A stretch of 64,000 nucleotides of DNA from Serinicoccus hydrothermalis (GTDB lineage Bacteria; Actinomycetota; Actinomycetes; Actinomycetales; Dermatophilaceae): contig NZ_CP014989.1 of the NCBI RefSeq assembly GCF_001685415.1, forward strand, positions 806,001 to 870,000, written 5' to 3'. The notes under the pieces were generated by a model. The model saw nothing but the letters and a program-made list of their open reading frames with translations. It was not told the DNA's origin and searched no databases. This document shows positions 1 through 64,000 of the stretch, in pieces; the stretch's first letter is position 1; each line of letters opens with the position of its first letter. The position numbers were made by a program, and so were the translations under genes.

Positions 1-287
1 AGGCGTGGGCGACCGGCACCCTGCTCGCGCTGCACCTGGGCCGGCTCAAGGACAGCACCGGCCTGCGGCCCGAGCAGGTGAGCGTGGGCAAGCTCAACAA
101 CGTCACCGCCGCGCTGGAGATCTGCAGGACGGCGCGCACCATCCTCGGCGCCAACGGCGTCTCCGGCGAGTACCCGATCATGCGGCACGCCAACAACCTG
201 GAGTCGGTGCTCACCTACGAGGGGACCGAGGAGATGCACACCCTGGTCGTCGGGCAGGCGCTCACCGGCCAGCAGGCCTACCGCTGA
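1..287 (+). CDS. gcdH: Glutaryl-CoA dehydrogenase, C-terminal part (5' end outside window)
   Basis: The open frame enters from the left edge (first full codon at 3) and gives 94 residues before TGA. It matches the C-terminal helical domain of acyl-CoA dehydrogenases, closest to glutaryl-CoA dehydrogenase: GKLNN, then ARTILGANG, then RHANNLESVLTYEGTEEMH and a final GQALTG. The YEGT segment carries the conserved Glu region near the active site and the last residues fit the normal family end. The family oxidises and decarboxylates glutaryl-CoA to crotonyl-CoA with FAD in lysine and tryptophan catabolism. It ends tail-to-tail with the next gene, overlapping it by 10 bases. Another acyl-CoA dehydrogenase specificity is possible because the substrate-binding half is not visible. 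Confidence 0.85.
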   Translation, partial: AWATGTLLALHLGRLKDSTGLRPEQVSVGKLNNVTAALEICRTARTILGANGVSGEYPIMRHANNLESVLTYEGTEEMHTLVVGQALTGQQAYR

Positions 288-2527
288 CCGCCGGCCCCGC
301 GCGGGGCGCCCACGCCCAGGTCCTCGAAGGCCGCCAGCAGCCGGGCCTCCAGCACCGGGGCGAGCGAACGGGCATACGTGTCGGTGATGTGGCTGCCCTG
401 GCGGTAGACGAGCACGCCGCCGACCACCGGCGGGCACCGGTCCTGGCCGGGGCACACCCAGTCGTTCATCGTGACGAAGGTCGAGGTCGGCACCTGCGCC
501 ACCGCCCGCAGCAGCGGGCCGGTCCCGCTGCCCTCGTTGTAGTCGATGCGGCACCGGTCCAGGCCGTCGCGGTGGTCGGCGACGCAGGCGTAGACCTGGG
601 TGTCCCCGGGCTGCACGGTGTCGGCCAGCGCGACGACCGGCACCCCCTCCTCGCCGAGCGTCCGCCACCGCTGCGCCATCCCCGCGGCGAGCGCCTCGCC
701 GGACAGCTCGCCATCCTCCCCGACCCCCTGCGACTTCACCGATGAGGTGAGCACGACGTCCGGGGGGTCCTCGCGCAGCTCCTCGCCGACCTGGTCCCCC
801 CACTCCCGGCAGGCCTGCGCTCGGGTCGGGTCGTCGAAGTGCACGAGGGTCGTGCTCCACGGGCAGGCGGAGCGGTAGTAGAGGTCCAGGCGCCAGCCCT
901 GCTCCCGGCCCACCAGGTCGAGGGCACCGACCCACTGGGCGATCTTGGAGTCCCCGACGACGGCCACGTGCAGCCCCCCGTCGGCCTCCCCGTAGGTGCA
1001 CCGCACCACTTCCTCCCCCGTGCTGTCGCACCCGTCGTCGTAGAGCGGCGGCACGTCCTGGATCGCCTCCAGGGGGTCGGGGGTGATGGAGGCGGCGTCG
1101 AGCACGAGGTCGTCGAGCTGCGGCGGCGGCGCCCCCTCGGTGCCTGTGGCGACCGGGGTATGCCGTTGCCCCTCTTCGGCCGCCTCGGACCCGGGCCCGT
1201 CGTCGGCGGCACCGAGCTCGGCCCCGGCGCGCCTCCCGACGGAGGCGTCGGCCGTCCCGGACGGCGGCGCACCGGTGCTCGCGGCGTCCCCCCGCAGCGC
1301 GCCCGCCCCCTGCGCCGAGGACCCTGCCACCTGGTTGGCGCGGACCTGCCGGTCCACCTCCCGGACCAGCAGGCCCCCCGCGGTGGCGGCCACGACGGTG
1401 CAGGCCAGGCCGAGCGCGAGGGCGGCGCGCGGCGCGGAGAGCCGGCCGCGGGCATACCGGACCGGCTGCTCGACGAGGAGGTAGCCGAGCACGGCGGGCA
1501 CGACGGCGAGCGCGACCACGCCCAGCCCCGCCCACACGCCCAGCTCCCCGAAGCGCGCCTCCACCAGCACGAGCACGGGCCAGTGCCAGAGGTAGAGCGA
1601 GTAGGACAGGGCGCCGGTCCACTGCACCACGGGCCACGCGTAGAGGCGTGCGGGGCCGAACCTCGCCGAGGCGCGCACACCGCCGACCAGCATGGCGGCC
1701 ACCCCGAGCGTCGGCACGAGGGTGGCCCAGCCGGGCCAGGCCGTGCCCGCCCCCAGCAGCACCCCACCGGCGAGCACGGCCACCGGCCCGACCCAGGCCA
1801 GCCCGGTGGCGAGCCGCACGGGGACCCGGTGCCACCAGACGGCTCCGAGCGCCACCAGCGCCCCCGCACCCAGCTGCCACAGCCGGGTGGTCGTGACGAA
1901 GTAGGCCTGCGGCGGGCTCGTGGCGCTGAGGTGTACGGCCCAGACGAAGGAGGGCAGCACGACCAGCACGGTCAGGAGCACCGCCACGGTGCGGACGACG
2001 CGCCACCCCCGGCGCCGGGCGACCCAGAGGGCGAGCAGGACGAGCAGCGGCCAGAGGACGTAGAACTGCTCCTCCACCGCGAGCGACCAGTAGTGCTGGA
2101 CCGGTGAGGCGACCGAGTCCTCGGCCAGGTAGTCCACCGACCGGTCCGCCAGCCGCCAGTTGACGACGTAGAGCCCGGAGGCGACGACGTCCCAGCCGAT
2201 CTCGCGCCACCGGACCTGTGGCACCCAGGCGAGCGTCAGCGCCGCGGTGGTGAGCAGCACCAGCGCGGAGGCCGGCAGCAGCCGGCGCGCCCGGCGGGCC
2301 CAGAACCGCGCCAGGTCCACCCGACCGGTGCGCGTCGCCTCGCGCAGGAGCAGGCCGGTGATGAGGTAGCCGGAGATGACGAAGAAGACGTCCACCCCGG
2401 AGAAGCCGCCCGGCAGCCACGGCACGCCCGCGTGGTAGAGCAGGACGAGCAGCACCGCGACCGCCCGCATCCCCTCGACGTCGGGTCGGTGGCCGGGGGT
2501 CGGATGACCACCGCCGGACCTGCTCAT
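278..2527 (-). CDS. OafA/YrhL-type acyltransferase with C-terminal SGNH domain
   Basis: The protein has 749 residues and two parts. Residues 1 to about 400 form the acyltransferase-3 membrane domain of ten or more helices. It opens with the family signature: LLYHAG with the catalytic-type His in helix 1, then GGFSGVDVFFVISGYLI, and HYWSLAVEEQFY near residue 145. After an acidic Ser/Gly linker comes an SGNH-hydrolase domain with GDS near residue 525 and a His in GSHITD near 712. Such proteins move acetyl groups across the membrane onto cell-wall or surface glycans, the SGNH domain completing transfer outside. The ATG at 2527 is chosen because the family signature begins just after it; the frame stays open further upstream but reads as a shadow of the neighbouring gene. 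It follows the TIGR02206 gene by 8 bases and is probably cotranscribed with it and the L,D-transpeptidase. Confidence 0.88.
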   Translation of the reverse strand: MSRSGGGHPTPGHRPDVEGMRAVAVLLVLLYHAGVPWLPGGFSGVDVFFVISGYLITGLLLREATRTGRVDLARFWARRARRLLPASALVLLTTAALTLAWVPQVRWREIGWDVVASGLYVVNWRLADRSVDYLAEDSVASPVQHYWSLAVEEQFYVLWPLLVLLALWVARRRGWRVVRTVAVLLTVLVVLPSFVWAVHLSATSPPQAYFVTTTRLWQLGAGALVALGAVWWHRVPVRLATGLAWVGPVAVLAGGVLLGAGTAWPGWATLVPTLGVAAMLVGGVRASARFGPARLYAWPVVQWTGALSYSLYLWHWPVLVLVEARFGELGVWAGLGVVALAVVPAVLGYLLVEQPVRYARGRLSAPRAALALGLACTVVAATAGGLLVREVDRQVRANQVAGSSAQGAGALRGDAASTGAPPSGTADASVGRRAGAELGAADDGPGSEAAEEGQRHTPVATGTEGAPPPQLDDLVLDAASITPDPLEAIQDVPPLYDDGCDSTGEEVVRCTYGEADGGLHVAVVGDSKIAQWVGALDLVGREQGWRLDLYYRSACPWSTTLVHFDDPTRAQACREWGDQVGEELREDPPDVVLTSSVKSQGVGEDGELSGEALAAGMAQRWRTLGEEGVPVVALADTVQPGDTQVYACVADHRDGLDRCRIDYNEGSGTGPLLRAVAQVPTSTFVTMNDWVCPGQDRCPPVVGGVLVYRQGSHITDTYARSLAPVLEARLLAAFEDLGVGAPRGAGGQR

Positions 2528-2535
2528 CCGGCAGA

Positions 2536-3237
2536 TTATAGGTGGCGGGCGCGGTCGGTCACGCGTGCCAGGAGGCGGCTCACGGCATACCCGAGGCAGA
2601 AGAGCACGACCGTGGCCGCGACCGACGCCAGGAGGTACCACGGCTGCTCGAGCCACGGCAGCAGCGGCCGCTCCCGCTGGTAGAAGTAGTTGCCGCCGAA
2701 GGCCGCGTTGGCACCCACCGCCACCACGAGATAGACGCCGAACCACAGCAGCGCCCGCCGCATCCCGGGCAGGCTCGGCCGCCAGTCGGTCGTGACCCAG
2801 GCCAGGACCGGCATGAGCAGGGTGACGGCGTGGTTGACGAAGAAGCTCAGCCCCAGGATGTTGGTCGGCGGCTGGATGTTCTGCGGGTAGGCGAAGCTGG
2901 CCCAGGCCCACAGGCCGAAGAAGAACAGCACGTCCATGACCCGCCGGCTGCCCGTCACCAGGTAGACCAGCCCGAGCAGCGCCGACACCCGCGAGATGTG
3001 CAGCGGGAGCGTCTCGGCGGGGTCCCACCCGGTGGTGGCGTAGAACCCGTAGAGCGTGAGCTGCTGGAGCACCACGACGACGGCGAGGGTGCGGTACACC
3101 CCGGTCCGGTGCTCCCGCACCCACCCGCGGGCGGCGAGCAGCACGGCGGCGACGAGGAGCAGGGCGAGGACGTAGAGCAGGTGCTCAGGTCCCCCGATGG
3201 CGATCCAGGGCGGGTGCGGATCGAGGAAGTCCTCCAC
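2536..3237 (-). CDS. TIGR02206 / YwaF-like integral membrane protein
   Basis: This 233-residue protein is almost entirely hydrophobic with about seven membrane helices. It matches the TIGR02206 (YwaF, TMEM164-like) family: an early GGPEHLLYV, LPLHISRVSALLG in the middle, and NIQPPTNILGLSFFVNHAV before the later helices. No catalytic function is established for the family. The start is GTG at 3237, 11 bases after the stop of the L,D-transpeptidase gene, with no clear Shine-Dalgarno sequence, which suggests translational coupling. It sits between two cell-envelope genes on the same strand, so an envelope role is plausible but is only inferred. Confidence 0.8.
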   Translation of the reverse strand: MEDFLDPHPPWIAIGGPEHLLYVLALLLVAAVLLAARGWVREHRTGVYRTLAVVVVLQQLTLYGFYATTGWDPAETLPLHISRVSALLGLVYLVTGSRRVMDVLFFFGLWAWASFAYPQNIQPPTNILGLSFFVNHAVTLLMPVLAWVTTDWRPSLPGMRRALLWFGVYLVVAVGANAAFGGNYFYQRERPLLPWLEQPWYLLASVAATVVLFCLGYAVSRLLARVTDRARHL

Positions 3238-3248
3238 GCGGGTCGCGC

Positions 3249-4064
3249 TCAGACGACGACGACCCGGCTGCCCATGCTCATGAGGCCCTGGGCCCAGATC
3301 ATCTCCATGGCGGCCACGGAGACCCGGGCGCAGCCGTGCGAGGCCGGGTAGGGCGGGATCGACGTCGAGCCGTGGACGGCGTAGTTGCCGGAGTAGAACA
3401 TCGGGCGGTACATCTCACCCAGCTCGCCGTCCCGCCAGCCCTTGCTGTGGGTCAGCCACACGGCGAAGTCGCCCATCGGGGTGATGGCGTCGTAGGTGCC
3501 GTCGTTGAACTCGTAGGGCTCGCCGTTGCCGGTCGAGGTGTTGAGGGTCATGCTGGTGCCGCCGCCGCGCACCACGAGCAGCAGCTGGCTGGCCAGGTGC
3601 ACCTCGACGTGGTCACCCCCGTAGACCGGGGCCGGCCGGTAGCCGGTGTCGAGGGCGCCGCGGGTGCCCGGGCCCACGATGCCGTCGCGCACGAGGCCGT
3701 GCGCCTTCTGCACGGCCCACACCGCCTGCTGGGTGAGGTGCCCGAAGCCCCCGTCGGGGGCCCCGCACCAGTAGCCCGTCGCGTTGAGCTGCTCCTGCAG
3801 CGCCCAGACCGCCTCCCCGCCGCTGCCGCGCTGCAGGATCGCCGGCGGTGCCGGCTCGGGCTCGGGCTCAGGTTCCGGTTCGGGCTCCGGCTCCGGTTCG
3901 GGCTCGGGCTCCGGCTCGGGCATCGCGAAGATGCCGCGGTCGTCCTGCAGGCCGCCGACCATGGCCCCCGCCATGAGACCGGCGCCCCCCTTGACCAGAG
4001 CACGCCGCGGCAGCGGCTCGGTGAGCACGCGACCGGCGTGCACGAGAAGTCGTCGCGTCCGCAT
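3249..4064 (-). CDS. L,D-transpeptidase (YkuD domain) with peptidoglycan-binding domain
   Basis: The protein has 271 residues. The N-terminus has PRRALVKGGAGLMAGAMVGG, a signal or Tat-like export segment. A Pro-Glu dipeptide run follows (about residues 49-72), then a PG_binding_1 domain (LQRGSGGEAVWALQ through VGPGTRGALD) and a YkuD catalytic domain. The active-site motif HGST with SHGCARVS is intact, its Cys near residue 245. The family forms 3-3 cross-links between peptidoglycan stems outside the membrane. Start choice: ATG at 4064 is preceded by AAGGGG seven bases away and begins the export signal; longer upstream starts read into the promoter region. It heads an apparent operon with the TIGR02206 and acyltransferase genes. 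Confidence 0.9.
   Translation of the reverse strand: MRTRRLLVHAGRVLTEPLPRRALVKGGAGLMAGAMVGGLQDDRGIFAMPEPEPEPEPEPEPEPEPEPEPEPAPPAILQRGSGGEAVWALQEQLNATGYWCGAPDGGFGHLTQQAVWAVQKAHGLVRDGIVGPGTRGALDTGYRPAPVYGGDHVEVHLASQLLLVVRGGGTSMTLNTSTGNGEPYEFNDGTYDAITPMGDFAVWLTHSKGWRDGELGEMYRPMFYSGNYAVHGSTSIPPYPASHGCARVSVAAMEMIWAQGLMSMGSRVVVV
3848..3922 (-). repeat. Pro-Glu dipeptide repeat coding tract in the L,D-transpeptidase
   Basis: A six-base repeat (GGCTCG/GGTTCG/GGCTCC variants on the plus strand) encodes about twelve consecutive Pro-Glu pairs between the export signal and the peptidoglycan-binding domain. Wobble bases vary, so the amino-acid pattern is better kept than the DNA. Such tracts act as stiff, acidic spacers in cell-wall proteins, and slippage could change their length between strains. 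Confidence 0.9.
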
Positions 4065-4242
4065 CCTCGATCCCCTTCGTCGATGTCCGTCGACCAGTAG
4101 ACGTGATCGACCCCTCCCCACGGTGCCAGCACACACCCGATGATGCGCAATCGTGACCTCAGACGTCACTCCCGCCACACACGCGACGGCGGAATATGCT
4201 GTCCTGAGTCGTCTCCCCCCACCGCCGTCCAGGAGGTCCATG
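4065..4242. promoter_or_regulatory. Divergent promoter region between L,D-transpeptidase and sugar importer
   Basis: This 178-base gap separates two divergent genes. On the plus strand TATGCT at 4195-4200 resembles a -10 hexamer, with AGGAGG at 4231-4236 as ribosome site for the importer. GTGAC at 4153-4157 and GTCAC at 4165-4169 form a short dyad with a 7-base spacer just upstream, a possible operator. I see no convincing -35 and nothing that encodes a protein. Confidence 0.4.
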
Positions 4243-5547
4243 ATGGCCCGTCCCGCACGCTCCAGCATGAGCCTGTCCCGTCGCCGCATGCTCGCCCTCA
4301 CCGGGGCCGGCGCCCTCGGCGCCTCGCTCGCCGCGTGCGGCGACAACACCGGACGCGGCACCGGCACCGGTGGCGAGGCCGCACCGTCCAGCGGGGGCGG
4401 CAGGGCCACCCTCGCGCAGTGGTACCACCAGTACGGCGAGGCCGGCACGCAGGACGCGGTCGAGCGGTATGCCGCGGACTACCCGGACGCGGACGTCACC
4501 GTGTCGTGGAAGCCGGGCGACTACGACCAGTCGACCGCCGCGTCGCTGCTCACCGATGCCGGCCCGGACGTCTTCGAGTACGGCAACGGGCCGACGATCG
4601 ACATGATCAAGGGCGACCAGGTCGCCGACCTCACCGACCTCTTCGGCGACACCCTGGACGACTTCACCCCCTCGCTCGTGGAGCGCATGACCTACGACGG
4701 CAAGGTCTGGGCGGTGCCCCAGGTCCTTGACATGCAGGTGCTCGTCTACCGCCGCAGCATGCTCGAGGAGGCCGGCATCGAGCCGCCGCAGCAGATGGCC
4801 GACCTCGTGGCCGCGGCCAAGGAGCTGAGCCGGGGCGACGTCAAGGGGCTGTTCCTCGGCAACGACGGCGGTGCCGGCCTGCTCGGCGGGCCCATGCTCT
4901 GGGCGGCGGGCCTGGACTACCTCGACGGCGAGCAGGTGGGCTTCCAGGACGCCGGGGCCGCGGAGGCGCTCTCGGTCCTGCGCACGCTGTGGACCGATGA
5001 GTCCCTGCTGCTCGGGCAGGCCAAGGACTGGTTCGACCCGGAGGCCCTCACCGCCGGCCGGGCCGCGATGCAGTGGACCGGGCTGTGGACCTTCCCGGCC
5101 ATCAGCGAGGCCCTCGGCGACGACTTCGGCGCGATCCCCTGGCCCGCGCTCGAGGGGGGCTCCCCCTCGGTGCCCGTCGGCGCCTACGGCTCCTGCGTGT
5201 CCACCCGCGCCACCGACGTCGAGGCGGCCCGGGCCTTCGTGCAGTGGCTGTGGATCGACCAGACCGACAAGCAGCTCGACTTCGCCACCGCCTACGGCTT
5301 CCACGTCCCCTCCCGCACCAGCCTCATCCCGGAGGCGGAGGTCCTGAGCAGCGGCCCCGCGGCCGACGCGGCGGGCTACGTCACGGAGTACGGCCACGCC
5401 CAGACCCCGCTGCTGTGGACGCCGCGCAGCGCCACCGCCTGGAGCGACATGATGAGCCGGATCGTGCGCGACGGCGCCGACCCGCAGGAGGAGCTGGACG
5501 CGCTCGTGCCGATCGTGGAGGACGAGCTGGAGCGGGTCACCGCCTGA
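4243..5547 (+). CDS. ABC transporter sugar-binding lipoprotein
   Basis: This extracellular solute-binding protein (family 1) has 434 residues. SLSRRRMLALTGAGAL is a twin-arginine-like signal, leading to the lipobox LAAC with Cys32 as the lipidation site and a Gly/Ser-rich tether. The body has family features such as AQWYHQYGEAG near residue 60 and a C-terminal TAWSDMMSRIV segment. Two ATGs are adjacent (4240 and 4243); the second has the better 6-base distance from AGGAGG. The gene overlaps the first permease by one base (TGATG). The sugar cannot be read from sequence: no hydrolase or regulator is adjacent. Confidence 0.9.
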   Translation: MARPARSSMSLSRRRMLALTGAGALGASLAACGDNTGRGTGTGGEAAPSSGGGRATLAQWYHQYGEAGTQDAVERYAADYPDADVTVSWKPGDYDQSTAASLLTDAGPDVFEYGNGPTIDMIKGDQVADLTDLFGDTLDDFTPSLVERMTYDGKVWAVPQVLDMQVLVYRRSMLEEAGIEPPQQMADLVAAAKELSRGDVKGLFLGNDGGAGLLGGPMLWAAGLDYLDGEQVGFQDAGAAEALSVLRTLWTDESLLLGQAKDWFDPEALTAGRAAMQWTGLWTFPAISEALGDDFGAIPWPALEGGSPSVPVGAYGSCVSTRATDVEAARAFVQWLWIDQTDKQLDFATAYGFHVPSRTSLIPEAEVLSSGPAADAAGYVTEYGHAQTPLLWTPRSATAWSDMMSRIVRDGADPQEELDALVPIVEDELERVTA

Positions 5548-6461
5548 TGCCCACCCGGCGTCGCGGTCGACCCCGCGCCGGCACCGCCCTCTGGTTCTGG
5601 GTCTTCGTCGGTCCGTTCTTCGCCGGGCTCGTGCTGTTCATCTACGTCCCGATCGGCTGGAGCGTCTACCTCTCCTTCTTCGAGGCGTACAACACGGTGA
5701 CGCCCACCGAGTTCGTCGGCCTGGCCAACTACCGCGACATGCTCGGCGACCGCGCGTTCCGCGAGTCGCTGCTGACGTTCGTGGTCTTCGCCGCCTTCAT
5801 CGTGCCGACGACTTTCGCGCTGTCGCTGCTCACGGCGGTGCTGGTGGCGCGCACCCGGGTGATGCAGGCCTTCTTCCGCTCGGTCTTCTTCCTTCCGGTC
5901 GCCTGCTCCTACGTCGTCGCCGCGCTCATCTGGAAGATGTCGATCTTCTCCGGTATGCGCTCGGGCGTCGCCAACGCGGCGCTCGGGCTGGTGGGCGTCG
6001 ACCCGATCCCGTGGCTGTCGCTGACCGACCCGCCGTGGTACTGGCTGGTCATCGTCTCGGCCCGGCTGTGGCTGCAGGTCGGGTTCTACATGATCCTCTT
6101 CCTCGCCGCCCTGCAGCGGATCCCGACGGTGCTCTACGAGGCGGCCGCGATCGACGGCGCCGAGGGGTGGCAGGTCTTCCGCCACATCACCTGGCCGCAG
6201 CTGCTGCCCGCCTCCACCGCGGTGCTGCTGCTCCTGCTCATCAACGCCTTCCAGGCCTTCGACGAGTTCTACAACATCCTGTCCAGCTTCGGCAGCTACC
6301 CGCCCTACGCCCGACCGCCGCTGGTCTACCTCTACTACACCGCGCTCGGCTCGGGGCAGAACTTCGGCGACGGCAGCGCCGGCGCGGTCATCCTCACCCT
6401 CATGATCGCGGTGGTGGCGCTGCTGCAGACCAGGGTGCTGCGCCTGGGCGGGAGGGACTGA
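5547..6461 (+). CDS. Sugar ABC transporter permease (MalF/UgpA type)
   Basis: This 304-residue inner-membrane permease has about six helices. A basic N-terminus (MPTRRRGRPR) precedes the first helix. The cytoplasmic EAA loop that docks to the ATPase is clear: YEAAAIDGAEGWQVFRHITW. It partners with the binding protein before it (one-base stop/start overlap) and the second permease two bases after it. No ATP-binding subunit is encoded nearby. Confidence 0.92.
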   Translation: MPTRRRGRPRAGTALWFWVFVGPFFAGLVLFIYVPIGWSVYLSFFEAYNTVTPTEFVGLANYRDMLGDRAFRESLLTFVVFAAFIVPTTFALSLLTAVLVARTRVMQAFFRSVFFLPVACSYVVAALIWKMSIFSGMRSGVANAALGLVGVDPIPWLSLTDPPWYWLVIVSARLWLQVGFYMILFLAALQRIPTVLYEAAAIDGAEGWQVFRHITWPQLLPASTAVLLLLLINAFQAFDEFYNILSSFGSYPPYARPPLVYLYYTALGSGQNFGDGSAGAVILTLMIAVVALLQTRVLRLGGRD

Positions 6462-6463
6462 GC

Positions 6464-7297
6464 ATGCTCCACGAACGACGCCGGTATGCCGTCTTCCGGT
6501 GGGTGCTGCTGCTCGCCGGGACGCTGCTGTTCCTCCTGCCCTTCGCCCTGCTGCTGCGCGGCGCGCTGAGCACCGAGGCGGACCTGTCCTCCGCCCGGTG
6601 GCACTGGCTGCCGCCGACCTGGGAGTGGGGCAACCTCGCCGAGGTCTTCGACAACCGGACGGTGCCGATGGGACGGGCGCTGCTCAACAGCACCCTCATC
6701 GCCGTGAGCCAGACCGTCGGCGTGCTCGTGCTGTCCGGGATGGCCGGCTACGGGCTGGCCCGGATCCCCTACCGGTGGTCCAACGTCGTCTTCTGGCTCA
6801 TCACCGTGACCCTGCTCATCCCCGCTGCCGTGACCTTCGTGCCGAGCTTCGTGCTCGTCTCCTCCCTGGGCTGGATCTCGACGCTGCGCGGGCTCATCGT
6901 CCCCGGCCTGTTCCAGGCGCTGGCGACCTTCCTCTTCCGGCAGTTCTTCCTCTCCTTCCCGAAGGAGATCGAGGAGGCGGCGGCGCTGGACGGCCTGTCC
7001 TGGTGGGGCACCTTCTGGCGGGTCGTCGTGCCCAACTCGACCGGCTTCGCCGCCGCCATCGGCACCATCACCTTCATCGGCAGCTGGAACGCCTTCCTCT
7101 GGCCGCTCGTCATCGGACGCACCCCCGACTCGTGGACGGTGCAGGTCGCGCTGTCGACCTACCTCACGGCGCAGACCTCGCAGATCAGCCTGCTCTTCGC
7201 GGCCGCCCTCGTGGCGATCCTCCCGCTGCTGCTGATGTTCCTCGTGCTCCAGCGCTGGATCGTCCAGGGCGTGGAGCGCACCGGCATCAGCGACTGA
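6464..7297 (+). CDS. Sugar ABC transporter permease (MalG/UgpE type)
   Basis: The 277-residue second permease of the importer. Six helices are evident, with the EAA loop EEAAALDGLSWWGTFWRVVV followed by WNAFLWPLVI, typical of MalG-type subunits. GGGAGGG about nine bases before ATG at 6464 is the ribosome site. It is the last gene of this three-gene operon and ends 12 bases from a convergent gene; no hairpin is obvious in that gap. Confidence 0.92.
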   Translation: MLHERRRYAVFRWVLLLAGTLLFLLPFALLLRGALSTEADLSSARWHWLPPTWEWGNLAEVFDNRTVPMGRALLNSTLIAVSQTVGVLVLSGMAGYGLARIPYRWSNVVFWLITVTLLIPAAVTFVPSFVLVSSLGWISTLRGLIVPGLFQALATFLFRQFFLSFPKEIEEAAALDGLSWWGTFWRVVVPNSTGFAAAIGTITFIGSWNAFLWPLVIGRTPDSWTVQVALSTYLTAQTSQISLLFAAALVAILPLLLMFLVLQRWIVQGVERTGISD

Positions 7298-7309
7298 CGC
7301 GTCCCGACC

Positions 7310-7981
7310 TCACAGGACGAGACGGCCGTCCGGACCGGCCACGACGGCCCGCAGCGCGGGCTCGGGGCCGGCCTCGACCGGGTGGTCCGCGCCGAGGAGG
7401 GCGAGCACCTCGCGGGCCCGTGCGGGCTCGGGGTGGTGCAGGGTGAGATCGAGGAGGTCGAGCTCGGGCAGGTCGTCGTCGGTCGGGTGGGCCTCGCCCC
7501 AGTCGATGAGGAAGGGCTGCACGCCGCCCAGGCCGAGCGGCCGCGGGACCGCCAGCCGCCAGGACAGCTCGGTCCCGCCCTGCGTCCGGCGCGAGGCGGG
7601 AGCCGGCGCACCGACCTCCAGCCCGGCGTCCCGGCCCAGGGCCAGGGTCCGGTCGAGGTCGTCGGGGCGGACCGCCCAGGCGTGCAGCCGCGGCGCGAAG
7701 GTGCCGCCCTCGAGCAGGTGGCCCAGGCCGAGCATCGTCGCCTCCGGGGGCACGGGCTCCTGCTCCGGGTCGGGGGCGAGCAGCTCAAGGTAGGCGCGGC
7801 CGACCCCTCCACCACGCAGGACGACCAGCGCGTTGCGCGTGCCCATCCCGGGGTGCGACCCGCCGCGGGCCGCGGTGACACCGGTGGACCCGCGCAGCCG
7901 GGAGATCGCCTCGTCCAGGTCGGGCACGGCGTGGACCAGGTGGTCCAGCCGCTGCCGCCCCGCCGGGTCAGCCCCGGGCAC
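7310..7981 (-). CDS. Glyoxalase-like domain protein
   Basis: The 223-residue protein begins with LDHLVHAVPDLDEAISRL, a typical start of vicinal-oxygen-chelate folds, and later has GTRNALVVL and YLELLAPDP, as in the Glyoxalase_3 family. Substrate and metal use are unknown. The GTG start at 7981 overlaps the end of the upstream gene by 14 bases, so the two are probably translationally coupled. Most members of this family are of unknown function. Confidence 0.75.
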   Translation of the reverse strand: MPGADPAGRQRLDHLVHAVPDLDEAISRLRGSTGVTAARGGSHPGMGTRNALVVLRGGGVGRAYLELLAPDPEQEPVPPEATMLGLGHLLEGGTFAPRLHAWAVRPDDLDRTLALGRDAGLEVGAPAPASRRTQGGTELSWRLAVPRPLGLGGVQPFLIDWGEAHPTDDDLPELDLLDLTLHHPEPARAREVLALLGADHPVEAGPEPALRAVVAGPDGRLVL

Positions 7982-8600
7982 AGCGCGCCTCCAGCTCGGC
8001 CAGGCCGGGACCGCGGAGCCGGTCGGCGGCGACGGCCCGGCCGGAGGCGACCAGGAGCAGCGCCAGCGCCGGGCCCTCCACCACCGGGCCCGACCCGGAC
8101 GAGGTCCCGGCGTCGGTGGCGCGCAGGGTGAGGCCGGCCACCCGCTCCCTGCCCCCGCCGAGGCCCACGGCGGTGCGCAGCTGGTGGGCGAGGGCGCGTC
8201 CGACCGCCTCCTGGGCATAGGTGTGCTCGATGCCCAGCGGCCGGCGGATGTCCTCGCCGTGGACCACCTCCTCGACCAGGCGGCTCGCCCGTGGGGCGGG
8301 CGGGCCCGAGGTCCGCGCGGCGACCTCGCGCAGCCGGGCCAGGGTCTCCTGCGGGGTCCGCCCGCGCTCCCGGGCGACGCCCTCGGCGTTCTGCCGGTCG
8401 AAGTCGAAGCGGGCGCGGGCCATGGCCAGGACCAGCCGCGGTGTCGTCGTGCGGGCGTTGTCGACGAGGTGCGCCGCGACGTCGTGGACGGTCCACCCCG
8501 GGCACAGGGAGGCCTCGTCCCACCGCTCGTCCTCGAGGGTGGCCAGGTCGTCCACGAGGGCGCGCCGCTCGGTGTGCACGAGGGCCCAGGTGTCGCTCAT
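7968..8600 (-). CDS. Maleylpyruvate-isomerase-family (mycothiol-dependent type) protein
   Basis: The 210-residue protein has the DinB-like MDMPI N-terminal fold: CPGWTVHDVAAHLVDNA near residue 33 and VVHGEDIRRPLG near residue 115. These conserve the His residues used for metal binding in mycothiol-dependent isomerases and S-transferases. Members range from maleylpyruvate isomerase to uncharacterised detoxification enzymes, so the substrate is open. ATG at 8600 begins the conserved domain directly. It is coupled to the downstream glyoxalase-like gene. Confidence 0.78.
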   Translation of the reverse strand: MSDTWALVHTERRALVDDLATLEDERWDEASLCPGWTVHDVAAHLVDNARTTTPRLVLAMARARFDFDRQNAEGVARERGRTPQETLARLREVAARTSGPPAPRASRLVEEVVHGEDIRRPLGIEHTYAQEAVGRALAHQLRTAVGLGGGRERVAGLTLRATDAGTSSGSGPVVEGPALALLLVASGRAVAADRLRGPGLAELEARCARG

Positions 8601-8613
8601 GGGCCCCAGCCTC

Positions 8614-11922
<3,309 letters not shown>

Positions 11923-11929
11923 GGCACCG

Positions 11930-11935
11930 AGCGTA
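11930..11935 (-). promoter_or_regulatory. Candidate -10 (TACGCT) for the SNF2 helicase, leaderless
   Basis: On the minus strand TACGCT lies exactly seven bases before the ATG at 11922, with no Shine-Dalgarno sequence between. This places transcription initiation at or next to the start codon. No clear -35 is seen. Confidence 0.45.
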
Positions 11936-11991
11936 GGACGAGGCGGCGACAGACCACGCCCCTCGTCCACAGGCGCGGGGCGAGGATCGGG

Positions 11992-12846
11992 TCAGTGCCC
12001 TCGGTGCCCGCGACCGCGCACCGCGCCGAGGACCGCTGCGGCGACCTCGTCGGCCCGGGTCTCGAGCAGCCAGTGCCCGGCCTGCAGCTCGACGAACCGG
12101 TAGTCGCCGGACACGTGCGCCTCGGTCCGTTCCGCCGCCGCGCGGCCCAGGAAGGGGTCGCGGGCACCCCAGAGGTATGCCGTGGGCACGCCGACCGCCC
12201 CGACCCGGCGCCCGCCCCGGGCGGCCGCGGCGCGGTACCAGTTCACCGGCCCGCGCAGGCTGGCCGCGTCGGGCAGGCGGGCGGCATACCGTTTGCCGTC
12301 GGCCGCCGGCAGACCGGTGCGGGCCAGGCCGCCGCGGCGCAGCATCCGCGCCAGGGCGAGCTCGGGGAGCCGGGGCACCTGGAAGCCCGCGATGTACCAG
12401 CTGCGGCGGGCCTGGTCGCCGTGCCGCACCGCCCAGGCGAGGGCGGCCGGGTGGGAGGTGGAGAGCACCGTGAGCGTCGAGACCCGCTCCGGGTGCCACG
12501 CCGCGAGCGCCCAGGCGACCGCCCCGCCCCAGTCGTGGCCGACGACGTGCGCCCGCGCCAGGTCCTGGTCGTCCAGCCACGCGAGCACGTCCCCCACGAG
12601 GGCCTCCAGCCGGTAGGCCGAGACCTGCGTCGGCGCCGCCCCCGGGAGGTAGCCGCGCTGGTGCGGCGCGAGGGTGCGCAGCCCCTCCTGGTGCAGCAGG
12701 CCGGCGACGCCGTCCCAGGCGCTCGCGTCCTGCGGGAAGCCGTGGAGCAGCACCACCGGCTCCCCCGCGGGGTCGCCACCGAGCACCGCCTCGAACCGCA
12801 GACCGTCGTGGGTGAGGTGCGCGACCCGGCCGCCGTTGCTGTCCAT
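11992..12846 (-). CDS. Alpha/beta hydrolase, epoxide-hydrolase-like
   Basis: This 284-residue protein has the alpha/beta-hydrolase order of motifs: VVLLHGFPQ (oxyanion loop), VGHDWGG with an Asp nucleophile, WGARDPFLG with the acidic residue, and AGHWLLE with the catalytic His. An Asp nucleophile after GHD points to epoxide hydrolases or haloalkane dehalogenases rather than Ser esterases. ATG at 12846 is one of three nearby starts (also 12858 and 12855); none has a strong ribosome site. It is divergent from the DEAD-box gene. Confidence 0.82.
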   Translation of the reverse strand: MDSNGGRVAHLTHDGLRFEAVLGGDPAGEPVVLLHGFPQDASAWDGVAGLLHQEGLRTLAPHQRGYLPGAAPTQVSAYRLEALVGDVLAWLDDQDLARAHVVGHDWGGAVAWALAAWHPERVSTLTVLSTSHPAALAWAVRHGDQARRSWYIAGFQVPRLPELALARMLRRGGLARTGLPAADGKRYAARLPDAASLRGPVNWYRAAAARGGRRVGAVGVPTAYLWGARDPFLGRAAAERTEAHVSGDYRFVELQAGHWLLETRADEVAAAVLGAVRGRGHRGH

Positions 12847-12883
12847 GCCCACCATCATGGCGGGTGGACGGGCCCGTCTGCGT

Positions 12884-13008
12884 TAGACTGGACCAGCACC
12901 CCGCACCGTCTCACCTCGGGGTGCCCGATCTCGCGGCCACCGGCCGCCACGGACGCGCAGGCGACCTGCGCGCCGGGTGGGACACCGTATCCGTCCCGAA
13001 AGATCCCC
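12884..13008 (+). promoter_or_regulatory. Promoter and structured 5' leader of the DEAD-box helicase gene
   Basis: TAGACT at 12884-12889 is a likely -10. Three stem-loops follow in a row: CACCCCG (12897-12903) with CGGGGTG (12917-12923); GCGGCC (12933-12938) with GGCCGC (12942-12947), loop ACC; and CGCGCAGG (12954-12961) with CCTGCGCG (12965-12972), loop CGA. The GTG start follows 36 bases later with only a weak ribosome site. The arrangement suggests an RNA-structure-dependent leader, but this is inference. Confidence 0.5.
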
Positions 13009-14526
13009 GTGACCTCTTCCTTCGCCGACCTCGGCGTGCCCTCCTCCCTGTCCGACGTCCTGGCGGCGCGCGGCATCACCGTGCCCACCCCCATCCAGGC
13101 GGCCACGCTGCCCGACTCCCTCGCCGGACGCGACGTCCTCGGCCGGGGCCGCACCGGCTCCGGCAAGACGTATGCCTTCCTGCTCCCCGTGGTGGCGCGG
13201 CTGCTCGCCGACCCCTCCGCCGCACGCCGGCGCGGGCGCCTGCCGCGCGCGCTGATCCTCGCGCCGACGCGCGAGCTCGCCGGGCAGATCGCCTCCTCGC
13301 TGGAGCCGCTCGCCGCGCAGGCCGGCCTGACGCACGTGACGATCTTCGGCGGTGTCGGCCAGAACCCGCAGGTGCGCGCCCTGCAGGCCGGCGTCGACGT
13401 CGTCGTCGCCTGCCCGGGACGCCTCGAGGACCTCATCGGCCAGGGCCATGCCGACCTGTCCGGCATCGAGGTCACCGTCCTCGACGAGGCCGACCACATG
13501 GCCGACCTCGGCTTCCTGCCGGTGGTCAAGCGGCTGCTCGACCGCACGCCGCGACGCGGTCAGCGGATGCTCTTCTCCGCGACCCTCGACTCCGGGGTGG
13601 ACGTCATCGCCCGGCGCTACCTCCAGGACCCGGTGACGCACCACGCCGACTCCGCGCAGTCCCCGGTGGAGGCGATGGAGCACCACGTGCTGCACATCGA
13701 CGCCGGGCAGCGGCTGGCCGTCCTCACCGACCTGGGCTCGGCCCCGGGCCGCACCGTCGTCTTCACCCGCACCAAGCACGGCGCCAAGAAGCTGGCCAAG
13801 CAGCTCAACGGCGCCGGTGTGCCGACCGTCGAGCTGCACGGCAACCTGGCCCAGAACGCCCGGACGCGCAACCTCGACGCCTTCCACTCCGGGCGGGCCT
13901 CCACGCTCGTGGCCACCGACATCGCCGCCCGCGGCATCCACGTCGACGACGTCTCGCTCGTGGTGCACGCCGACCCGCCGGTCGAGCACAAGGCATACCT
14001 GCACCGCTCGGGACGCACCGCGCGCGCCGGGGCGGGCGGCACCGTCGTCACCCTCATGACCGACGAGCAGGTGCGCGACGTCCGCTCGCTGACCAAGGCG
14101 GCCGGGATCAAGCCCACCACCACCCGCGCCGACGCGGCCCACCCCATCCTCAGCGAGCTCGCGCCGGGCGAGCGGGTCCTCGTCCCCGGCGGCCTGACCG
14201 TCGAGGCTCCCGACCAGGGCGGCGGGCGCCAGGGTCAGGGCCGGGCCAAGGGCACCGCCGGTGGTGGCGGCCAGCAGCGCCGTGGCGGCGGCCAGCAGCG
14301 TCAGGGCGGCGGGTCCAAGCGTGGCGGCGGCCAGCAGCGCGGCGGCGGCAGCCAGCGTCAGGGCGGCGGCCAGCGCGGCGGCGGTCAGCAGGGCCGGAAC
14401 GGCGGCGGCCAGCGCGGCGCCGGTCAGGGCCAAGGGCGGCGTCGCCAGGGTGCGGGCCGGCAGCAGACCTCGGGCGGCTCGATCGTCGCCTTCTCGACCT
14501 CCAGCGGGGGCGGGCGGCGCCGCTGA
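13009..14526 (+). CDS. DEAD-box RNA helicase with Gly/Gln/Arg-rich C-terminal tail
   Basis: This 505-residue RhlE-type helicase keeps every core motif: a Q-motif region with TPIQ, GRTGSGKTYAF (Walker A), PTRELA, DEADHMADLGF (II), SAT (III), VFTRTKHGAKKLA, ATDIAARGIH and HRSGRTARAG (VI). After residue 400 the protein becomes low-complexity: repeated QQR, GGG and QRGGG blocks, an RNA-binding tail common in actinobacterial cold-shock helicases. GTG at 13009 opens just before the first domain residues; reading further upstream would run into the leader hairpins. It likely remodels structured RNA or ribosome-assembly intermediates. Confidence 0.92.
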   Translation: MTSSFADLGVPSSLSDVLAARGITVPTPIQAATLPDSLAGRDVLGRGRTGSGKTYAFLLPVVARLLADPSAARRRGRLPRALILAPTRELAGQIASSLEPLAAQAGLTHVTIFGGVGQNPQVRALQAGVDVVVACPGRLEDLIGQGHADLSGIEVTVLDEADHMADLGFLPVVKRLLDRTPRRGQRMLFSATLDSGVDVIARRYLQDPVTHHADSAQSPVEAMEHHVLHIDAGQRLAVLTDLGSAPGRTVVFTRTKHGAKKLAKQLNGAGVPTVELHGNLAQNARTRNLDAFHSGRASTLVATDIAARGIHVDDVSLVVHADPPVEHKAYLHRSGRTARAGAGGTVVTLMTDEQVRDVRSLTKAAGIKPTTTRADAAHPILSELAPGERVLVPGGLTVEAPDQGGGRQGQGRAKGTAGGGGQQRRGGGQQRQGGGSKRGGGQQRGGGSQRQGGGQRGGGQQGRNGGGQRGAGQGQGRRRQGAGRQQTSGGSIVAFSTSSGGGRRR

Positions 14527-14556
14527 CGACACCTGCGGGCGGGTGCTGCGCTCGCG

Positions 14557-14562
14557 TACTGT
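14557..14562 (+). promoter_or_regulatory. Candidate -10 (TACTGT) for the TIGR03086 gene, leaderless
   Basis: TACTGT is followed by seven bases and then ATG at 14570, with no ribosome site. The downstream gene therefore probably has its own leaderless transcript, separate from the helicase that ends 43 bases before it. Confidence 0.45.
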
Positions 14563-14569
14563 CTCCGCC

Positions 14570-15157
14570 ATGGCGACAGCCCCCATCACCGTCGGTCCCG
14601 CACCCGCGATCGACACCGCGTTCGTCACGGCGTGCGACCTGTTCGAGCGGACCCTCGCCGCGGCGCCGCGGTCGCGCTGGGCAGATCCCACCCCGTGCGC
14701 CGCGTGGACCGTGCGTGACCTCGTGGGCCACGTGGTCCAGACGCTGGTCAAGATCCCGGCGCTCGTACGCGACGAGCCCTTCACGCGTGAGGACGAGCCG
14801 GTCACCGGTGACCTGGTGTCGGCGCTCGCGGCGGTCGCCGGACCGGCGCGCGAGGCGATGAGCGAGGTCGACCCCACCCGCACGGCGGACACCCCCTGGG
14901 GCAGGGGCACGCTCGCGCAGGCGCTGGCCTTCCCCGTCTCGGACCTGGCCGTGCACTCCTGGGACCTCGCGCACGCGACCGGTCAACGGCTGCAGCTCCC
15001 GGGGGAGCTCCTGGCACACGTGGTCGCCATGTGCGACGGGGTGCCCGAGGAGGTGCTGCGCGGAGCAGCCGGTTTCGCCGCCCCGGTGCCGGTGCCCGCA
15101 GACGCCGACGACACCACGACCCTCATCGCCTGGCTGGGCCGCGACCCGGGCAGCTGA
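14570..15157 (+). CDS. TIGR03086 family protein (MDMPI N-terminal type)
   Basis: The 195-residue protein has the TIGR03086 signature: RSRWADPTPCAAWTVRDLVGH in the first quarter, with His residues in VGHVVQ and HSWDLAHATG that build the putative metal site. These proteins resemble mycothiol-dependent maleylpyruvate isomerase but have no assigned reaction. It stands alone and ends 67 bases from the convergent betT, with a shared terminator between them. Confidence 0.78.
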   Translation: MATAPITVGPAPAIDTAFVTACDLFERTLAAAPRSRWADPTPCAAWTVRDLVGHVVQTLVKIPALVRDEPFTREDEPVTGDLVSALAAVAGPAREAMSEVDPTRTADTPWGRGTLAQALAFPVSDLAVHSWDLAHATGQRLQLPGELLAHVVAMCDGVPEEVLRGAAGFAAPVPVPADADDTTTLIAWLGRDPGS

Positions 15158-15180
15158 GGGCGACACCCGGCGACGACCTC

Positions 15181-15214
15181 GGGCGGACGGCGCCGCTGAC
15201 GGCGCCGCCCGCCC
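15181..15214. terminator. Bidirectional hairpin terminator between TIGR03086 gene and betT
   Basis: The arms at 15181-15194 and 15201-15214 pair over 14 positions with one A-C mismatch and a 6-base loop (GCTGAC). It lies between two convergent stops (15157 and 15225), as expected for a bidirectional terminator. No U tract follows on either strand, which is usual in high-GC actinomycetes. Confidence 0.7.
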
Positions 15215-15224
15215 GCTGCCGCCG

Positions 15225-17261
15225 CTACTGCTGGCGCTCCTCGGCGACCATCACCGAGCTCGCCGCCCAGCGCTCGTAGTGGTCGAGCACGTCGTGGCAG
15301 ACGTCCTCGGCGTCGTAGCCCATGAGGTCGTAGCCGCCGACGATCGGCTGCGCCACCTGCAGGCGGGTGGTGCGGTCGTGGGCGTCCAGCGAGCGCGTCC
15401 CGAAGGCCGGCGCCGGGGAGCGGCGGATCTGCACGGGGTAGCTGAACCCGACCTGGTCGCCCGAGCCGGGCACCTGCAGGGTCGCGGTCTGGACCACGCG
15501 GGCGTCCGGGGCGACGTCGCTGAGGACCACCTCGGCCTCGACGCCCTGCTCGGCCAGCGCCTCGCGCACCGACTCCAGCGCGGGCACGACGACGGTGCTC
15601 ATCCGCTCCTGGGCCTGCTGCACCGAGACCGTGCCGAAGGTCCGGGCGAGGCGCAGCCGCCACGGGACCCCGGACTCCTCGCGTCCGATGAGCGAGGTGG
15701 TCAGCGAGCTCTGCAACGCGCCCTCGCGGGTGCGCTCGGACTCCAGCGCGCGGTGCAGCCCGATCATCACGGCGACGATGACGAAGGCGAAGGGCAGGCC
15801 CATGATGATCGTCGCGCTCTGCAGCGCGGGTATGCCGCCGACGAGCAGCATCGCGATGGTCAGCACACCGGTGGCGACCGACCACAGGATCCGCAGCCAC
15901 GGCCGGGCGTCGTCCTCCCCGCTGGGCAGCTCGGAGGAGAGGTTGGCCATGACCAGCGCCCCGGAGTCGGCGGAGGTGACGTAGAAGAGCAGCCCGACGA
16001 AGGTCGCCAGCGCCACCACCGCGAGCCCGAGCGGGTACTCCTGCAGCAGGGTGAAGAACCCCAGCTCCGGGGTGTTGACCGCGGCCTCGCCGAAGGCCGC
16101 GTCGCCGCTGCGGATCTGCTCCACCGCGCTGTTGCCGAAGATGGACACCCACATGACGATGTAGCTGAACGGGATCGTCATGGTCCCGAGCACGAACTGC
16201 CCGATGGTCCGGCCCTTGGAGATCCGGGCCAGGAACATCCCGACGAACGACGCCCAGGCGATCCACCAGGCCCAGAAGAAGAGGGTCCACGCACTCATCC
16301 AGTCGGCCGGGTGGTCGAAGGCCATCGTGTCCATGGTCATCCCGGGGAACATCGAGACGAAGTCGCCGACGTTCATCATCATCCCGCGGAGCAGGAAGGC
16401 CGTCTCGCCGGTGACGAGCACCCAGCCGGCCAGGCCGATCGCCAGCAGCACGTTGAGCTGGCTGAGCAGCCGGATGCCCTTGTCGACGCCCGTCGTGGCC
16501 GAGATCGTGGCCACGAGGATGGCGAGGACGACCAGCCCGATCTGCGCGGGTATGCCCTGGTCGACGCCGAAGAGCACGTCGAGGCCCACGTTGAGCATGA
16601 CCACGCCGATCCCGAGCGAGGTCGCGACACCGAAGATCGTGCCGATGACCGTGGCGATGTCGACCGCGTCGCCGATCGGGCCCTTCACCCGCTTGCCGAT
16701 GAGCGGGTAGAGGGTGGAGCGGACGGCGAGCGGCAGGCCCAGGCGGTGCGCGTAGTAGCCCAGGGCGATGCCCATGAGGGCATACATGCCCCAGCCGGTG
16801 ATGCCGTAGTGGAACAGCGTCCAGACCGTCGCCTCGCGGGCCGCCTCCAGGGTGCCGCCCTCCCCCTGCGGGGGGTAGAGGTACTGCGAGGCGGGCTCGG
16901 CGACGGCGTAGAACATCACGTCGGTGCCGATGCCCGCGGCGAAGAGCATCGAGGCCCAGGCGAAGGTCGAGAACTCCGGCCGGTCGTCCTCCTGGCCCAG
17001 CCGCACCCGGGAGTGCCGGACGCCGAGGTAGAGGACGAAGATGAGGATCACGGTGGCCAGGGCGATGTAGAACCAGCCGAACCACTGCGAGGTCCAGCCG
17101 ACCACGACGCCCAGCACCGTGGAGGACTGCTCGGGGGCGATGAGCGCCCAGAGCGCCACCGCCACGACGACCGCACCGGCGACCGCGAGCACGGTCCACT
17201 TGGTGCGCGGCTGCGCCGGCGGCGCGAGCGCCTCCGGTGCGGTGTCAGACATCGTGCTCAT
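15225..17261 (-). CDS. betT: BCCT-family choline/glycine betaine transporter
   Basis: This 678-residue protein has about twelve membrane helices and a long C-terminal cytoplasmic domain of some 150 residues, as in osmotically regulated BetT/BetP carriers. The helix-8 region [20 protein letters not shown] is the hallmark aromatic box that binds trimethylammonium. It imports choline or betaine with H+ or Na+. The ATG at 17261 overlaps the betA stop (ATGA) and has AAGGAG five bases upstream, so it is the third gene of a betB-betA-betT operon. The sequence does not decide choline versus betaine; linkage to choline oxidation favours choline. Confidence 0.92.
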
Positions 17262-19012
17262 GAGGTCTCCTTCTCGTGCGGGGCCATGGCGCGCGCCGCG
17301 CTCGGCACCTCCGCACGGGTGTCCCACGCCTCGTTGCGGGGATCGCCCGGCGGGTACAGGGGCATACCCTCGCCGGCGCGGAAGACCGGCGGGTGCTCCG
17401 GTGCCAGCGGGGTGTTGCCGGCGATGAGGTCGGCCGCCTTCTCGGCGACCATCATCACGGGGGCGTAGATGTTGCCGTTGGTGATCGTGGGGAAGACCGA
17501 GGCGTCCACGACGCGCAGACCCTCGGTCCCGTGCACCCGCATCGACCCGGGGTCGACGACCGCCATGTCGTCCACACCCATCTTCGCCGAGCAGGACGGG
17601 TGCAGCGCCGTCTCCGCGTCCTGCGCGACCCAGTCGATGATCTCCTGGTCGCTGTCGACAGACGGCCCGGGCGAGATCTCGCCGCCGTCGAAGGCGGCGA
17701 AGGCGGGCTGGGACAGGATGTGCCGGGCGGCCCGGATCACCTCGACCCACTCGCGCCGGTCGTTCTCGGTGGACAGGTAGTTGAAGAGGATCGAAGGGTG
17801 GTGGAAGGGGTCGGCGTCGGTGATCCGCACCCGTCCGCGCACGTCGGAGTTCATCGGCCCGATGTGCACCTGGAAGCCGTGCTTGCCCTCGGGCGCCGTC
17901 CCGTCGTAGCGGACCGCGATCGGCAGGAAGTGGAACATGAGATTGGGGTAGGCCACCTCGTCGTTGGTGCGGATGAAGCCGCCGGCCTCGAAGTGGTTGC
18001 TCGCACCCACGCCGCTGTCGAAGAAGAGCCACTGCGCCCCGATCCACGGGGCCTTCCACTTCTTGAGCCAGGGCGCGATGGACACCGGCTGCAGGCTGGT
18101 GTGCTGCAGGTAGACCTCGAGGTGGTCCTGCAGGTTCTCCCCGACGCCGGGCAGCTCGACCCGCGGCTCGACACCGGCCGCGCGCAGCACCTCGGGGTCG
18201 CCGACCCCGGAGAGCTGCAGCAGCTGCGGGGAGTTGAAGGCACCGCCGCAGAGGATCACCTCACCGGCCTCGACCGACTGGTGCCGGCGTCCCGGGCGCA
18301 CGACGTCGACGCCGGTGACCCGGTTGCCCGACCACCGCAGCCCGGTGGCCATGGCGAGGGTGGCGACGTCGAGGTTCTTGCGGTCCCGGACCGGTCGCAG
18401 GTATGCCCGGGACGCGGACAGGCGGCTGCCCCGGTAGACGTTGCGGTCGAAGGGCGCGAAGCCCTCCTGGCGGTAGCCGTTGACGTCGTCGGTCCGGGAG
18501 TAGCCCGCCTGGCCGGTGGCCTCGAAGAACGCCTGGAAGAGCGGGCTGGAGGCCGGGCCGCGCTCCATCTTCAGCGGGCCGGAGCCGCCGCGCCAGGCGT
18601 CCGCACCGGCGACACAGGTCTCCATCCGCTTGAAGTAGGGCAGGCAGTGGGCGTAGTCCCAGTCCTGCATCCCCTCGAAGCTCGCCCACTTGTCGTAGTC
18701 GCCGGCGTTGCCGCGCTGGAAGATCATGCCGTTGATCGAGGAGGACCCGCCGAGGACCTTGCCGCGGGCGTGCGGCACCTTGCGCCCGCCCATGTGCGGC
18801 TCGGGGTCGGTCTCGTAGGCCCAGTCGTAGAGCGGGTTGCCGGAGGGGAACATCAGCGCGGCCGGCATGTGGATGAGCGGGTCCACGAGGAAGTCGGCGC
18901 GGCCGGCCTCGAGGACGAGCACGGTGGTGCTCTCGTCGGCCGACAGCCGGTTGGCCAGGGCCGACCCGGCCGAGCCGCCTCCGACGATCACGTAGTCGTA
19001 GCGCGCCCTCAT
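17258..19012 (-). CDS. betA: Choline dehydrogenase (GMC oxidoreductase)
   Basis: The 584-residue flavoprotein opens with the FAD-binding motif [17 protein letters not shown]. It then has [15 protein letters not shown] (GMC signature 1), [15 protein letters not shown] (signature 2), and near the C-terminus HPSCSAKMG and [19 protein letters not shown] with the catalytic His/Asn region. It oxidises choline to betaine aldehyde at the membrane. The start overlaps the end of betB by four bases (ATGA) behind GAGGAG. About 40 residues after the final signature extend past the usual end. Other GMC alcohol oxidases look similar, but betB and betT on either side make choline the natural substrate. Confidence 0.92.
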
Positions 19013-20529
19013 GCCTGCTCCTCGGTGTCGGTGCTCTCCTGCTCGTGCCGGTCGAACCAGTCGGCCACGGCCGGTCGGGTGTTGTGCCAGATGTGCTTGG
19101 TCTCGAGGTACTCGTGCAGCCCGGCCACGCCGAGCTCGCGCCCGATGCCCGACTGCTTCATCCCGCCCCACTCGGCCTGCGGCACGTAGGGGTGGTAGTC
19201 ATTGATCCAGATCGTGCCGTGCCGCAGCCGGCCGGCGACCCGCTCGGCCCGGCCGGCGTCCTGCGTCCACACCGCGCCGGCGAGGCCGTAGATGGTGTCG
19301 TTGGCGAGCGCGACGGCGGCGTCCTCGGCCGCGTCCCGGTCGGTCCCCGAGAAGGTCTCCACCGTGAGCACCGGCCCGAAGGACTCCTCCTGGACGCAGG
19401 ACATGTCGCTGGTGCAGCCGTCGAGGATCGTCGGCGGGTAGAAGCAGCCGTCCTCCAGCGCACCGCCGGGGATCTCGCCGCCGCAGCGCACCACGGCGCC
19501 CTCGGCGCGCGCCGCCTCGACGTAGGCGGCGACCTTGTCGCGGTGCGCGTCGCTGATGAGCGGCCCGGTCTCGGCGTCCTCGTCGAAGGGTCCTCCCATC
19601 CGGATCCGCTCGGCCCGCCGCACCAGCTCGTCGACGACCTCGTCGTGGACGCTCTCCTCGACGATGAGCCGGGCACCCGCGGAGCAGACCTGGCCGGAGT
19701 CGAGGAAGATCGCGGTGAGCGCGTTGTCGATGGCGGCGGGGAGGTCGGCGTCGGCGAAGACCACGTTGGGGTTCTTGCCGCCGAGCTCGAGGGCGACCCG
19801 CTTCACCGTGGGCGCCGCGGCCGCCATGATCGTGCGGCCGGTCACGACACCCCCGGTGAAGGACACCAGGTCGACGTCGGGGTGCTCGGTCAGGGTCGGG
19901 CCGACGTCGGCGCCGGTGCCCGTGAGGAGGTTGCCGACCCCGGCGGGCAGGCCCGCGCGCTCCAGCGCGCCGAGCAGCCAGATCGACGTCTGCGGGGTGA
20001 GCTCGCTGGGCTTGAGCACGAAGGTGTTGCCGGCCGCGACCGCGGGTGCCACCTTCCACGAGGTCTGCAGCAGCGGGAAGTTCCACGGCGTGATGAGCGA
20101 GCACACGCCGACCGGCTCGTGGACCACCCGGGAGGAGACGCCGGGCATACCCGTGTCCACCACCCGGCCGGCCTCGGACTGCACGAGGTCAGCGAAGTGC
20201 CGGAACACGCCGATGATGTCCTGCATGTCGATCCTGCTCTCCGCCAGCCGCTTGCCGGTGTCGAGCGACTCCAGCCGCGCCACGTCCTCCAGCTCGGCCT
20301 CGAGCAGGTCGGCGACCCCGCGCACGACCGCGGCCCGCTCCGGGGTCGGGGTCTGCGGCCAGCCGCCGGTGTCGTAGGCGGCACGGGCCGCCGCGATCGC
20401 GGCCTCGGCGTCCGAGGCGTCCGCCTCGTCGACCGTCGCGACCACCTGCCGGTCGGCCGGGCAGATGATCTCCCGGGTCCGGCCCGAGGCGGTGCTCCGC
20501 CACCGTCCGTCGATGTAGAGCGTGGGCAT
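19009..20529 (-). CDS. betB: Betaine-aldehyde dehydrogenase
   Basis: The 506-residue NAD-dependent aldehyde dehydrogenase has [18 protein letters not shown] (nucleotide binding), [11 protein letters not shown] with the general-base Glu, and [11 protein letters not shown] with the catalytic Cys. [14 protein letters not shown] near the C-terminus is typical of betaine-aldehyde dehydrogenases. It converts betaine aldehyde to glycine betaine. ATG at 20529 has AAGGAG five bases upstream. It is the first gene of the operon with betA and betT. Confidence 0.93.
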
Positions 20530-20560
20530 CGCCTCTCCTTACGTCGTGGACCGTCGGCCT

Positions 20561-20630
20561 ACCTTAGAGCCGGTGGCGCGCCTCGTGGCACGGGTATGCG
20601 GTGAGGATCCGTGCGGCTGCACCGATCCTC
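20561..20630 (-). promoter_or_regulatory. betB promoter region with a 28-base inverted repeat
   Basis: On the minus strand TAAGGT at 20566-20561 is a -10 candidate about 32 bases before the betB ATG. Upstream lies a dyad at 20603-20630: GAGGATC, GTGC, a GGCT centre, GCAC, GATCCTC, perfect except for one opposed C-C pair. It would centre about 60 bases before the predicted transcription start, where an activator or a distal repressor site would be expected. Bet operons are often regulated by BetI-type TetR proteins, but no betI gene is in the window. Confidence 0.45.
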
Positions 20631-20690
20631 CTCGGGTGGGGGGCAGGTATGCGGGTGGTCACGCCGGGAGCCGGCCGCACTCATACCCGG

Positions 20691-20734
20691 AAGGTGTTCC
20701 TCTGCGGGGATGCATCACCGCAGAGGAACACCTT
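20691..20734 (-). terminator. 44-base near-perfect inverted repeat downstream of icmF
   Basis: Arms 20691-20707 and 20718-20734 pair perfectly over 17 bases, and the centre holds the palindrome GATGCATC; the whole element is a 22+22 dyad with one mismatch. It lies 26 bases after the icmF stop and before betB, both on the minus strand, so a terminator is the simplest reading. There is no U tract. Its symmetry would also suit an operator. Confidence 0.6.
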
Positions 20735-20759
20735 CTGCGCAGGAGTCGCGAGGGGTGAC

Positions 20760-23700
20760 TCAGACGTTGCGGCGGTACTGGCCCCCGACCTCGAAGAAGG
20801 CCTCGGTGATCTGGCCGAGCGAGCACACGCGGGCGGCGTCCATGAGGACGGCGAAGACGTTGTCGCCGGCCATCGCGGCCTCCTTGAGCCGGGCCAGCGC
20901 CTCCTGCGCCTCCTCGCGGTGCTCCTCCTGGTATGCCTGCACCCGGTCCAGCTGCGACTGCTTCTCGTGCTCGGTGGCCCGGGCCAGCTCGACCTCGACC
21001 TCCTCGCGCTCGGACTCCGGCCGGCGGAAGGTGTTGACGCCGATGATCGGCAGCGTGCCGTCGTGCTTGCGGTGCTCGTAGAGCAGCGACTCGTCCTGGA
21101 TCTTGCCGCGCTGGTAGCCGGTCTCCATGGCGCCCAGCACCCCGCCGCGCTCGCTGATCCGGTCGAACTCGGCGAGCACCGCCTCCTCGACGAGGTCGGT
21201 GAGCGCCTCGATGATGAACGACCCCTGGTTGGGGTTCTCGTTCATCGCCAGGCCCCACTCCTTGTTGATGATGAGCTGGATCGCCAGCGCCCGGCGCACC
21301 GACTCCCCGCTCGGGGTGGTCACCGCCTCGTCGTAGGCGTTGGTGTGCAGCGAGTTGGCGTTGTCGTAGATCGCGATGAGCGCCTGGAGCGTGGTGCGGA
21401 TGTCGTTGAAGTCCATCTCCTGCGCGTGCAGCGAGCGCCCCGACGTCTGGACGTGGTACTTCAGCTTCTGGCTGCGCTCGTTGGCGCCGTAGCGCTCCCG
21501 CATGGCGACCGCCCAGATCCGCCGGGCCACCCGCCCGATGACGGAGTACTCCGCGTCCATCCCGTTGGAGAAGAAGAAGGACAGGTTCGGCGCGAAGGCG
21601 TTGATGTCCATCCCGCGGGCGAGGTAGGACTCGACGTAGGTGAAGCCGTTGGCGAGGGTGAAGGCGAGCTGGCTGATGGGGTTCGCCCCGGCCTCGGCGA
21701 TGTGGTAGCCCGAGATGGACACCGAGTAGAAGTTGCGCACGCCCTGCTCGATGAACCACTCCTGGACGTCGCCCATCATCCGCAGCGAGAACTCGGTGGT
21801 GAACAGGCAGGTGTTCTGCCCCTGGTCCTCCTTGAGGATGTCCGCCTGCACCGTCCCGCGGACGTTCTGCAGGGCATACTCCCGCAGCTCCTGCGCCTCG
21901 GCGCCGGAGGGCTCGCGCCCCTCCTTCTCCCGGAAGGCGTCGACCTGCTGGTCGATCGCGGTGTTGAGGAAGAAGGCGAGCACGGTCGGCGCCGGGCCGT
22001 TGATGGTCATCGAGACCGAGGTCGTCGGGTCCACGAGGTTGAAGCCGTCGTAGAGCGCCTTCATGTCGTCCAGCGTCGCGATCGAGACCCCGGAGGTCCC
22101 GACCTTGCCGTAGATGTCCGGGCGCTGCTCCGGGTCGTGGCCGTAGAGCGTCACCGAGTCGAAGGCGGTCGACAGCCGGGTCGCGGGCTGGCCCTCGGAG
22201 AGCAGCTTGAAGCGCCGGTTGGTCCGGAACGGGTCGCCCTCGCCCGCGAACATCCGCGCCGGGTCCTCGTTGTCGCGCTTGAAGGCGAAGACACCGGCCG
22301 TGTAGGGGAAGAAGCCGGGCAGGTTCTCCCGGCGCCAGAAGCGCACGAGCGCCCCGGCCTCGTCGTAGGTCGGCAGGGCGACGCGGGGTATGCGGTTTCC
22401 GGAGAGCGACTCCTTGGTCAGCTGCGTGTGGATCTCGCGGTCCCGGACCGTGACCACCTGCTCCTCGCCGGAGTATGCCTCGACCCGCGCGGGCCAGCCC
22501 TCGATCATCTCCTCGACCTCGACCGGCAGCTCCCGGCGCGCCTCGGCCAGGAGGTCGTCGACGCCGTGGTCGGTCCTCCCGGCGGCCGCCAGCTCGTCGT
22601 CGACGGCGGCGAGGCGCTCGACGCGGCGGGCGGCGAGGGCATACCGCTCGGTGTCGTCGTGGTAGCCGCGCAGGGTGTCGGCGATCTCGGCGAGGTAGCG
22701 CACCCGCTTCGGCGGGACGACCTGCCGGATCATCGAGCTGTGCCGCACGTCGACCGGCGGCAGCGTGCCCTCGCCGACCTCGAGCCCGTCGTCGGCGAGC
22801 TGGTCGCGCAGCGCCTGGTAGAGCGCGGTGACCCCGTCGTCGTTGAAGGTCGCCGCCGAGGTGCCGAAGACCGGCATGTCCTCGGGGCGCTGGCCGAAGG
22901 CCTCCCGGTTGCGCACCAGCTGGCGGCCGACGTCGCGCAGCGCGTCCATGGCGCCGCGCCGCTCGAACTTGTTGATGGCCACGACGTCGGCGAAGTCGAG
23001 CATGTCGATCTTCTCGAGCTGGCTGGCGGCACCGAACTCCGGCGTCATGACGTAGAGCGAGGTGTCGACGTAGGGCACGATGCCGGCGTCTCCCTGGCCG
23101 ATGCCCGGCGTCTCCACGACGACGAGGTCGAAGCCGGCCGCCTTGAGGATGTCGATCGCCGCCGGGAGCGCCTCGGGCACCTCGGACTCCCCGCGGGTGG
23201 CCATGGACCGGAACATGGCCTGGTCCCCTCCGATGGCGCCCATCCGGATCCGGTCGCCGAGCAGCGCGCCGCCGCCCTTGCGCCGGGTCGGGTCGATGGC
23301 GATGATCCCGATCCGCAGCCGGTCGCCCTGGTCGATCCGGAAGCGGCGGACCAGCTCGTCGGTGAGCGAGCTCTTGCCCGACCCGCCGGTGCCGGTGATC
23401 CCGAGCACCGGCGTGGCGCTCTCCTGCGCCGCCGCGGCATACCGCTCGCGGTCGGCGGCCGGGAGCGAGCCCAGCTCGGCACCCGTGATCGCGCGGGCGA
23501 CCGCGGTCCGCTCCCCCGCCAGCACGGCCTCGACGTCGGCGGCGCCGACCTCCCACAGATCGGCGTCGGCCTCGGTGATGACCTGGTTGATCATGCCCGG
23601 CAGGCCGAGCCGCTGCCCGTCCTCCGGGGAGAAGATCGTCACGCCGGCCTCGCGCAGCCGGGCGATCTCCTCGGCGACGATGACGCCACCACCCCCGCCG

Positions 23701-24035
23701 ACGACCGTGACGTGGCCCGCGCCGGCCTGCCGCAGCTGGTCGACGAGGTACTCGAAGTACTCCACGTGGCCGCCCTGGTAGGAGGAGACGGCGACGGCGC
23801 TGGCGTCCTCGTCGAGGACCGCCTCGACGACCTCGGCGACCGAGCGGTTGTGCCCGAGGTGGATCACCTCGGCGCCCTGGCTCTGCATGATCCGCCGCAT
23901 GATGTTGATCGACGCGTCATGCCCGTCGAAGAGGCTCGCGGCCGTGACGATCCGGACCGGGTTCTCGGGGGTGCGCAGCGCGGGCCTGCCGCCCCCGGCC
24001 TCGGTCGCCGTCGCTGCGCTCTGGTCGTTCTTCAC
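20760..24035 (-). CDS. icmF: Fused isobutyryl-CoA mutase (B12- and GTPase-containing)
   Basis: The 1091-residue protein has the full IcmF order. Residues about 28-160 are the cobalamin-binding domain (FDGHDASINIMRRI, VIHLGHNRS, SSYQGGH). About 200-500 is the MeaB-like chaperone GTPase (GTGGSGKSSLTDEL). About 540-1091 is the acyl-CoA mutase substrate domain, with KYHVQTSGRSLHAQE and AYDEAVTTPS. It interconverts isobutyryl-CoA and butyryl-CoA, linking valine and fatty-acid metabolism. GTG at 24035 is preceded by AGGAGGAG. The gene is monocistronic, between a strong hairpin and its own operator-like dyad. A pivalyl- or other acyl-CoA specificity cannot be excluded. Confidence 0.94.
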   Translation of the reverse strand: MKNDQSAATATEAGGGRPALRTPENPVRIVTAASLFDGHDASINIMRRIMQSQGAEVIHLGHNRSVAEVVEAVLDEDASAVAVSSYQGGHVEYFEYLVDQLRQAGAGHVTVVGGGGGVIVAEEIARLREAGVTIFSPEDGQRLGLPGMINQVITEADADLWEVGAADVEAVLAGERTAVARAITGAELGSLPAADRERYAAAAQESATPVLGITGTGGSGKSSLTDELVRRFRIDQGDRLRIGIIAIDPTRRKGGGALLGDRIRMGAIGGDQAMFRSMATRGESEVPEALPAAIDILKAAGFDLVVVETPGIGQGDAGIVPYVDTSLYVMTPEFGAASQLEKIDMLDFADVVAINKFERRGAMDALRDVGRQLVRNREAFGQRPEDMPVFGTSAATFNDDGVTALYQALRDQLADDGLEVGEGTLPPVDVRHSSMIRQVVPPKRVRYLAEIADTLRGYHDDTERYALAARRVERLAAVDDELAAAGRTDHGVDDLLAEARRELPVEVEEMIEGWPARVEAYSGEEQVVTVRDREIHTQLTKESLSGNRIPRVALPTYDEAGALVRFWRRENLPGFFPYTAGVFAFKRDNEDPARMFAGEGDPFRTNRRFKLLSEGQPATRLSTAFDSVTLYGHDPEQRPDIYGKVGTSGVSIATLDDMKALYDGFNLVDPTTSVSMTINGPAPTVLAFFLNTAIDQQVDAFREKEGREPSGAEAQELREYALQNVRGTVQADILKEDQGQNTCLFTTEFSLRMMGDVQEWFIEQGVRNFYSVSISGYHIAEAGANPISQLAFTLANGFTYVESYLARGMDINAFAPNLSFFFSNGMDAEYSVIGRVARRIWAVAMRERYGANERSQKLKYHVQTSGRSLHAQEMDFNDIRTTLQALIAIYDNANSLHTNAYDEAVTTPSGESVRRALAIQLIINKEWGLAMNENPNQGSFIIEALTDLVEEAVLAEFDRISERGGVLGAMETGYQRGKIQDESLLYEHRKHDGTLPIIGVNTFRRPESEREEVEVELARATEHEKQSQLDRVQAYQEEHREEAQEALARLKEAAMAGDNVFAVLMDAARVCSLGQITEAFFEVGGQYRRNV

Positions 24036-24071
24036 CGGTGCTCTCCTCCTCGAGTGCGGGCCTGCCCCTCG

Positions 24072-24112
24072 ATGGTAGTCGACCGCGGCACCGTGCTTGA
24101 CGCGCCCGTCAA
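24072..24112 (-). promoter_or_regulatory. icmF promoter with TTGACG-N4-CGTCAA dyad
   Basis: On the minus strand TACCAT (24077-24072) is a good -10 about 36 bases before the icmF GTG. Upstream, TTGACG and CGTCAA form a perfect 6-4-6 palindrome at 24097-24112, in the -35 area. A repressor at this dyad would block polymerase. The regulator is not identifiable here. Confidence 0.45.
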
Positions 24113-24164
24113 CATACGCCTCCCGACCTGCCGGTCTCAGGCCTCATCTCGGAGCGGAGGAGAT

Positions 24165-24286
24165 CGTTACCGTTACGTAACCGTGAATGCTTGATGCCGG
24201 GCAGGTAGGGGTGCTGCGATAGAGGACCGTGCCCACGTCCCCACGATCAGGGATGCGGGAAAGTTCTTCAGAAAGGACGCGCGACG
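24165..24286 (+). promoter_or_regulatory. Upstream region of the alpha-glucoside importer with GTTACGTAAC palindrome
   Basis: GTTACGTAAC at 24172-24181 is a perfect 10-base palindrome preceded by a direct copy of GTTAC at 24166-24170. Downstream, TTGATG at 24190-24195 may be a -35, but no well-spaced -10 is clear. AAGGA lies nine bases before the ATG at 24287. The palindrome is a likely operator for a sugar-responsive regulator not encoded alongside. Confidence 0.4.
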
Positions 24287-25660
24287 ATGCGCAGAAGCAC
24301 TACTCGCCGGCTGGCGATGGCAGCGACCCTCGGCCTGGCGGGGGTCACGTTGGCCGCCTGCGGCGGCGGCGAGGGTTCCGGCGGCGACGACGTCGACGAG
24401 GCCCTGTCGTCGGTCGACGTCGCCTGCGAGCCCTACCAGGAGTACGGCGACCTCGAGGGGACGAGCGTGAGCGTCTACACCTCGATCGTCTCCCCCGAGG
24501 ACCAGTCCCACATCGACGCCTTCATCCCCTTTGAGGACTGCACCGGCGTGACGGTGGAGTACGAGGGCTCCCGCCAGTTCGAGACCCAGCTCCCCGTGCG
24601 GCTCGAGTCCGGCAACGCCCCCGACATGGCCTACATCCCCCAGCCCGGTCTCGTCGAGCGCCTCGTCACCGACTTCCCGGACTCGGTCTTCCCGGTCGGT
24701 GAGCAGGCCGAGGCCAACGTCGACGAGTACTACAACGAGTCCTGGAAGGGCTACGGCACGGTCGACGGCACCTACTATGCCGCTCCGCTCGGCGCCAACG
24801 CCAAGTCCTTCGTGTGGTACTCCCCGGGAGCCTTCGAGGAGAACGGCTACCAGATCCCCGAGACCTGGGACGACCTCATGGCGCTCTCGGAGCAGATCGC
24901 CTCGGACCACCCGGACGCCAAGCCCTGGTGCGCTGGCATCGAGTCCGGCAACGCCACCGGCTGGCCGGCCACAGACTGGTTGGAAGACATGATGCTGCGG
25001 ACCGCCGGGCCGGAGGCCTACGACCAGTGGGTCGAGCACGAGATCCCCTTCAACGACGACCAGGTCGTCGAGGCGCTGGACCAGGCCGGCCAGGTGCTCA
25101 AGGACGAGAAGATGGTCAACGGAGGTCTCGGTGGCGTGGAGTCGATCGCCACCGTGCCCTTCGGCGAGGCCGGGCTGCCCATTCTCGACGGGTCGTGCTT
25201 CCTGCACCGGCAGGCGTCCTTCTACCAGGCCAACTGGCCGGAGGGTACCAACGTCGCCGAAGACGGCGACGTCTTCGCGTTCTACCTGCCGGGCGACGAC
25301 CCCGACGAGCAGCCGCTGCTGGGTGGTGGCGAGTTCACGCTGATGTTCGCCGACCGTCCTGAGGTCCAGGCCCTGCAGGCCTACCTCGCGAGCCCCGAGT
25401 GGTCCAACGCCAAGGCGAAGGTCTCCGCCCCCGGATGGGTCTCGGCCAACTCCGGCCTCGACCCGGCCAACCTGAAGTCCCCCATCGACCAGCTGGCCTA
25501 CGAGCTGCTGACCGACGAGGCGACGGAGTTCCGGTTCGACGGCTCCGACCTCATGCCGGCCGCGGTCGGCACCGGGTCCTTCTGGACCGGCATGACCAAC
25601 TGGATCACCGGCGAGGACACCCAGTCGGTGCTCGACTCCATCGAGAACAGCTGGGACTGA
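24287..25660 (+). CDS. Alpha-glucoside ABC transporter substrate-binding lipoprotein (AglE-like)
   Basis: The 457-residue exported lipoprotein starts MRRSTTRRLAMAATLG and has the lipobox LAAC with Cys25. The mature part includes VSVYTSIVSPEDQSHIDAF, EGSRQFETQLPVR, and PWCAGIESGNATGWPATDW, features shared with AglE-type alpha-glucoside binders. Both permeases next door also resemble AglF/AglG. It should bind maltose, sucrose, trehalose or similar glucosides outside the membrane; which one is unresolved. A stable intergenic hairpin follows, so its mRNA may be more abundant than that of the permeases. Confidence 0.88.
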   Translation: MRRSTTRRLAMAATLGLAGVTLAACGGGEGSGGDDVDEALSSVDVACEPYQEYGDLEGTSVSVYTSIVSPEDQSHIDAFIPFEDCTGVTVEYEGSRQFETQLPVRLESGNAPDMAYIPQPGLVERLVTDFPDSVFPVGEQAEANVDEYYNESWKGYGTVDGTYYAAPLGANAKSFVWYSPGAFEENGYQIPETWDDLMALSEQIASDHPDAKPWCAGIESGNATGWPATDWLEDMMLRTAGPEAYDQWVEHEIPFNDDQVVEALDQAGQVLKDEKMVNGGLGGVESIATVPFGEAGLPILDGSCFLHRQASFYQANWPEGTNVAEDGDVFAFYLPGDDPDEQPLLGGGEFTLMFADRPEVQALQAYLASPEWSNAKAKVSAPGWVSANSGLDPANLKSPIDQLAYELLTDEATEFRFDGSDLMPAAVGTGSFWTGMTNWITGEDTQSVLDSIENSWD

Positions 25661-25674
25661 CCCGCTGACGGCGC

Positions 25675-25703
25675 GGGGCGGGCGGTGTCTCACCGCCCGC
25701 CCC
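25675..25703 (+). terminator. 13-bp hairpin between binding-protein and permease genes
   Basis: Arms 25675-25687 and 25691-25703 pair perfectly over 13 GC-rich bases around a TCT loop. It lies in the 86-base gap between aglE-like and aglF-like genes of one operon. In importer operons such elements act as partial terminators or mRNA stabilisers that keep binding protein in excess. Confidence 0.75.
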
Positions 25704-25746
25704 AACGCCGTCCGCGGCCTCTCGGCCCGCCGGAAAGGACTCATCC

Positions 25747-26727
25747 ATGGAGTTTTTGCTCAACACCGGGACACCGGTGGAGAAGTTCCTCGTCATGGGG
25801 ATCGCAATCCTGCTGTTCGTCGCAGTGATGGCACTCGTGCTCTTCCTCGCCGACCGCCCTCGGATGCCGCTGTGGATCACGGTGCTGGCGTTCCTGGGCC
25901 CGGCCGCCCTGCTGGTCGTCTTCGGGCTGGTCTACCCCGCCATCGTGACGATCATGAACTCGTTCCGCAGCGACAACGGCCAGGACTGGGTCGGTGTCCA
26001 GAACTACGCCGACGTCTTCGGCAACTCGGCGCTGCGGATCGTGCTGCTCAACACCTTCCTGTGGGTGATCCTGGTGCCGCTGCTGTCGGCGGCGATCGGG
26101 CTGGTGTATGCCGTGCTCGTGGACCGGACCCGCTTCGAGAAGCTCGCCAAGACCCTGGTCTTCCTCCCGATGGCGATCTCGATGGTCGGGGCGAGCATCA
26201 TCTGGAAGTTCGTCTACGACTTCAAGCCCACCGACCGGCCCCAGACGGGCCTGGCCAATCAGCTGCTGGTCTGGCTCGGCTTCGACAGCCAGCAGTTCCT
26301 GCTCACCTGGCCCTGGAACACCTTCTTCCTCATCGCGGTGATGATCTGGATCCAGTCGGGCTTCGCGATGACGATCCTGTCGGCCTCGATCAAGGCGATC
26401 CCGGACGACATCATCGAGGCCGCCAAGCTCGACGGCGTCAGCAACTGGCAGATGTTCCGCTCGGTGACCGTCCCGTCCATCCGTCCGGCCGTCGTCGTCG
26501 TCATCACCACGATCGCGATGGCGACCCTCAAGGTCTTCGACATCGTCTTCACGATGACCGGCGGCAACTTCGACACCTCGATCGTGGCCAACGAGTTCTA
26601 CACCCGGAGCTTCGTGCGCGGTGAGGGTGGCATCGGTGCCAGCCTCGCGGTGCTGCTCTTCGTCATGGTCGTCCCGGTCGTGGTCTACAACGTGCGCCAG
26701 ATGAAGCTGGCGGAGGAGCAGCGATGA
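25747..26727 (+). CDS. Alpha-glucoside ABC transporter permease (AglF-like)
   Basis: The 326-residue permease has an extra N-terminal helix (residues 12-34) before the usual six, as in AglF proteins. The EAA loop is IEAAKLDGVSNWQMFRSVTV. An FKPTDRPQTGLAN loop precedes the fourth segment. GAAAGGA about eight bases upstream is the ribosome site for ATG at 25747. The stop overlaps the next start (ATGA). Confidence 0.9.
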   Translation: MEFLLNTGTPVEKFLVMGIAILLFVAVMALVLFLADRPRMPLWITVLAFLGPAALLVVFGLVYPAIVTIMNSFRSDNGQDWVGVQNYADVFGNSALRIVLLNTFLWVILVPLLSAAIGLVYAVLVDRTRFEKLAKTLVFLPMAISMVGASIIWKFVYDFKPTDRPQTGLANQLLVWLGFDSQQFLLTWPWNTFFLIAVMIWIQSGFAMTILSASIKAIPDDIIEAAKLDGVSNWQMFRSVTVPSIRPAVVVVITTIAMATLKVFDIVFTMTGGNFDTSIVANEFYTRSFVRGEGGIGASLAVLLFVMVVPVVVYNVRQMKLAEEQR

Positions 26728-27662
26728 GCATCAGCACCGACACCGCCGACGAGGCCGGGACCACCCCGGCCAAGAGCACCGCACCGCGCAAGCTCACCAA
26801 GGCCGAGCAGCGTGCGGTCGACGCGAAGACCAAGCTGTCCTCGCCGTGGGCCAGCGTCATCGCGATCGTCATCGCCGTGCTGTGGAGCATCCCGACGCTC
26901 GGGCTGTTCGTCACCTCCTTCCGCCCGGAGATCGACATCCGCACCTCGGGATGGTGGACCTTCTTCAGCAACCCGCAGGTGACCTGGGCCAACTACGACG
27001 CGGTGCTCTACGGAGGCTCGACGAACTTCATCGATGTCTTCATCAACACCATCGTCATCACGTTGCCCGCCGTCATCATCCCGATCACGCTGGCACTGCT
27101 GGCGGCCTACGCCTTCGCGTGGCTGGAGTTCCGGGGCCGCAACGTCCTGTTCGTCGCGGTCTTCGCGCTGCAAATCGTCCCGATCCAGATCACGATGATC
27201 CCGCTGCTGACGCAGTACAACAACTGGGGCATCGTCGGGTCGTTCTGGCCGATCTGGCTCTCGCACACGATCTTCGCGCTGCCGCTGGCGATCTTCCTCC
27301 TGCACAACTTCATGATGGACATCCCCCGGTCCCTCGTGGAGGCGGCACGCGTCGACGGGGCGGGGCACGTGAAGATCTTCTTCCAGGTGCTGCTGCCCCT
27401 GCTCGTGCCGGCGATCGCGGCATTCGGGATCTTCCAGTTCCTCTGGGTCTGGAACGACCTGCTCGTCGGCCTGGTCTTCGGATCGGCGCAGGAGGTGGCG
27501 CCGCTGACGGTCCGCCTGGCGGACCTCACCGGCACGCGCGGGACCGCCTGGCACCTGCTGTCGGCCGGTGCCTTCGTCGCCATGGTCGTCCCGGTGACCG
27601 TCTTCCTGCTGCTGCAGCGCTACTTCGTCCGTGGTCTGCTGGCCGGCGGCGTGAAGGGCTGA
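26724..27662 (+). CDS. Alpha-glucoside ABC transporter permease (AglG-like)
   Basis: The 312-residue permease has a hydrophilic N-terminal arm of about 45 residues rich in Lys, Ala and Thr. Six membrane helices follow, with the EAA loop VEAARVDGAGHVKIFFQVLL and WVWNDLLVGLVF. It completes the importer with the preceding two genes. As with the other two importers here, no ATPase gene is present. A strong hairpin terminator follows 15 bases after the stop. Confidence 0.9.
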   Translation: MSISTDTADEAGTTPAKSTAPRKLTKAEQRAVDAKTKLSSPWASVIAIVIAVLWSIPTLGLFVTSFRPEIDIRTSGWWTFFSNPQVTWANYDAVLYGGSTNFIDVFINTIVITLPAVIIPITLALLAAYAFAWLEFRGRNVLFVAVFALQIVPIQITMIPLLTQYNNWGIVGSFWPIWLSHTIFALPLAIFLLHNFMMDIPRSLVEAARVDGAGHVKIFFQVLLPLLVPAIAAFGIFQFLWVWNDLLVGLVFGSAQEVAPLTVRLADLTGTRGTAWHLLSAGAFVAMVVPVTVFLLLQRYFVRGLLAGGVKG

Positions 27663-27676
27663 GCGGCCATCACGGT

Positions 27677-27709
27677 CATCGCCCCCGGGAGGCCCTCCCG
27701 GGGGCGATG
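27677..27709 (+). terminator. 15-bp perfect hairpin terminator after the alpha-glucoside importer
   Basis: Arms 27677-27691 and 27695-27709 are perfect complements over 15 bases with a GCC loop. It follows the last importer stop by 15 bases and precedes a gene with its own promoter signal. No long U run follows. Confidence 0.85.
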
Positions 27710-27743
27710 TTCGTGCTGCCGCGCGGGGCGAGTCCCCGGAACA

Positions 27744-27749
27744 TAGGCT
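27744..27749 (+). promoter_or_regulatory. Candidate -10 (TAGGCT) for the DUF1295 gene, leaderless
   Basis: TAGGCT lies exactly seven bases before the GTG start at 27757, with no ribosome site. It stands just downstream of the importer terminator. Confidence 0.45.
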
Positions 27750-27756
27750 GACCTGC

Positions 27757-28617
27757 GTGAAAAGCCTTCTCCTCGTCGCGGCTGCGACCCTCGGCGGTCT
27801 GCTCCTCGCGCTCGCCGCGTCCGACGGCGGCCAGCGCCTCGGCGGTGGCCTGCCGCTGATGCTCCTGCTGGTGCTCATCGCCTACGTCGTCAACTGGGTC
27901 GTCTACGTCCCCTCCTACCGGGCGCAGACCGAGCGCTTCTTCGACCTCACCGGCTCCCTCACCTTCCAGCTGGTGGCCGTGCTCGCCCTCGTCCTCGTCG
28001 ACGACCGCGACGCGCGCAGCTGGGTGCTCGCGGCGATGGTCCTGGTCTGGGCGCTGCGCCTCGGGATCTTCCTCTTCCGCCGGGTCTCCAAGGCCGGCAA
28101 GGACGGCCGCTTCGACGAGCTCAAGAAGGACTGGCGCCGGTTCCTCGTGGTCTGGACGACGCAGGGGCTGTGGGTGACGTTCACCGCGGGCGCCGCCCTG
28201 GCCGCGATCACCTCCGGGGACCGGGAGCCGCTGGGCGTCCTCGGGTATGCCGGGATCCTGGTCTGGTTGGCCGGCATCGGCTTCGAGTCGGTCGCCGACG
28301 CGCAGAAGTCGGCCTTCAAGGCCGACCCGGCGAACGAGGGCGAGTTCATCCGCACCGGGCTGTGGTCGATCTCGCGGCACCCCAACTACGTCGGCGAGAT
28401 CCTGCTGTGGACCGGGGTCGCCCTGGTCGCGGTCGCCCCGCTGTCCGGCTGGCAGCACGTCACCCTCGTCTCCCCCGTGCTCATCTACCTGCTGCTGCGC
28501 TTCGGCAGCGGCGTCCCGGCGCTCGAGCGGCGCGCCGACGAGCGGTGGGGCGACCGCGAGGACTACCAGGCCTACAAGGCGAGCACCCCGGTCCTCTTCC
28601 CGTTCGGGGCACGCTGA
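27757..28617 (+). CDS. DUF1295 (steroid 5-alpha-reductase-like) membrane protein
   Basis: The 286-residue protein has about six membrane helices. The C-terminal half carries the DUF1295 signature: ADAQKSAFKADP, then GLWSISRHPNYVGEILLW, then LERRADERWGDREDYQAYK. The RHPNYVGE motif is shared with isoprenylcysteine methyltransferase and steroid-reductase folds, which bind NADPH or SAM, but the reaction of bacterial DUF1295 proteins is not known. GTG at 27757 is supported by the -10 hexamer before it and by the hydrophobic segment that begins at once. Confidence 0.85.
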   Translation: MKSLLLVAAATLGGLLLALAASDGGQRLGGGLPLMLLLVLIAYVVNWVVYVPSYRAQTERFFDLTGSLTFQLVAVLALVLVDDRDARSWVLAAMVLVWALRLGIFLFRRVSKAGKDGRFDELKKDWRRFLVVWTTQGLWVTFTAGAALAAITSGDREPLGVLGYAGILVWLAGIGFESVADAQKSAFKADPANEGEFIRTGLWSISRHPNYVGEILLWTGVALVAVAPLSGWQHVTLVSPVLIYLLLRFGSGVPALERRADERWGDREDYQAYKASTPVLFPFGAR

Positions 28618-28636
28618 CGCGACCGGCGCGTCTGGG

Positions 28637-28642
28637 TAGGTT
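28637..28642 (+). promoter_or_regulatory. Candidate -10 (TAGGTT) for UGPase gene, leaderless
   Basis: TAGGTT lies six bases before ATG at 28649 with no Shine-Dalgarno sequence, in a 31-base gap after the DUF1295 gene. It implies a separate leaderless transcript. Confidence 0.45.
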
Positions 28643-28648
28643 GCTCCC

Positions 28649-30037
28649 ATGAGCACCAGCGCACCAGGACTCGACCAGGCCCTTGACCGTATGCAGCAGG
28701 CCGGCGTCAGCCGGCCGGCGCAGGACACCTTCGCCCGCCACTACGAGAACCTCGCGGCCGGGGCGACCGGGCTCATCGCCGAGGCGGACGTGGAGCCGGC
28801 CCTGCCCGCCGCCCATCTCGAGGAGGTGCAGGTCAGCGAGGACGAGGCGCGCAAGGCCCTCGCCGCGACCGCCGTCATCACCCTCAACGGCGGGCTCGGC
28901 ACCTCGATGGGGCTGGCCGGCCCCAAGTCGCTGCTCCCGGTCCGCGACGACCTGACCTTCCTCGACATCACGGTGCGTCAGGTGCTCGCGCTGCGGGAGC
29001 GCTACGACGTCCGCCTGCCGCTGACCTTCATGGACAGCTTCTCCACCCAGGAGGCGACGCTCGAGGTCCTGGGGCGCTACCCCGACCTGGAGGTGGCGGG
29101 CATACCGCTGGACTTCCTGCAGAGCCAGGAGCCCAAGCTGCGGGCCGACGACCTCACCCCCGTCACGTGGGAGGCCGACCCGCGGCTGGAGTGGTGCCCG
29201 CCCGGCCACGGCGACCTCTACCCCTCGCTGCTGGCGAGCGGGATGCTCGACCGGCTGGTGGAGGAGGGCTTCCGCTACGCCTTCGTCTCCAACGTCGACA
29301 ACCTGGGGGCCGCCGCCGACGGGCGGGTCGCCGCATGGTTCGCGGCCAGCGGCGCCGGCTTCGCCGCCGAGGTCTGCCGCCGGACCGAGATGGACAAGAA
29401 GGGCGGCCACCTCGTCCGGCGCCGCGCGGACGGCCGGCTGGTGCTGCGCGACACCGCGCAGACCGCCGAGGAGGAGATGGTCCACTTCATGGACGGCGAC
29501 AAGCACCCCTACGTCAACACCAACAACCTCTGGTTCGACCTGGAGCGGCTGCGCGCGATGCTCGCCGAGCGGGACGGGGTCATGGAGCTGCCCCTCATCC
29601 GCAACGCCAAGACCGTCGACCCCACCGACAAGGGCTCCACCCCGGTCGTCCAGATCGAGTCGGCGATGGGCAGCGCCGTCGAGCTCTTCGACGACGCCGC
29701 CTCGATCGCCGTGACCCGCGACCGCTTCGTGCCGGTCAAGACCACCAACGAGCTCGCCCTGCTCCGCTCGGACGTGTATGCCGTCGACGACACCTCCTTC
29801 CGGCTGCGCCGCACCGTGGACCCGGCGCCCGTGGTCGACCTGGACAAGGCGCACTACGGGATGATCGGCGACTTCGACGAGCGCTTCCCGGCCGGCGTGC
29901 CCTCGCTGGTGGAGGCGACCCGGCTGGAGGTCGAGGGCGACTGGCACTTCGGCCGCGACGTCCGCGTCGTCGGCTCCGCGGTCCTGGGGCCGGAGGGCGG
30001 CACCGTCGAGGACGGGTCGACGCTGGGCAGCGCGTGA
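28649..30037 (+). CDS. UTP-glucose-1-phosphate uridylyltransferase, eukaryote-like type
   Basis: This 462-residue enzyme belongs to the UDPGP family, not to bacterial GalU. The nucleotide-binding loop is TLNGGLGTSMGLAGPKSLLPV near residue 77. FMDSFSTQEAT, PPGHGDLYPSLLASG and FVSNVDNLGA follow in the order seen in plant and animal UGPases. It makes UDP-glucose from UTP and glucose-1-phosphate for glycan and trehalose synthesis. Such enzymes are found in several actinobacteria. The stop overlaps the next start (GTGA), so the two genes are coupled. Confidence 0.92.
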   Translation: MSTSAPGLDQALDRMQQAGVSRPAQDTFARHYENLAAGATGLIAEADVEPALPAAHLEEVQVSEDEARKALAATAVITLNGGLGTSMGLAGPKSLLPVRDDLTFLDITVRQVLALRERYDVRLPLTFMDSFSTQEATLEVLGRYPDLEVAGIPLDFLQSQEPKLRADDLTPVTWEADPRLEWCPPGHGDLYPSLLASGMLDRLVEEGFRYAFVSNVDNLGAAADGRVAAWFAASGAGFAAEVCRRTEMDKKGGHLVRRRADGRLVLRDTAQTAEEEMVHFMDGDKHPYVNTNNLWFDLERLRAMLAERDGVMELPLIRNAKTVDPTDKGSTPVVQIESAMGSAVELFDDAASIAVTRDRFVPVKTTNELALLRSDVYAVDDTSFRLRRTVDPAPVVDLDKAHYGMIGDFDERFPAGVPSLVEATRLEVEGDWHFGRDVRVVGSAVLGPEGGTVEDGSTLGSA

Positions 30038-30870
30038 GGGCGGTGGTCGACGACCTCGGCGGCGAGGTCCTCCTGCCCGAGGGAGCGGTCTCCCGGGTGG
30101 TCTCGCTCGTCCCCTCGCTCACCGAGGCGCTGGCGGCGACCCGCCGCGAGGCCCTGGTCGGGGCCACCGAGTGGTGCACCCACCCGCCGGACCTGCAGGT
30201 CCCGCGGGTGCGCGGGACGAAGAACCCGGACCGGGCCGCGGTCGGCGCGCTCGAGCCGGAGCTGGTGGTGTGCGTCCAGGAGGAGAACCGCGAGCTGGAC
30301 GTGCGGCGGCTGCGGGACGCGGGCATACCGGTCTGGGTCGGGGTCGTGGAGTCGGTCGAGGACGCCCTGCGGGTCCTGCGCACGCTGCTCCTCGACGTGC
30401 TCGCCTGGGAGGAGCCCGCGTGGCTCACGGAGGTCGGGCGGCGCTGGGCGGCGACGTCCGAGGCGCCGACCCGGGCGCGGGTCGCGGTCCCGATCTGGCG
30501 CGACCCGTGGATGGTCGTCGGCGCCCGGACCTACACGACCGACCTGCTGCGCCGCGCGGGCCTGGACAACGTCTACGCCGGGGACGAGGGGCGCTACCCC
30601 AAGGTCGAGGTGGACGAGCTGGACCGCGCGGGCGCCGACGTCGTGCTGCTGCCGGACGAGCCCTACGTCTTCACCGCGCAGGACGGCCCGGAGGCCTTCA
30701 CGCGCAGCGCCACCCGGCTCGTCAGCGGGCGGCTGCTCACGTGGTACGGCCCCGCGATGGTCGAGGCCGCGGACCTGCTCGCCTCGGTCCGGGCGGACCA
30801 ACGCGAGGAGGGCACGGACACCTCGTCAGGCGGTGCCGCCCTCGACGAGATGGGTCGGGAGCACGGCTGA
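30034..30870 (+). CDS. Helical-backbone metal receptor (BtuF/FepB-like) without signal peptide
   Basis: The 278-residue protein resembles the periplasmic binding domain of cobalamin and siderophore receptors: VVSLVPSLTEALAA at the start, GATEWCTHPP, then VRGTKNPDRAAVGALEPELVV, and VDELDRAGADVVLLPDEPY. It has no signal peptide or lipobox, and its GTG start overlaps the preceding stop, so it is probably cytosolic. Cytosolic homologues of this fold are common and uncharacterised; binding of a cobamide or metal complex is inferred only. Its last 45 bases overlap the convergent LacI gene. Confidence 0.75.
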   Translation: MRAVVDDLGGEVLLPEGAVSRVVSLVPSLTEALAATRREALVGATEWCTHPPDLQVPRVRGTKNPDRAAVGALEPELVVCVQEENRELDVRRLRDAGIPVWVGVVESVEDALRVLRTLLLDVLAWEEPAWLTEVGRRWAATSEAPTRARVAVPIWRDPWMVVGARTYTTDLLRRAGLDNVYAGDEGRYPKVEVDELDRAGADVVLLPDEPYVFTAQDGPEAFTRSATRLVSGRLLTWYGPAMVEAADLLASVRADQREEGTDTSSGGAALDEMGREHG

Positions 30871-31890
30871 GTCCACCTGCCGGCCGGCGAGGAGGTCCCT
30901 CAGGAGACGCGTCGCCTCCGTGGCGAGCAGCTCGCTGGGGTTGGCGACCGTCGTGAGGCGCGGCGTGGTCAGCTCGGCTGCCGGTGAGTCGTCGTAGCCG
31001 ACCACTGCCACGTCCTCCGGCACCCGGTGGCCGCGCGACTGCAGCTCGCCCACCGCGGCGACGGCCATGAGGTCCGAGGCGACGAAGACCCCGTCGAGGT
31101 CGGGGTGGGCCGCGAGCAGCCGGCGCATCGCGAGGCGGCCGCTCTCGGAGGAGAAGTCGCCGTGCTCCACGGCGTCGGCGGGCAGCCCGGCGGCCAGCAT
31201 CGTCTCCCGCCACCCCTCCAGCCGGTCCCGGCTCGCGGCCATGTCCGGCGGCCCGGCGACGGTGCCGATCCGGGTGCACCCGCGGTCCAGCAGCCGCTGC
31301 GCGGCGACCCGTCCGCCGCTCACGTTGTCGAGGTCGACGTAGGGCAGCCCCTGCGCCGGCACCGGCGGTCTCCCGATGATCACGGTGGGCAGGCCGATGT
31401 CGCTCAGCACCCCCGTGATCTGGTCGTCGAGGTGGGCGCTGAGCACGATCGCCCCGTCGGTGTGCCCGCCCCGCAGCCAGCGCTCGAGCCGCTCGGTGTC
31501 CCGGCCCGCCCGGCCGAGCACGAGCACCATCTGCAGCGGCGAGTCGTCCAGACCGGCGCCGATCCCCCGCAGCATGCCCATGATGACCGGGTCGGCGAAG
31601 ACCCGCTGCTCGGTCTCGGGCACGACGACCGCCACCGAGTCGGGCTCGCGCACGACGAGGGAGCGGGCGGCCCGGTTGGGGCGGTAGCCGAGCTCGGCCA
31701 CGGCCGTGACGACGGCGTCCCGGGCCTGCGGCCGCACCCGCGGGTCGGCGTTGACCACCCGCGAGGCGGTGGCGCGCGAGACCCCGGCGCGGGCCGCGAC
31801 GTCCTCCAGCGTCGGGGGCCGCGACCTGCCGTTCGTCGGCTCGGCGAGCTCGTCCCGGACCAGCCGGTCCTGGTCGGTGGGCGCACCCAT
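30826..31890 (-). CDS. LacI-family regulator of the beta-glucoside operon (CebR-like)
   Basis: The 354-residue regulator has a helix-turn-helix at about residues 27-52 (TLEDVAARAGVSRATASRVV) and a hinge NRAARSLV. A periplasmic-binding-like effector domain follows (GTVAGPPDMAASRDRLEGW, DGVFVASDLMA, VAVVGYDDSPAA). It is the last gene of the operon it most likely controls, and GGAGAGGAG lies upstream of ATG at 31890. The palindrome at 36508-36523 matches the LacI-type operator form TGnGAGCGCTCnCA known for CebR. The effector is probably cellobiose or another beta-glucoside. Its 3' end overlaps the convergent metal-receptor gene by 45 bases. Confidence 0.9.
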   Translation of the reverse strand: MGAPTDQDRLVRDELAEPTNGRSRPPTLEDVAARAGVSRATASRVVNADPRVRPQARDAVVTAVAELGYRPNRAARSLVVREPDSVAVVVPETEQRVFADPVIMGMLRGIGAGLDDSPLQMVLVLGRAGRDTERLERWLRGGHTDGAIVLSAHLDDQITGVLSDIGLPTVIIGRPPVPAQGLPYVDLDNVSGGRVAAQRLLDRGCTRIGTVAGPPDMAASRDRLEGWRETMLAAGLPADAVEHGDFSSESGRLAMRRLLAAHPDLDGVFVASDLMAVAAVGELQSRGHRVPEDVAVVGYDDSPAAELTTPRLTTVANPSELLATEATRLLRDLLAGRQVDSAVLPTHLVEGGTA

Positions 31891-31904
31891 GGACGCTCCT
31901 CTCC

Positions 31905-33317
31905 TCAGCCGATCGACCCCGATCCTGCCACGTCGGCATACCATCGGGCGCTCGCCTTGGGGGTCCGCCGCTGCGTGTCGTAGTCGACCCGGACGATGCC
32001 GAAGCGCTTGGTGTAGCCGAAGGCCCACTCGTAGTTGTCGAGCAGCGACCAGACGAAGTAGCCGCGGACGTCCGCGCCGTCCTCGATCGCGGCGTGGACG
32101 GCCCGCAGGTGCCCGTCGAGGTAGGCGATCCGGTCCTGGTCGTCGACGAAGCCGTCCGCGTCGGGGACGTCGGGCATGGCCGCACCGTTCTCGGTGACGT
32201 AGAGGCGGGTGCCGGCCGGCCCGGTGTAGTCCCGCTGCAGCCGGAGCAGCAGCTCGTGCAGCGCCGCCGGCCGGATCTCCCAGCCCATGTCGCTGACGGG
32301 CAGGCCGCGCCGCACCGTCACGACGTGCTCGGAGCCGACGTTCGGCGAGGGGCCGTCGTAGGTGCGCGCCTGGAGCGCGGCCCGCGCGGCGTCCTGCGGC
32401 TCGGCGCCCGTGACCATGGTGCTGGTGTAGAAGTTCACCCCGAGGACGTCGATCGGGGTCGAGATCTCCTCGAGGTCGCCGTCGCGCACGAGGTCCTGCG
32501 GCCACAGCTCGCCCAGGTCCTCGATGACGTCCTGGGGGTAGGCGCCCCGGGTGATCGGCTCGACGAAGAAGCGGTTGGCGAGCCCGTCGAGGCGACGGAC
32601 GGCGTCCCGGTCGGCCGCCGAGTCGGGGTCCTGCGGCTGCATCTCGGTGAAGTTGAGGGTGAGCCCGAGCTCGAGGTCCGGGTCGCGCTCGCGCAGGGCG
32701 GAGACGGCCCGCCCGTGGGAGAGCAGGAGGTGGTGCGCCGCCCGCAGCGCCGCCGACGGCTCGGTGCGTCCCGGTGCGTGCACGCCCGCGGCATACCCCA
32801 GGAAGGCCGAGCACCACGGCTCGTTCAGGGTCGTGAGCTGGCGGACGCGGTCGCCCAGCCGGTCGTGCACGGCGAGCGCGTAGTCGACGAAGCGGTCGAC
32901 CACGCCGCGGTCGGGCCAGCCTCCCTGCTCCTCGAGCGCCTGCGGCAGGTCCCAGTGGTAGAGCGTGACCCAGGGCCGGATGCCGGCCCCGAGCAGCTCG
33001 TCCACCAGCCGCGAGTAGAAGTCGAGGCCCTGCTGGTTGACGGTGCGGCCGTCGGGGCAGACCCGCGCCCAGGACACCGAGAAGCGGTAGGCCCCGAGGT
33101 CGAGCGAGCGCATGAGCGCGACGTCCTCCGGCATCCGGTGGTAGTGGTCGCAGGCGACCGCCCCGGTATGCCCCTCGACGACCTTGCCGGCGGTCGCCGA
33201 GAACGGGCCCCAGATGCAGTCGCCCCGGCCGTCCTCGTGGACCGCGCCCTCGATCTGGTAGGCGGCGGTGGCCGACCCGAAGAGGAAGTCGCGGGGGAAG
33301 GTGAGGGTACTGGTCAT
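31905..33317 (-). CDS. GH1 beta-glucosidase
   Basis: The 470-residue protein has the glycoside hydrolase family 1 layout. The opening is FPRDFLFGSATAAYQIEGA. The acid/base Glu is Glu166 in TTLNEPW and the nucleophile is Glu376 in YVTENGA. Aglycone and sugar contacts include RFSVSWARV and YFVWSLLDNYEWAFGY. There is no signal peptide, so it acts in the cytosol on imported oligosaccharide, releasing glucose from cellobiose or aryl-glucosides. The ATG overlaps the permease stop (ATGA) with AAGGAG ten bases before it. Gene order matches ceb operons, where this enzyme is BglC. Confidence 0.93.
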   Translation of the reverse strand: MTSTLTFPRDFLFGSATAAYQIEGAVHEDGRGDCIWGPFSATAGKVVEGHTGAVACDHYHRMPEDVALMRSLDLGAYRFSVSWARVCPDGRTVNQQGLDFYSRLVDELLGAGIRPWVTLYHWDLPQALEEQGGWPDRGVVDRFVDYALAVHDRLGDRVRQLTTLNEPWCSAFLGYAAGVHAPGRTEPSAALRAAHHLLLSHGRAVSALRERDPDLELGLTLNFTEMQPQDPDSAADRDAVRRLDGLANRFFVEPITRGAYPQDVIEDLGELWPQDLVRDGDLEEISTPIDVLGVNFYTSTMVTGAEPQDAARAALQARTYDGPSPNVGSEHVVTVRRGLPVSDMGWEIRPAALHELLLRLQRDYTGPAGTRLYVTENGAAMPDVPDADGFVDDQDRIAYLDGHLRAVHAAIEDGADVRGYFVWSLLDNYEWAFGYTKRFGIVRVDYDTQRRTPKASARWYADVAGSGSIG

Positions 33318-34207
33318 TGCTTGACGGCTCCTTGCATGATGCCGGACACCAGCTGGCGCCCTGCGACGACGAAGAGGATGAGCAGCGGGACGGTCGCCAG
33401 CACGGCACCGGCCAGCACCAGCGAGTAGTCCACGAAGTGGGCCGCCTGGAGCTGCTGCAGGGCGACGGGCAGGGTCGGGTTGGCCGGGCCCAGCACGATG
33501 AAGGGCCAGAAGAAGTTGGTCCACGTCGCGACGAAGGTGAACAGGCCGAGCATCGCGGCGGCCGGCCGGGAGGCGGGCACCCCGACGTGCCAGAAGGTGC
33601 CGAACATGCTGGCCCCGTCGACCCGCGCGGCCTCGATGAGCTCGGTCGGCACCGCCTGGCGGAGGTACTGCGTCATCCAGAAGACGCCGAAGGCGGTGAC
33701 CAGGCCGGGCACGATGACCGCGGTCAGCTCGCCGGTCCAGCCCAGCTCGGCCATGACCTGGTAGAGCGGCACCACCCCGAGCTGGGTCGGCACCGCCATC
33801 GTGGCGATGACGAAGACGAGCAGCGGCCCCGAGCCGCGGAAGCGCAGCTTGGCGAAGGCATACCCGGCCAGCGTGGAGAAGAAGACCACCGAGGCCGAGA
33901 CCGTCGTCGAGACGATGATCGAGTTGACCGTGGCCCGCCAGAACTCGACGGTGTCGAAGACCGTCGCGGCGTTCTGCAGGAAGTTGCCGCCGGGCAGCAG
34001 CGGGAAGGGGGTCCGCGACAGCACCGTGGAGTCGTGGCTGGCGATGAGGTAGGACCACCACAGCGGGAACATCCCGCCGAGCACCACGGCGGCGAGCAGG
34101 CCGTAGACCACCCAGCCCGGTCGCTGCCCCCGGTCCCGGCGGGCGCGTGAGCCCGCGCGGCGCTGCCCCCGCGTCGTGGTCGGCGTTGGCACGGGCGTGG
34201 TGGTCAT
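33314..34207 (-). CDS. Beta-glucoside ABC transporter permease (CebG-like)
   Basis: This 297-residue MalG-type permease has a basic Thr/Arg-rich N-terminus (about 30 residues) and six helices. The EAA loop is IEAARVDGASMFGTFWHVGV and the following helix has WTNFFWPFIVL. The start overlaps the previous permease stop (ATGA) with GAGGAG five bases upstream. It forms the membrane pore with the preceding gene product. Confidence 0.9.
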   Translation of the reverse strand: MTTTPVPTPTTTRGQRRAGSRARRDRGQRPGWVVYGLLAAVVLGGMFPLWWSYLIASHDSTVLSRTPFPLLPGGNFLQNAATVFDTVEFWRATVNSIIVSTTVSASVVFFSTLAGYAFAKLRFRGSGPLLVFVIATMAVPTQLGVVPLYQVMAELGWTGELTAVIVPGLVTAFGVFWMTQYLRQAVPTELIEAARVDGASMFGTFWHVGVPASRPAAAMLGLFTFVATWTNFFWPFIVLGPANPTLPVALQQLQAAHFVDYSLVLAGAVLATVPLLILFVVAGRQLVSGIMQGAVKQ

Positions 34208-35184
34208 CGGCTCTCCTCGCTGGCGATGCGGCGGCTGATGGCGAAGTTGACCAGCCCGACGGCGACGATGAGGGCGAAGAGCAGGACGGCCACCGCCGAG
34301 GCGCGTCCGAAGTCGGCACGGGTCCACCCCAGCTCGTAGAGGTAGAGCGTGAGAGTCTGCCACTGCCCGTCGGACCCGCCCCGGCCGAACTGGTCGTACA
34401 TCTTCGGCTCGTCGAAGATCTGGAGCCCGCCGATGGTCGAGGTGATGATGACGAAGATCATCGTCGGGCGCAGCATGGGGATGGTGATCGAGACGAAGCG
34501 GCGCAGCCCACTGGCCCCGTCGATGGCGGCCGCCTCGTAGAGGTCCCGCGGGATGGCCTGCATCGCCGCCAGCAGGATGAGCGCGTTGTAGCCGGTCCAG
34601 CGGAAGTTGACCATGCTGGCGATGGCGACGTGGCTGGCCAGCCGGTCCGAGTGCCAGCGCACCGGCTCCATCCCGACACCCTCCAGCAGGGTGTTGATGA
34701 GACCGAAGCGGTCGGCGAAGAGGTTGGAGAAGATGAGGGCGACCGCCACCGGGGCGACGACGTAGGGCAGCAGGACACCCATCCGCCAGAACGTCGCCGC
34801 GCGCAGCTTGTGGTCCAGCAGCCCGGCGATGGCGAGGGCGGCGAGCACCTGGGGCACCGAGGACAGCACGAAGATGCTGAGCGTGTTGACCAGGGCGGTC
34901 CAGAAGTCCTGGCCGGTGAGGACGTCGACGAAGTTCTGCGCCCCGACGAAGGCGCCCTGGCCCATGATCTGGTCCCAGTCGTGCAGGGCCACCCAGCCGG
35001 TGTAGACCAGCGGGAACAGCCCGACGACGAAGAAGAGGACGAAGAAGGGCGCGATGTAGACGTACGGCGAGGCCGCCTGGTCCAGCCGCCCCAGGCGACC
35101 CTCGCGCGGCGCCCCGCCGCCCCGGCGACCGGTGACCTGTTCGGGTGCCGGCGCCGGGGCGGAGGTGGGGGTGGTGACGCTCAT
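34204..35184 (-). CDS. Beta-glucoside ABC transporter permease (CebF-like)
   Basis: The 326-residue MalF-type permease has a Pro/Arg-rich cytosolic arm, then PYVYIAPFFVLFFVVGLFPL as first helix. The EAA loop is YEAAAIDGASGLRRFVSITI. ATG at 35184 follows the binding-protein stop after one base. A longer start inside the binding-protein gene is open but unnecessary. Confidence 0.9.
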   Translation of the reverse strand: MSVTTPTSAPAPAPEQVTGRRGGGAPREGRLGRLDQAASPYVYIAPFFVLFFVVGLFPLVYTGWVALHDWDQIMGQGAFVGAQNFVDVLTGQDFWTALVNTLSIFVLSSVPQVLAALAIAGLLDHKLRAATFWRMGVLLPYVVAPVAVALIFSNLFADRFGLINTLLEGVGMEPVRWHSDRLASHVAIASMVNFRWTGYNALILLAAMQAIPRDLYEAAAIDGASGLRRFVSITIPMLRPTMIFVIITSTIGGLQIFDEPKMYDQFGRGGSDGQWQTLTLYLYELGWTRADFGRASAVAVLLFALIVAVGLVNFAISRRIASEESR

Positions 35185-35185
35185 C

Positions 35186-36478
35186 TCAGCGCAGGTCGCC
35201 CACGGCCGCGGCGAACTTGTCCCAGCTGCTCGCGGGGTCGTCGGTCTGGTCGACGTCGACACGGCTGATGGCGTCCTGCATGGCCGTGTTGATCTCGAAG
35301 TACTTCGGACCCTTGAAGGGCATCACCGTGACCGCCTCGGCCCGCTCGGCGAAGATCTGACCGGTGGGGGCGTCGTTGAAGAAGGCGTTGCTCGACTCCG
35401 CCAGGGTGTCCGAGTCCAGGGCCTCCGTCTGGCTGGGGAAGGTGCCCTTGGCCTCGAAGGCCTTGATCTGCTGCTCGGGAGCGGTCAGCCAGGCGGCCAG
35501 CGCCTTGGCCTCCTCGGGGTGGTCACCCTGGGCGGGGACGGTGAGGTAGGAACCGCCCCAGTTGCCACCGCCGCCGGGGAAGACGTTGGCCACGTCCCAG
35601 CCCTCGATGTCGGCGGCGTTGCCCTCGACGACGCCGAGCATCCAGGCCGGGCAGAGCATCGTCGCGAACTCGTCGCCCTGGAAGGCGGAGGACCAGTCGG
35701 CGCTCCACTGGCCGAGGGCGGCGGACAGGCCGTCGTCGACGGAGGCGGAGAGCACCTGGTCGTAGAGCTCGCGGACCTCGGGGTTGTCCACGGCGATGAT
35801 CTCCCCGTCGGGCGTCTCGTAGGGCTGCTCGACCTGGTTGATCATCCCCTGCCACAGCGCCCCGGCCGAGTCGTACCACGCGATGTCGGTCTCGGCCACG
35901 AAGTCCCGGCCGACCTCGAAGTAGGTGTCCCAGTCGCCCTGGAGCAGCTCGGCGACCTCCTCGCGGTCGGTCGGCAGGCCGGCCTGCTCGAAGAGGTCGG
36001 CCCGGTAGCACAGCGCCTCCGGGCCGATGTCCGTGCCGTAGCCGAGCAGCATGCCGTCCTCGAGGGTCACCGCCTCGGTCTTCCAGTCCAGCCAGCGGCC
36101 CTCCAGGTCCGGCGAGCTGAGGTCGACGAACTTGTCGGGGTACTGCTGGAACTCGGTCACCCAGTCGACCTCGATCGCCTCGATGTCCGCCGCCCCGGAG
36201 TCCGCCCCGAGGCTGTTGCGCAGCGCCGCCCGGGCGTTGTCGGCCGTGTCGGCCTTGACGTGCTGCACCGTGATCCCGGGGTTGAGCTCCTCGTACTCGC
36301 CGAGGAGCTCCTCGTAGCCGAACTCGTTGAAGGTCGCGACGGACAGCGTGATGTCGCCGCCCTCGCCACCGCTGCCTGCGCTGTCGTCTCCCTCGCCACT
36401 GCCTCCGCCACACGCGCCGAGCGCCAACGTGGCGGCGGCGGTGGTGGCGAGCAGCATCCTGCGTCGCGTGCTGTGCAT
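35186..36478 (-). CDS. Beta-glucoside/cellobiose-binding lipoprotein (CebE-like)
   Basis: The 430-residue extracellular binding protein starts MHSTRRRMLLATTAAA, has the lipobox LGAC (Cys23), and a Gly/Ser tether. LSVATFNEFGYEELLGEYEE opens the mature fold, as in CebE-like and NgcE-like sugar binders, with a C-terminal FEINTAMQDAISRV. AAAGGAG precedes ATG at 36478 by seven bases. As first gene behind the operator it should be induced by the transported sugar. A chitobiose or other beta-linked substrate is possible; the adjacent GH1 enzyme supports beta-glucosides. Confidence 0.88.
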   Translation of the reverse strand: MHSTRRRMLLATTAAATLALGACGGGSGEGDDSAGSGGEGGDITLSVATFNEFGYEELLGEYEELNPGITVQHVKADTADNARAALRNSLGADSGAADIEAIEVDWVTEFQQYPDKFVDLSSPDLEGRWLDWKTEAVTLEDGMLLGYGTDIGPEALCYRADLFEQAGLPTDREEVAELLQGDWDTYFEVGRDFVAETDIAWYDSAGALWQGMINQVEQPYETPDGEIIAVDNPEVRELYDQVLSASVDDGLSAALGQWSADWSSAFQGDEFATMLCPAWMLGVVEGNAADIEGWDVANVFPGGGGNWGGSYLTVPAQGDHPEEAKALAAWLTAPEQQIKAFEAKGTFPSQTEALDSDTLAESSNAFFNDAPTGQIFAERAEAVTVMPFKGPKYFEINTAMQDAISRVDVDQTDDPASSWDKFAAAVGDLR

Positions 36479-36507
36479 GCCAACTCCTTTGGTGGTCCAC
36501 GCTCGTT

Positions 36508-36555
36508 GTGAGAGCGCTCTCACGAAGAGTGCACGGCACCCCGGAGAGGTGTCAA
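36508..36555 (-). promoter_or_regulatory. Promoter and LacI/CebR-type operator of the beta-glucoside operon
   Basis: On the minus strand TTGACA (36555-36550) is a perfect -35. CACTCT (36531-36526) follows after 18 bases as a -10. Immediately downstream GTGAGAGCGCTCTCAC (36508-36523) is a perfect 16-base palindrome over the expected start of transcription. It fits the TGnGAGCGCTCnCA operator pattern of CebR-like LacI proteins, and a LacI gene ends the operon. Repression by steric block of initiation is the natural reading. Confidence 0.85.
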
Positions 36556-36611
36556 GGGGTTGTGATCGGATCGAGACCAGGCGACGTCCGAGGACGCGGT
36601 CGCCGCGGGTG

Positions 36612-38220
36612 TCAGGCCGGGCCGGGGGCCTCGGCGGGCGCGGGGGCAGCCTGCGCGTCGCTCGCCCGCAGCCTTCCCTTGACGATCTTGCCGCCCGCGT
36701 TGCGCGGCAGCGCCTCGTTCACCGTCAGGTCGCGTGGGTGCTTGAAACCGGCCAGCGAGCCCCGCAGGAACTCCTGCAGCTGCCCGAGGTCGAGCCGCTC
36801 CGCACCCGGCCGCAGGGAGACCACCGCCACGGGCACCTCGCCCCAGCGCTCGTCGGGGCGGCCGAAGACGGCCACCTCCATGACGGCGGGATGGCTGGCG
36901 ATGGCGTTCTCCACCTCGGCGCAGTAGACGTTCTCGCCGCCGCTGATGATCATGTCCTTCGCCCGGTCCACCACCCAGACGAAACCTTCCTCGTCCTGCC
37001 GGACCAGGCCCCCGGAGTGGAACCACCCGCCGTGGAAGGCCGCTGCGGTCTCCTCGGGCTTGTTCCAGTAGCCCTGCATCACCGTGGGTCCGCGGTAGAC
37101 GATCTCGCCGACCTCACCCACGGGCACGTCGTTCATGTCCGGGTCGACGACGCGGTACTGGATGGTCGGGATGGGCCGCCCCACGGAGCCCAGCTTGCGC
37201 AACGAGTCCTCCCCCCGGAGCACGCAGGTGATGGGCGAGGTCTCGGTCTGCCCGAAGACGGCCACGTTGAGCGCGTCCGGGAAGGTCTCCCCCATGGCGC
37301 GCAGCAGGGCGTCGCTGGCAGGGGCGGCACCCCAGCTGATGATCCGCAGCCGCAGGTCCCGCTCGGCGATCCCGGGGTTGGGCGCACAGCAGCTGCCACT
37401 GCTGCGGCACGTTGAAGACGATCGTCGCGCCCCCCTGCTCGTAGGCGTCGAGCACCGCCGCGGGGTCGAAGGCACCCAGCGGGTGGATGACCGTGGTGAC
37501 GCCCAGCGTGAGGTTCGCCACGATCGAGCCGAGGCCGGCGATGTGGAAGAAGGGCGCGGTGAGGAAGCCGACGTCGGACTCGTCGACCATGTTCATGGCC
37601 CGGATGCAGGTGAGCGCCTGCACCTGCATGTTGCGGTGGCTCAGCATCGCCCCCTTGGGTCGTCCCGTCGTGCCGGAGGTGTACATGAGCAGCGCGGTCG
37701 TCTCCTCCGGCACGTCCGGCGGGTCGATCGGCTCCCCCGCCGCGACCACCTGCTCGTAGTCCTCCAGCGCCAGGGCGGCGACCACCTCCTCCGGGGGCCG
37801 GCCCGACGCAGATCCGCACCTCAAGGCTGTCCGGCAGCTCGTGCACCGCCGCCAGCGCGGGCGCGAGGGGCCCGTCCACGAGGATCGCCCGTGGCGCGGA
37901 GTCCTGCAGGATGTAGGCCAGCTCCGGCGGGGCCAGCCGGAAGTTGAGCGGCACCGCCATCGCCCCGAGGGCGTTGACCGCCACGACGGCCTCGACGAAC
38001 TGCGGATGGTTCAGGGTGAGCAGCGCGACCCGGTCCCCGGGCCCGACGCCACGTTCGCGCAGGGCGCCCGCGAGCGCGAACGACCGGTCGGCGAGCTGGC
38101 TCCAGGTGGTCGTCCTCCCAGCGCGGGGGCGTCCGGGATCCGCGCGGCATGGGTCGCCACGTGCGCCATCCAGTGGTTGCGGAACGACCAGGCGGGAGCC
38201 TGCGTCTGGGTGCTCGTCAT
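36612..38220 (-). pseudogene. Acyl-CoA ligase (FadD-like) broken by three frameshifts
   Basis: A full-length ligase can be read only by changing frame three times. The N-terminus starts at ATG 38220 and runs to about 38120. The next part (GRTTTWSQLADRSFALAG to DSLEVRICVG) ends near 37810. The third, with TALLMYTSGTTGRPKGAML (ATP-binding motif), ends near 37385. The last contains GQTETSP and SGGENVY to the stop at 36612. Each shift lies at or beside a run of four or five G. The normally invariant HTGD motif reads HSGGL, with Gly for the Asp that binds the ribose. No other gene in the window needs a frameshift, so decay is more likely than scattered sequencing error. An intact parent would activate fatty or aromatic acids for the neighbouring enzymes. 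Confidence 0.8.
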
Positions 38221-38295
38221 CGAAGGTGACCTTCCGTGCGTCGCTGCCTCGGACCGTGCCCAGTATGGCGCAACGGCACGCCGAAGGGAAGGTTT

Positions 38296-38336
38296 TGTGA
38301 ATGGCTATTCGCATCAGAAGTGATGGTGTATTCACA
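38296..38336. promoter_or_regulatory. Predicted operators of the tandem TetR regulator
   Basis: TGTGAATGGCTATTCGCATC begins at 38296 and the site ends with A at 38316. It matches 18 of 21 positions of the palindrome before the acyl-CoA dehydrogenase gene (45230-45250). A second partial copy ending ATTCACA lies at 38329-38335. Both sit between the divergent ligase pseudogene and the TetR gene, so the site could control both. The rest of the 199-base gap shows no coding sequence. Confidence 0.6.
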
Positions 38337-38419
38337 GCGCGCCGTGGCCAGGTGGCTCGTGGCGCCGCGCGCGGTGGTTGACTGGCTGCGGACAGCACCG
38401 CCAGGAGGTCGAGGTCACC

Positions 38420-40622
<2,203 letters not shown>

Positions 40623-42794
40623 TCAGACGTAGCGTCCGCCGGAGGCGGCCAGCTCGACCAGCGAGGCCGGCGGCTCGAAGTGGGTGCCGTAGGCGGCGGC
40701 GAGCTCTCGCGCGCGCTCCACGAAGCCGGCGGGCCCACCCTCGTACTGGTTGACGTACTGCAGCACACCTCCGGTCCAGGGCGGGAACCCGATGCCCTGC
40801 AGCGACCCGACGTTGGCGTCGGGGACCGAGGTGAGGACCCCGTCGTCGAAGCACCGCACCGTGTCGATGGCCTCGGCGAAGAGCATCCGCTCCTGCAGGT
40901 CCCGCAGCGGGATGTCGGTGGAGCCGGAGTCGAAGCGCTCCCGCAGCCCGGACCAGAGGCCGGTGCGCCGACCCTGCTCGTCGTAGTCGTAGAAGCCTGC
41001 GCCACTGGAGCGGCCCGCGCGGCCGTCCTTCTCGATGAGGGCGTCCACGACGGCCTCGGCGCCGTGCGGGGTCCACGTCCCACCCTCGGCCTCGACCGCG
41101 GCGCGGGTCTCCTGCCGGATCGTGCGGGGCAGGGTGAGCGTGAGCTCGTCCATGAGCTGCAGCGGCCCGGTGGGGTAGCCCGCCTGGACCGCGGCGTGCT
41201 CGACCAGCGCCGGCTCGACGCCCTCGCCCACGGCCGCGACCCCCTCGTTGATGAAGGCGCTGATGACGCGGGAGGTGAAGAAGCCCCGCTGGTCGTTGAC
41301 CACGATCGGGGTCTTGCCGATCTGCCGGACCACGTCGAAGGTCTTCGCCAGCACCTCGTCGCTGGTCCGCTCCCCACGGATGATCTCGACCAGCGGCATC
41401 TTGTCCACGGGCGAGAAGAAGTGGATGCCGATGAAGTCCTCCGGGCGGTCCACCCCCTGCGCCAGGGTGGTGATGGGCAGGGTCGAGGTGTTGCTGCCCA
41501 GCACCGCGTCCGGTCGGACGACCCCGGCGACCTCGGCGAAGACCCGCTGCTTGACCTCGACCGACTCGAAGACCGCCTCGATGACGACGTCCACCCCCGT
41601 GAGGTCGGCGGCGTCCTCGGTCGGGGTGATGAGCGCGAGGAGCTGCTCAGAGGCCTGCGCGGTCGTCCGCCCGCGCTCCTGCGCGCGTGCCTCGAGCCGC
41701 TCGGCATACCCCTTGCCCCGGCGCGCGGCCTCGAGCGACACGTCCTTGAGGACCACCTCGATCCCGGCGCGGGCGCAGACGTAGGCGATGGCGGCGCCCA
41801 TCATCCCGGCCCCGAGCACCCCGACCTTGCTCGCCCGGTAAGGGGGGTAGCCCTCCGGCCGGGACGCGCCGGCGTTGATCTTCTGCAGGTCGAAGAAGGT
41901 GTTGATCATGTTCTTGGCGACCTGCCCGCTCATGAGCGAGACGAGGTAGCGCGTCTCCACCAGGCTCGCGGCGTCGAACCCGAGCAGGCTGCCCTCGACC
42001 GCGGCCGCGAGCGCCGCGCGGGGCGCCGGCATCGGGGCGCCCCTGGTCTGCTTGCGCGGGTTCGCGGCATAGGCGGGCAGCATCGCGGCGATCCTGGGGT
42101 GGTGCGCGTCACCACCGGGGATGCGGAAGCCCGGGGCGTCCCACGGCTGCACGGCCTCCGGGTGCTCCCGGACCCAGGCCTTGGCCGCCGGCACCAGGTC
42201 CTCCGGTGCGTCCACGAGCTCGTCGGCCACGCCCTTGTCCAGCGCGTCGGCCGGACGGTGACGGGTCCCGGGCAGGATCCAGTCCATGAGGGCCGGCTGG
42301 AGCCCGAGCATCCGGACCAGCCGGGTGATCCCGCCCCCACCCGGCAGCAGACCGAGGGTGACCTCGGGGACCCCCAGCCGCACCTTCGGCGCGTCCAGGA
42401 CGACGCGGTGGTGCGCGGCGAGCGCCACCTCGAGCCCGCCGCCGAGGGCGGTCCCGTCGACGGCGGCCACGACCGGTCGGCCCAGCGTCTCCAGGCGTCG
42501 CATGAGGGACTTCACGTGGTCGATGTGCGCGGTGTTCTCCGCCGCCGTCTCGGGCGAGCCCTGCTGCAGCAGGTGCAGGTCCCCGCCGGCGAAGAAGGAC
42601 GACTTGGCACTGGTGAGGACGACCCCGGTGACCGTGTCGAGCCGGGCCTCCAGCGCCTCGACCGCGGCGCCGTAGGCCGCGACCCAGGTGTCGTTCATCG
42701 TGTTGACGTCCTGGTCGGGGTCGTCCATCGTCAGGGTGACGATGCCCTCCTCGTCCTGCTCCCAGTGCATACCGTGGATCTGGGTGTGGCTCAT
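40623..42794 (-). CDS. FadB/FadJ-like enoyl-CoA hydratase / 3-hydroxyacyl-CoA dehydrogenase
   Basis: The 723-residue bifunctional protein has a crotonase domain, about residues 10-200. SFFAGGDLHLL and DGTALGGGLEVALAAHHRV build the oxyanion hole and first Glu. LGVPEVTLGLLPGGGG carries the second Glu. Next comes a NAD-binding dehydrogenase domain near 315-500 (VGVLGAGMMGAAIAYVCARA, GSNTSTLPIT, FIGIHFFSPVDKMPLVE) and a duplicated C-terminal helical domain. It performs the hydration and oxidation steps of beta-oxidation, handing 3-ketoacyl-CoA to the thiolase encoded 26 bases upstream. GGAGGAG precedes ATG at 42794. Confidence 0.93.
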   Translation of the reverse strand: MSHTQIHGMHWEQDEEGIVTLTMDDPDQDVNTMNDTWVAAYGAAVEALEARLDTVTGVVLTSAKSSFFAGGDLHLLQQGSPETAAENTAHIDHVKSLMRRLETLGRPVVAAVDGTALGGGLEVALAAHHRVVLDAPKVRLGVPEVTLGLLPGGGGITRLVRMLGLQPALMDWILPGTRHRPADALDKGVADELVDAPEDLVPAAKAWVREHPEAVQPWDAPGFRIPGGDAHHPRIAAMLPAYAANPRKQTRGAPMPAPRAALAAAVEGSLLGFDAASLVETRYLVSLMSGQVAKNMINTFFDLQKINAGASRPEGYPPYRASKVGVLGAGMMGAAIAYVCARAGIEVVLKDVSLEAARRGKGYAERLEARAQERGRTTAQASEQLLALITPTEDAADLTGVDVVIEAVFESVEVKQRVFAEVAGVVRPDAVLGSNTSTLPITTLAQGVDRPEDFIGIHFFSPVDKMPLVEIIRGERTSDEVLAKTFDVVRQIGKTPIVVNDQRGFFTSRVISAFINEGVAAVGEGVEPALVEHAAVQAGYPTGPLQLMDELTLTLPRTIRQETRAAVEAEGGTWTPHGAEAVVDALIEKDGRAGRSSGAGFYDYDEQGRRTGLWSGLRERFDSGSTDIPLRDLQERMLFAEAIDTVRCFDDGVLTSVPDANVGSLQGIGFPPWTGGVLQYVNQYEGGPAGFVERARELAAAYGTHFEPPASLVELAASGGRYV

Positions 42795-42820
42795 GCCTGT
42801 CTCCTCCGTCGTCCCGGCGC

Positions 42821-44029
42821 TCAGACGCGCTCGATGATGGTGGCGATGCCCATGCCGCCGCCCACGCAGAGCGTGGCCAGGCCGCGGCGCAGGTCGCGTC
42901 GCTCCAGCTCGTCCAGCAGGGTGCCCAGGATGATGGCGCCGGTGGCGCCGAGCGGGCGCCCCATGGCGATGGCGCCACCGTTGACGTTGACCTTGTCGTG
43001 GGGCACCCCCGTCTCGCGCATCCAGTGCAGGACGACCGAGGCGAAGGCCTCGTTGAGCTCGAACAGGTCGATGTCGGACAGCTGCAGGCCGGCCCGCCGC
43101 AGCACCTTCCGGGTGGCTGGCTCGGGCCCGGTGAGCATGATCGTCGGCTCGCTGCCGACGACCGCCGAGGCCACGATGCGGGCGCGCGGGCGCAGCCCGG
43201 CGGCGCGGCCCGCCTCCTGGCTGCCCACGAGGACCAGCCCGGCGCCGTCGACGATGCCGGAGGAGTTGCCCGCGGTGTGCACGTGGTCGACGCGCTCGAC
43301 CTGCGGGTAGCGCTGGACCGCGACCGCGTCGAAGCCGCCCTCGTCGCCGATCCGGGCGAAGGCCGGCTTCAGCTCGCCCAGCGTGGGCATCGTCGCCTCC
43401 GGCCTGCGGTGCTCGTCGGTGGCGAGGACGGGGACCCCGTTGAGGTCGCTGACCGGGACCACGCTGCCCGCGAAGCGGCCCTCGGCCCAGGCCTCCTCGG
43501 CGCGCCGCTGGGACTCCACGGCATACGCGTCGACGTCCTCCCGGGAGAAGCCGTCGAGGGTGGCGATGAGGTCGGCCCCGATGCCCTGCGGCACGAAGTA
43601 GTGGTCGTAGGCGGTCGCCGGGTCCTGGTGGTATGCCCCGCCGTCCGATCCCATCGGCACCCGCGACATGGACTCCACGCCCCCGCCCACGACGATGCCG
43701 TCACCGGCGAGCACCTTGGCGGCCGCCGTGTTCACCGCCTCCAGGCCGGAGGCGCAGAAGCGGTTGAGCTGGACCCCGGCGACCGTCTGCGGAAGACCGG
43801 CGACCATCGCCGCGCTGCGGGCGATGACGCTGCCCTGCTCCCCCACGGGGGAGACCACACCCAGCACGACGTCGTCGATCGCGTCCGGGTCGAGCCCGGG
43901 GTTGCGTGGCGCGAGCTCGCGCAGCAGCCCGGCGACGAGGTCGATCGGTTTGACGGTGTGCAGCGAGCCACCGCGGTTCTTCCCCCGGGGGGTGCGCAGG
44001 GCGTCGTAGATGTAGGCGTCCTCAGGCAT
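42821..44029 (-). CDS. Thiolase (acetyl-CoA acyltransferase) with catalytic His replaced by Arg
   Basis: The 402-residue thiolase has the acyl-accepting Cys in [25 protein letters not shown], and the second catalytic Cys in LCVGGGMG. The third catalytic motif, normally GGAIAxGHPLGxTG, reads [14 protein letters not shown] here. A CGC codon (Arg) replaces CAC (His), the residue that activates the Cys. The change is one transition. The enzyme would cleave 3-ketoacyl-CoA to acetyl-CoA in the same operon as the FadB-like protein, but activity is doubtful with this residue lost. GAGGAG lies upstream of ATG at 44029. Confidence 0.88.
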
Positions 44030-44061
44030 GGTGCTCCTCCCTCTCGTCGGTCCGCGGTCGC

Positions 44062-45210
44062 TCAGAGCCCGAGCCCACGGCCGACGATCTCCTTCATGAT
44101 CTCGGTGGTGCCGCCGTAGATGGTCGACACGCGGGCGTCCTCGTAGTCGCGGGCGACCTGGTACTCCCGCATGTAGCCGTAGCCGCCGTGCAGCTGGAGG
44201 CAGCGGTTGACCACCCGCTGCTGCAGCTCGGTCGACCACCACTTCGCCATGGCGGCCTGCTCCGGCGTGAGCTCGCCCTGCAGGTGCTTGCTCACGCAGT
44301 CGTCGGCGAAGCTGCGCGTCACCGCCAGCTCGGTCGCGACCTCGGCCAGCACGAAACGCGAGTTCTGGAAGGAGCCGATCGCCGACCCGAAGGCCTTGCG
44401 CTCGGTGACGTACTCCAGGGTGCGCCGGAAGGTCCCCTCGGCGGCCGCCAACGACCCCAGGGCGATCGACAGCCGCTCCTGCGGCAGGTTGCTCATGAGC
44501 CCGGCGAAGCCCTGGCCCTCCTCGCCGAGCAGGTTGGTGACCGGCACCCGCACGTCGGTGAAGCTCAGCTCGCTCGTGTCCTGGGCGTGCAGACCGATCT
44601 TGTCCAGGTTGCGACCCCGCTCGAAGCCCTCCATCCCGCGCTCCAGCACGAGCAGCGACAACCCGCGGTGCGGGTCCTCCCCGGTGCGCACGGCGGTGGC
44701 CACCAGGTCGGCGTTCTGGCCGTTGGAGATGAACGTCTTGGCGCCGTTGACGACGTAGTGGTCGCCGTCCCGCACGGCGCTGGTGCGGATCCCGGAGAGG
44801 TCGCTCCCCGTGCCCGGCTCGGTCATGGCCACGGCCGTGATCAGCTCGCCGGCAGCGATTCCGGGCAGCCAGCGGGAGCGTTGCTCCTCGTCGGTGAGGT
44901 CGGTGAAGTAGGGGAAGACGATGTCGTTGGACAGGCTGATCCCGCCCATCCCGTTGCTGGCCCCGGAGCGGCCGAGCTCCTCGTTCATCACCGCGTTGAA
45001 CCGGAAGTCCTCCACCCCGGCTCCGCCGAACTCCTCGGGGAGCCCAAACCCGAGCAGCCCGTCCTGCGCGGCCTGGGTGAACAGCTCCCGGTCCACCTTG
45101 CGCTGCTCCTCCCAGCGCTGGGCGTTCGGCGTCACGTGGCGCTCCACGAACGCCCGGACCGTCGCCCGGAAGGCCTCGTGCTCCTCGTCGTACAACGCCT
45201 GCGTCGCCAT
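44062..45210 (-). CDS. Acyl-CoA dehydrogenase
   Basis: The 382-residue flavoprotein has [14 protein letters not shown], then [14 protein letters not shown] (FAD and substrate contact), ISNGQNADL, and a C-terminal [32 protein letters not shown] provides the catalytic Glu position of short- and medium-chain dehydrogenases. It catalyses the first oxidation of beta-oxidation. ATG at 45210 is preferred: a longer start would place coding sequence over the operator. First gene of the four-gene operon with thiolase, FadB-like and flavoprotein genes. Confidence 0.92.
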
Positions 45211-45226
45211 CTGTCGCCACCACCTC

Positions 45227-45269
45227 TGATGTGAACGGATATTCACATCATAGGTGAACCACGGTTCAC
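45227..45269 (-). promoter_or_regulatory. Twin-palindrome operator/promoter of the acyl-CoA degradation operon
   Basis: Two palindromes flank a -10. TGATGTGAA and TTCACATCA (45227-45235 and 45242-45250, 6-base spacer CGGATA) form a 9-bp-armed dyad. GTGAACC-AC-GGTTCAC at 45254-45269 is perfect. On the minus strand TATGAT (45252-45247) lies between and partly within them as -10. The first dyad matches 18 of 21 bases of the site before the TetR gene. Its position just before the acyl-CoA dehydrogenase ATG suggests repression of initiation. Confidence 0.7.
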
Positions 45270-45317
45270 TCCGCTAGGGCTCCTGCCACCACCGTGTCCG
45301 CGGCCCCCGACGGGCCG

Positions 45318-46808
45318 TCACCACCGGGCGTTGATCTGCTGGATCTGGGTGAAGCCCTCGAGCATCCCCTCGAGCGAGAGCTCCCGCCCCTGACCGCTGC
45401 CCTTCATCCCGCCGTAGGACTGGCCGACCTGCTGCGCGCCACCCTGGTTGACCTGCACCCACCCGGACTCGATGCGCTGCGCGGTGCCCAGCGCCATACC
45501 CACGTCCCGGGCGAAGACGAAGGCGGCCAGGCCGTAGTGGCTGTCGTTGGCCATGGCGACCACCTCGTCCTGCTCGCGCCAGCGCAGCACGGACAGCACC
45601 GGCCCGAAGATCTCCTCCCGCGCGATCCGCCAGCCGTTGTCGACCTGGGTGAGGATCATCGGGGCGTGGTAGAAGCCGGGCTCCCCGACGGTGAGCCGCT
45701 CCCGGCCGTCGTAGGCCACCCGCACGCCCTCGGTCGCCAGCCCCTCGTCGATGAAGCTCTGGACCCGGTCCCACTGGCGCTGGTTGATGATGCAGCCGAT
45801 GTCGGTCGACTCCTCGCGCGGGTCGCCGACACGCAGCTGCGAGACCTTGGCCACCAGCTTCTCCAGGAAGCTGTCGTGGATGTCCTCGTGCAGGAAGAGG
45901 CGGGACCCCGAGGTGCAGCTCTGCCCCTGGCGCGCGAAGCGGGTGGCCAGCAGCACCTGCTCGACCACGTCGTCGGTGTCGGCGTCGGGGAAGACGATGC
46001 ACGGGCTCTTGCCCCCGAGCTCCAGGCTGACCTGGGCCAGCCGCTCCCCCGCCGTGGCCGCGACCCCGGCACCGGTGGCGGTCGAGCCGGTGAACGAGAC
46101 CTTGTCCACCCCGGGGTGCTCGACCAGCGCCTGCCCGACCTCCGGGCCGTAGCCGGTGAGGACGCCCAGCACGCCGGCCGGCAGGTGACGGGCGCAGACG
46201 GCGGCCAGCTCCAGGATCGTCGTCGGGGCGTCCTCGGCGGCCTTGAGCACCACAGCGTTGCCGGTCACCAGCGCGGCCGGGACCTTGAAGGCGGCGATCA
46301 TCAACGGGCTGTTCCACGGCAGGATCCCGGCCACCACCCCGACCGGGAGCCGCCGGGTAAGCGACAGCTCGTCCGCGCCGACGGGCAGGGTGACGCCCTT
46401 GACCTCCCCGGCGAGCCCGGCGAAGTAGCGGAAGGCGCGCACCAGCAGCTGCGCCTCGGGCCGGGCCTGGGTGCGGATCGCGTTGCCGGTGTCGAGGGCG
46501 GTGAGGGCGGCGAGCTCCTCGACGACGTCCTCGAGGTCGTCGGCGATCCGGAGCAGCGCGCGCTGCCGCTCGGTGAAGGGCAGCGCCGCCCACCCCGGCT
46601 GGGCGGCCCGCGCGGCGGCGACCGCACGGTCGGCGTCCTGCGCCCGGGCCCGCGGCACGGTCCCGATCACCCTCGTCCGGTCCACGGGCGTGATGACCTC
46701 GATCGTCTCCCCGGAGACCGCGTCCACCCAGTCCTCGCCGATGAGCATCCGGTATGCGCTCGGTGAGGTGGCCTCGGAGGTGGACGCAGCGTCGGTGCCG
46801 GTGCTCAT
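45318..46808 (-). CDS. Aldehyde dehydrogenase family protein
   Basis: The 496-residue NAD(P)-dependent aldehyde dehydrogenase has ILPWNSPLM, SFTGSTATG (cofactor loop), LELGGKSPC with the general-base Glu, and RQGQSCTSGSR with the catalytic Cys. EEIFGPVLSVL and MKGSGQGRE near the end are normal. The substrate cannot be read from sequence. It lies upstream of the acyl-CoA dehydrogenase operon on the same strand, 107 bases away, with the operator between them. GAGGAG precedes ATG at 46808. It may oxidise an aldehyde to the acid that the broken ligase would have activated (inference). Confidence 0.88.
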   Translation of the reverse strand: MSTGTDAASTSEATSPSAYRMLIGEDWVDAVSGETIEVITPVDRTRVIGTVPRARAQDADRAVAAARAAQPGWAALPFTERQRALLRIADDLEDVVEELAALTALDTGNAIRTQARPEAQLLVRAFRYFAGLAGEVKGVTLPVGADELSLTRRLPVGVVAGILPWNSPLMIAAFKVPAALVTGNAVVLKAAEDAPTTILELAAVCARHLPAGVLGVLTGYGPEVGQALVEHPGVDKVSFTGSTATGAGVAATAGERLAQVSLELGGKSPCIVFPDADTDDVVEQVLLATRFARQGQSCTSGSRLFLHEDIHDSFLEKLVAKVSQLRVGDPREESTDIGCIINQRQWDRVQSFIDEGLATEGVRVAYDGRERLTVGEPGFYHAPMILTQVDNGWRIAREEIFGPVLSVLRWREQDEVVAMANDSHYGLAAFVFARDVGMALGTAQRIESGWVQVNQGGAQQVGQSYGGMKGSGQGRELSLEGMLEGFTQIQQINARW

Positions 46809-46899
46809 GGTGCTCCTCGTGGACGGGGCGGGCCGGGGACAGGAGGGACACTAGTCAACCTCACCCGGGCCCGGAGAGGCCGTGTGAGAGCGTAGGCGC

Positions 46900-47376
46900 A
46901 TGGCGCGGCGCATCGTGGTCCTCAACGGCCCCAACCTCAACCTGCTCGGCACCCGTGAGCCGCACATCTACGGCACCGCGACGCTGGCCGATGTGGAGGA
47001 GCTGTGCGCCGGACGGGCGGCCGCGCACGGGCTCGAGGTGAGCTGCCGGCAGAGCAACCACGAGGGGGAGCTGGTCGACGCGCTGCAGGAGGCGGGAGCG
47101 GACCCGGAGTGCGTCGGCGCCGTGCTCAACGCCGGGGCCTACACGCATACCTCGATCGCGCTGCACGACGCCGTCAAGGCCACCGGGCTGCGCCTCGTGG
47201 AGGTGCACCTGTCCAACCCGCACGCCCGCGAGCCGTTCCGGCACACGTCCTTCCTCTCCCCCGTCGCGGAGATGGTGGTCGCCGGCGCCGGGATCGACGG
47301 CTACGGCTACGCCGTGGAGCACCTCGCCACGACCCCCGGCCCCCGGGCGGAGAGCTCGGCCGACCCGCGCGGCTGA
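46900..47376 (+). CDS. aroQ: 3-dehydroquinate dehydratase, type II
   Basis: The 158-residue protein is the expected size for the type II enzyme of the shikimate pathway. NGPNLNLLGTREPHIYG holds the catalytic Tyr and the lid Arg. RQSNHEGELVD, LNAGAYTHTSIAL and EVHLSNPHAREPFRHTS (with the catalytic His) follow. It dehydrates 3-dehydroquinate to 3-dehydroshikimate as a dodecamer. No other shikimate gene is adjacent; it stands alone. It ends six bases from a convergent gene. Confidence 0.95.
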   Translation: MARRIVVLNGPNLNLLGTREPHIYGTATLADVEELCAGRAAAHGLEVSCRQSNHEGELVDALQEAGADPECVGAVLNAGAYTHTSIALHDAVKATGLRLVEVHLSNPHAREPFRHTSFLSPVAEMVVAGAGIDGYGYAVEHLATTPGPRAESSADPRG

Positions 47377-47382
47377 GCGCGC

Positions 47383-48939
47383 TCAGGCGTCCTCGAGCAG
47401 GGCGCGGACGGCGTGGTAGCCACCCAGCCCGCTGACCCCTCCGCCGCGCCGTGACCCCGCGCCGGCCAGCAGCACGCCGGGGTATGCCGTCTCCACGCCC
47501 CAGCGCTGTGCCGCGGTCTCGAGCGGGGCGTCGTCGTCGGCGAAGGGCCACTCCAGCGGCCCGTGGAAGATGTTGCCCCCGGGCATCGCCAGGCTGGCCT
47601 GCAGGTCGCGGGTGGTCCGGGTCTCGATGCACGGCCGACCCTGCGCGTCGGGCAGGACGACGTCGTCGATCGGCTCGGCCAGCACCGAGGACAGCGAGTC
47701 GAGCACCGCGCGCTCCAGCTCGGCCCGGACCTCCTCGCCCCGCCCGTCCAGGAGCCGGTCCGGGGTCTGCAGGGTGAAGACGGTCATCGTCTGTGCCTCC
47801 GGGTGCTGCTCGCGCAGCTGCGGCGTGAGGATGCTGGGGTCGGTGAGCGAGTGGCAGTAGATCTCGGCCGGCATCGGGCTCGGGACCTGCCCGCGCTCGG
47901 CGGCGGCCGCGGCCTCCTGCAGCTGGGTGTAGGTCTCGTTGATGTGGAAGGTCCCGCCGAAGGCGGCCTCGGGTGCGACACCCGCCTCCCGCAGCCGCGG
48001 CAGCCGCGAGAGGAGCAGGTTGACCTTCACCTGGGCCCCCTCGACCCGCTCCCCCGGCTGGCCCCCGGCGACCTCGTCGAGCACCGCCGGGGCCGCCGCC
48101 CACAGGATCCTGCCTGCGGTGGCGCGCTGCGGCCTACCCTGCGCGTCCTGCCAGGTGACCGCACCCTCCTCGAGCCCGGTGACGGTGGCATCGGTGACGA
48201 GCTCCGCCCCGGCCTCGCGGGCGGCCCGCTCCAGCTCCCCGGAGACCTGGCCCATGCCCCCGATGGGCACGTCCCAGTCCCCGGTGCCACCGCCGACGAC
48301 GTGGTAGAGGAAGCAGATGTTGTGCCGCAGGTGGGCCGCGTGGGCGTCGGCGAAGGTGCTGATGAGGCCGTCGGTGAGCAGCACGCCGCGCACGAGGTCG
48401 TCGGCGACCCCCGCCTCGATCACCTCACCGAGGGGACGCTCCAGGAAGTCGCGCACCAGCCCCGGGTCGCCGATGCGCCGCGCCATGTCGCGCCGCCGCA
48501 CCAGCGGCTCGGTCATCGTCGGCCACACGGCCCGGGCGAGCTCGCCCACCCGGGCGGAGAAGTGCTCCCAGCGGGGGGCGTCGGCGGCGGCGCCCACGGC
48601 CGTGAACGAGGCGGCCGAGGCCTCCGGGTCACCGTGGTCGATGAGCAGACCCGTGTCCCCGCCGGGCACCGGTGTGTAGGAGGAGTAGCGCCGACGACGC
48701 AGCGACAGGGACAGCCCGAGGTCGTCCACGACCTGCTGCGGCATGAGGCTGACGAGGTAGGAGTAGCGCGACAGCCGCGCACCCATCCCGGGGAAGGCCT
48801 CGGCGGAGACGGTGGCGCCTCCCAGGCTCGGCGAGCGCTCCAGCAGGAGCACCGAACGGCCTGCGCGGGCCAGGTAGGCGGCTGCGGTGAGGCCGTTGTG
48901 CCCACCACCGACCACCACGACGTCGTGGCTGGAAGTCAT
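47383..48939 (-). CDS. Phytoene-dehydrogenase-like FAD oxidoreductase (COG1233)
   Basis: The 518-residue flavoprotein starts with the dinucleotide-binding motif VVVVGGGHNGLTAAAYLARA, followed by the acidic Glu of strand 2. It continues with GGATVSAEAFPG and IGGMGQVSGELERAAREAGA, and ends with AGAGSRRGGGVSGLGGYHAV, where the flavin closes. This pattern is that of CrtI-like and all-trans-retinol saturase relatives. No carotenoid gene is nearby, so the substrate is unknown. ATG at 48939 is supported by TACCAT seven bases upstream. Confidence 0.85.
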   Translation of the reverse strand: MTSSHDVVVVGGGHNGLTAAAYLARAGRSVLLLERSPSLGGATVSAEAFPGMGARLSRYSYLVSLMPQQVVDDLGLSLSLRRRRYSSYTPVPGGDTGLLIDHGDPEASAASFTAVGAAADAPRWEHFSARVGELARAVWPTMTEPLVRRRDMARRIGDPGLVRDFLERPLGEVIEAGVADDLVRGVLLTDGLISTFADAHAAHLRHNICFLYHVVGGGTGDWDVPIGGMGQVSGELERAAREAGAELVTDATVTGLEEGAVTWQDAQGRPQRATAGRILWAAAPAVLDEVAGGQPGERVEGAQVKVNLLLSRLPRLREAGVAPEAAFGGTFHINETYTQLQEAAAAAERGQVPSPMPAEIYCHSLTDPSILTPQLREQHPEAQTMTVFTLQTPDRLLDGRGEEVRAELERAVLDSLSSVLAEPIDDVVLPDAQGRPCIETRTTRDLQASLAMPGGNIFHGPLEWPFADDDAPLETAAQRWGVETAYPGVLLAGAGSRRGGGVSGLGGYHAVRALLEDA

Positions 48940-48946
48940 GGGGCCG

Positions 48947-48952
48947 ATGGTA
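48947..48952 (-). promoter_or_regulatory. Candidate -10 (TACCAT) for the COG1233 oxidoreductase, leaderless
   Basis: On the minus strand TACCAT is exactly seven bases before ATG at 48939 with no ribosome site between. Confidence 0.45.
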
Positions 48953-48962
48953 GGCGTTGCCC

Positions 48963-49000
48963 GTCAGTCGCGCGGGCGCCGGTCAGTCGCGCGGGCGCCG
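48963..49000. repeat. 19-bp tandem duplication at the helicase stop codon
   Basis: GTCAGTCGCGCGGGCGCCG occurs twice in direct succession (48963-48981 and 48982-49000). The right copy contains the stop codon of the helicase; the left copy lies just downstream of it and repeats the last codons and the stop. The unit is not a multiple of three, but the reading frame ends within it, so the protein is unaffected. It looks like a recent slippage event. Confidence 0.9.
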
Positions 49001-51283
49001 GTCCTGTCGCCGGTCGCCCTGCCGGCCTGCCCCACGGCCCTGGCCCGGGCCACCGCGGCCCTGCGGGCGGCGGCCGCCCTGTCGCGGCCCACGCGGACCG
49101 CGCGGACCGCCACGGCCGGGACCGCGCTTGGGGCGCATGACGTCGTCCAGCCGGCTCTGGGGCACCGGCTCGGCGTCCGGGACCGCACCGCCGGCGGTCT
49201 CGATGACCGCGTGGTCCTCGGGCGCCACCGTGCGCGGCTCGGTCTCCACGCCCGCGGCGTCCAGCATGCGGGCGACCTGGCGCTTCTGGTGCGGCAGCGC
49301 CAGGGTGACGACCACGCCGTCCTCGCCGGCCCGGGCCGTCCGGCCGGAGCGGTGCAGGTAGTCCTTGTGGTCGGCCGGCGGGTCCACCTGCAGGACGAGC
49401 GAGACGTCGTCGACGTGGATGCCGCGGGCGGCCACGTCGGTGGCCACGAGCACCGGCAGCGTGCCGGACTTGAAGGCGTCCAGCACCCGGGTGCGCTGGG
49501 CCTGGTTGAGCCCGCCGTGCAGGGCGGCCGCGAAGACCCCGGACTCGCGCAGCTGCAGCGCGACCCTGTCGGCGCCGAGCTTGGTGCGGCAGAAGACGAC
49601 CGTGCGTCCGGACCGGTTGGCGATCGCGGCGGTGATCGGCTTCTTGTGGTGCGGGTGCACGAGGAAGACGTGGTGCGCCATCGTCGTGACGCTGGCGCGC
49701 GCGTCGTCGGTCGAGTGGGTGACCGGGTCCTTGAGGTAGGTCCGCGCGACCTGGTCGACCCCGTGGTCCAGCGTGGCGGAGAAGAGCAGGCGCTGCCCGC
49801 CGGACGGCGTGAGGTCGAGGACCTGTCGGATCGCCTCGACGAAGCCCATCTCGGCCATGTGGTCGGCCTCGTCGAGCACCGTCACCTCGACCTCGGAGAG
49901 GTCCGCGGCGTTGCGCTCGATGAGGTCGATGAGACGGCCCGGGGTGGCGACGAGGACGTCCACGCCCTTCTCCAGCGCCTTGAGCTGCGGGGTGTAGGAC
50001 ATGCCCCCGGCCACGAGGACGAACCGGCGGTCGACCGCGCGCATCAGCGGCGCCAGCGCGTCGACGATCTGCATGGCCAGCTCACGGGTCGGCGTGAGGA
50101 TCACCGCGCGCGGGCGGTGCGGCACGGCACGGGGCCGGGCGGCGAGCCGGTCCAGCAGCGGCAGCCCGAAGGCCATCGTCTTGCCCGAGCCGGTCTGGCC
50201 ACGACCCAGCAGGTCGCGCCCCGCCATCGCGTCGGGGATGGTCGCCGCCTGGATCGGGAAGGGGGTCGTGATGCCGATCCGCGCCAGCGTCGTCACCAGC
50301 TCCTCGCGGAGCCCGAGCGGGGCGAAGCCGTTGTCCGCCTCCACCGCGGCCGACACGTCCTCGCTGTGTGCCGCGGACACCCGGTCCTGGTATGCCGCGT
50401 CCGCCGCGTCGCGCTCGGCCTCGGCCTCGGCGAAGGCGTCGTCGGCGCTGCCGCGCTCCCACGAGTGGGACGGCCTCCCGCGCTCACCGCCGCGGCGGTC
50501 CTCCCAGCGGTCACCGCGCGGACCACGGTCCTCGCGCCGGCGCCCCTCGTCCCAGCTGCGACCCTCGTGCCGCCCGCGGCCCGGGCGACCTTCCCGCTCC
50601 TCGCGGTGCGAGCGCCAGGTCCGCTCCTGGTAGCCCGAGCCCTGCTGCCGACCCTGGCCCTCTCGCGAGCCACCCCGGTCGTCGCGGCGGTAGCCACCGC
50701 GGTCGTCACGGTCGTCCCGGCGGTAGCCGCCGCGGTCGTCGCGCTCACGGCGGTAGCCGCCGCGGTCGTCGCGCTCACGGCGGTAGCCACCCCGGTCGTC
50801 ACGGTCGTCGCGGCGGTAGCCACCGCGGTCTCCCCGGTCGTCACGGTCGTCGCGGCGGTAGCCACCGCGGTCTCCCCGGTCGTCCCGGCGGTAGCCGCCC
50901 CGGTCGCCCCGGTCGTCCCGGCGGTAGCCGCCCCGGTCGTCACGGTCATTCCGGCGGTAACCACCGCGGTCGTCCCGGCGATAGCCATCTCGGTCGTCCC
51001 GGCGGTAGCCGCCCCGGTCACCCCGGTCGTCGGCGCCGTCGCGACGACGCTGCGCCCGCTCGCCCTGCCCGCGGGGGTCCCGCTCGTCGCGGTCGCGCCA
51101 CCGCTGCTTGCCGCCCGGACGCTCGTCCTGGGCGCCGCGGCTCGAACCGCGCCGGTCGCCACGACCGCCCTTGAGCTGGGCGCGGGCCTGCTTCTCCCGC
51201 GCCTGGCGGGCGGCCTTCTTCTGGGCGGCGGTGTGGCGGGGCTTCTTCTTGCCGGACGCACCGGCGCGTGCTGGTTTGGCCAT
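48983..51283 (-). CDS. DEAD-box RNA helicase with repetitive Arg/Asp/Tyr-rich N-terminal region
   Basis: This 766-residue protein begins with a basic segment (KKKPRHTAAQKKAARQAREK), then about 200 residues of low complexity with eleven GYRR units separated by DDR, ERDDRG and DRG blocks. An RhlE-type helicase core follows: TPFPIQAATIPDA, GQTGSGKTMAF, PTRELAMQI, DEADHMAEMGF, SATLDHGVDQ, ATDVAARGIHV and HRSGRTARAG. The C-terminus is Gly/Arg/Gln-rich. Such tails bind RNA and promote condensation. ATG at 51283 is preferred over GTG at 51295 because GAGGTG lies about nine bases before it. A roughly 170-base structured leader precedes it. It is the second RhlE-like helicase in the window. Confidence 0.92.
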   Translation of the reverse strand: MAKPARAGASGKKKPRHTAAQKKAARQAREKQARAQLKGGRGDRRGSSRGAQDERPGGKQRWRDRDERDPRGQGERAQRRRDGADDRGDRGGYRRDDRDGYRRDDRGGYRRNDRDDRGGYRRDDRGDRGGYRRDDRGDRGGYRRDDRDDRGDRGGYRRDDRDDRGGYRRERDDRGGYRRERDDRGGYRRDDRDDRGGYRRDDRGGSREGQGRQQGSGYQERTWRSHREEREGRPGRGRHEGRSWDEGRRREDRGPRGDRWEDRRGGERGRPSHSWERGSADDAFAEAEAERDAADAAYQDRVSAAHSEDVSAAVEADNGFAPLGLREELVTTLARIGITTPFPIQAATIPDAMAGRDLLGRGQTGSGKTMAFGLPLLDRLAARPRAVPHRPRAVILTPTRELAMQIVDALAPLMRAVDRRFVLVAGGMSYTPQLKALEKGVDVLVATPGRLIDLIERNAADLSEVEVTVLDEADHMAEMGFVEAIRQVLDLTPSGGQRLLFSATLDHGVDQVARTYLKDPVTHSTDDARASVTTMAHHVFLVHPHHKKPITAAIANRSGRTVVFCRTKLGADRVALQLRESGVFAAALHGGLNQAQRTRVLDAFKSGTLPVLVATDVAARGIHVDDVSLVLQVDPPADHKDYLHRSGRTARAGEDGVVVTLALPHQKRQVARMLDAAGVETEPRTVAPEDHAVIETAGGAVPDAEPVPQSRLDDVMRPKRGPGRGGPRGPRGPRQGGRRPQGRGGPGQGRGAGRQGDRRQDRRPRD
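50685..51035 (-). repeat. Degenerate repeat array encoding eleven GYRR units
   Basis: A repeat of about 24-36 bases, with the plus-strand core CGGTAGCCGCC or CGGTAGCCACC and spacers such as GGTCGTC, recurs eleven times. The blocks vary by whole codons (DDR, DRG, ERDDRG), as expected of unequal exchange within a disordered region. Copy number is a likely strain variable. Confidence 0.9.
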
Positions 51284-51456
51284 GGTGAGGCTCACCTCTT
51301 CGAGTGGGTCGAGGTGGGTTCTCGCCTCGACGCCTCTGGCGTGACCGGACCTACCTCCAGGCGCTCGTCACGGCGCCCGATCTCCCCCGAGGATCGGATC
51401 GTCCTGAGGGGTTCGCCCGGTCGCGCACAAGCGGATACCGGGGAAGGACCAGTCTA
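51284..51456 (-). promoter_or_regulatory. Promoter and structured leader of the second DEAD-box helicase
   Basis: On the minus strand TAGACT (51456-51451) is a -10 in the same GTAGACTGGTCC context as TAGACTGGACC before the other helicase. About 168 bases separate it from ATG 51283. Within, GTCGAGG and CCTCGAC can form a 7-bp stem. GGTGA and TCACC, around GCC, place part of the GAGGTG ribosome site in a small hairpin next to the start codon. The shared promoter word and long leader suggest common control of the two helicases. Confidence 0.45.
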
Positions 51457-51463
51457 CCGCGCC

Positions 51464-53572
<2,109 letters not shown>

Positions 53573-53579
53573 GTCCGGC

Positions 53580-53585
53580 AGGCTA
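53580..53585 (-). promoter_or_regulatory. Candidate -10 (TAGCCT) for parE, leaderless
   Basis: On the minus strand TAGCCT ends exactly seven bases before the parE GTG at 53572, again without a ribosome site. Confidence 0.45.
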
Positions 53586-53721
53586 GCGCGGGCCGCCGAC
53601 AGGCCCCGGGAGGCGCGGCGCGCGGGTGGACGGGAGCCCGGGCTTACGCGCAGAGCGAAACGTGCCCCACCCGGGGCACAAAGACGCGGTCCGGGGACGT
53701 TGGCATGTTTGACTGTGACGA

Positions 53722-53736
53722 CCAACCGTTGGTTGG
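53722..53736. promoter_or_regulatory. CCAACC-GTT-GGTTGG dyad in the parE / DUF7455 divergent region
   Basis: A perfect 6-3-6 inverted repeat lies 20 bases before the GTG of the small DUF7455-like gene and about 150 bases upstream of parE. TTGACT at 53709-53714 could be a -35 for the plus-strand gene, which would put the dyad in its promoter. No good -10 is seen. The rest of the 184-base gap is featureless to me. Confidence 0.4.
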
Positions 53737-53756
53737 CCACTGGAGAGGAGACCGCC

Positions 53757-53972
53757 GTGAACGCCACTCTGACCCCTGAACTCAACGCTGCCGACCGCTG
53801 CGACCGCTGCGGGGCCCAGGCCTACGTCCGGGCCCGCCTGGGCGACGGCCTCGAGCTGCACTTCTGCGCCCACCACGGGCGGGAGCACCTCGACAAGCTG
53901 CGCGCGGTGGACGACGTGGACATCACCGACGAGACCCACCGGCTGCAGGAGCAGGAAACCCCCGCGGTCTGA
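53757..53972 (+). CDS. Small zinc-ribbon-like protein (DUF7455-type)
   Basis: This 71-residue protein has CDRCGAQAYVRA near the N-terminus and LHFCAHHGREHL in the middle. These give a CxxC pair with a Cys/His/His partner, as in small zinc ribbons of actinobacteria (DUF7455-like). The C-terminus is acidic. GGAGAGGAG lies six bases before GTG at 53757. Homologues often sit near housekeeping genes such as sigA or parE, but no function is established. Confidence 0.82.
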   Translation: MNATLTPELNAADRCDRCGAQAYVRARLGDGLELHFCAHHGREHLDKLRAVDDVDITDETHRLQEQETPAV

Positions 53973-54000
53973 GGCCTCGCCCGACGCGCCCCTGAGCCGC

Positions 54001-54040
54001 ACCGACGCCCGTCCGGCACCCGTGCCGGGCGGGCGTCGGT
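54001..54040 (+). terminator. Strong hairpin terminator after the DUF7455-type gene
   Basis: Arms 54001-54011 and 54030-54040 pair perfectly over 11 bases and continue inward (54012-54018 with 54023-54029) with one T-G wobble, giving an 18-bp stem. It follows the stop at 53972 by 28 bases. A short run with several T follows. Confidence 0.85.
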
Positions 54041-54050
54041 CTGCGTCGGG

Positions 54051-54056
54051 CACAAT
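54051..54056 (+). promoter_or_regulatory. Candidate -10 (CACAAT) for the DUF456 gene, leaderless
   Basis: CACAAT lies exactly seven bases before ATG at 54064 and just after the preceding terminator. The spacing equals that of the other leaderless candidates, though the hexamer is less typical. Confidence 0.35.
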
Positions 54057-54063
54057 CTGCTCC

Positions 54064-54552
54064 ATGGAGCCGGCCGAGATCCTCATCCTGGTGTTCATGG
54101 CGATCGGCGTCGTGGGGATCGTCCTGCCGATCCTGCCCGGTCTGCTCATCGTGCTCGTGGGGTCCCTCATGTGGGCGCTGACGCAGCAGAGCACGCTGGG
54201 ATGGGTGGTCTTCGCGCTCTCGGCGCTGGTCTACGCGCTCGGCGTCGCCCTGCAGTGGGCCATCCCCGGCCAGCACATGCGCCGCGCCGGGGTCCGCACC
54301 TCGACCCTCGTCATCGGCGTGCTCTGCGCGCTGGTGCTGGGCTTCGTCATCCCCGTCGTGGGCCTCTTCCTGGGCTTCCCCCTCGGGATCTTCCTCGTCT
54401 CCCTCGCCCGCACCCGGGACCGCCGTGAGGCGCTGGGCCACACCCGGCTGGCGTTGCGGGCGGTCGGCCTCAACATCCTCATCGAGCTGGCGACGGCCTT
54501 CGCGCTCATCGCGATGTTCGTCGTGAGCGCGCTGGTGCTCACCCCCTCGTGA
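54064..54552 (+). CDS. DUF456 membrane protein
   Basis: The 162-residue protein has four to five membrane helices. GVVGIVLPILPGLLIVLVGSL in the first helix pair is the DUF456 signature, repeated in part as GFVIPVVGLFLGFPLGIFLV. The family is widespread and uncharacterised; its glycine-rich helices suggest tight packing. It is monocistronic, flanked by terminators. Confidence 0.85.
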   Translation: MEPAEILILVFMAIGVVGIVLPILPGLLIVLVGSLMWALTQQSTLGWVVFALSALVYALGVALQWAIPGQHMRRAGVRTSTLVIGVLCALVLGFVIPVVGLFLGFPLGIFLVSLARTRDRREALGHTRLALRAVGLNILIELATAFALIAMFVVSALVLTPS

Positions 54553-54561
54553 GCACGAGAG

Positions 54562-54606
54562 ACGTCCTCCGGTGCCTGTCTCCCTGCGGACGGCACCGGA
54601 GGACGT
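54562..54606. terminator. Bidirectional terminator between DUF456 and sortase genes
   Basis: Arms 54562-54576 and 54592-54606 are perfect 15-bp complements with a partly paired 15-base loop. It lies between two convergent genes (stops 54552 and 54645), so it can end transcripts from both sides. Confidence 0.85.
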
Positions 54607-54644
54607 GGTTCGTGGGTCCTGCCTGTGATCGGTCGCTGCGCCGG

Positions 54645-55436
54645 TCAGCCCTCGACCATGCGGGCATACGCGACGGTGTTGTCCTCGTGGTGTCCCGTGG
54701 ACTCGTCGAACTCACCGCCACAGGTGATGAGCCGCAGCTCGGGCTCCTCCGTCGGTCCGTAGACGTCGACGGTCGGGAACTCGTCCTTGGGGAACTGGTC
54801 GACACGGTAGACCTCGTAGGTCACCGTCCGGCCGTCCTCGCGGTCCACCTCGGCGGTGTCCCCGGGCTCCAGGGCGCCGAGCTCGAAGAAGATCGACTCG
54901 ATGCCTCCGGCACCCGTCACGTGGCCCTCGATGATGGTCGGTCCGACCTCACCGGGAGTCGGTGAGCCGTCGTACCACGCGGCCTCGTGGTAGCGGTCGC
55001 CGCTGGGCACCTCCAGGGTGCCGTCGTCGGCGAGACCGAGGGCGTGCAACGGGCTGGTGACCGAGATGGAGGGTATGCGCACCTCCACCGGCTCCGAGGG
55101 CTCCAGACCCTCGACGGTCGGCTCGGCGTCGGACCCGTCCTGCTCCTCCGACTCCTCGGGACCCGGCACCGCACCCGCGGCCTCGTCGGAGGCCTCGGCC
55201 TCCGCCGTGGTGGGCGCGGCGTCGCTGTCTGACCCGCTGTCGGGGTCCTGCGTGGCCGCGGCGCCGTCCTGCTCCGGAGCGGTCTGCTCCGCGCTGGCCG
55301 GGGTCGGCGAGGGCGGGTCGGGCCGCTGCGTGCCGAAGCCGACGCCGACGAGGACCACACCGACGAGGACGGCGAGCACGGCCAGGGCCGTGAGGACAAG
55401 GCCCCCACGGCCCCGGTCGGTGTGCTCGGCAGACAT
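54645..55436 (-). CDS. Class F sortase
   Basis: The 263-residue protein has an N-terminal membrane helix (LVLTALAVLAVLVGVVLVGV), an acidic Glu/Asp/Ala-rich linker of about 75 residues, and a C-terminal sortase barrel. Catalytic elements are visible: His in IEGHVTG, Cys in LRLITCGGEFD, and Arg in NTVAYARM after GHHEDN. Class F sortases attach proteins to the actinobacterial cell wall; few substrates are known. The gene starts one base after the CHRD gene stop, so the two are cotranscribed and the CHRD protein is the natural substrate candidate. Confidence 0.9.
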   Translation of the reverse strand: MSAEHTDRGRGGLVLTALAVLAVLVGVVLVGVGFGTQRPDPPSPTPASAEQTAPEQDGAAATQDPDSGSDSDAAPTTAEAEASDEAAGAVPGPEESEEQDGSDAEPTVEGLEPSEPVEVRIPSISVTSPLHALGLADDGTLEVPSGDRYHEAAWYDGSPTPGEVGPTIIEGHVTGAGGIESIFFELGALEPGDTAEVDREDGRTVTYEVYRVDQFPKDEFPTVDVYGPTEEPELRLITCGGEFDESTGHHEDNTVAYARMVEG

Positions 55437-55437
55437 G

Positions 55438-56202
55438 TCAGCTGTCGGTGCGACGACGCTGGTTCAGCGCGAAGGCACCGGCACCGGCAGCGAGGAGCAG
55501 GGCACCGCCGGCGATCATGCCGGAGTTCTCCATCCCGCTGGTGCTGCCACCACCGGTCTCCACGCCACCACCGGGGGCGCTCATCTGGCCCATCTCGAAG
55601 GCGCCGCACAGGGCCGGGTCGGTGGCCTCCGAGGGCAGGCTGTCGTCCAGGTCGGACATCTGCTCGCCGTCGTACTCGCCGGAGCCGTTGTGGTCGACAC
55701 CGTGGACGACCACGACACCCTGGCCGTCGTGCAGGCTCTGGGCGATGTCGTCCGGCACCTCGAAGGTGCGCTCGTAGGTGTAGGTGCCGTCGGACGGGAA
55801 GTTGGCGACGTCCAGCGCGCCGGCCTCGGAGGTGTCCGCGTCGTTGCCGGTCAGCGAGACCCGGACGGCGCCGTAGCTGTCGATGGCGTCGGTGGTGCGG
55901 ATGGCACCCTCGAAGCCGCTGCCCTCCATGTCGGGGTCGGGGCACTCGCCGGCGCCACCGAGGTGGATGTGCTGGGCGTGCGGGGCGCCCTCGAGCAGGC
56001 CCTGCACCTCGACCTTGATCCAGACCTCGTTGCCGGTGACCTTGGCCCAGGCCTCGCCGCTGCCGCCCGAGTCGTTGAGCTCGGTGAACGTGGTCATGAG
56101 CTCCACGGTCTCGTCCTCGTGCGCGGCCAGCGCCGGGGCGGCGCTCACCGCGAGCAGGGCCGGGGCGGCCAGGGTGGCCATGGCTGTCGTGAGCTTCTTC
56201 AT
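55438..56202 (-). CDS. CHRD-domain surface protein
   Basis: The 254-residue exported protein has a signal peptide (MKKLTTAMATLAAPALLAVS, cleaved near ALAA). Its CHRD domain has VQGLLEGAPHAQHIHLGG, then YGAVRVSLTG, and VVVHGVDHNGSGEY. The His-rich motifs are typical of the fold. The C-terminus has a Gly/Ser linker, GMENSG, one hydrophobic helix (IAGGALLLAAGAGAFAL) and NQRRRTDS, the tripartite shape of a sorting signal, but no LPxTG. Two Cys (in GECPD and PALCGA) may form a disulfide. It starts a two-gene operon with sortase F, behind a SigK-like promoter. Confidence 0.88.
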   Translation of the reverse strand: MKKLTTAMATLAAPALLAVSAAPALAAHEDETVELMTTFTELNDSGGSGEAWAKVTGNEVWIKVEVQGLLEGAPHAQHIHLGGAGECPDPDMEGSGFEGAIRTTDAIDSYGAVRVSLTGNDADTSEAGALDVANFPSDGTYTYERTFEVPDDIAQSLHDGQGVVVVHGVDHNGSGEYDGEQMSDLDDSLPSEATDPALCGAFEMGQMSAPGGGVETGGGSTSGMENSGMIAGGALLLAAGAGAFALNQRRRTDS

Positions 56203-56264
56203 CCGGGGGTCACTCCTCCAGTTGGTGCCGCTGCAGCCGTGTGCCACAGCGTGAGTACACCGGG

Positions 56265-56293
56265 GATTCGGCGCGGGCCCAGGAACGGATTGG
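56265..56293 (-). promoter_or_regulatory. SigK-type ECF promoter before the CHRD gene
   Basis: On the minus strand CCAATCC (56293-56287) and CCGAATC (56271-56265) are separated by 15 bases. The published mycobacterial SigK consensus is, from memory, CCATCC and CCGAATC with a similar spacer, so the -10 matches fully and the -35 has one extra A. It lies about 63 bases before the CHRD ATG, and sigK-rskA are immediately upstream. This makes the CHRD-sortase operon the probable SigK target. Confidence 0.7.
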
Positions 56294-56327
56294 AGTTGTG
56301 ACGGAGATCACATCGTGACGCCGAGGG

Positions 56328-56354
56328 CCCCTGCGCCGTCGTCGGCGGCAGGGG
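56328..56354 (-). terminator. Hairpin terminator downstream of rskA
   Basis: CCCCTGC (56328-56334) and GCAGGGG (56348-56354) pair outside an inner GCCG-TCGT-CGGC stem with one bulged G. It lies nine bases after the rskA stop (56363, minus strand) and before the SigK-type promoter, separating the two transcription units. Confidence 0.7.
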
Positions 56355-56362
56355 GCGGCGGC

Positions 56363-57133
56363 TCAGGTGAGGGGGACGACGACAAAGGGGTCGGTCGTCG
56401 GCTGGGTCGAGCCTCCCGTGGGCTCCACGGTGAAACCGACCGCGACCGCGTCGTCGGGCGAGCCCTCGAGCAGGGCCTGGCCCTCCTCGAGCATCTCGGG
56501 CTGCAGCACCCCGGCGGAGCGGGCCGAGCCGTCGGCCCCGACGAACCAGGCCTGGTAGACGCTGCCGGCCTGCGGTCCGGCGAAGTCGGCGGGCAGCTGC
56601 ACCACCGCCCGACCCTCGGTCGCGGACACGACGACGGCCAACGGGCCGTCGGCGGTGTCGGCGGTGTGCTCGGAGGCGTCGTCGGCGCGGATGACCTGCG
56701 TCGCGGCGTCCGGGTTCAACGCCTGAGACACACCCCATACCCCACCGGCGAGCACCACCGCGGCGGCGGCCGCGGCCAGCCACCGGCCGGGCCGGGCCCG
56801 GCGACGCTGCTCGCGGGCCTGACGGCGGGAGGTCAACGAGGTGACCTGGGCGACGTCGGGCCGGTCTTCGCCACGGTCCTCGTGCGTCGTGACGGTCGTG
56901 GTGTCGCGACCGCTCCCCTGTCCCCCCGCCTCCGCGGCGATGAGGTCGAGCACGGTGGTCCGCAGCTGAGCGGGCGGCTCGACCTCGAGGTCCTCGCTGA
57001 GCAGGACGGACACGTCCTGCAGCTCCTGGACCTCGCGGCGGCACTGCGCGCAGGACTCCAGGTGAGCCTCGAACGCGGCGCGCTCCTCGGGGTCGACGGC
57101 ATCGACGGCATAGGCCGCCGCCAAGTCGTGCAT
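56363..57133 (-). CDS. rskA: Anti-sigma-K factor RskA-like
   Basis: The 256-residue membrane protein has an N-terminal zinc anti-sigma motif (HLESCAQC, the H-x3-C-x2-C of ZAS domains) that binds the sigma factor in the cytosol. A basic segment RRQAREQRRRARPGR precedes one membrane helix (LAAAAAAVVLAGGVWGVS). The extracellular RskA C-terminal domain has VYQAWFVGADGSARSAGVL. ATG at 57133 has AAGGAGG five bases upstream; an earlier ATG (57148) overlaps the sigK stop. Regulated proteolysis of the outer domain would release SigK. Confidence 0.9.
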   Translation of the reverse strand: MHDLAAAYAVDAVDPEERAAFEAHLESCAQCRREVQELQDVSVLLSEDLEVEPPAQLRTTVLDLIAAEAGGQGSGRDTTTVTTHEDRGEDRPDVAQVTSLTSRRQAREQRRRARPGRWLAAAAAAVVLAGGVWGVSQALNPDAATQVIRADDASEHTADTADGPLAVVVSATEGRAVVQLPADFAGPQAGSVYQAWFVGADGSARSAGVLQPEMLEEGQALLEGSPDDAVAVGFTVEPTGGSTQPTTDPFVVVPLT

Positions 57134-57144
57134 GTCGCCCTCCT

Positions 57145-57789
57145 TCATCCCTGCTCACCTCCGTCCAGCTGCTTGCGCAACTTCGTCAACCCGTCCCTGA
57201 TGCGAGTCTTGGCCGTCCCCAGGGGGACGTCCATCCGCTGGGCCACCTCACGGTGGGTGAGCCCGGAGAAGTAGGCCAGGGCCACGGTGGTCCGGTGCGG
57301 CTCACCGATCCGGTCCAGTGCCGTGCGCACCCTGGTCGCCTCCATCCGCTCGACTGCCTCCTCAGCGGTCGCGTCGTACGGCGGTGTTGTCTGCTGGGAT
57401 TCGTAGCGGTCCAGCCGATCGGATTGGGCCTGTTCGGAACGGACCCGATCCACGGCCCGACGATGGGTCAGGGTCAGCACCCAGCCCAGCGGCGATCCCC
57501 GCGAGGGGTCGACCTCGCCGGCCTGGCGCCAGATCTGGAGGAAGACGTCCTGGACGACCTCCTCGGCCATCGCCCGGTCCCGGACGACGCGCAGGGCCAG
57601 GCCGAACACGCGTGGTGACAGCAGGTCGTAGAGCTGCGCGAGGGAGGTCTGGTCACCGTCCGCGACGAGACCGAGCAGCTGGATCAGGTCCGGCCGCCCG
57701 GCCTCGGAAACGTCGACGACCCGGGCGTTGCCCGGGTCGTGGTCGTGGGTGTCGGAGGTCAGAGACCCTGCTCCCGTCGCCGGTCCCAC
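57145..57789 (-). CDS. sigK: ECF sigma factor SigK-like
   Basis: This 214-residue sigma-70 relative of the ECF group has region 2 at about residues 52-100 (DLLSPRVFGLALRVV, VVQDVFLQIWRQ, LGWVLTLTHRRAVDRVR). Region 4 is at about 155-205 (FSGLTHREVAQRMDVPLGTA and TRIRDGLTKLR). It lies next to an RskA-type anti-sigma gene and pairs with it. GTG at 57789 has GGAG five bases before it and overlaps the DUF3040 gene by 31 bases. No SigK-type promoter is visible before sigK itself, so autoregulation is not evident. Confidence 0.9.
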   Translation of the reverse strand: MGPATGAGSLTSDTHDHDPGNARVVDVSEAGRPDLIQLLGLVADGDQTSLAQLYDLLSPRVFGLALRVVRDRAMAEEVVQDVFLQIWRQAGEVDPSRGSPLGWVLTLTHRRAVDRVRSEQAQSDRLDRYESQQTTPPYDATAEEAVERMEATRVRTALDRIGEPHRTTVALAYFSGLTHREVAQRMDVPLGTAKTRIRDGLTKLRKQLDGGEQG

Positions 57790-58214
57790 TGGTGCTCCAT
57801 CCGCTCCATGAAGGAGCCGGAACGGGAGGTCTTCTTCTTGACCGTCCCCGACGTGCCGGACCGGCGGACCGAGCCGTCCTTGCCCACGACACCGCGGGGG
57901 CCGGAACCTGCCTTGCCCGAGCCGGTCTTCCCGGAGCCCGTGCGTGCCGGTGACGCCGCCCAGGCGCCCCCCATCACCATCGCGAGGAAGCCCAGGGCAC
58001 CGACCCAGATCATGGAGGACATGACGCCCACCACCACCAGGGCGAGACCGCCGAGGGCGGAGAGCACCCCGAGGACGAGCCGACGCCGGTCCAGCCCGCC
58101 GGCTGCACCGCCCGTTGCCGGGCGCTTGAGCTGGCTGGCGAGGCGAGGATCCTCGGCGTAGAGGGCCTGCTCCATCTGCTCGAGCACACGCTGCTCGTGA
58201 TCTGAGAGCGGCAC
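57759..58214 (-). CDS. DUF3040 membrane protein
   Basis: The 151-residue protein starts MPLSDHEQRVLEQMEQALYAED, the DUF3040 signature. Two membrane helices follow (LVLGVLSALGGLALVVVGVM and WVGALGFLAMVMGGAW). The C-terminal tail is basic and Ser/Gly/Lys-rich. The family is actinobacterial and uncharacterised. GGAGG precedes GTG at 58214. It overlaps sigK by 31 bases, so the two may share a transcript. Confidence 0.88.
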   Translation of the reverse strand: MPLSDHEQRVLEQMEQALYAEDPRLASQLKRPATGGAAGGLDRRRLVLGVLSALGGLALVVVGVMSSMIWVGALGFLAMVMGGAWAASPARTGSGKTGSGKAGSGPRGVVGKDGSVRRSGTSGTVKKKTSRSGSFMERMEHQWDRRREQGL

Positions 58215-58279
58215 GTTCACCTCCGGTGGTGCGAGTCGAGGGTCGGTGACACGGAGACCGACACCATGTCCTGACATCA

Positions 58280-58285
58280 AGGATA
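58280..58285 (-). promoter_or_regulatory. Candidate -10 (TATCCT) for DUF3040-sigK-rskA
   Basis: On the minus strand TATCCT lies 65 bases before the DUF3040 GTG, inside the 157-base gap after dinB. No -35 is clear. I see no LexA-type palindrome and no gene in this gap. Confidence 0.35.
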
Positions 58286-58371
58286 AGACGTGAACGAGCG
58301 GAGCACTACCCGGAGTTCCCCGACCGGGTCGACGAGGGTCTGCGGTGCGTCGACCGGACCCGTCGGAGGGG

Positions 58372-59535
58372 TCAGCGGCACAGCAGGCTGGCCGGGCGCA
58401 CCGCCTGGTGCCCGAACCGGGCGACCGCCCGGTCGGCGGCCCGCTCGGCCTCGCGCCAGCCCCGCTCGGGCTCGTCCAGCCTGCCCTGGACCAGGGTCTG
58501 CCCGACCTCGGTGATGCCCTCCACCCGCACCCCGAGCATGCGGATCCGGGCACGCTGCAGGCCCAGCGCGGCGTACAGCGAACAGGCGGTGCCGTGCACC
58601 TCCCGGGTGACGTCGGTGGGGACGGCGACGGTGCGGGACCGGGTGATGGTGGTGAAGTCGGAGAAGCGCACGGTCAGCACCACGGTGCGGCCCAGCACCC
58701 CGGCGTGACGCATGCGGCTGGCCGTGCGTTCGGCGAGGTGCAGCAGCTGCCGACGGACGAGGTCGGGATCGTCCACGTCATGGCTGAACGTCTCCGAGGA
58801 CCCGACGCTGCGCTCCCGGCGCTGCGGCACGACCGGGTCCTCGTCGATCCCCCAGGCCAGGGTGTGCAGCCGCGCGGCGGACTGCTCGCCGAAGGCGCGG
58901 CGCAACGTCGTCAGGGGCACGTGGGCCAGCTGGGCCACCGTGTGCAGACCCAACCGGTGCAGCTCGGCCTCGGTGGCCTCCCCCACCCCCCACAGGGCAC
59001 CCACCGGCATCGGGTGCAGGAAGGGGACGACGTCCTCCCGGGCGACCATCCTCATGCCGTCCGGCTTGGCCGCCCGGGAGGCCATCTTGGCGACGGCCTT
59101 GGAGGGAGCGGCGCCGACCGAGCAGGTGATCCCCTGCTCGTCGGCCACGGTGTCGCGGATCCAGCGACCGATGGCCTCGGGCCCGGCCCAGCGCCGCCCG
59201 GTCGCGGAGAGGTCGAGGAAGGCCTCCTCCATCGAGACCGGTTCGACCTGGGGGGTGACCTCGGCGAAGATCGCCATCACCGCCTCGGAGACACGGGCAT
59301 AGCTGTCCGGGTCGGGCCGGACCACGACCAGGGGCGGGCACAGCCGGCGCGCGGTGGCCATGGGGATGCCGGACCGCACGCCGTAGGCCCGGGCCTCGTA
59401 GGTCGCCGCGAGCACCACGCTGCGCCAGCCTCCGCCGACCACCACCGGCAGGCCGCGCAGGTCCGGTCTCTCCAGCAGCGAGACCGCCGCGTAGAAGGCG
59501 TCCATGTCGACGTGCATCACCCACCCGCGGCTCAC
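58372..59535 (-). CDS. dinB: Y-family DNA polymerase IV (DinB), atypical metal dyad
   Basis: The 387-residue polymerase has HVDMDAFYAAVS with the first catalytic Asp, and YEARAYGVRSGIPMATA. The second catalytic motif, normally S-x-DEAFLD, reads SMEEAFLD, so the first acid of the Asp-Glu dyad is Glu. TCSVGAAPSKAVAKMAS and the helix-hairpin-helix region LWGVGEATEAEL follow, then the little-finger domain. There is no C-terminal beta-clamp motif that I can recognise. GTG at 59535 overlaps the dnaE2 stop (GTGA), so it is coupled to dnaE2. It probably helps bypass damaged DNA bases. Confidence 0.88.
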   Translation of the reverse strand: MSRGWVMHVDMDAFYAAVSLLERPDLRGLPVVVGGGWRSVVLAATYEARAYGVRSGIPMATARRLCPPLVVVRPDPDSYARVSEAVMAIFAEVTPQVEPVSMEEAFLDLSATGRRWAGPEAIGRWIRDTVADEQGITCSVGAAPSKAVAKMASRAAKPDGMRMVAREDVVPFLHPMPVGALWGVGEATEAELHRLGLHTVAQLAHVPLTTLRRAFGEQSAARLHTLAWGIDEDPVVPQRRERSVGSSETFSHDVDDPDLVRRQLLHLAERTASRMRHAGVLGRTVVLTVRFSDFTTITRSRTVAVPTDVTREVHGTACSLYAALGLQRARIRMLGVRVEGITEVGQTLVQGRLDEPERGWREAERAADRAVARFGHQAVRPASLLCR

Positions 59536-62500
59536 CACCCGGAGCTCCCCGGGCTGGAGTGCCACAGCTTGGTGCCCGGCTGCCGGGTCGCCTCACCCGC
59601 GGGCGCCACGTCGGCATACGGCGACTGGGCGAAGCCGGAGGCGTGCAGCAGCACCCGGCGGCCCGCCGGGGCACCGGCCTGCTCCGAGGCCCGCCGCGAG
59701 GCGTCCTCCGCCTCCTGCGCCACCAGGCGCGCGGTCCGCTCGGCCTGCTCCATCGCCTCGAGCGCCGCGGCGCGACCACCGAGCTCCCAGGCCTGGGCGA
59801 CCTCACCCAGCTCCCAGGCCGCGGTCGCCCTGATCGACACCCCGCGCGGACCGGTGCGGCGCACCACACCACGCACCATGAGCAGCCAGGAGTGGAACAC
59901 GGTCGCGGCGTAGGGACCCTGGACGTCCTCGAAGAAGGTGGCGTCCGCCGGTCCGCTGCCGTCGTCCACGGTGAGGAAGACCACCCGCCTCCCGGACCGC
60001 ACCGGCGGGGTCTGGGTCGCCACCTTGGCACCGGCCACGAGCACCTCGGCACCGCCGCGGTAGGAGAGCAGGTCCCGGGACCGGGTCACCCCGAGGTCGG
60101 CCAGCATCGGGCCGAAACCGGCCACCACGTGCTGGCTGACGTCCATGCCGAGCACCTCCAGCTCGGCCCGCAACTGCTCGGACTCGCTCATCTCCGGCAG
60201 GCCGCTGCCGACGAGCGGTGCGGGGTCGTCACCGAGCTGCAGCGTCAGCTGCGTGGTCGCGGCGGCGGAGGCCTGGTGCCAGGACCGGCGCCCGACCGCC
60301 TGGTCCTCCGCCCGCGCGGCCACCTCGCCGGCCCCGAGGGTGGGGGCGGTCCGGAGGCGTCCGGAGCCGGTCCGGCCGCGGCCGCTGCCGGCGTGACGCG
60401 ACCAGCGCTCCAGGTCGCGGACGTGCAGCATGAGGTCGCGCCGGGTCAGCCCGGCCCGGCCGGCGCCTGCTCCGCCCCGGGCCCCGGGACGTGCGGGGCG
60501 GGGGGTGCGCCGACCGACCCGGTGCAGCTCGTCCAGCCCTCCGGCCAGCACCAGCCGTTCGGCCGTCGGGCGGCTGGGGCGGGCCCGGTGCCACAGGTCG
60601 GACAGGGAGTCGTAGGGCTGGCCGGCGACGATCCTCGCGACCTCGTCCTCGCTGATGCCCTTGACGTCGGACAGGGACAGCCGGATGCCGTACCCACCTG
60701 CCCGGCGCTCGACCAGCCCCATCACCGCGTCGACCCGGTCGGGGGTCCGTCGCACCGTGCCCTGAGCCGTGGGTGACCGGTCCACGGCGGCGAGGAAGCC
60801 GTCGGGCACACCGGACCCGGATCCGGGCCTGCTGCCGGGCGCAGAGGGGTCGCCGTCCGCCCCGCGCGGGTCCACCCGCTCGACCCGGTAGGTCGCGCCC
60901 GAGGCGTTGACGTCGAGCCCGAGCACGTGGACCCCCATGGTCCTGGCCTCGTCCAGGATGAGCCGCTTGGGGTACATCCCCGGGTCGTGGGTGAGGACAC
61001 CGGCGAGGAAGGCCGCCGTGTGATGCGTCTTGAGCCAGGCCGACTGGTAGGTCGGGAGCGCGAAGGCCGCGGCGTGCGCCTTGCAGAAGCCGAAGGAGGC
61101 GAAGGCGGCCAGCACCTCCCAGATCCGGTCCACCTCGTCCGGGCGGTAGCCCCGTGCCGTGGCCGCCGCACGCCACCACATCTCCACCTCCTGCTGCCCC
61201 GCCGGGCTGCCCATCGCCCGGCGCACCTCGTCGGCCTGGGCCAGCGTCACGCCGGTGGTCTCGGCGACGATCTGCAGCACCTGCTCGTGGAAGACCACCA
61301 CCCCGCACGTCTGCTCCAGGTAGGGCACCAGGCTGGGGTGGAGGTACTCCGGCTCCCCCCACCCCTGACGTGCGTGGAGGAAGGGCCGGATCATGTCGGA
61401 CTTGACCGGGCCGGGGCGGAAGAGCGAGATGTCGATGATGATGTCGGCGAAGTTCTCGGGCGCGAACTTGCCGACCAGCTCCCGCTGCCCGGGCGACTCG
61501 ATCTGGAAGCAGCCGAGGGTACGGGTGGACTGGATCAGGGCGAAGGTGTCCGGGTCGTCGAGCGGCACCTGGGCCCGGTCGTCCAGGTCGATCCGCGCAC
61601 CGTCGACCCGCTCGACCTCGTCGAGGGCGTGCGTCATCGCCGACTGCATGCGGATGCCCAGCACGTCGAGCTTGAGCAGGCCCAGCTCCTCGACGTCGTC
61701 CTTGTCGAACTGGCTCATCGGGAACCCCAGCCAGCTGGACTCGACCGGGGTGCGGTCGAGCAGCCCGGTGTCGGACAGGACCACCCCGCACGGGTGCATC
61801 GCGATGTGCCGGGGCAGGCCGTCCAGCGACTCCACCAGCTCCATGAGCAGCTGCATCCTGGGGGCGTCCAGCCCCTGACGGCGCAGCTCGGGGAGGTCAC
61901 GGATCGCGGCGCGGGCGTCCCGGGCGCGGATGTGCGGGAAGGCCTTGGCGATGACGTCGACCTCCCCCGGCGGCATCCCCAGCGCGGCGGCGACGTCCCG
62001 CACCGCGTGCCGCACCCGGTAGGTCTCGGTCATCGAGACGCAGGTCACGCGTTCGGAGCCGAAGCGTTCCAAGATGCGCTCGTAGAGCTCGGTGCGCCGG
62101 GCGGACTCGACGTCGATGTCGATGTCCGGCAGCTGGGCGCGCAGCGGTGAGCAGAAGCGCTCCATGAGCAGGCCGTGCTCCAGCGGGTCCACGCCGCTGA
62201 TGCCCAGCAGGTAGGTGACCAGGCTCCCGGCCCCCGACCCGCGGGCCGCCACCCGCACGCCCTGCTCCCGGATCAGGTCGCACACCTGGGCGACCGTGAG
62301 GAAGTAGGTCGGGTAGCCCAGCCCGGCGATGACGCCCAGCTCGTCCTCGAGCCGGTCGTGGATCCGGCGCAGGGACGAGGACCCCGTCCCGGGGTAGCGG
62401 GTGGCGACGGCCTGGGTGCAGCGCTCGGTGAGGACCTGGTGCACCTGCCCGACGCCCTGCACCCCCAGCACCTCCGGCTCGGGCAGGTGGACCGCCCCGA

Positions 62501-63599
62501 TGCCGAGGTCGGACCGGGCGTCCTGGTGGCAGGCGGCCGCCAGCTCCAGCGTCTCGCGCAGCAGCTCCTCGGCACGGGCCCCGGGGCCGGCCGCGTGCTC
62601 GAGCTGGCGGGCCAGGCCGTGCATGGCGGAGGTCGTCGCCAGGTGACCGGCGCTGCTGACCCGGTCCAGGTGACGCTCGTCGAGCGCGACCCGCCGTCGG
62701 GCCGCGTCGAGGACGTCGACCACCCGGGCCTGCTCGGGTCGGGCGTGCCGCACCGCGGCCGTGAGCACGGCGGGGACCCCCACCTCCCGGGCCAGCGCCC
62801 AGGACGCCGTGGCGTGCGCCAGGCTGCCCGGCGTGCCGTCGGGTCCTCCGTGGCAGACCACCTCGACCCGCACCGCCCCTGCCGGGAGCAGCCGGACCCA
62901 GGCCAGGAGCAGCTCCCGGGCCCGGTCACGGCGGCGGGCGAGCAGCGCCCTGCCCACGTCGGAGTCCGGACCGAGCAGCAGCACGACCGGAGCCGCCCCG
63001 GCCGTGCCGGCCGCCGCCCGGGCGACCAGCTCGGGGGTGACCCGGGGGACGGAACGCTCCCCCGCCAGGTGGGTCTGGGTGACCAGGCGGCACAGCCTGG
63101 CCCATCCCGCCCCGGCCTCGGCGCCACCCCGCTGACCGCGGGCCAGCAGCACCACCCGCGGCTGCTGGTCGTCGACCAGCGTCCCTCCCTTGACCGGGCT
63201 GCGCGGGCCACGGCGTTCCGGGCGGGCGTCCGGGCCCTCGCCCCACCCACGCCCCGGGGCCACCTGACGCCGGTCCTTCCGCTCCTCGGTCCTGAGCCCG
63301 GTGACGAACGGGCTCCGGGCGACGTCGAGGTGGCCGGCTCGTCCCACCGGCCCGGACGGCGGACCCGCCAGGGCGAGGTCCACCCCCAGCACCGGCGCGA
63401 CCCCGGCCTCGCCGCAGGCACGGACGAAGCGCACCGCGCCGTAGAGGCCGTCACGGTCGGTCAGCGCCAGCGCCGACTGCCCCAGCCCGGCGGCTCGGGC
63501 CACCAGCTCTGCCGGGTGGGACGCGCCGTACCGCATCGAGGCGCTGGAGGCGACGTGCAGATGGACGAAGTCGTCGCCGGCCCGGGTCACCGGGCTCAC
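59532..63599 (-). CDS. dnaE2: Error-prone DNA polymerase III alpha subunit DnaE2
   Basis: The 1355-residue C-family polymerase begins with a PHP domain (VHLHVASSASMRYGASH, LALTDRDGLYGAVRF), longer than usual because of an Arg/Gly-rich insertion near residues 100-145. The polymerase core carries the catalytic PDIDIDVESARR, RGSGAGSLVTYLLGISGVDP and FQIESPGQRELVGKFAPENF. The C-terminus has helix-hairpin-helix and an OB fold (VVFLTVDDGSGPADATFFED). DnaE2 performs mutagenic translesion synthesis after SOS induction, usually with ImuB. GTG at 63599 overlaps the upstream HEPN gene (GTGA) and the stop overlaps dinB. The SOS box, if any, must lie beyond the window. Confidence 0.92.
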   Translation of the reverse strand: MSPVTRAGDDFVHLHVASSASMRYGASHPAELVARAAGLGQSALALTDRDGLYGAVRFVRACGEAGVAPVLGVDLALAGPPSGPVGRAGHLDVARSPFVTGLRTEERKDRRQVAPGRGWGEGPDARPERRGPRSPVKGGTLVDDQQPRVVLLARGQRGGAEAGAGWARLCRLVTQTHLAGERSVPRVTPELVARAAAGTAGAAPVVLLLGPDSDVGRALLARRRDRARELLLAWVRLLPAGAVRVEVVCHGGPDGTPGSLAHATASWALAREVGVPAVLTAAVRHARPEQARVVDVLDAARRRVALDERHLDRVSSAGHLATTSAMHGLARQLEHAAGPGARAEELLRETLELAAACHQDARSDLGIGAVHLPEPEVLGVQGVGQVHQVLTERCTQAVATRYPGTGSSSLRRIHDRLEDELGVIAGLGYPTYFLTVAQVCDLIREQGVRVAARGSGAGSLVTYLLGISGVDPLEHGLLMERFCSPLRAQLPDIDIDVESARRTELYERILERFGSERVTCVSMTETYRVRHAVRDVAAALGMPPGEVDVIAKAFPHIRARDARAAIRDLPELRRQGLDAPRMQLLMELVESLDGLPRHIAMHPCGVVLSDTGLLDRTPVESSWLGFPMSQFDKDDVEELGLLKLDVLGIRMQSAMTHALDEVERVDGARIDLDDRAQVPLDDPDTFALIQSTRTLGCFQIESPGQRELVGKFAPENFADIIIDISLFRPGPVKSDMIRPFLHARQGWGEPEYLHPSLVPYLEQTCGVVVFHEQVLQIVAETTGVTLAQADEVRRAMGSPAGQQEVEMWWRAAATARGYRPDEVDRIWEVLAAFASFGFCKAHAAAFALPTYQSAWLKTHHTAAFLAGVLTHDPGMYPKRLILDEARTMGVHVLGLDVNASGATYRVERVDPRGADGDPSAPGSRPGSGSGVPDGFLAAVDRSPTAQGTVRRTPDRVDAVMGLVERRAGGYGIRLSLSDVKGISEDEVARIVAGQPYDSLSDLWHRARPSRPTAERLVLAGGLDELHRVGRRTPRPARPGARGGAGAGRAGLTRRDLMLHVRDLERWSRHAGSGRGRTGSGRLRTAPTLGAGEVAARAEDQAVGRRSWHQASAAATTQLTLQLGDDPAPLVGSGLPEMSESEQLRAELEVLGMDVSQHVVAGFGPMLADLGVTRSRDLLSYRGGAEVLVAGAKVATQTPPVRSGRRVVFLTVDDGSGPADATFFEDVQGPYAATVFHSWLLMVRGVVRRTGPRGVSIRATAAWELGEVAQAWELGGRAAALEAMEQAERTARLVAQEAEDASRRASEQAGAPAGRRVLLHASGFAQSPYADVAPAGEATRQPGTKLWHSSPGSSGW

Positions 63600-64000
63600 C
63601 CGTGACCCAGCGGGACCAGCTCGGCGTGCACCGGTACCTCGCACGGCAGGTGCAGCGAGGCACGCACCAGCTCCAGGAAGCGCTCCCCCGCCCGGACCAG
63701 GTCGTCGGCGTCCCGCGCGGTGACGGTGACGCTGCCGGCGCCGCGCTCCAGGGCGACCCGCCGCCGACCGGAGGCGGCGAAGAACGCGGCCCACTCGGTC
63801 AGCTCCGGTGCGACCGAGGAAAGCACCTCCCAGACGCTGCGCGGCCGGCTGCGGGGGACCGGCGTCGTGCGGGCGGCCAGCAGCGCCGCCCCGGCCCGCA
63901 GCGCAGCCAGGTGGGCACAGGTGTAGCGCTCGGCCGCGGTGGCGCTGTGGCACGCCTCCAGCAGCACCCCCCGTGATCGTTCCAGCAGGTCCAGCACGGC
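63596..64000 (-). CDS. SAV_6107-type HEPN-domain protein (5' end probably cut)
   Basis: At least 133 residues read to the right edge: LLERSRGVLLEACHSATAAERYTCAH, then LRAGAALLAARTTPVP, then SVWEVLSSVAPELTEWAAFFA. This all-helical pattern is that of SAV_6107-family HEPN proteins, which usually precede dnaE2 in actinomycetes. The only start inside the window is GTG at 63997, three bases from the edge, so the true start may lie outside. It is coupled to dnaE2 by a GTGA overlap. Function unknown; a link to translesion synthesis is suggested by position only. Confidence 0.75.
   Translation of the reverse strand, partial: AVLDLLERSRGVLLEACHSATAAERYTCAHLAALRAGAALLAARTTPVPRSRPRSVWEVLSSVAPELTEWAAFFAASGRRRVALERGAGSVTVTARDADDLVRAGERFLELVRASLHLPCEVPVHAELVPLGHG

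Follow-up and report, generated by a model that had tools for sequence, protein, structure and literature searches.

The SigK–RskA pair is already familiar from tuberculosis bacteria and their antigens, and here we consider a compact module, found in a 64,000-nucleotide stretch of Serinicoccus hydrothermalis DNA (the whole of which we call the window), in which this pair may have quite another main output: a wall-anchored copper protein, either an SOD-fold enzyme or a copper store, attached through a GVxTG signal by its own class F sortase, so that SigK–RskA would answer envelope stress caused by copper or by copper-linked redox chemistry. We give this reading as a whole roughly one chance in four. 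Its regulatory part, SigK control of a CHRD–sortase pair together with display of the CHRD protein at the wall, we consider probable on the strength of conserved sequence; the copper step taken alone, in which CHRD would bind or handle copper or take part in copper-dependent redox chemistry at the wall, is a tentative proposal drawn from a predicted structure. What is new in this analysis is the predicted SOD-like fold of CHRD with its invariant histidines, and the copper genes among its neighbours in some other actinobacteria. One module bears on the substrates of class F sortases, on the function of CHRD proteins in bacteria and on the signal of SigK–RskA, which the copper reading, if true, would tie to metals.

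Five features lie in one line, all on the minus strand:

57145..57789, minus strand: sigK, an ECF sigma factor (NCBIfam SigK model NF007228, 239.4 bits, cut-off 226)
56363..57148, minus strand: rskA, an anti-sigma factor of 261 aa, full length (zf-HC2/RskA_N plus RskA_C; RskA_N 30 bits, RskA_C 71 bits)
56265..56293, minus strand: SigK-type promoter, CCAATCC-N15-CCGAATC, 14/14 bases
55438..56202, minus strand: CHRD gene (PF07452, 26.9 bits, gathering cut-off 24.1)
54645..55436, minus strand: class F sortase gene (NF033748, 185.2 bits, cut-off 166)

The original prediction had set a SigK promoter before a CHRD–sortase unit next to sigK and rskA, and both the gene order and the promoter are borne out, by profile matches over their cut-offs and by a complete promoter word before CHRD. 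A single base separates the CHRD stop from the sortase ATG. As the CHRD start, ATG 56202 (preceded by a GGAGGAG ribosome site and agreed on by homologues) was preferred to GTG 56247 in the open frame; the −10 word lies about 62 nt upstream of that ATG, and transcription would plausibly begin at about 56258. For sigK the start codon is uncertain, and the reading frame shares some bases with the end of a DUF3040 gene.

How might such a module work? RskA, a membrane anti-sigma factor, would hold SigK, and SigK, once released, would drive the promoter at 56293–56265 and with it the expression of the closely coupled CHRD–sortase pair. The CHRD protein would be exported, and the class F sortase would cut it at GVETG and join it to the cell wall, steps for which the family models argue, as does the strictness with which CHRD and sortase are paired. 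At the wall, a barrel predicted to keep histidines at the would-be copper site, and not the zinc or bridging ones, might bind or handle copper or carry out a copper-dependent redox reaction, which is the weakest step of the chain.

The ends of the CHRD protein fit the display step. It begins with a hydrophobic, signal-peptide-like stretch and closes with a GVETG sorting signal, a membrane stretch and an RRR tail, matching the GVDTG sorting domain NF058571 (31.3 bits, cut-off 29); both window proteins pass the curated cut-offs for class F sortases and their GVDTG_CTERM substrates (NF033748, NF058571). The catalytic His172 and Cys239 of the sortase are invariant in an alignment of the window protein with 146 relatives. 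A sortase stands in the flank of 82 of 96 CHRD genes, and 73 of these 82 sortase-flanked CHRD proteins carry GGx(x)xTG and none LPxTG. The literature searched yielded no mention of the GVDTG signal (its source is the NCBIfam model alone), no work linking CHRD with a class F sortase or SigK–RskA with a sortase, none joining sortase, SigK and fasciclin, and nothing relevant on CHRD with an extracytoplasmic function. In an Actinoplanes study (mBio 2026; PMC13251363), the physiological roles of class F sortases are called unknown, and two srtF-adjacent proteins, set aside as having no pentapeptide, are still suggested as possible SrtF substrates.

What, then, could a CHRD protein do? That bacterial CHRD proteins have no known function, as had been claimed at the outset, agrees with the open-licence literature searched, in which we found none; to this can now be added a lead, a predicted SOD-like fold with conserved histidines. 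The AF2 model (pLDDT 93.8) places a predicted SOD-fold domain at about aa 32–207. Among the 50 VIA-align matches listed, all are Cu/Zn SODs, Cu SODs or copper-chaperone SOD domains (top match Z 11.1; 113 residues aligned at 2.7 Å), and Foldseek reaches SOD at E 1.1e-4 with a loose superposition (TM ~0.5, rmsd 6–9 Å). Sequence comparison gives no significant resemblance to SOD (E 0.4 with a PDB profile; hhalign against SodC, probability <4%), and the Sod_Cu profile PF00080 has no match in the window protein at E 0.1 and weak ones in 4 of the 52 CHRD members of our first alignment (A1), the best at E 0.0066; PF07452 matches 41 of these 52 at E up to 0.1.

H75, H78, H80, C87, H167 and C199 are invariant both in A1 and in a second alignment, A2, of 63 members, and some hhalign runs, with non-significant scores, pair the H-x-H and both cysteines with SodC and put the late histidine one place off. 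Neither alignment has an invariant or nearly invariant histidine between H80 and H167, where the window protein has one, the non-conserved His158; none of the zinc or bridging histidines of Cu/Zn SOD is conserved in bacterial CHRD, judged at what we take to be the SOD positions of those ligands. The prediction for this domain is a Cu/Zn-SOD fold with invariant histidines at would-be copper ligand positions, and the copper reading makes a sharp prediction, that copper is bound by H78, H80 and H167.

The comparison can be turned the other way. The SOD-like Greek-key barrel, predicted for the bacterial domain, is shared with Cu/Zn SOD and with the CHRD domains of human chordin, and those of chordin are said, in one paper (PMC13382577), to have no metal ligands and to bind glycosaminoglycans, whereas the bacterial domain keeps the H-x-H, a later histidine and two cysteines. 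The SigK-driven display cassette might therefore be kept while CHRD itself is a metal-free SOD scaffold, structural or adhesive, as in chordin, a role also suggested by the missing zinc and bridging histidines. This is possible, although we doubt it: H75, H78, H80 and H167 are invariant in 52/52 members of A1 and 63/63 of A2, and the cassette has copper genes next to it in both Brachybacterium and Geodermatophilaceae. A metal-free scaffold is compatible with both SigK regulation and the display steps.

The copper reading of the domain draws on those neighbours as well. In Brachybacterium the copper proteins YcnI (DUF1775), CopC and CopD are encoded beside the module, and a word with 13/14 bases stands before ycnI-copCD-sigK-rskA in three distinct loci; among Geodermatophilaceae, 22 of 25 loci have copC running divergently from CHRD, as does one Promicromonospora locus. 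The word never reaches 12/14 in the Geodermatophilaceae CHRD loci, so the copper and SigK links come mostly from different clades; they are joined in Brachybacterium and in Promicromonospora (locus L221). The neighbourhood of the window's own module showed no copper gene. That the wiring recurs elsewhere among actinobacteria, in some cases next to genes for copper handling, offers a first testable idea of what CHRD does. Upstream neighbours of CHRD were also considered as a general clue and set aside: among the 68 scanned (of 77 candidates, 9 short or repeated ones omitted; genes called roughly, by composition) they are diverse and nothing dominates (DUF5701 3, MFS 3, CopD 3, fasciclin 2, DUF456 2).

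SigK control, the other half of the argument, turns on the promoter word. The pattern CCAATCC-N14-18-CCGAATC has a single match in the window, at 56293–56265 (0 in 100 shuffles), and CAATCC-N13-18-CCGAAT has one site in the whole 3.6-Mb genome, the reversed control giving 0. A relaxed pattern finds 8 sites against 2 for its reversed control, and the only ones close before a gene are the CHRD site and a weaker one that lies 48 bases upstream of the amine oxidase gene of an amine oxidase–DUF1365–CMAS operon, an order that we take to be the layout of the SigK-linked Rv0449c operon. The others lie inside frames (one of them within sigK itself), more than 200 bases from a gene or before none. With the two patterns tried, no word was found before the window's own sigK; a second CHRD–sortase cassette in the source genome (C1:1935776-1937297) has neither the word nor an adjoining SigK.

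Across relatives, the word (scored as at least 12/14 bases with a spacer of 15–16) precedes CHRD in 53 of 96 dereplicated loci, as against 5 of 1920 shuffles, and falls below 12/14 in the other 43, including 7 of 21 SigK-linked loci. By spacer, 45 regions reach 12/14 at 15 and 8 at 16, none at 12–14 or 17–18, and a few farther out (4 at 10, 3 at 11, 1 at 19, 2 at 20). Absence of the word from relatives with a linked sigK had been named at the outset as refuting the proposal, and this was checked: of these 21 dereplicated loci, 14 reach at least 12/14 and 17 at least 11, and 4 have 9 or 10. Sequence, spacer and position are conserved across genera, and the word follows the presence of SigK: among 49 named genomes searched, it stands before CHRD in 17 of 26 with a SigK above 200 bits and in 1 of 23 without (Fisher 7e-6).

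Could another ECF sigma factor own the promoter, the adjacency of sigK being incidental? The word is present in 39 of the 75 CHRD loci with no SigK nearby and in one Dietzia genome (L216) where the SigK search had no match, and the source genome has at least one further ECF factor, near a DUF4397–sortase F pair. We think this unlikely, given that the word tracks true SigK across the 49 genomes, that in other SigK loci it also precedes sigK itself, fasciclin genes and DsbD-type genes, and that SigK is present in 94 of the family's 99 genomes with CHRD (and in 35 of its 87 without). The five CHRD-bearing genomes with no SigK match include two that are 100% complete (G554, G680); in the genus itself, CHRD and SigK occur together in 24 of 31 genomes, and the same 7 have neither. 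Less likely still is that read-through from sigK–rskA provides most CHRD–sortase transcription and the word marks a minor site, for although the genes are co-directional, with a 160-base gap between rskA and CHRD and no terminator-like site in 54000–58600 (0.5 expected in shuffles), the flanking DNA fetched for 22 of the 96 CHRD loci contains SigK, with four different arrangements among them, and many relatives have CHRD convergent to sigK–rskA, or first, with the word before CHRD kept.

SigK control of the pair invites comparison with mycobacteria, whose SigK–RskA regulon includes the mpt70/mpt83 antigens and the Rv0449c operon. The window module has the same sigma and anti-sigma families and the same type of promoter word, and its genome shares the amine oxidase–DUF1365–CMAS operon with its weaker site; in contrast, the probable output is a protein of predicted SOD fold paired with a sortase and not a fasciclin, no word was found before sigK, and SigK has no cysteine pair. 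The contrast with fasciclin outputs had been correctly drawn, since among fetched SigK loci of the order a fasciclin gene occurs in 17 of 40 and CHRD–sortase in 2 of 40. According to one study (PMC7509140), SigK controls eleven genes, has binding sites conserved throughout Actinobacteria and regulates its own gene via Rv0449cp, M. smegmatis has no sigK–rskA, and the cysteine pair is carried by 56% of ECF19; the pair does not define the group.

The window SigK has no cysteine at all, and hence no equivalent of the Cys133/Cys183 pair; 44 of the 47 SigK sequences linked to CHRD, and 24 of the 38 others, have no such pair (a redundant set including the window, with columns matched by a spacing of 50 and not aligned to the M. 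tuberculosis sequence). Of the original picture of an envelope-stress-inducible SigK–RskA module over CHRD and sortase, control by SigK–RskA stands, on the conserved word and its tracking of SigK, and induction by envelope stress is the conjectural part; this SigK has no cysteine pair of the kind described for M. tuberculosis. The module occurs in named, cultured species, for example of Serinicoccus, Ornithinimicrobium and Brachybacterium.

The near-consensus SigK-type promoter word noted before a CHRD (PF07452) and class F sortase pair, beside sigK and rskA, is present, and all four proteins pass their family cut-offs.

Features of the module in the window
57789-57145, minus strand: sigK
57148-56363, minus strand: rskA, full length (261 aa)
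56293-56265, minus strand: promoter word CCAATCC-N15-CCGAATC, within the 160-base gap between rskA and the CHRD gene
56202 (ATG) to 55438, minus strand: CHRD gene
55436-54645, minus strand: class F sortase gene

The strict promoter pattern occurs once in the window and its core once in the genome, a single contig of 3,597,394 bases; among named organisms, the CHRD gene has its closest relatives in Serinicoccus. Nearby, a DNA polymerase IV-type gene (IMS; 58372-59565) overlaps the end of a long frame (59532-63953) that reads, by eye, like a DnaE-type polymerase.

Is the word kept before CHRD genes elsewhere? We fetched 80 CHRD-centred loci, 40 SigK-centred loci of the order and 80 named CHRD loci (the sets overlap), and removing proteins at least 85% identical reduced 166 CHRD upstream regions to 96, a set that leaves out the window's own site. 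At least 12 of the word's 14 bases, with a spacer of 15 or 16, were found in 53 of these 96. By comparison, 5 of 1920 shuffled regions reached this level, as did 32 of 1920 stretches drawn at random from these loci, and such stretches may include the real promoter site. By spacer, 45 regions reach this threshold at 15 and 8 at 16; spacers of 12-14, 17 and 18 give none, and those of 10, 11, 19 and 20 give 4, 3, 1 and 2. The median distance from the word to the estimated CHRD start codon is 64 bases. The other 43 fall below 12, among them 7 of the 21 with SigK nearby, so that at this threshold most relatives with SigK alongside, though not those seven, carry the word.

The word is probably read by SigK, because it follows SigK across genomes, because CHRD and SigK occur together and because the word precedes other genes of SigK loci. 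Among 49 named CHRD genomes, it stands before CHRD in 17 of the 26 with a SigK above 200 bits and in 1 of the 23 others (Fisher 6.6e-6), or in 22 and 2 at 11 of 14 bases (7.1e-8), figures that are not true probabilities, since related species are not independent and the SigK-poor group is mostly Geodermatophilaceae. Across 186 genomes of the family, SigK is present in 94 of 99 with CHRD versus 35 of 87 without (the five exceptions being three incomplete genomes and two complete ones, G554 and G680), and within the genus 24 genomes have both and 7 have neither. In other SigK loci, the word also precedes sigK itself, fasciclin genes and a DsbD-type gene. In the window organism's own genome, an amine oxidase-DUF1365-CMAS operon, with a layout like that of Rv0449c-Rv0447c, is preceded at 48 bases by a weaker site (L310:6066; spacer 16, -10 word ACGAA). 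The M. tuberculosis sigK gene is described as autoregulated through the Rv0449c promoter (PMC7509140).

SigK lies within the fetched flank of 22 of the 96 CHRD loci: upstream of CHRD on the same strand in 6 and on the opposite strand in 3, downstream on the opposite strand in 9 and on the same strand in 4. An association that recurs in different layouts speaks for selection rather than one inherited order. Seen from the SigK side, fasciclin occurs in 17 of the 40 SigK-centred loci versus CHRD-sortase in 2, both judged to be Brachybacterium, which agrees with the suggested distinction between a fasciclin-type output and a wall-anchoring pair. Three Brachybacterium loci (L202, L203, L205) hold fasciclin, SigK-RskA and CHRD-sortase together and form a bridge between these outputs. 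A second CHRD-class F sortase cassette of the window organism (G000:C1:1935776-1937297; CHRD 47% identical) has neither the SigK word nor sigK alongside. By all sequence signs, with the word following SigK, the co-occurrence and the linkage agreeing, the original prediction of a SigK-RskA module controlling the window's CHRD and sortase genes is supported: this would be a conserved, SigK-controlled display cassette, one that widens the SigK regulon and is not a new kind of system.

As for the display itself, a class F sortase gene lies in the fetched flank of 82 of the 96 CHRD genes, and GGx(x)xTG occurs in the tail of 73 of these 82 sortase-paired proteins, LPxTG in none. This kind of tail is already classed as a sorting domain by NCBI's GVDTG model (NF058571), whose one match in the window organism's genome at E 0.001 is the window's CHRD protein. 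That genome contains four matches resembling class F sortases, of which two exceed the cut-off, and the window's own sortase would act on the CHRD tail. In three Dietzia loci (L216, L219, L222), a CHRD protein with the SigK word lacks an adjoining sortase, and a serine-glycine repeat tail replaces GVxTG. The same design with another displayed protein is found elsewhere in the window organism's genome (G000:C1:1921966-1926133; L310:7967-12133): an anti-sigma factor of the RskA_C type accompanies a second ECF sigma factor, and about 1.4 kb away the gene of a DUF4397 surface protein precedes that of a further sortase, which resembles class F and scores under the class F cut-off.

How would a signal reach SigK? 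RskA is full length, which makes its regulated proteolysis a likely route; in M. tuberculosis, Rip1 is described as acting on RskA (PMC10449499). Two cysteines of M. tuberculosis SigK are reported as needed for full activation by RskA (PMC7509140); the window's SigK has no cysteine, and the pair is missing from 44 of the 47 SigK sequences linked to CHRD and from 24 of the 38 others, so that such a pair plays no part here. The M. tuberculosis account reports SigK as making no contribution to iron homeostasis, and ties copper to Rip1, not SigK (PMC10449499).

Copper genes accompany CHRD in two different regulatory settings. Three distinct Brachybacterium loci (L104, identical to L214; L204; L211) share one gene order, a HAD/P-type-ATPase-like gene, DUF5134, ycnI (DUF1775), copCD, sigK and rskA, with ycnI-copCD directly before sigK-rskA (L211:8288-12656), sortase-CHRD convergent with the run and the SigK word at 13 of 14 bases before ycnI in all three; the identities come from Pfam for L211 and the L104 ycnI and otherwise from similarity. 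A further Brachybacterium locus (L105, identical to L213) has copCD before sigK and no ycnI in the flank. In Geodermatophilaceae, copC is divergent from CHRD(-sortase) in 22 of 25 loci (L239-L268, redundancy not removed), as it is in Promicromonospora L221, six CopC being confirmed by Pfam and used, with one from Brachybacterium, to build the profile that found the rest. The word never reaches 12 of 14 in these copC-flanked Geodermatophilaceae loci, and where their genomes were searched, the SigK relatives all scored below the cut-off. Next to the window's own module no copper gene was seen. The cassette may have a copper role, and this lead from a probably SigK-controlled cassette to copper, both genomic and structural, is new.

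On the structural side, the predicted structure of the CHRD domain (mean pLDDT 93.8, from 63 sequences) gave only superoxide dismutases (SODs) among the Foldseek matches listed (best E 1.1e-4), with loose superpositions (TM about 0.5, rmsd 6-9 A). In VIA-align, a re-examination of those same matches, each of the 50 rows listed (Z 10.0-11.1) is either an SOD or the SOD domain of its copper chaperone. The invariant residues in both CHRD alignments (52 and 63 members) include H75, H78, H80, C87, H167 and C199, which by order and spacing presumably match H43, H46, H48, C57, H120 and C146 of human SOD1. Against actinobacterial SodC, the H-x-H motifs aligned together, and some runs also paired both cysteines with the late histidine one place off, all with non-significant scores. 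Neither the bridging nor the zinc histidines are present. On these results together, we regard the domain as SOD-like in predicted fold and not as a member of the SOD family. Sod_Cu at E 1e-12 had no match in the window organism's genome and matched in 4 of 99 genomes of the order, leaving most relatives without one. The CHRD domains of human chordin share the fold and are said in one account to lack metal ligands (PMC13382577); the bacterial family thus differs from them in exactly the feature that would matter.
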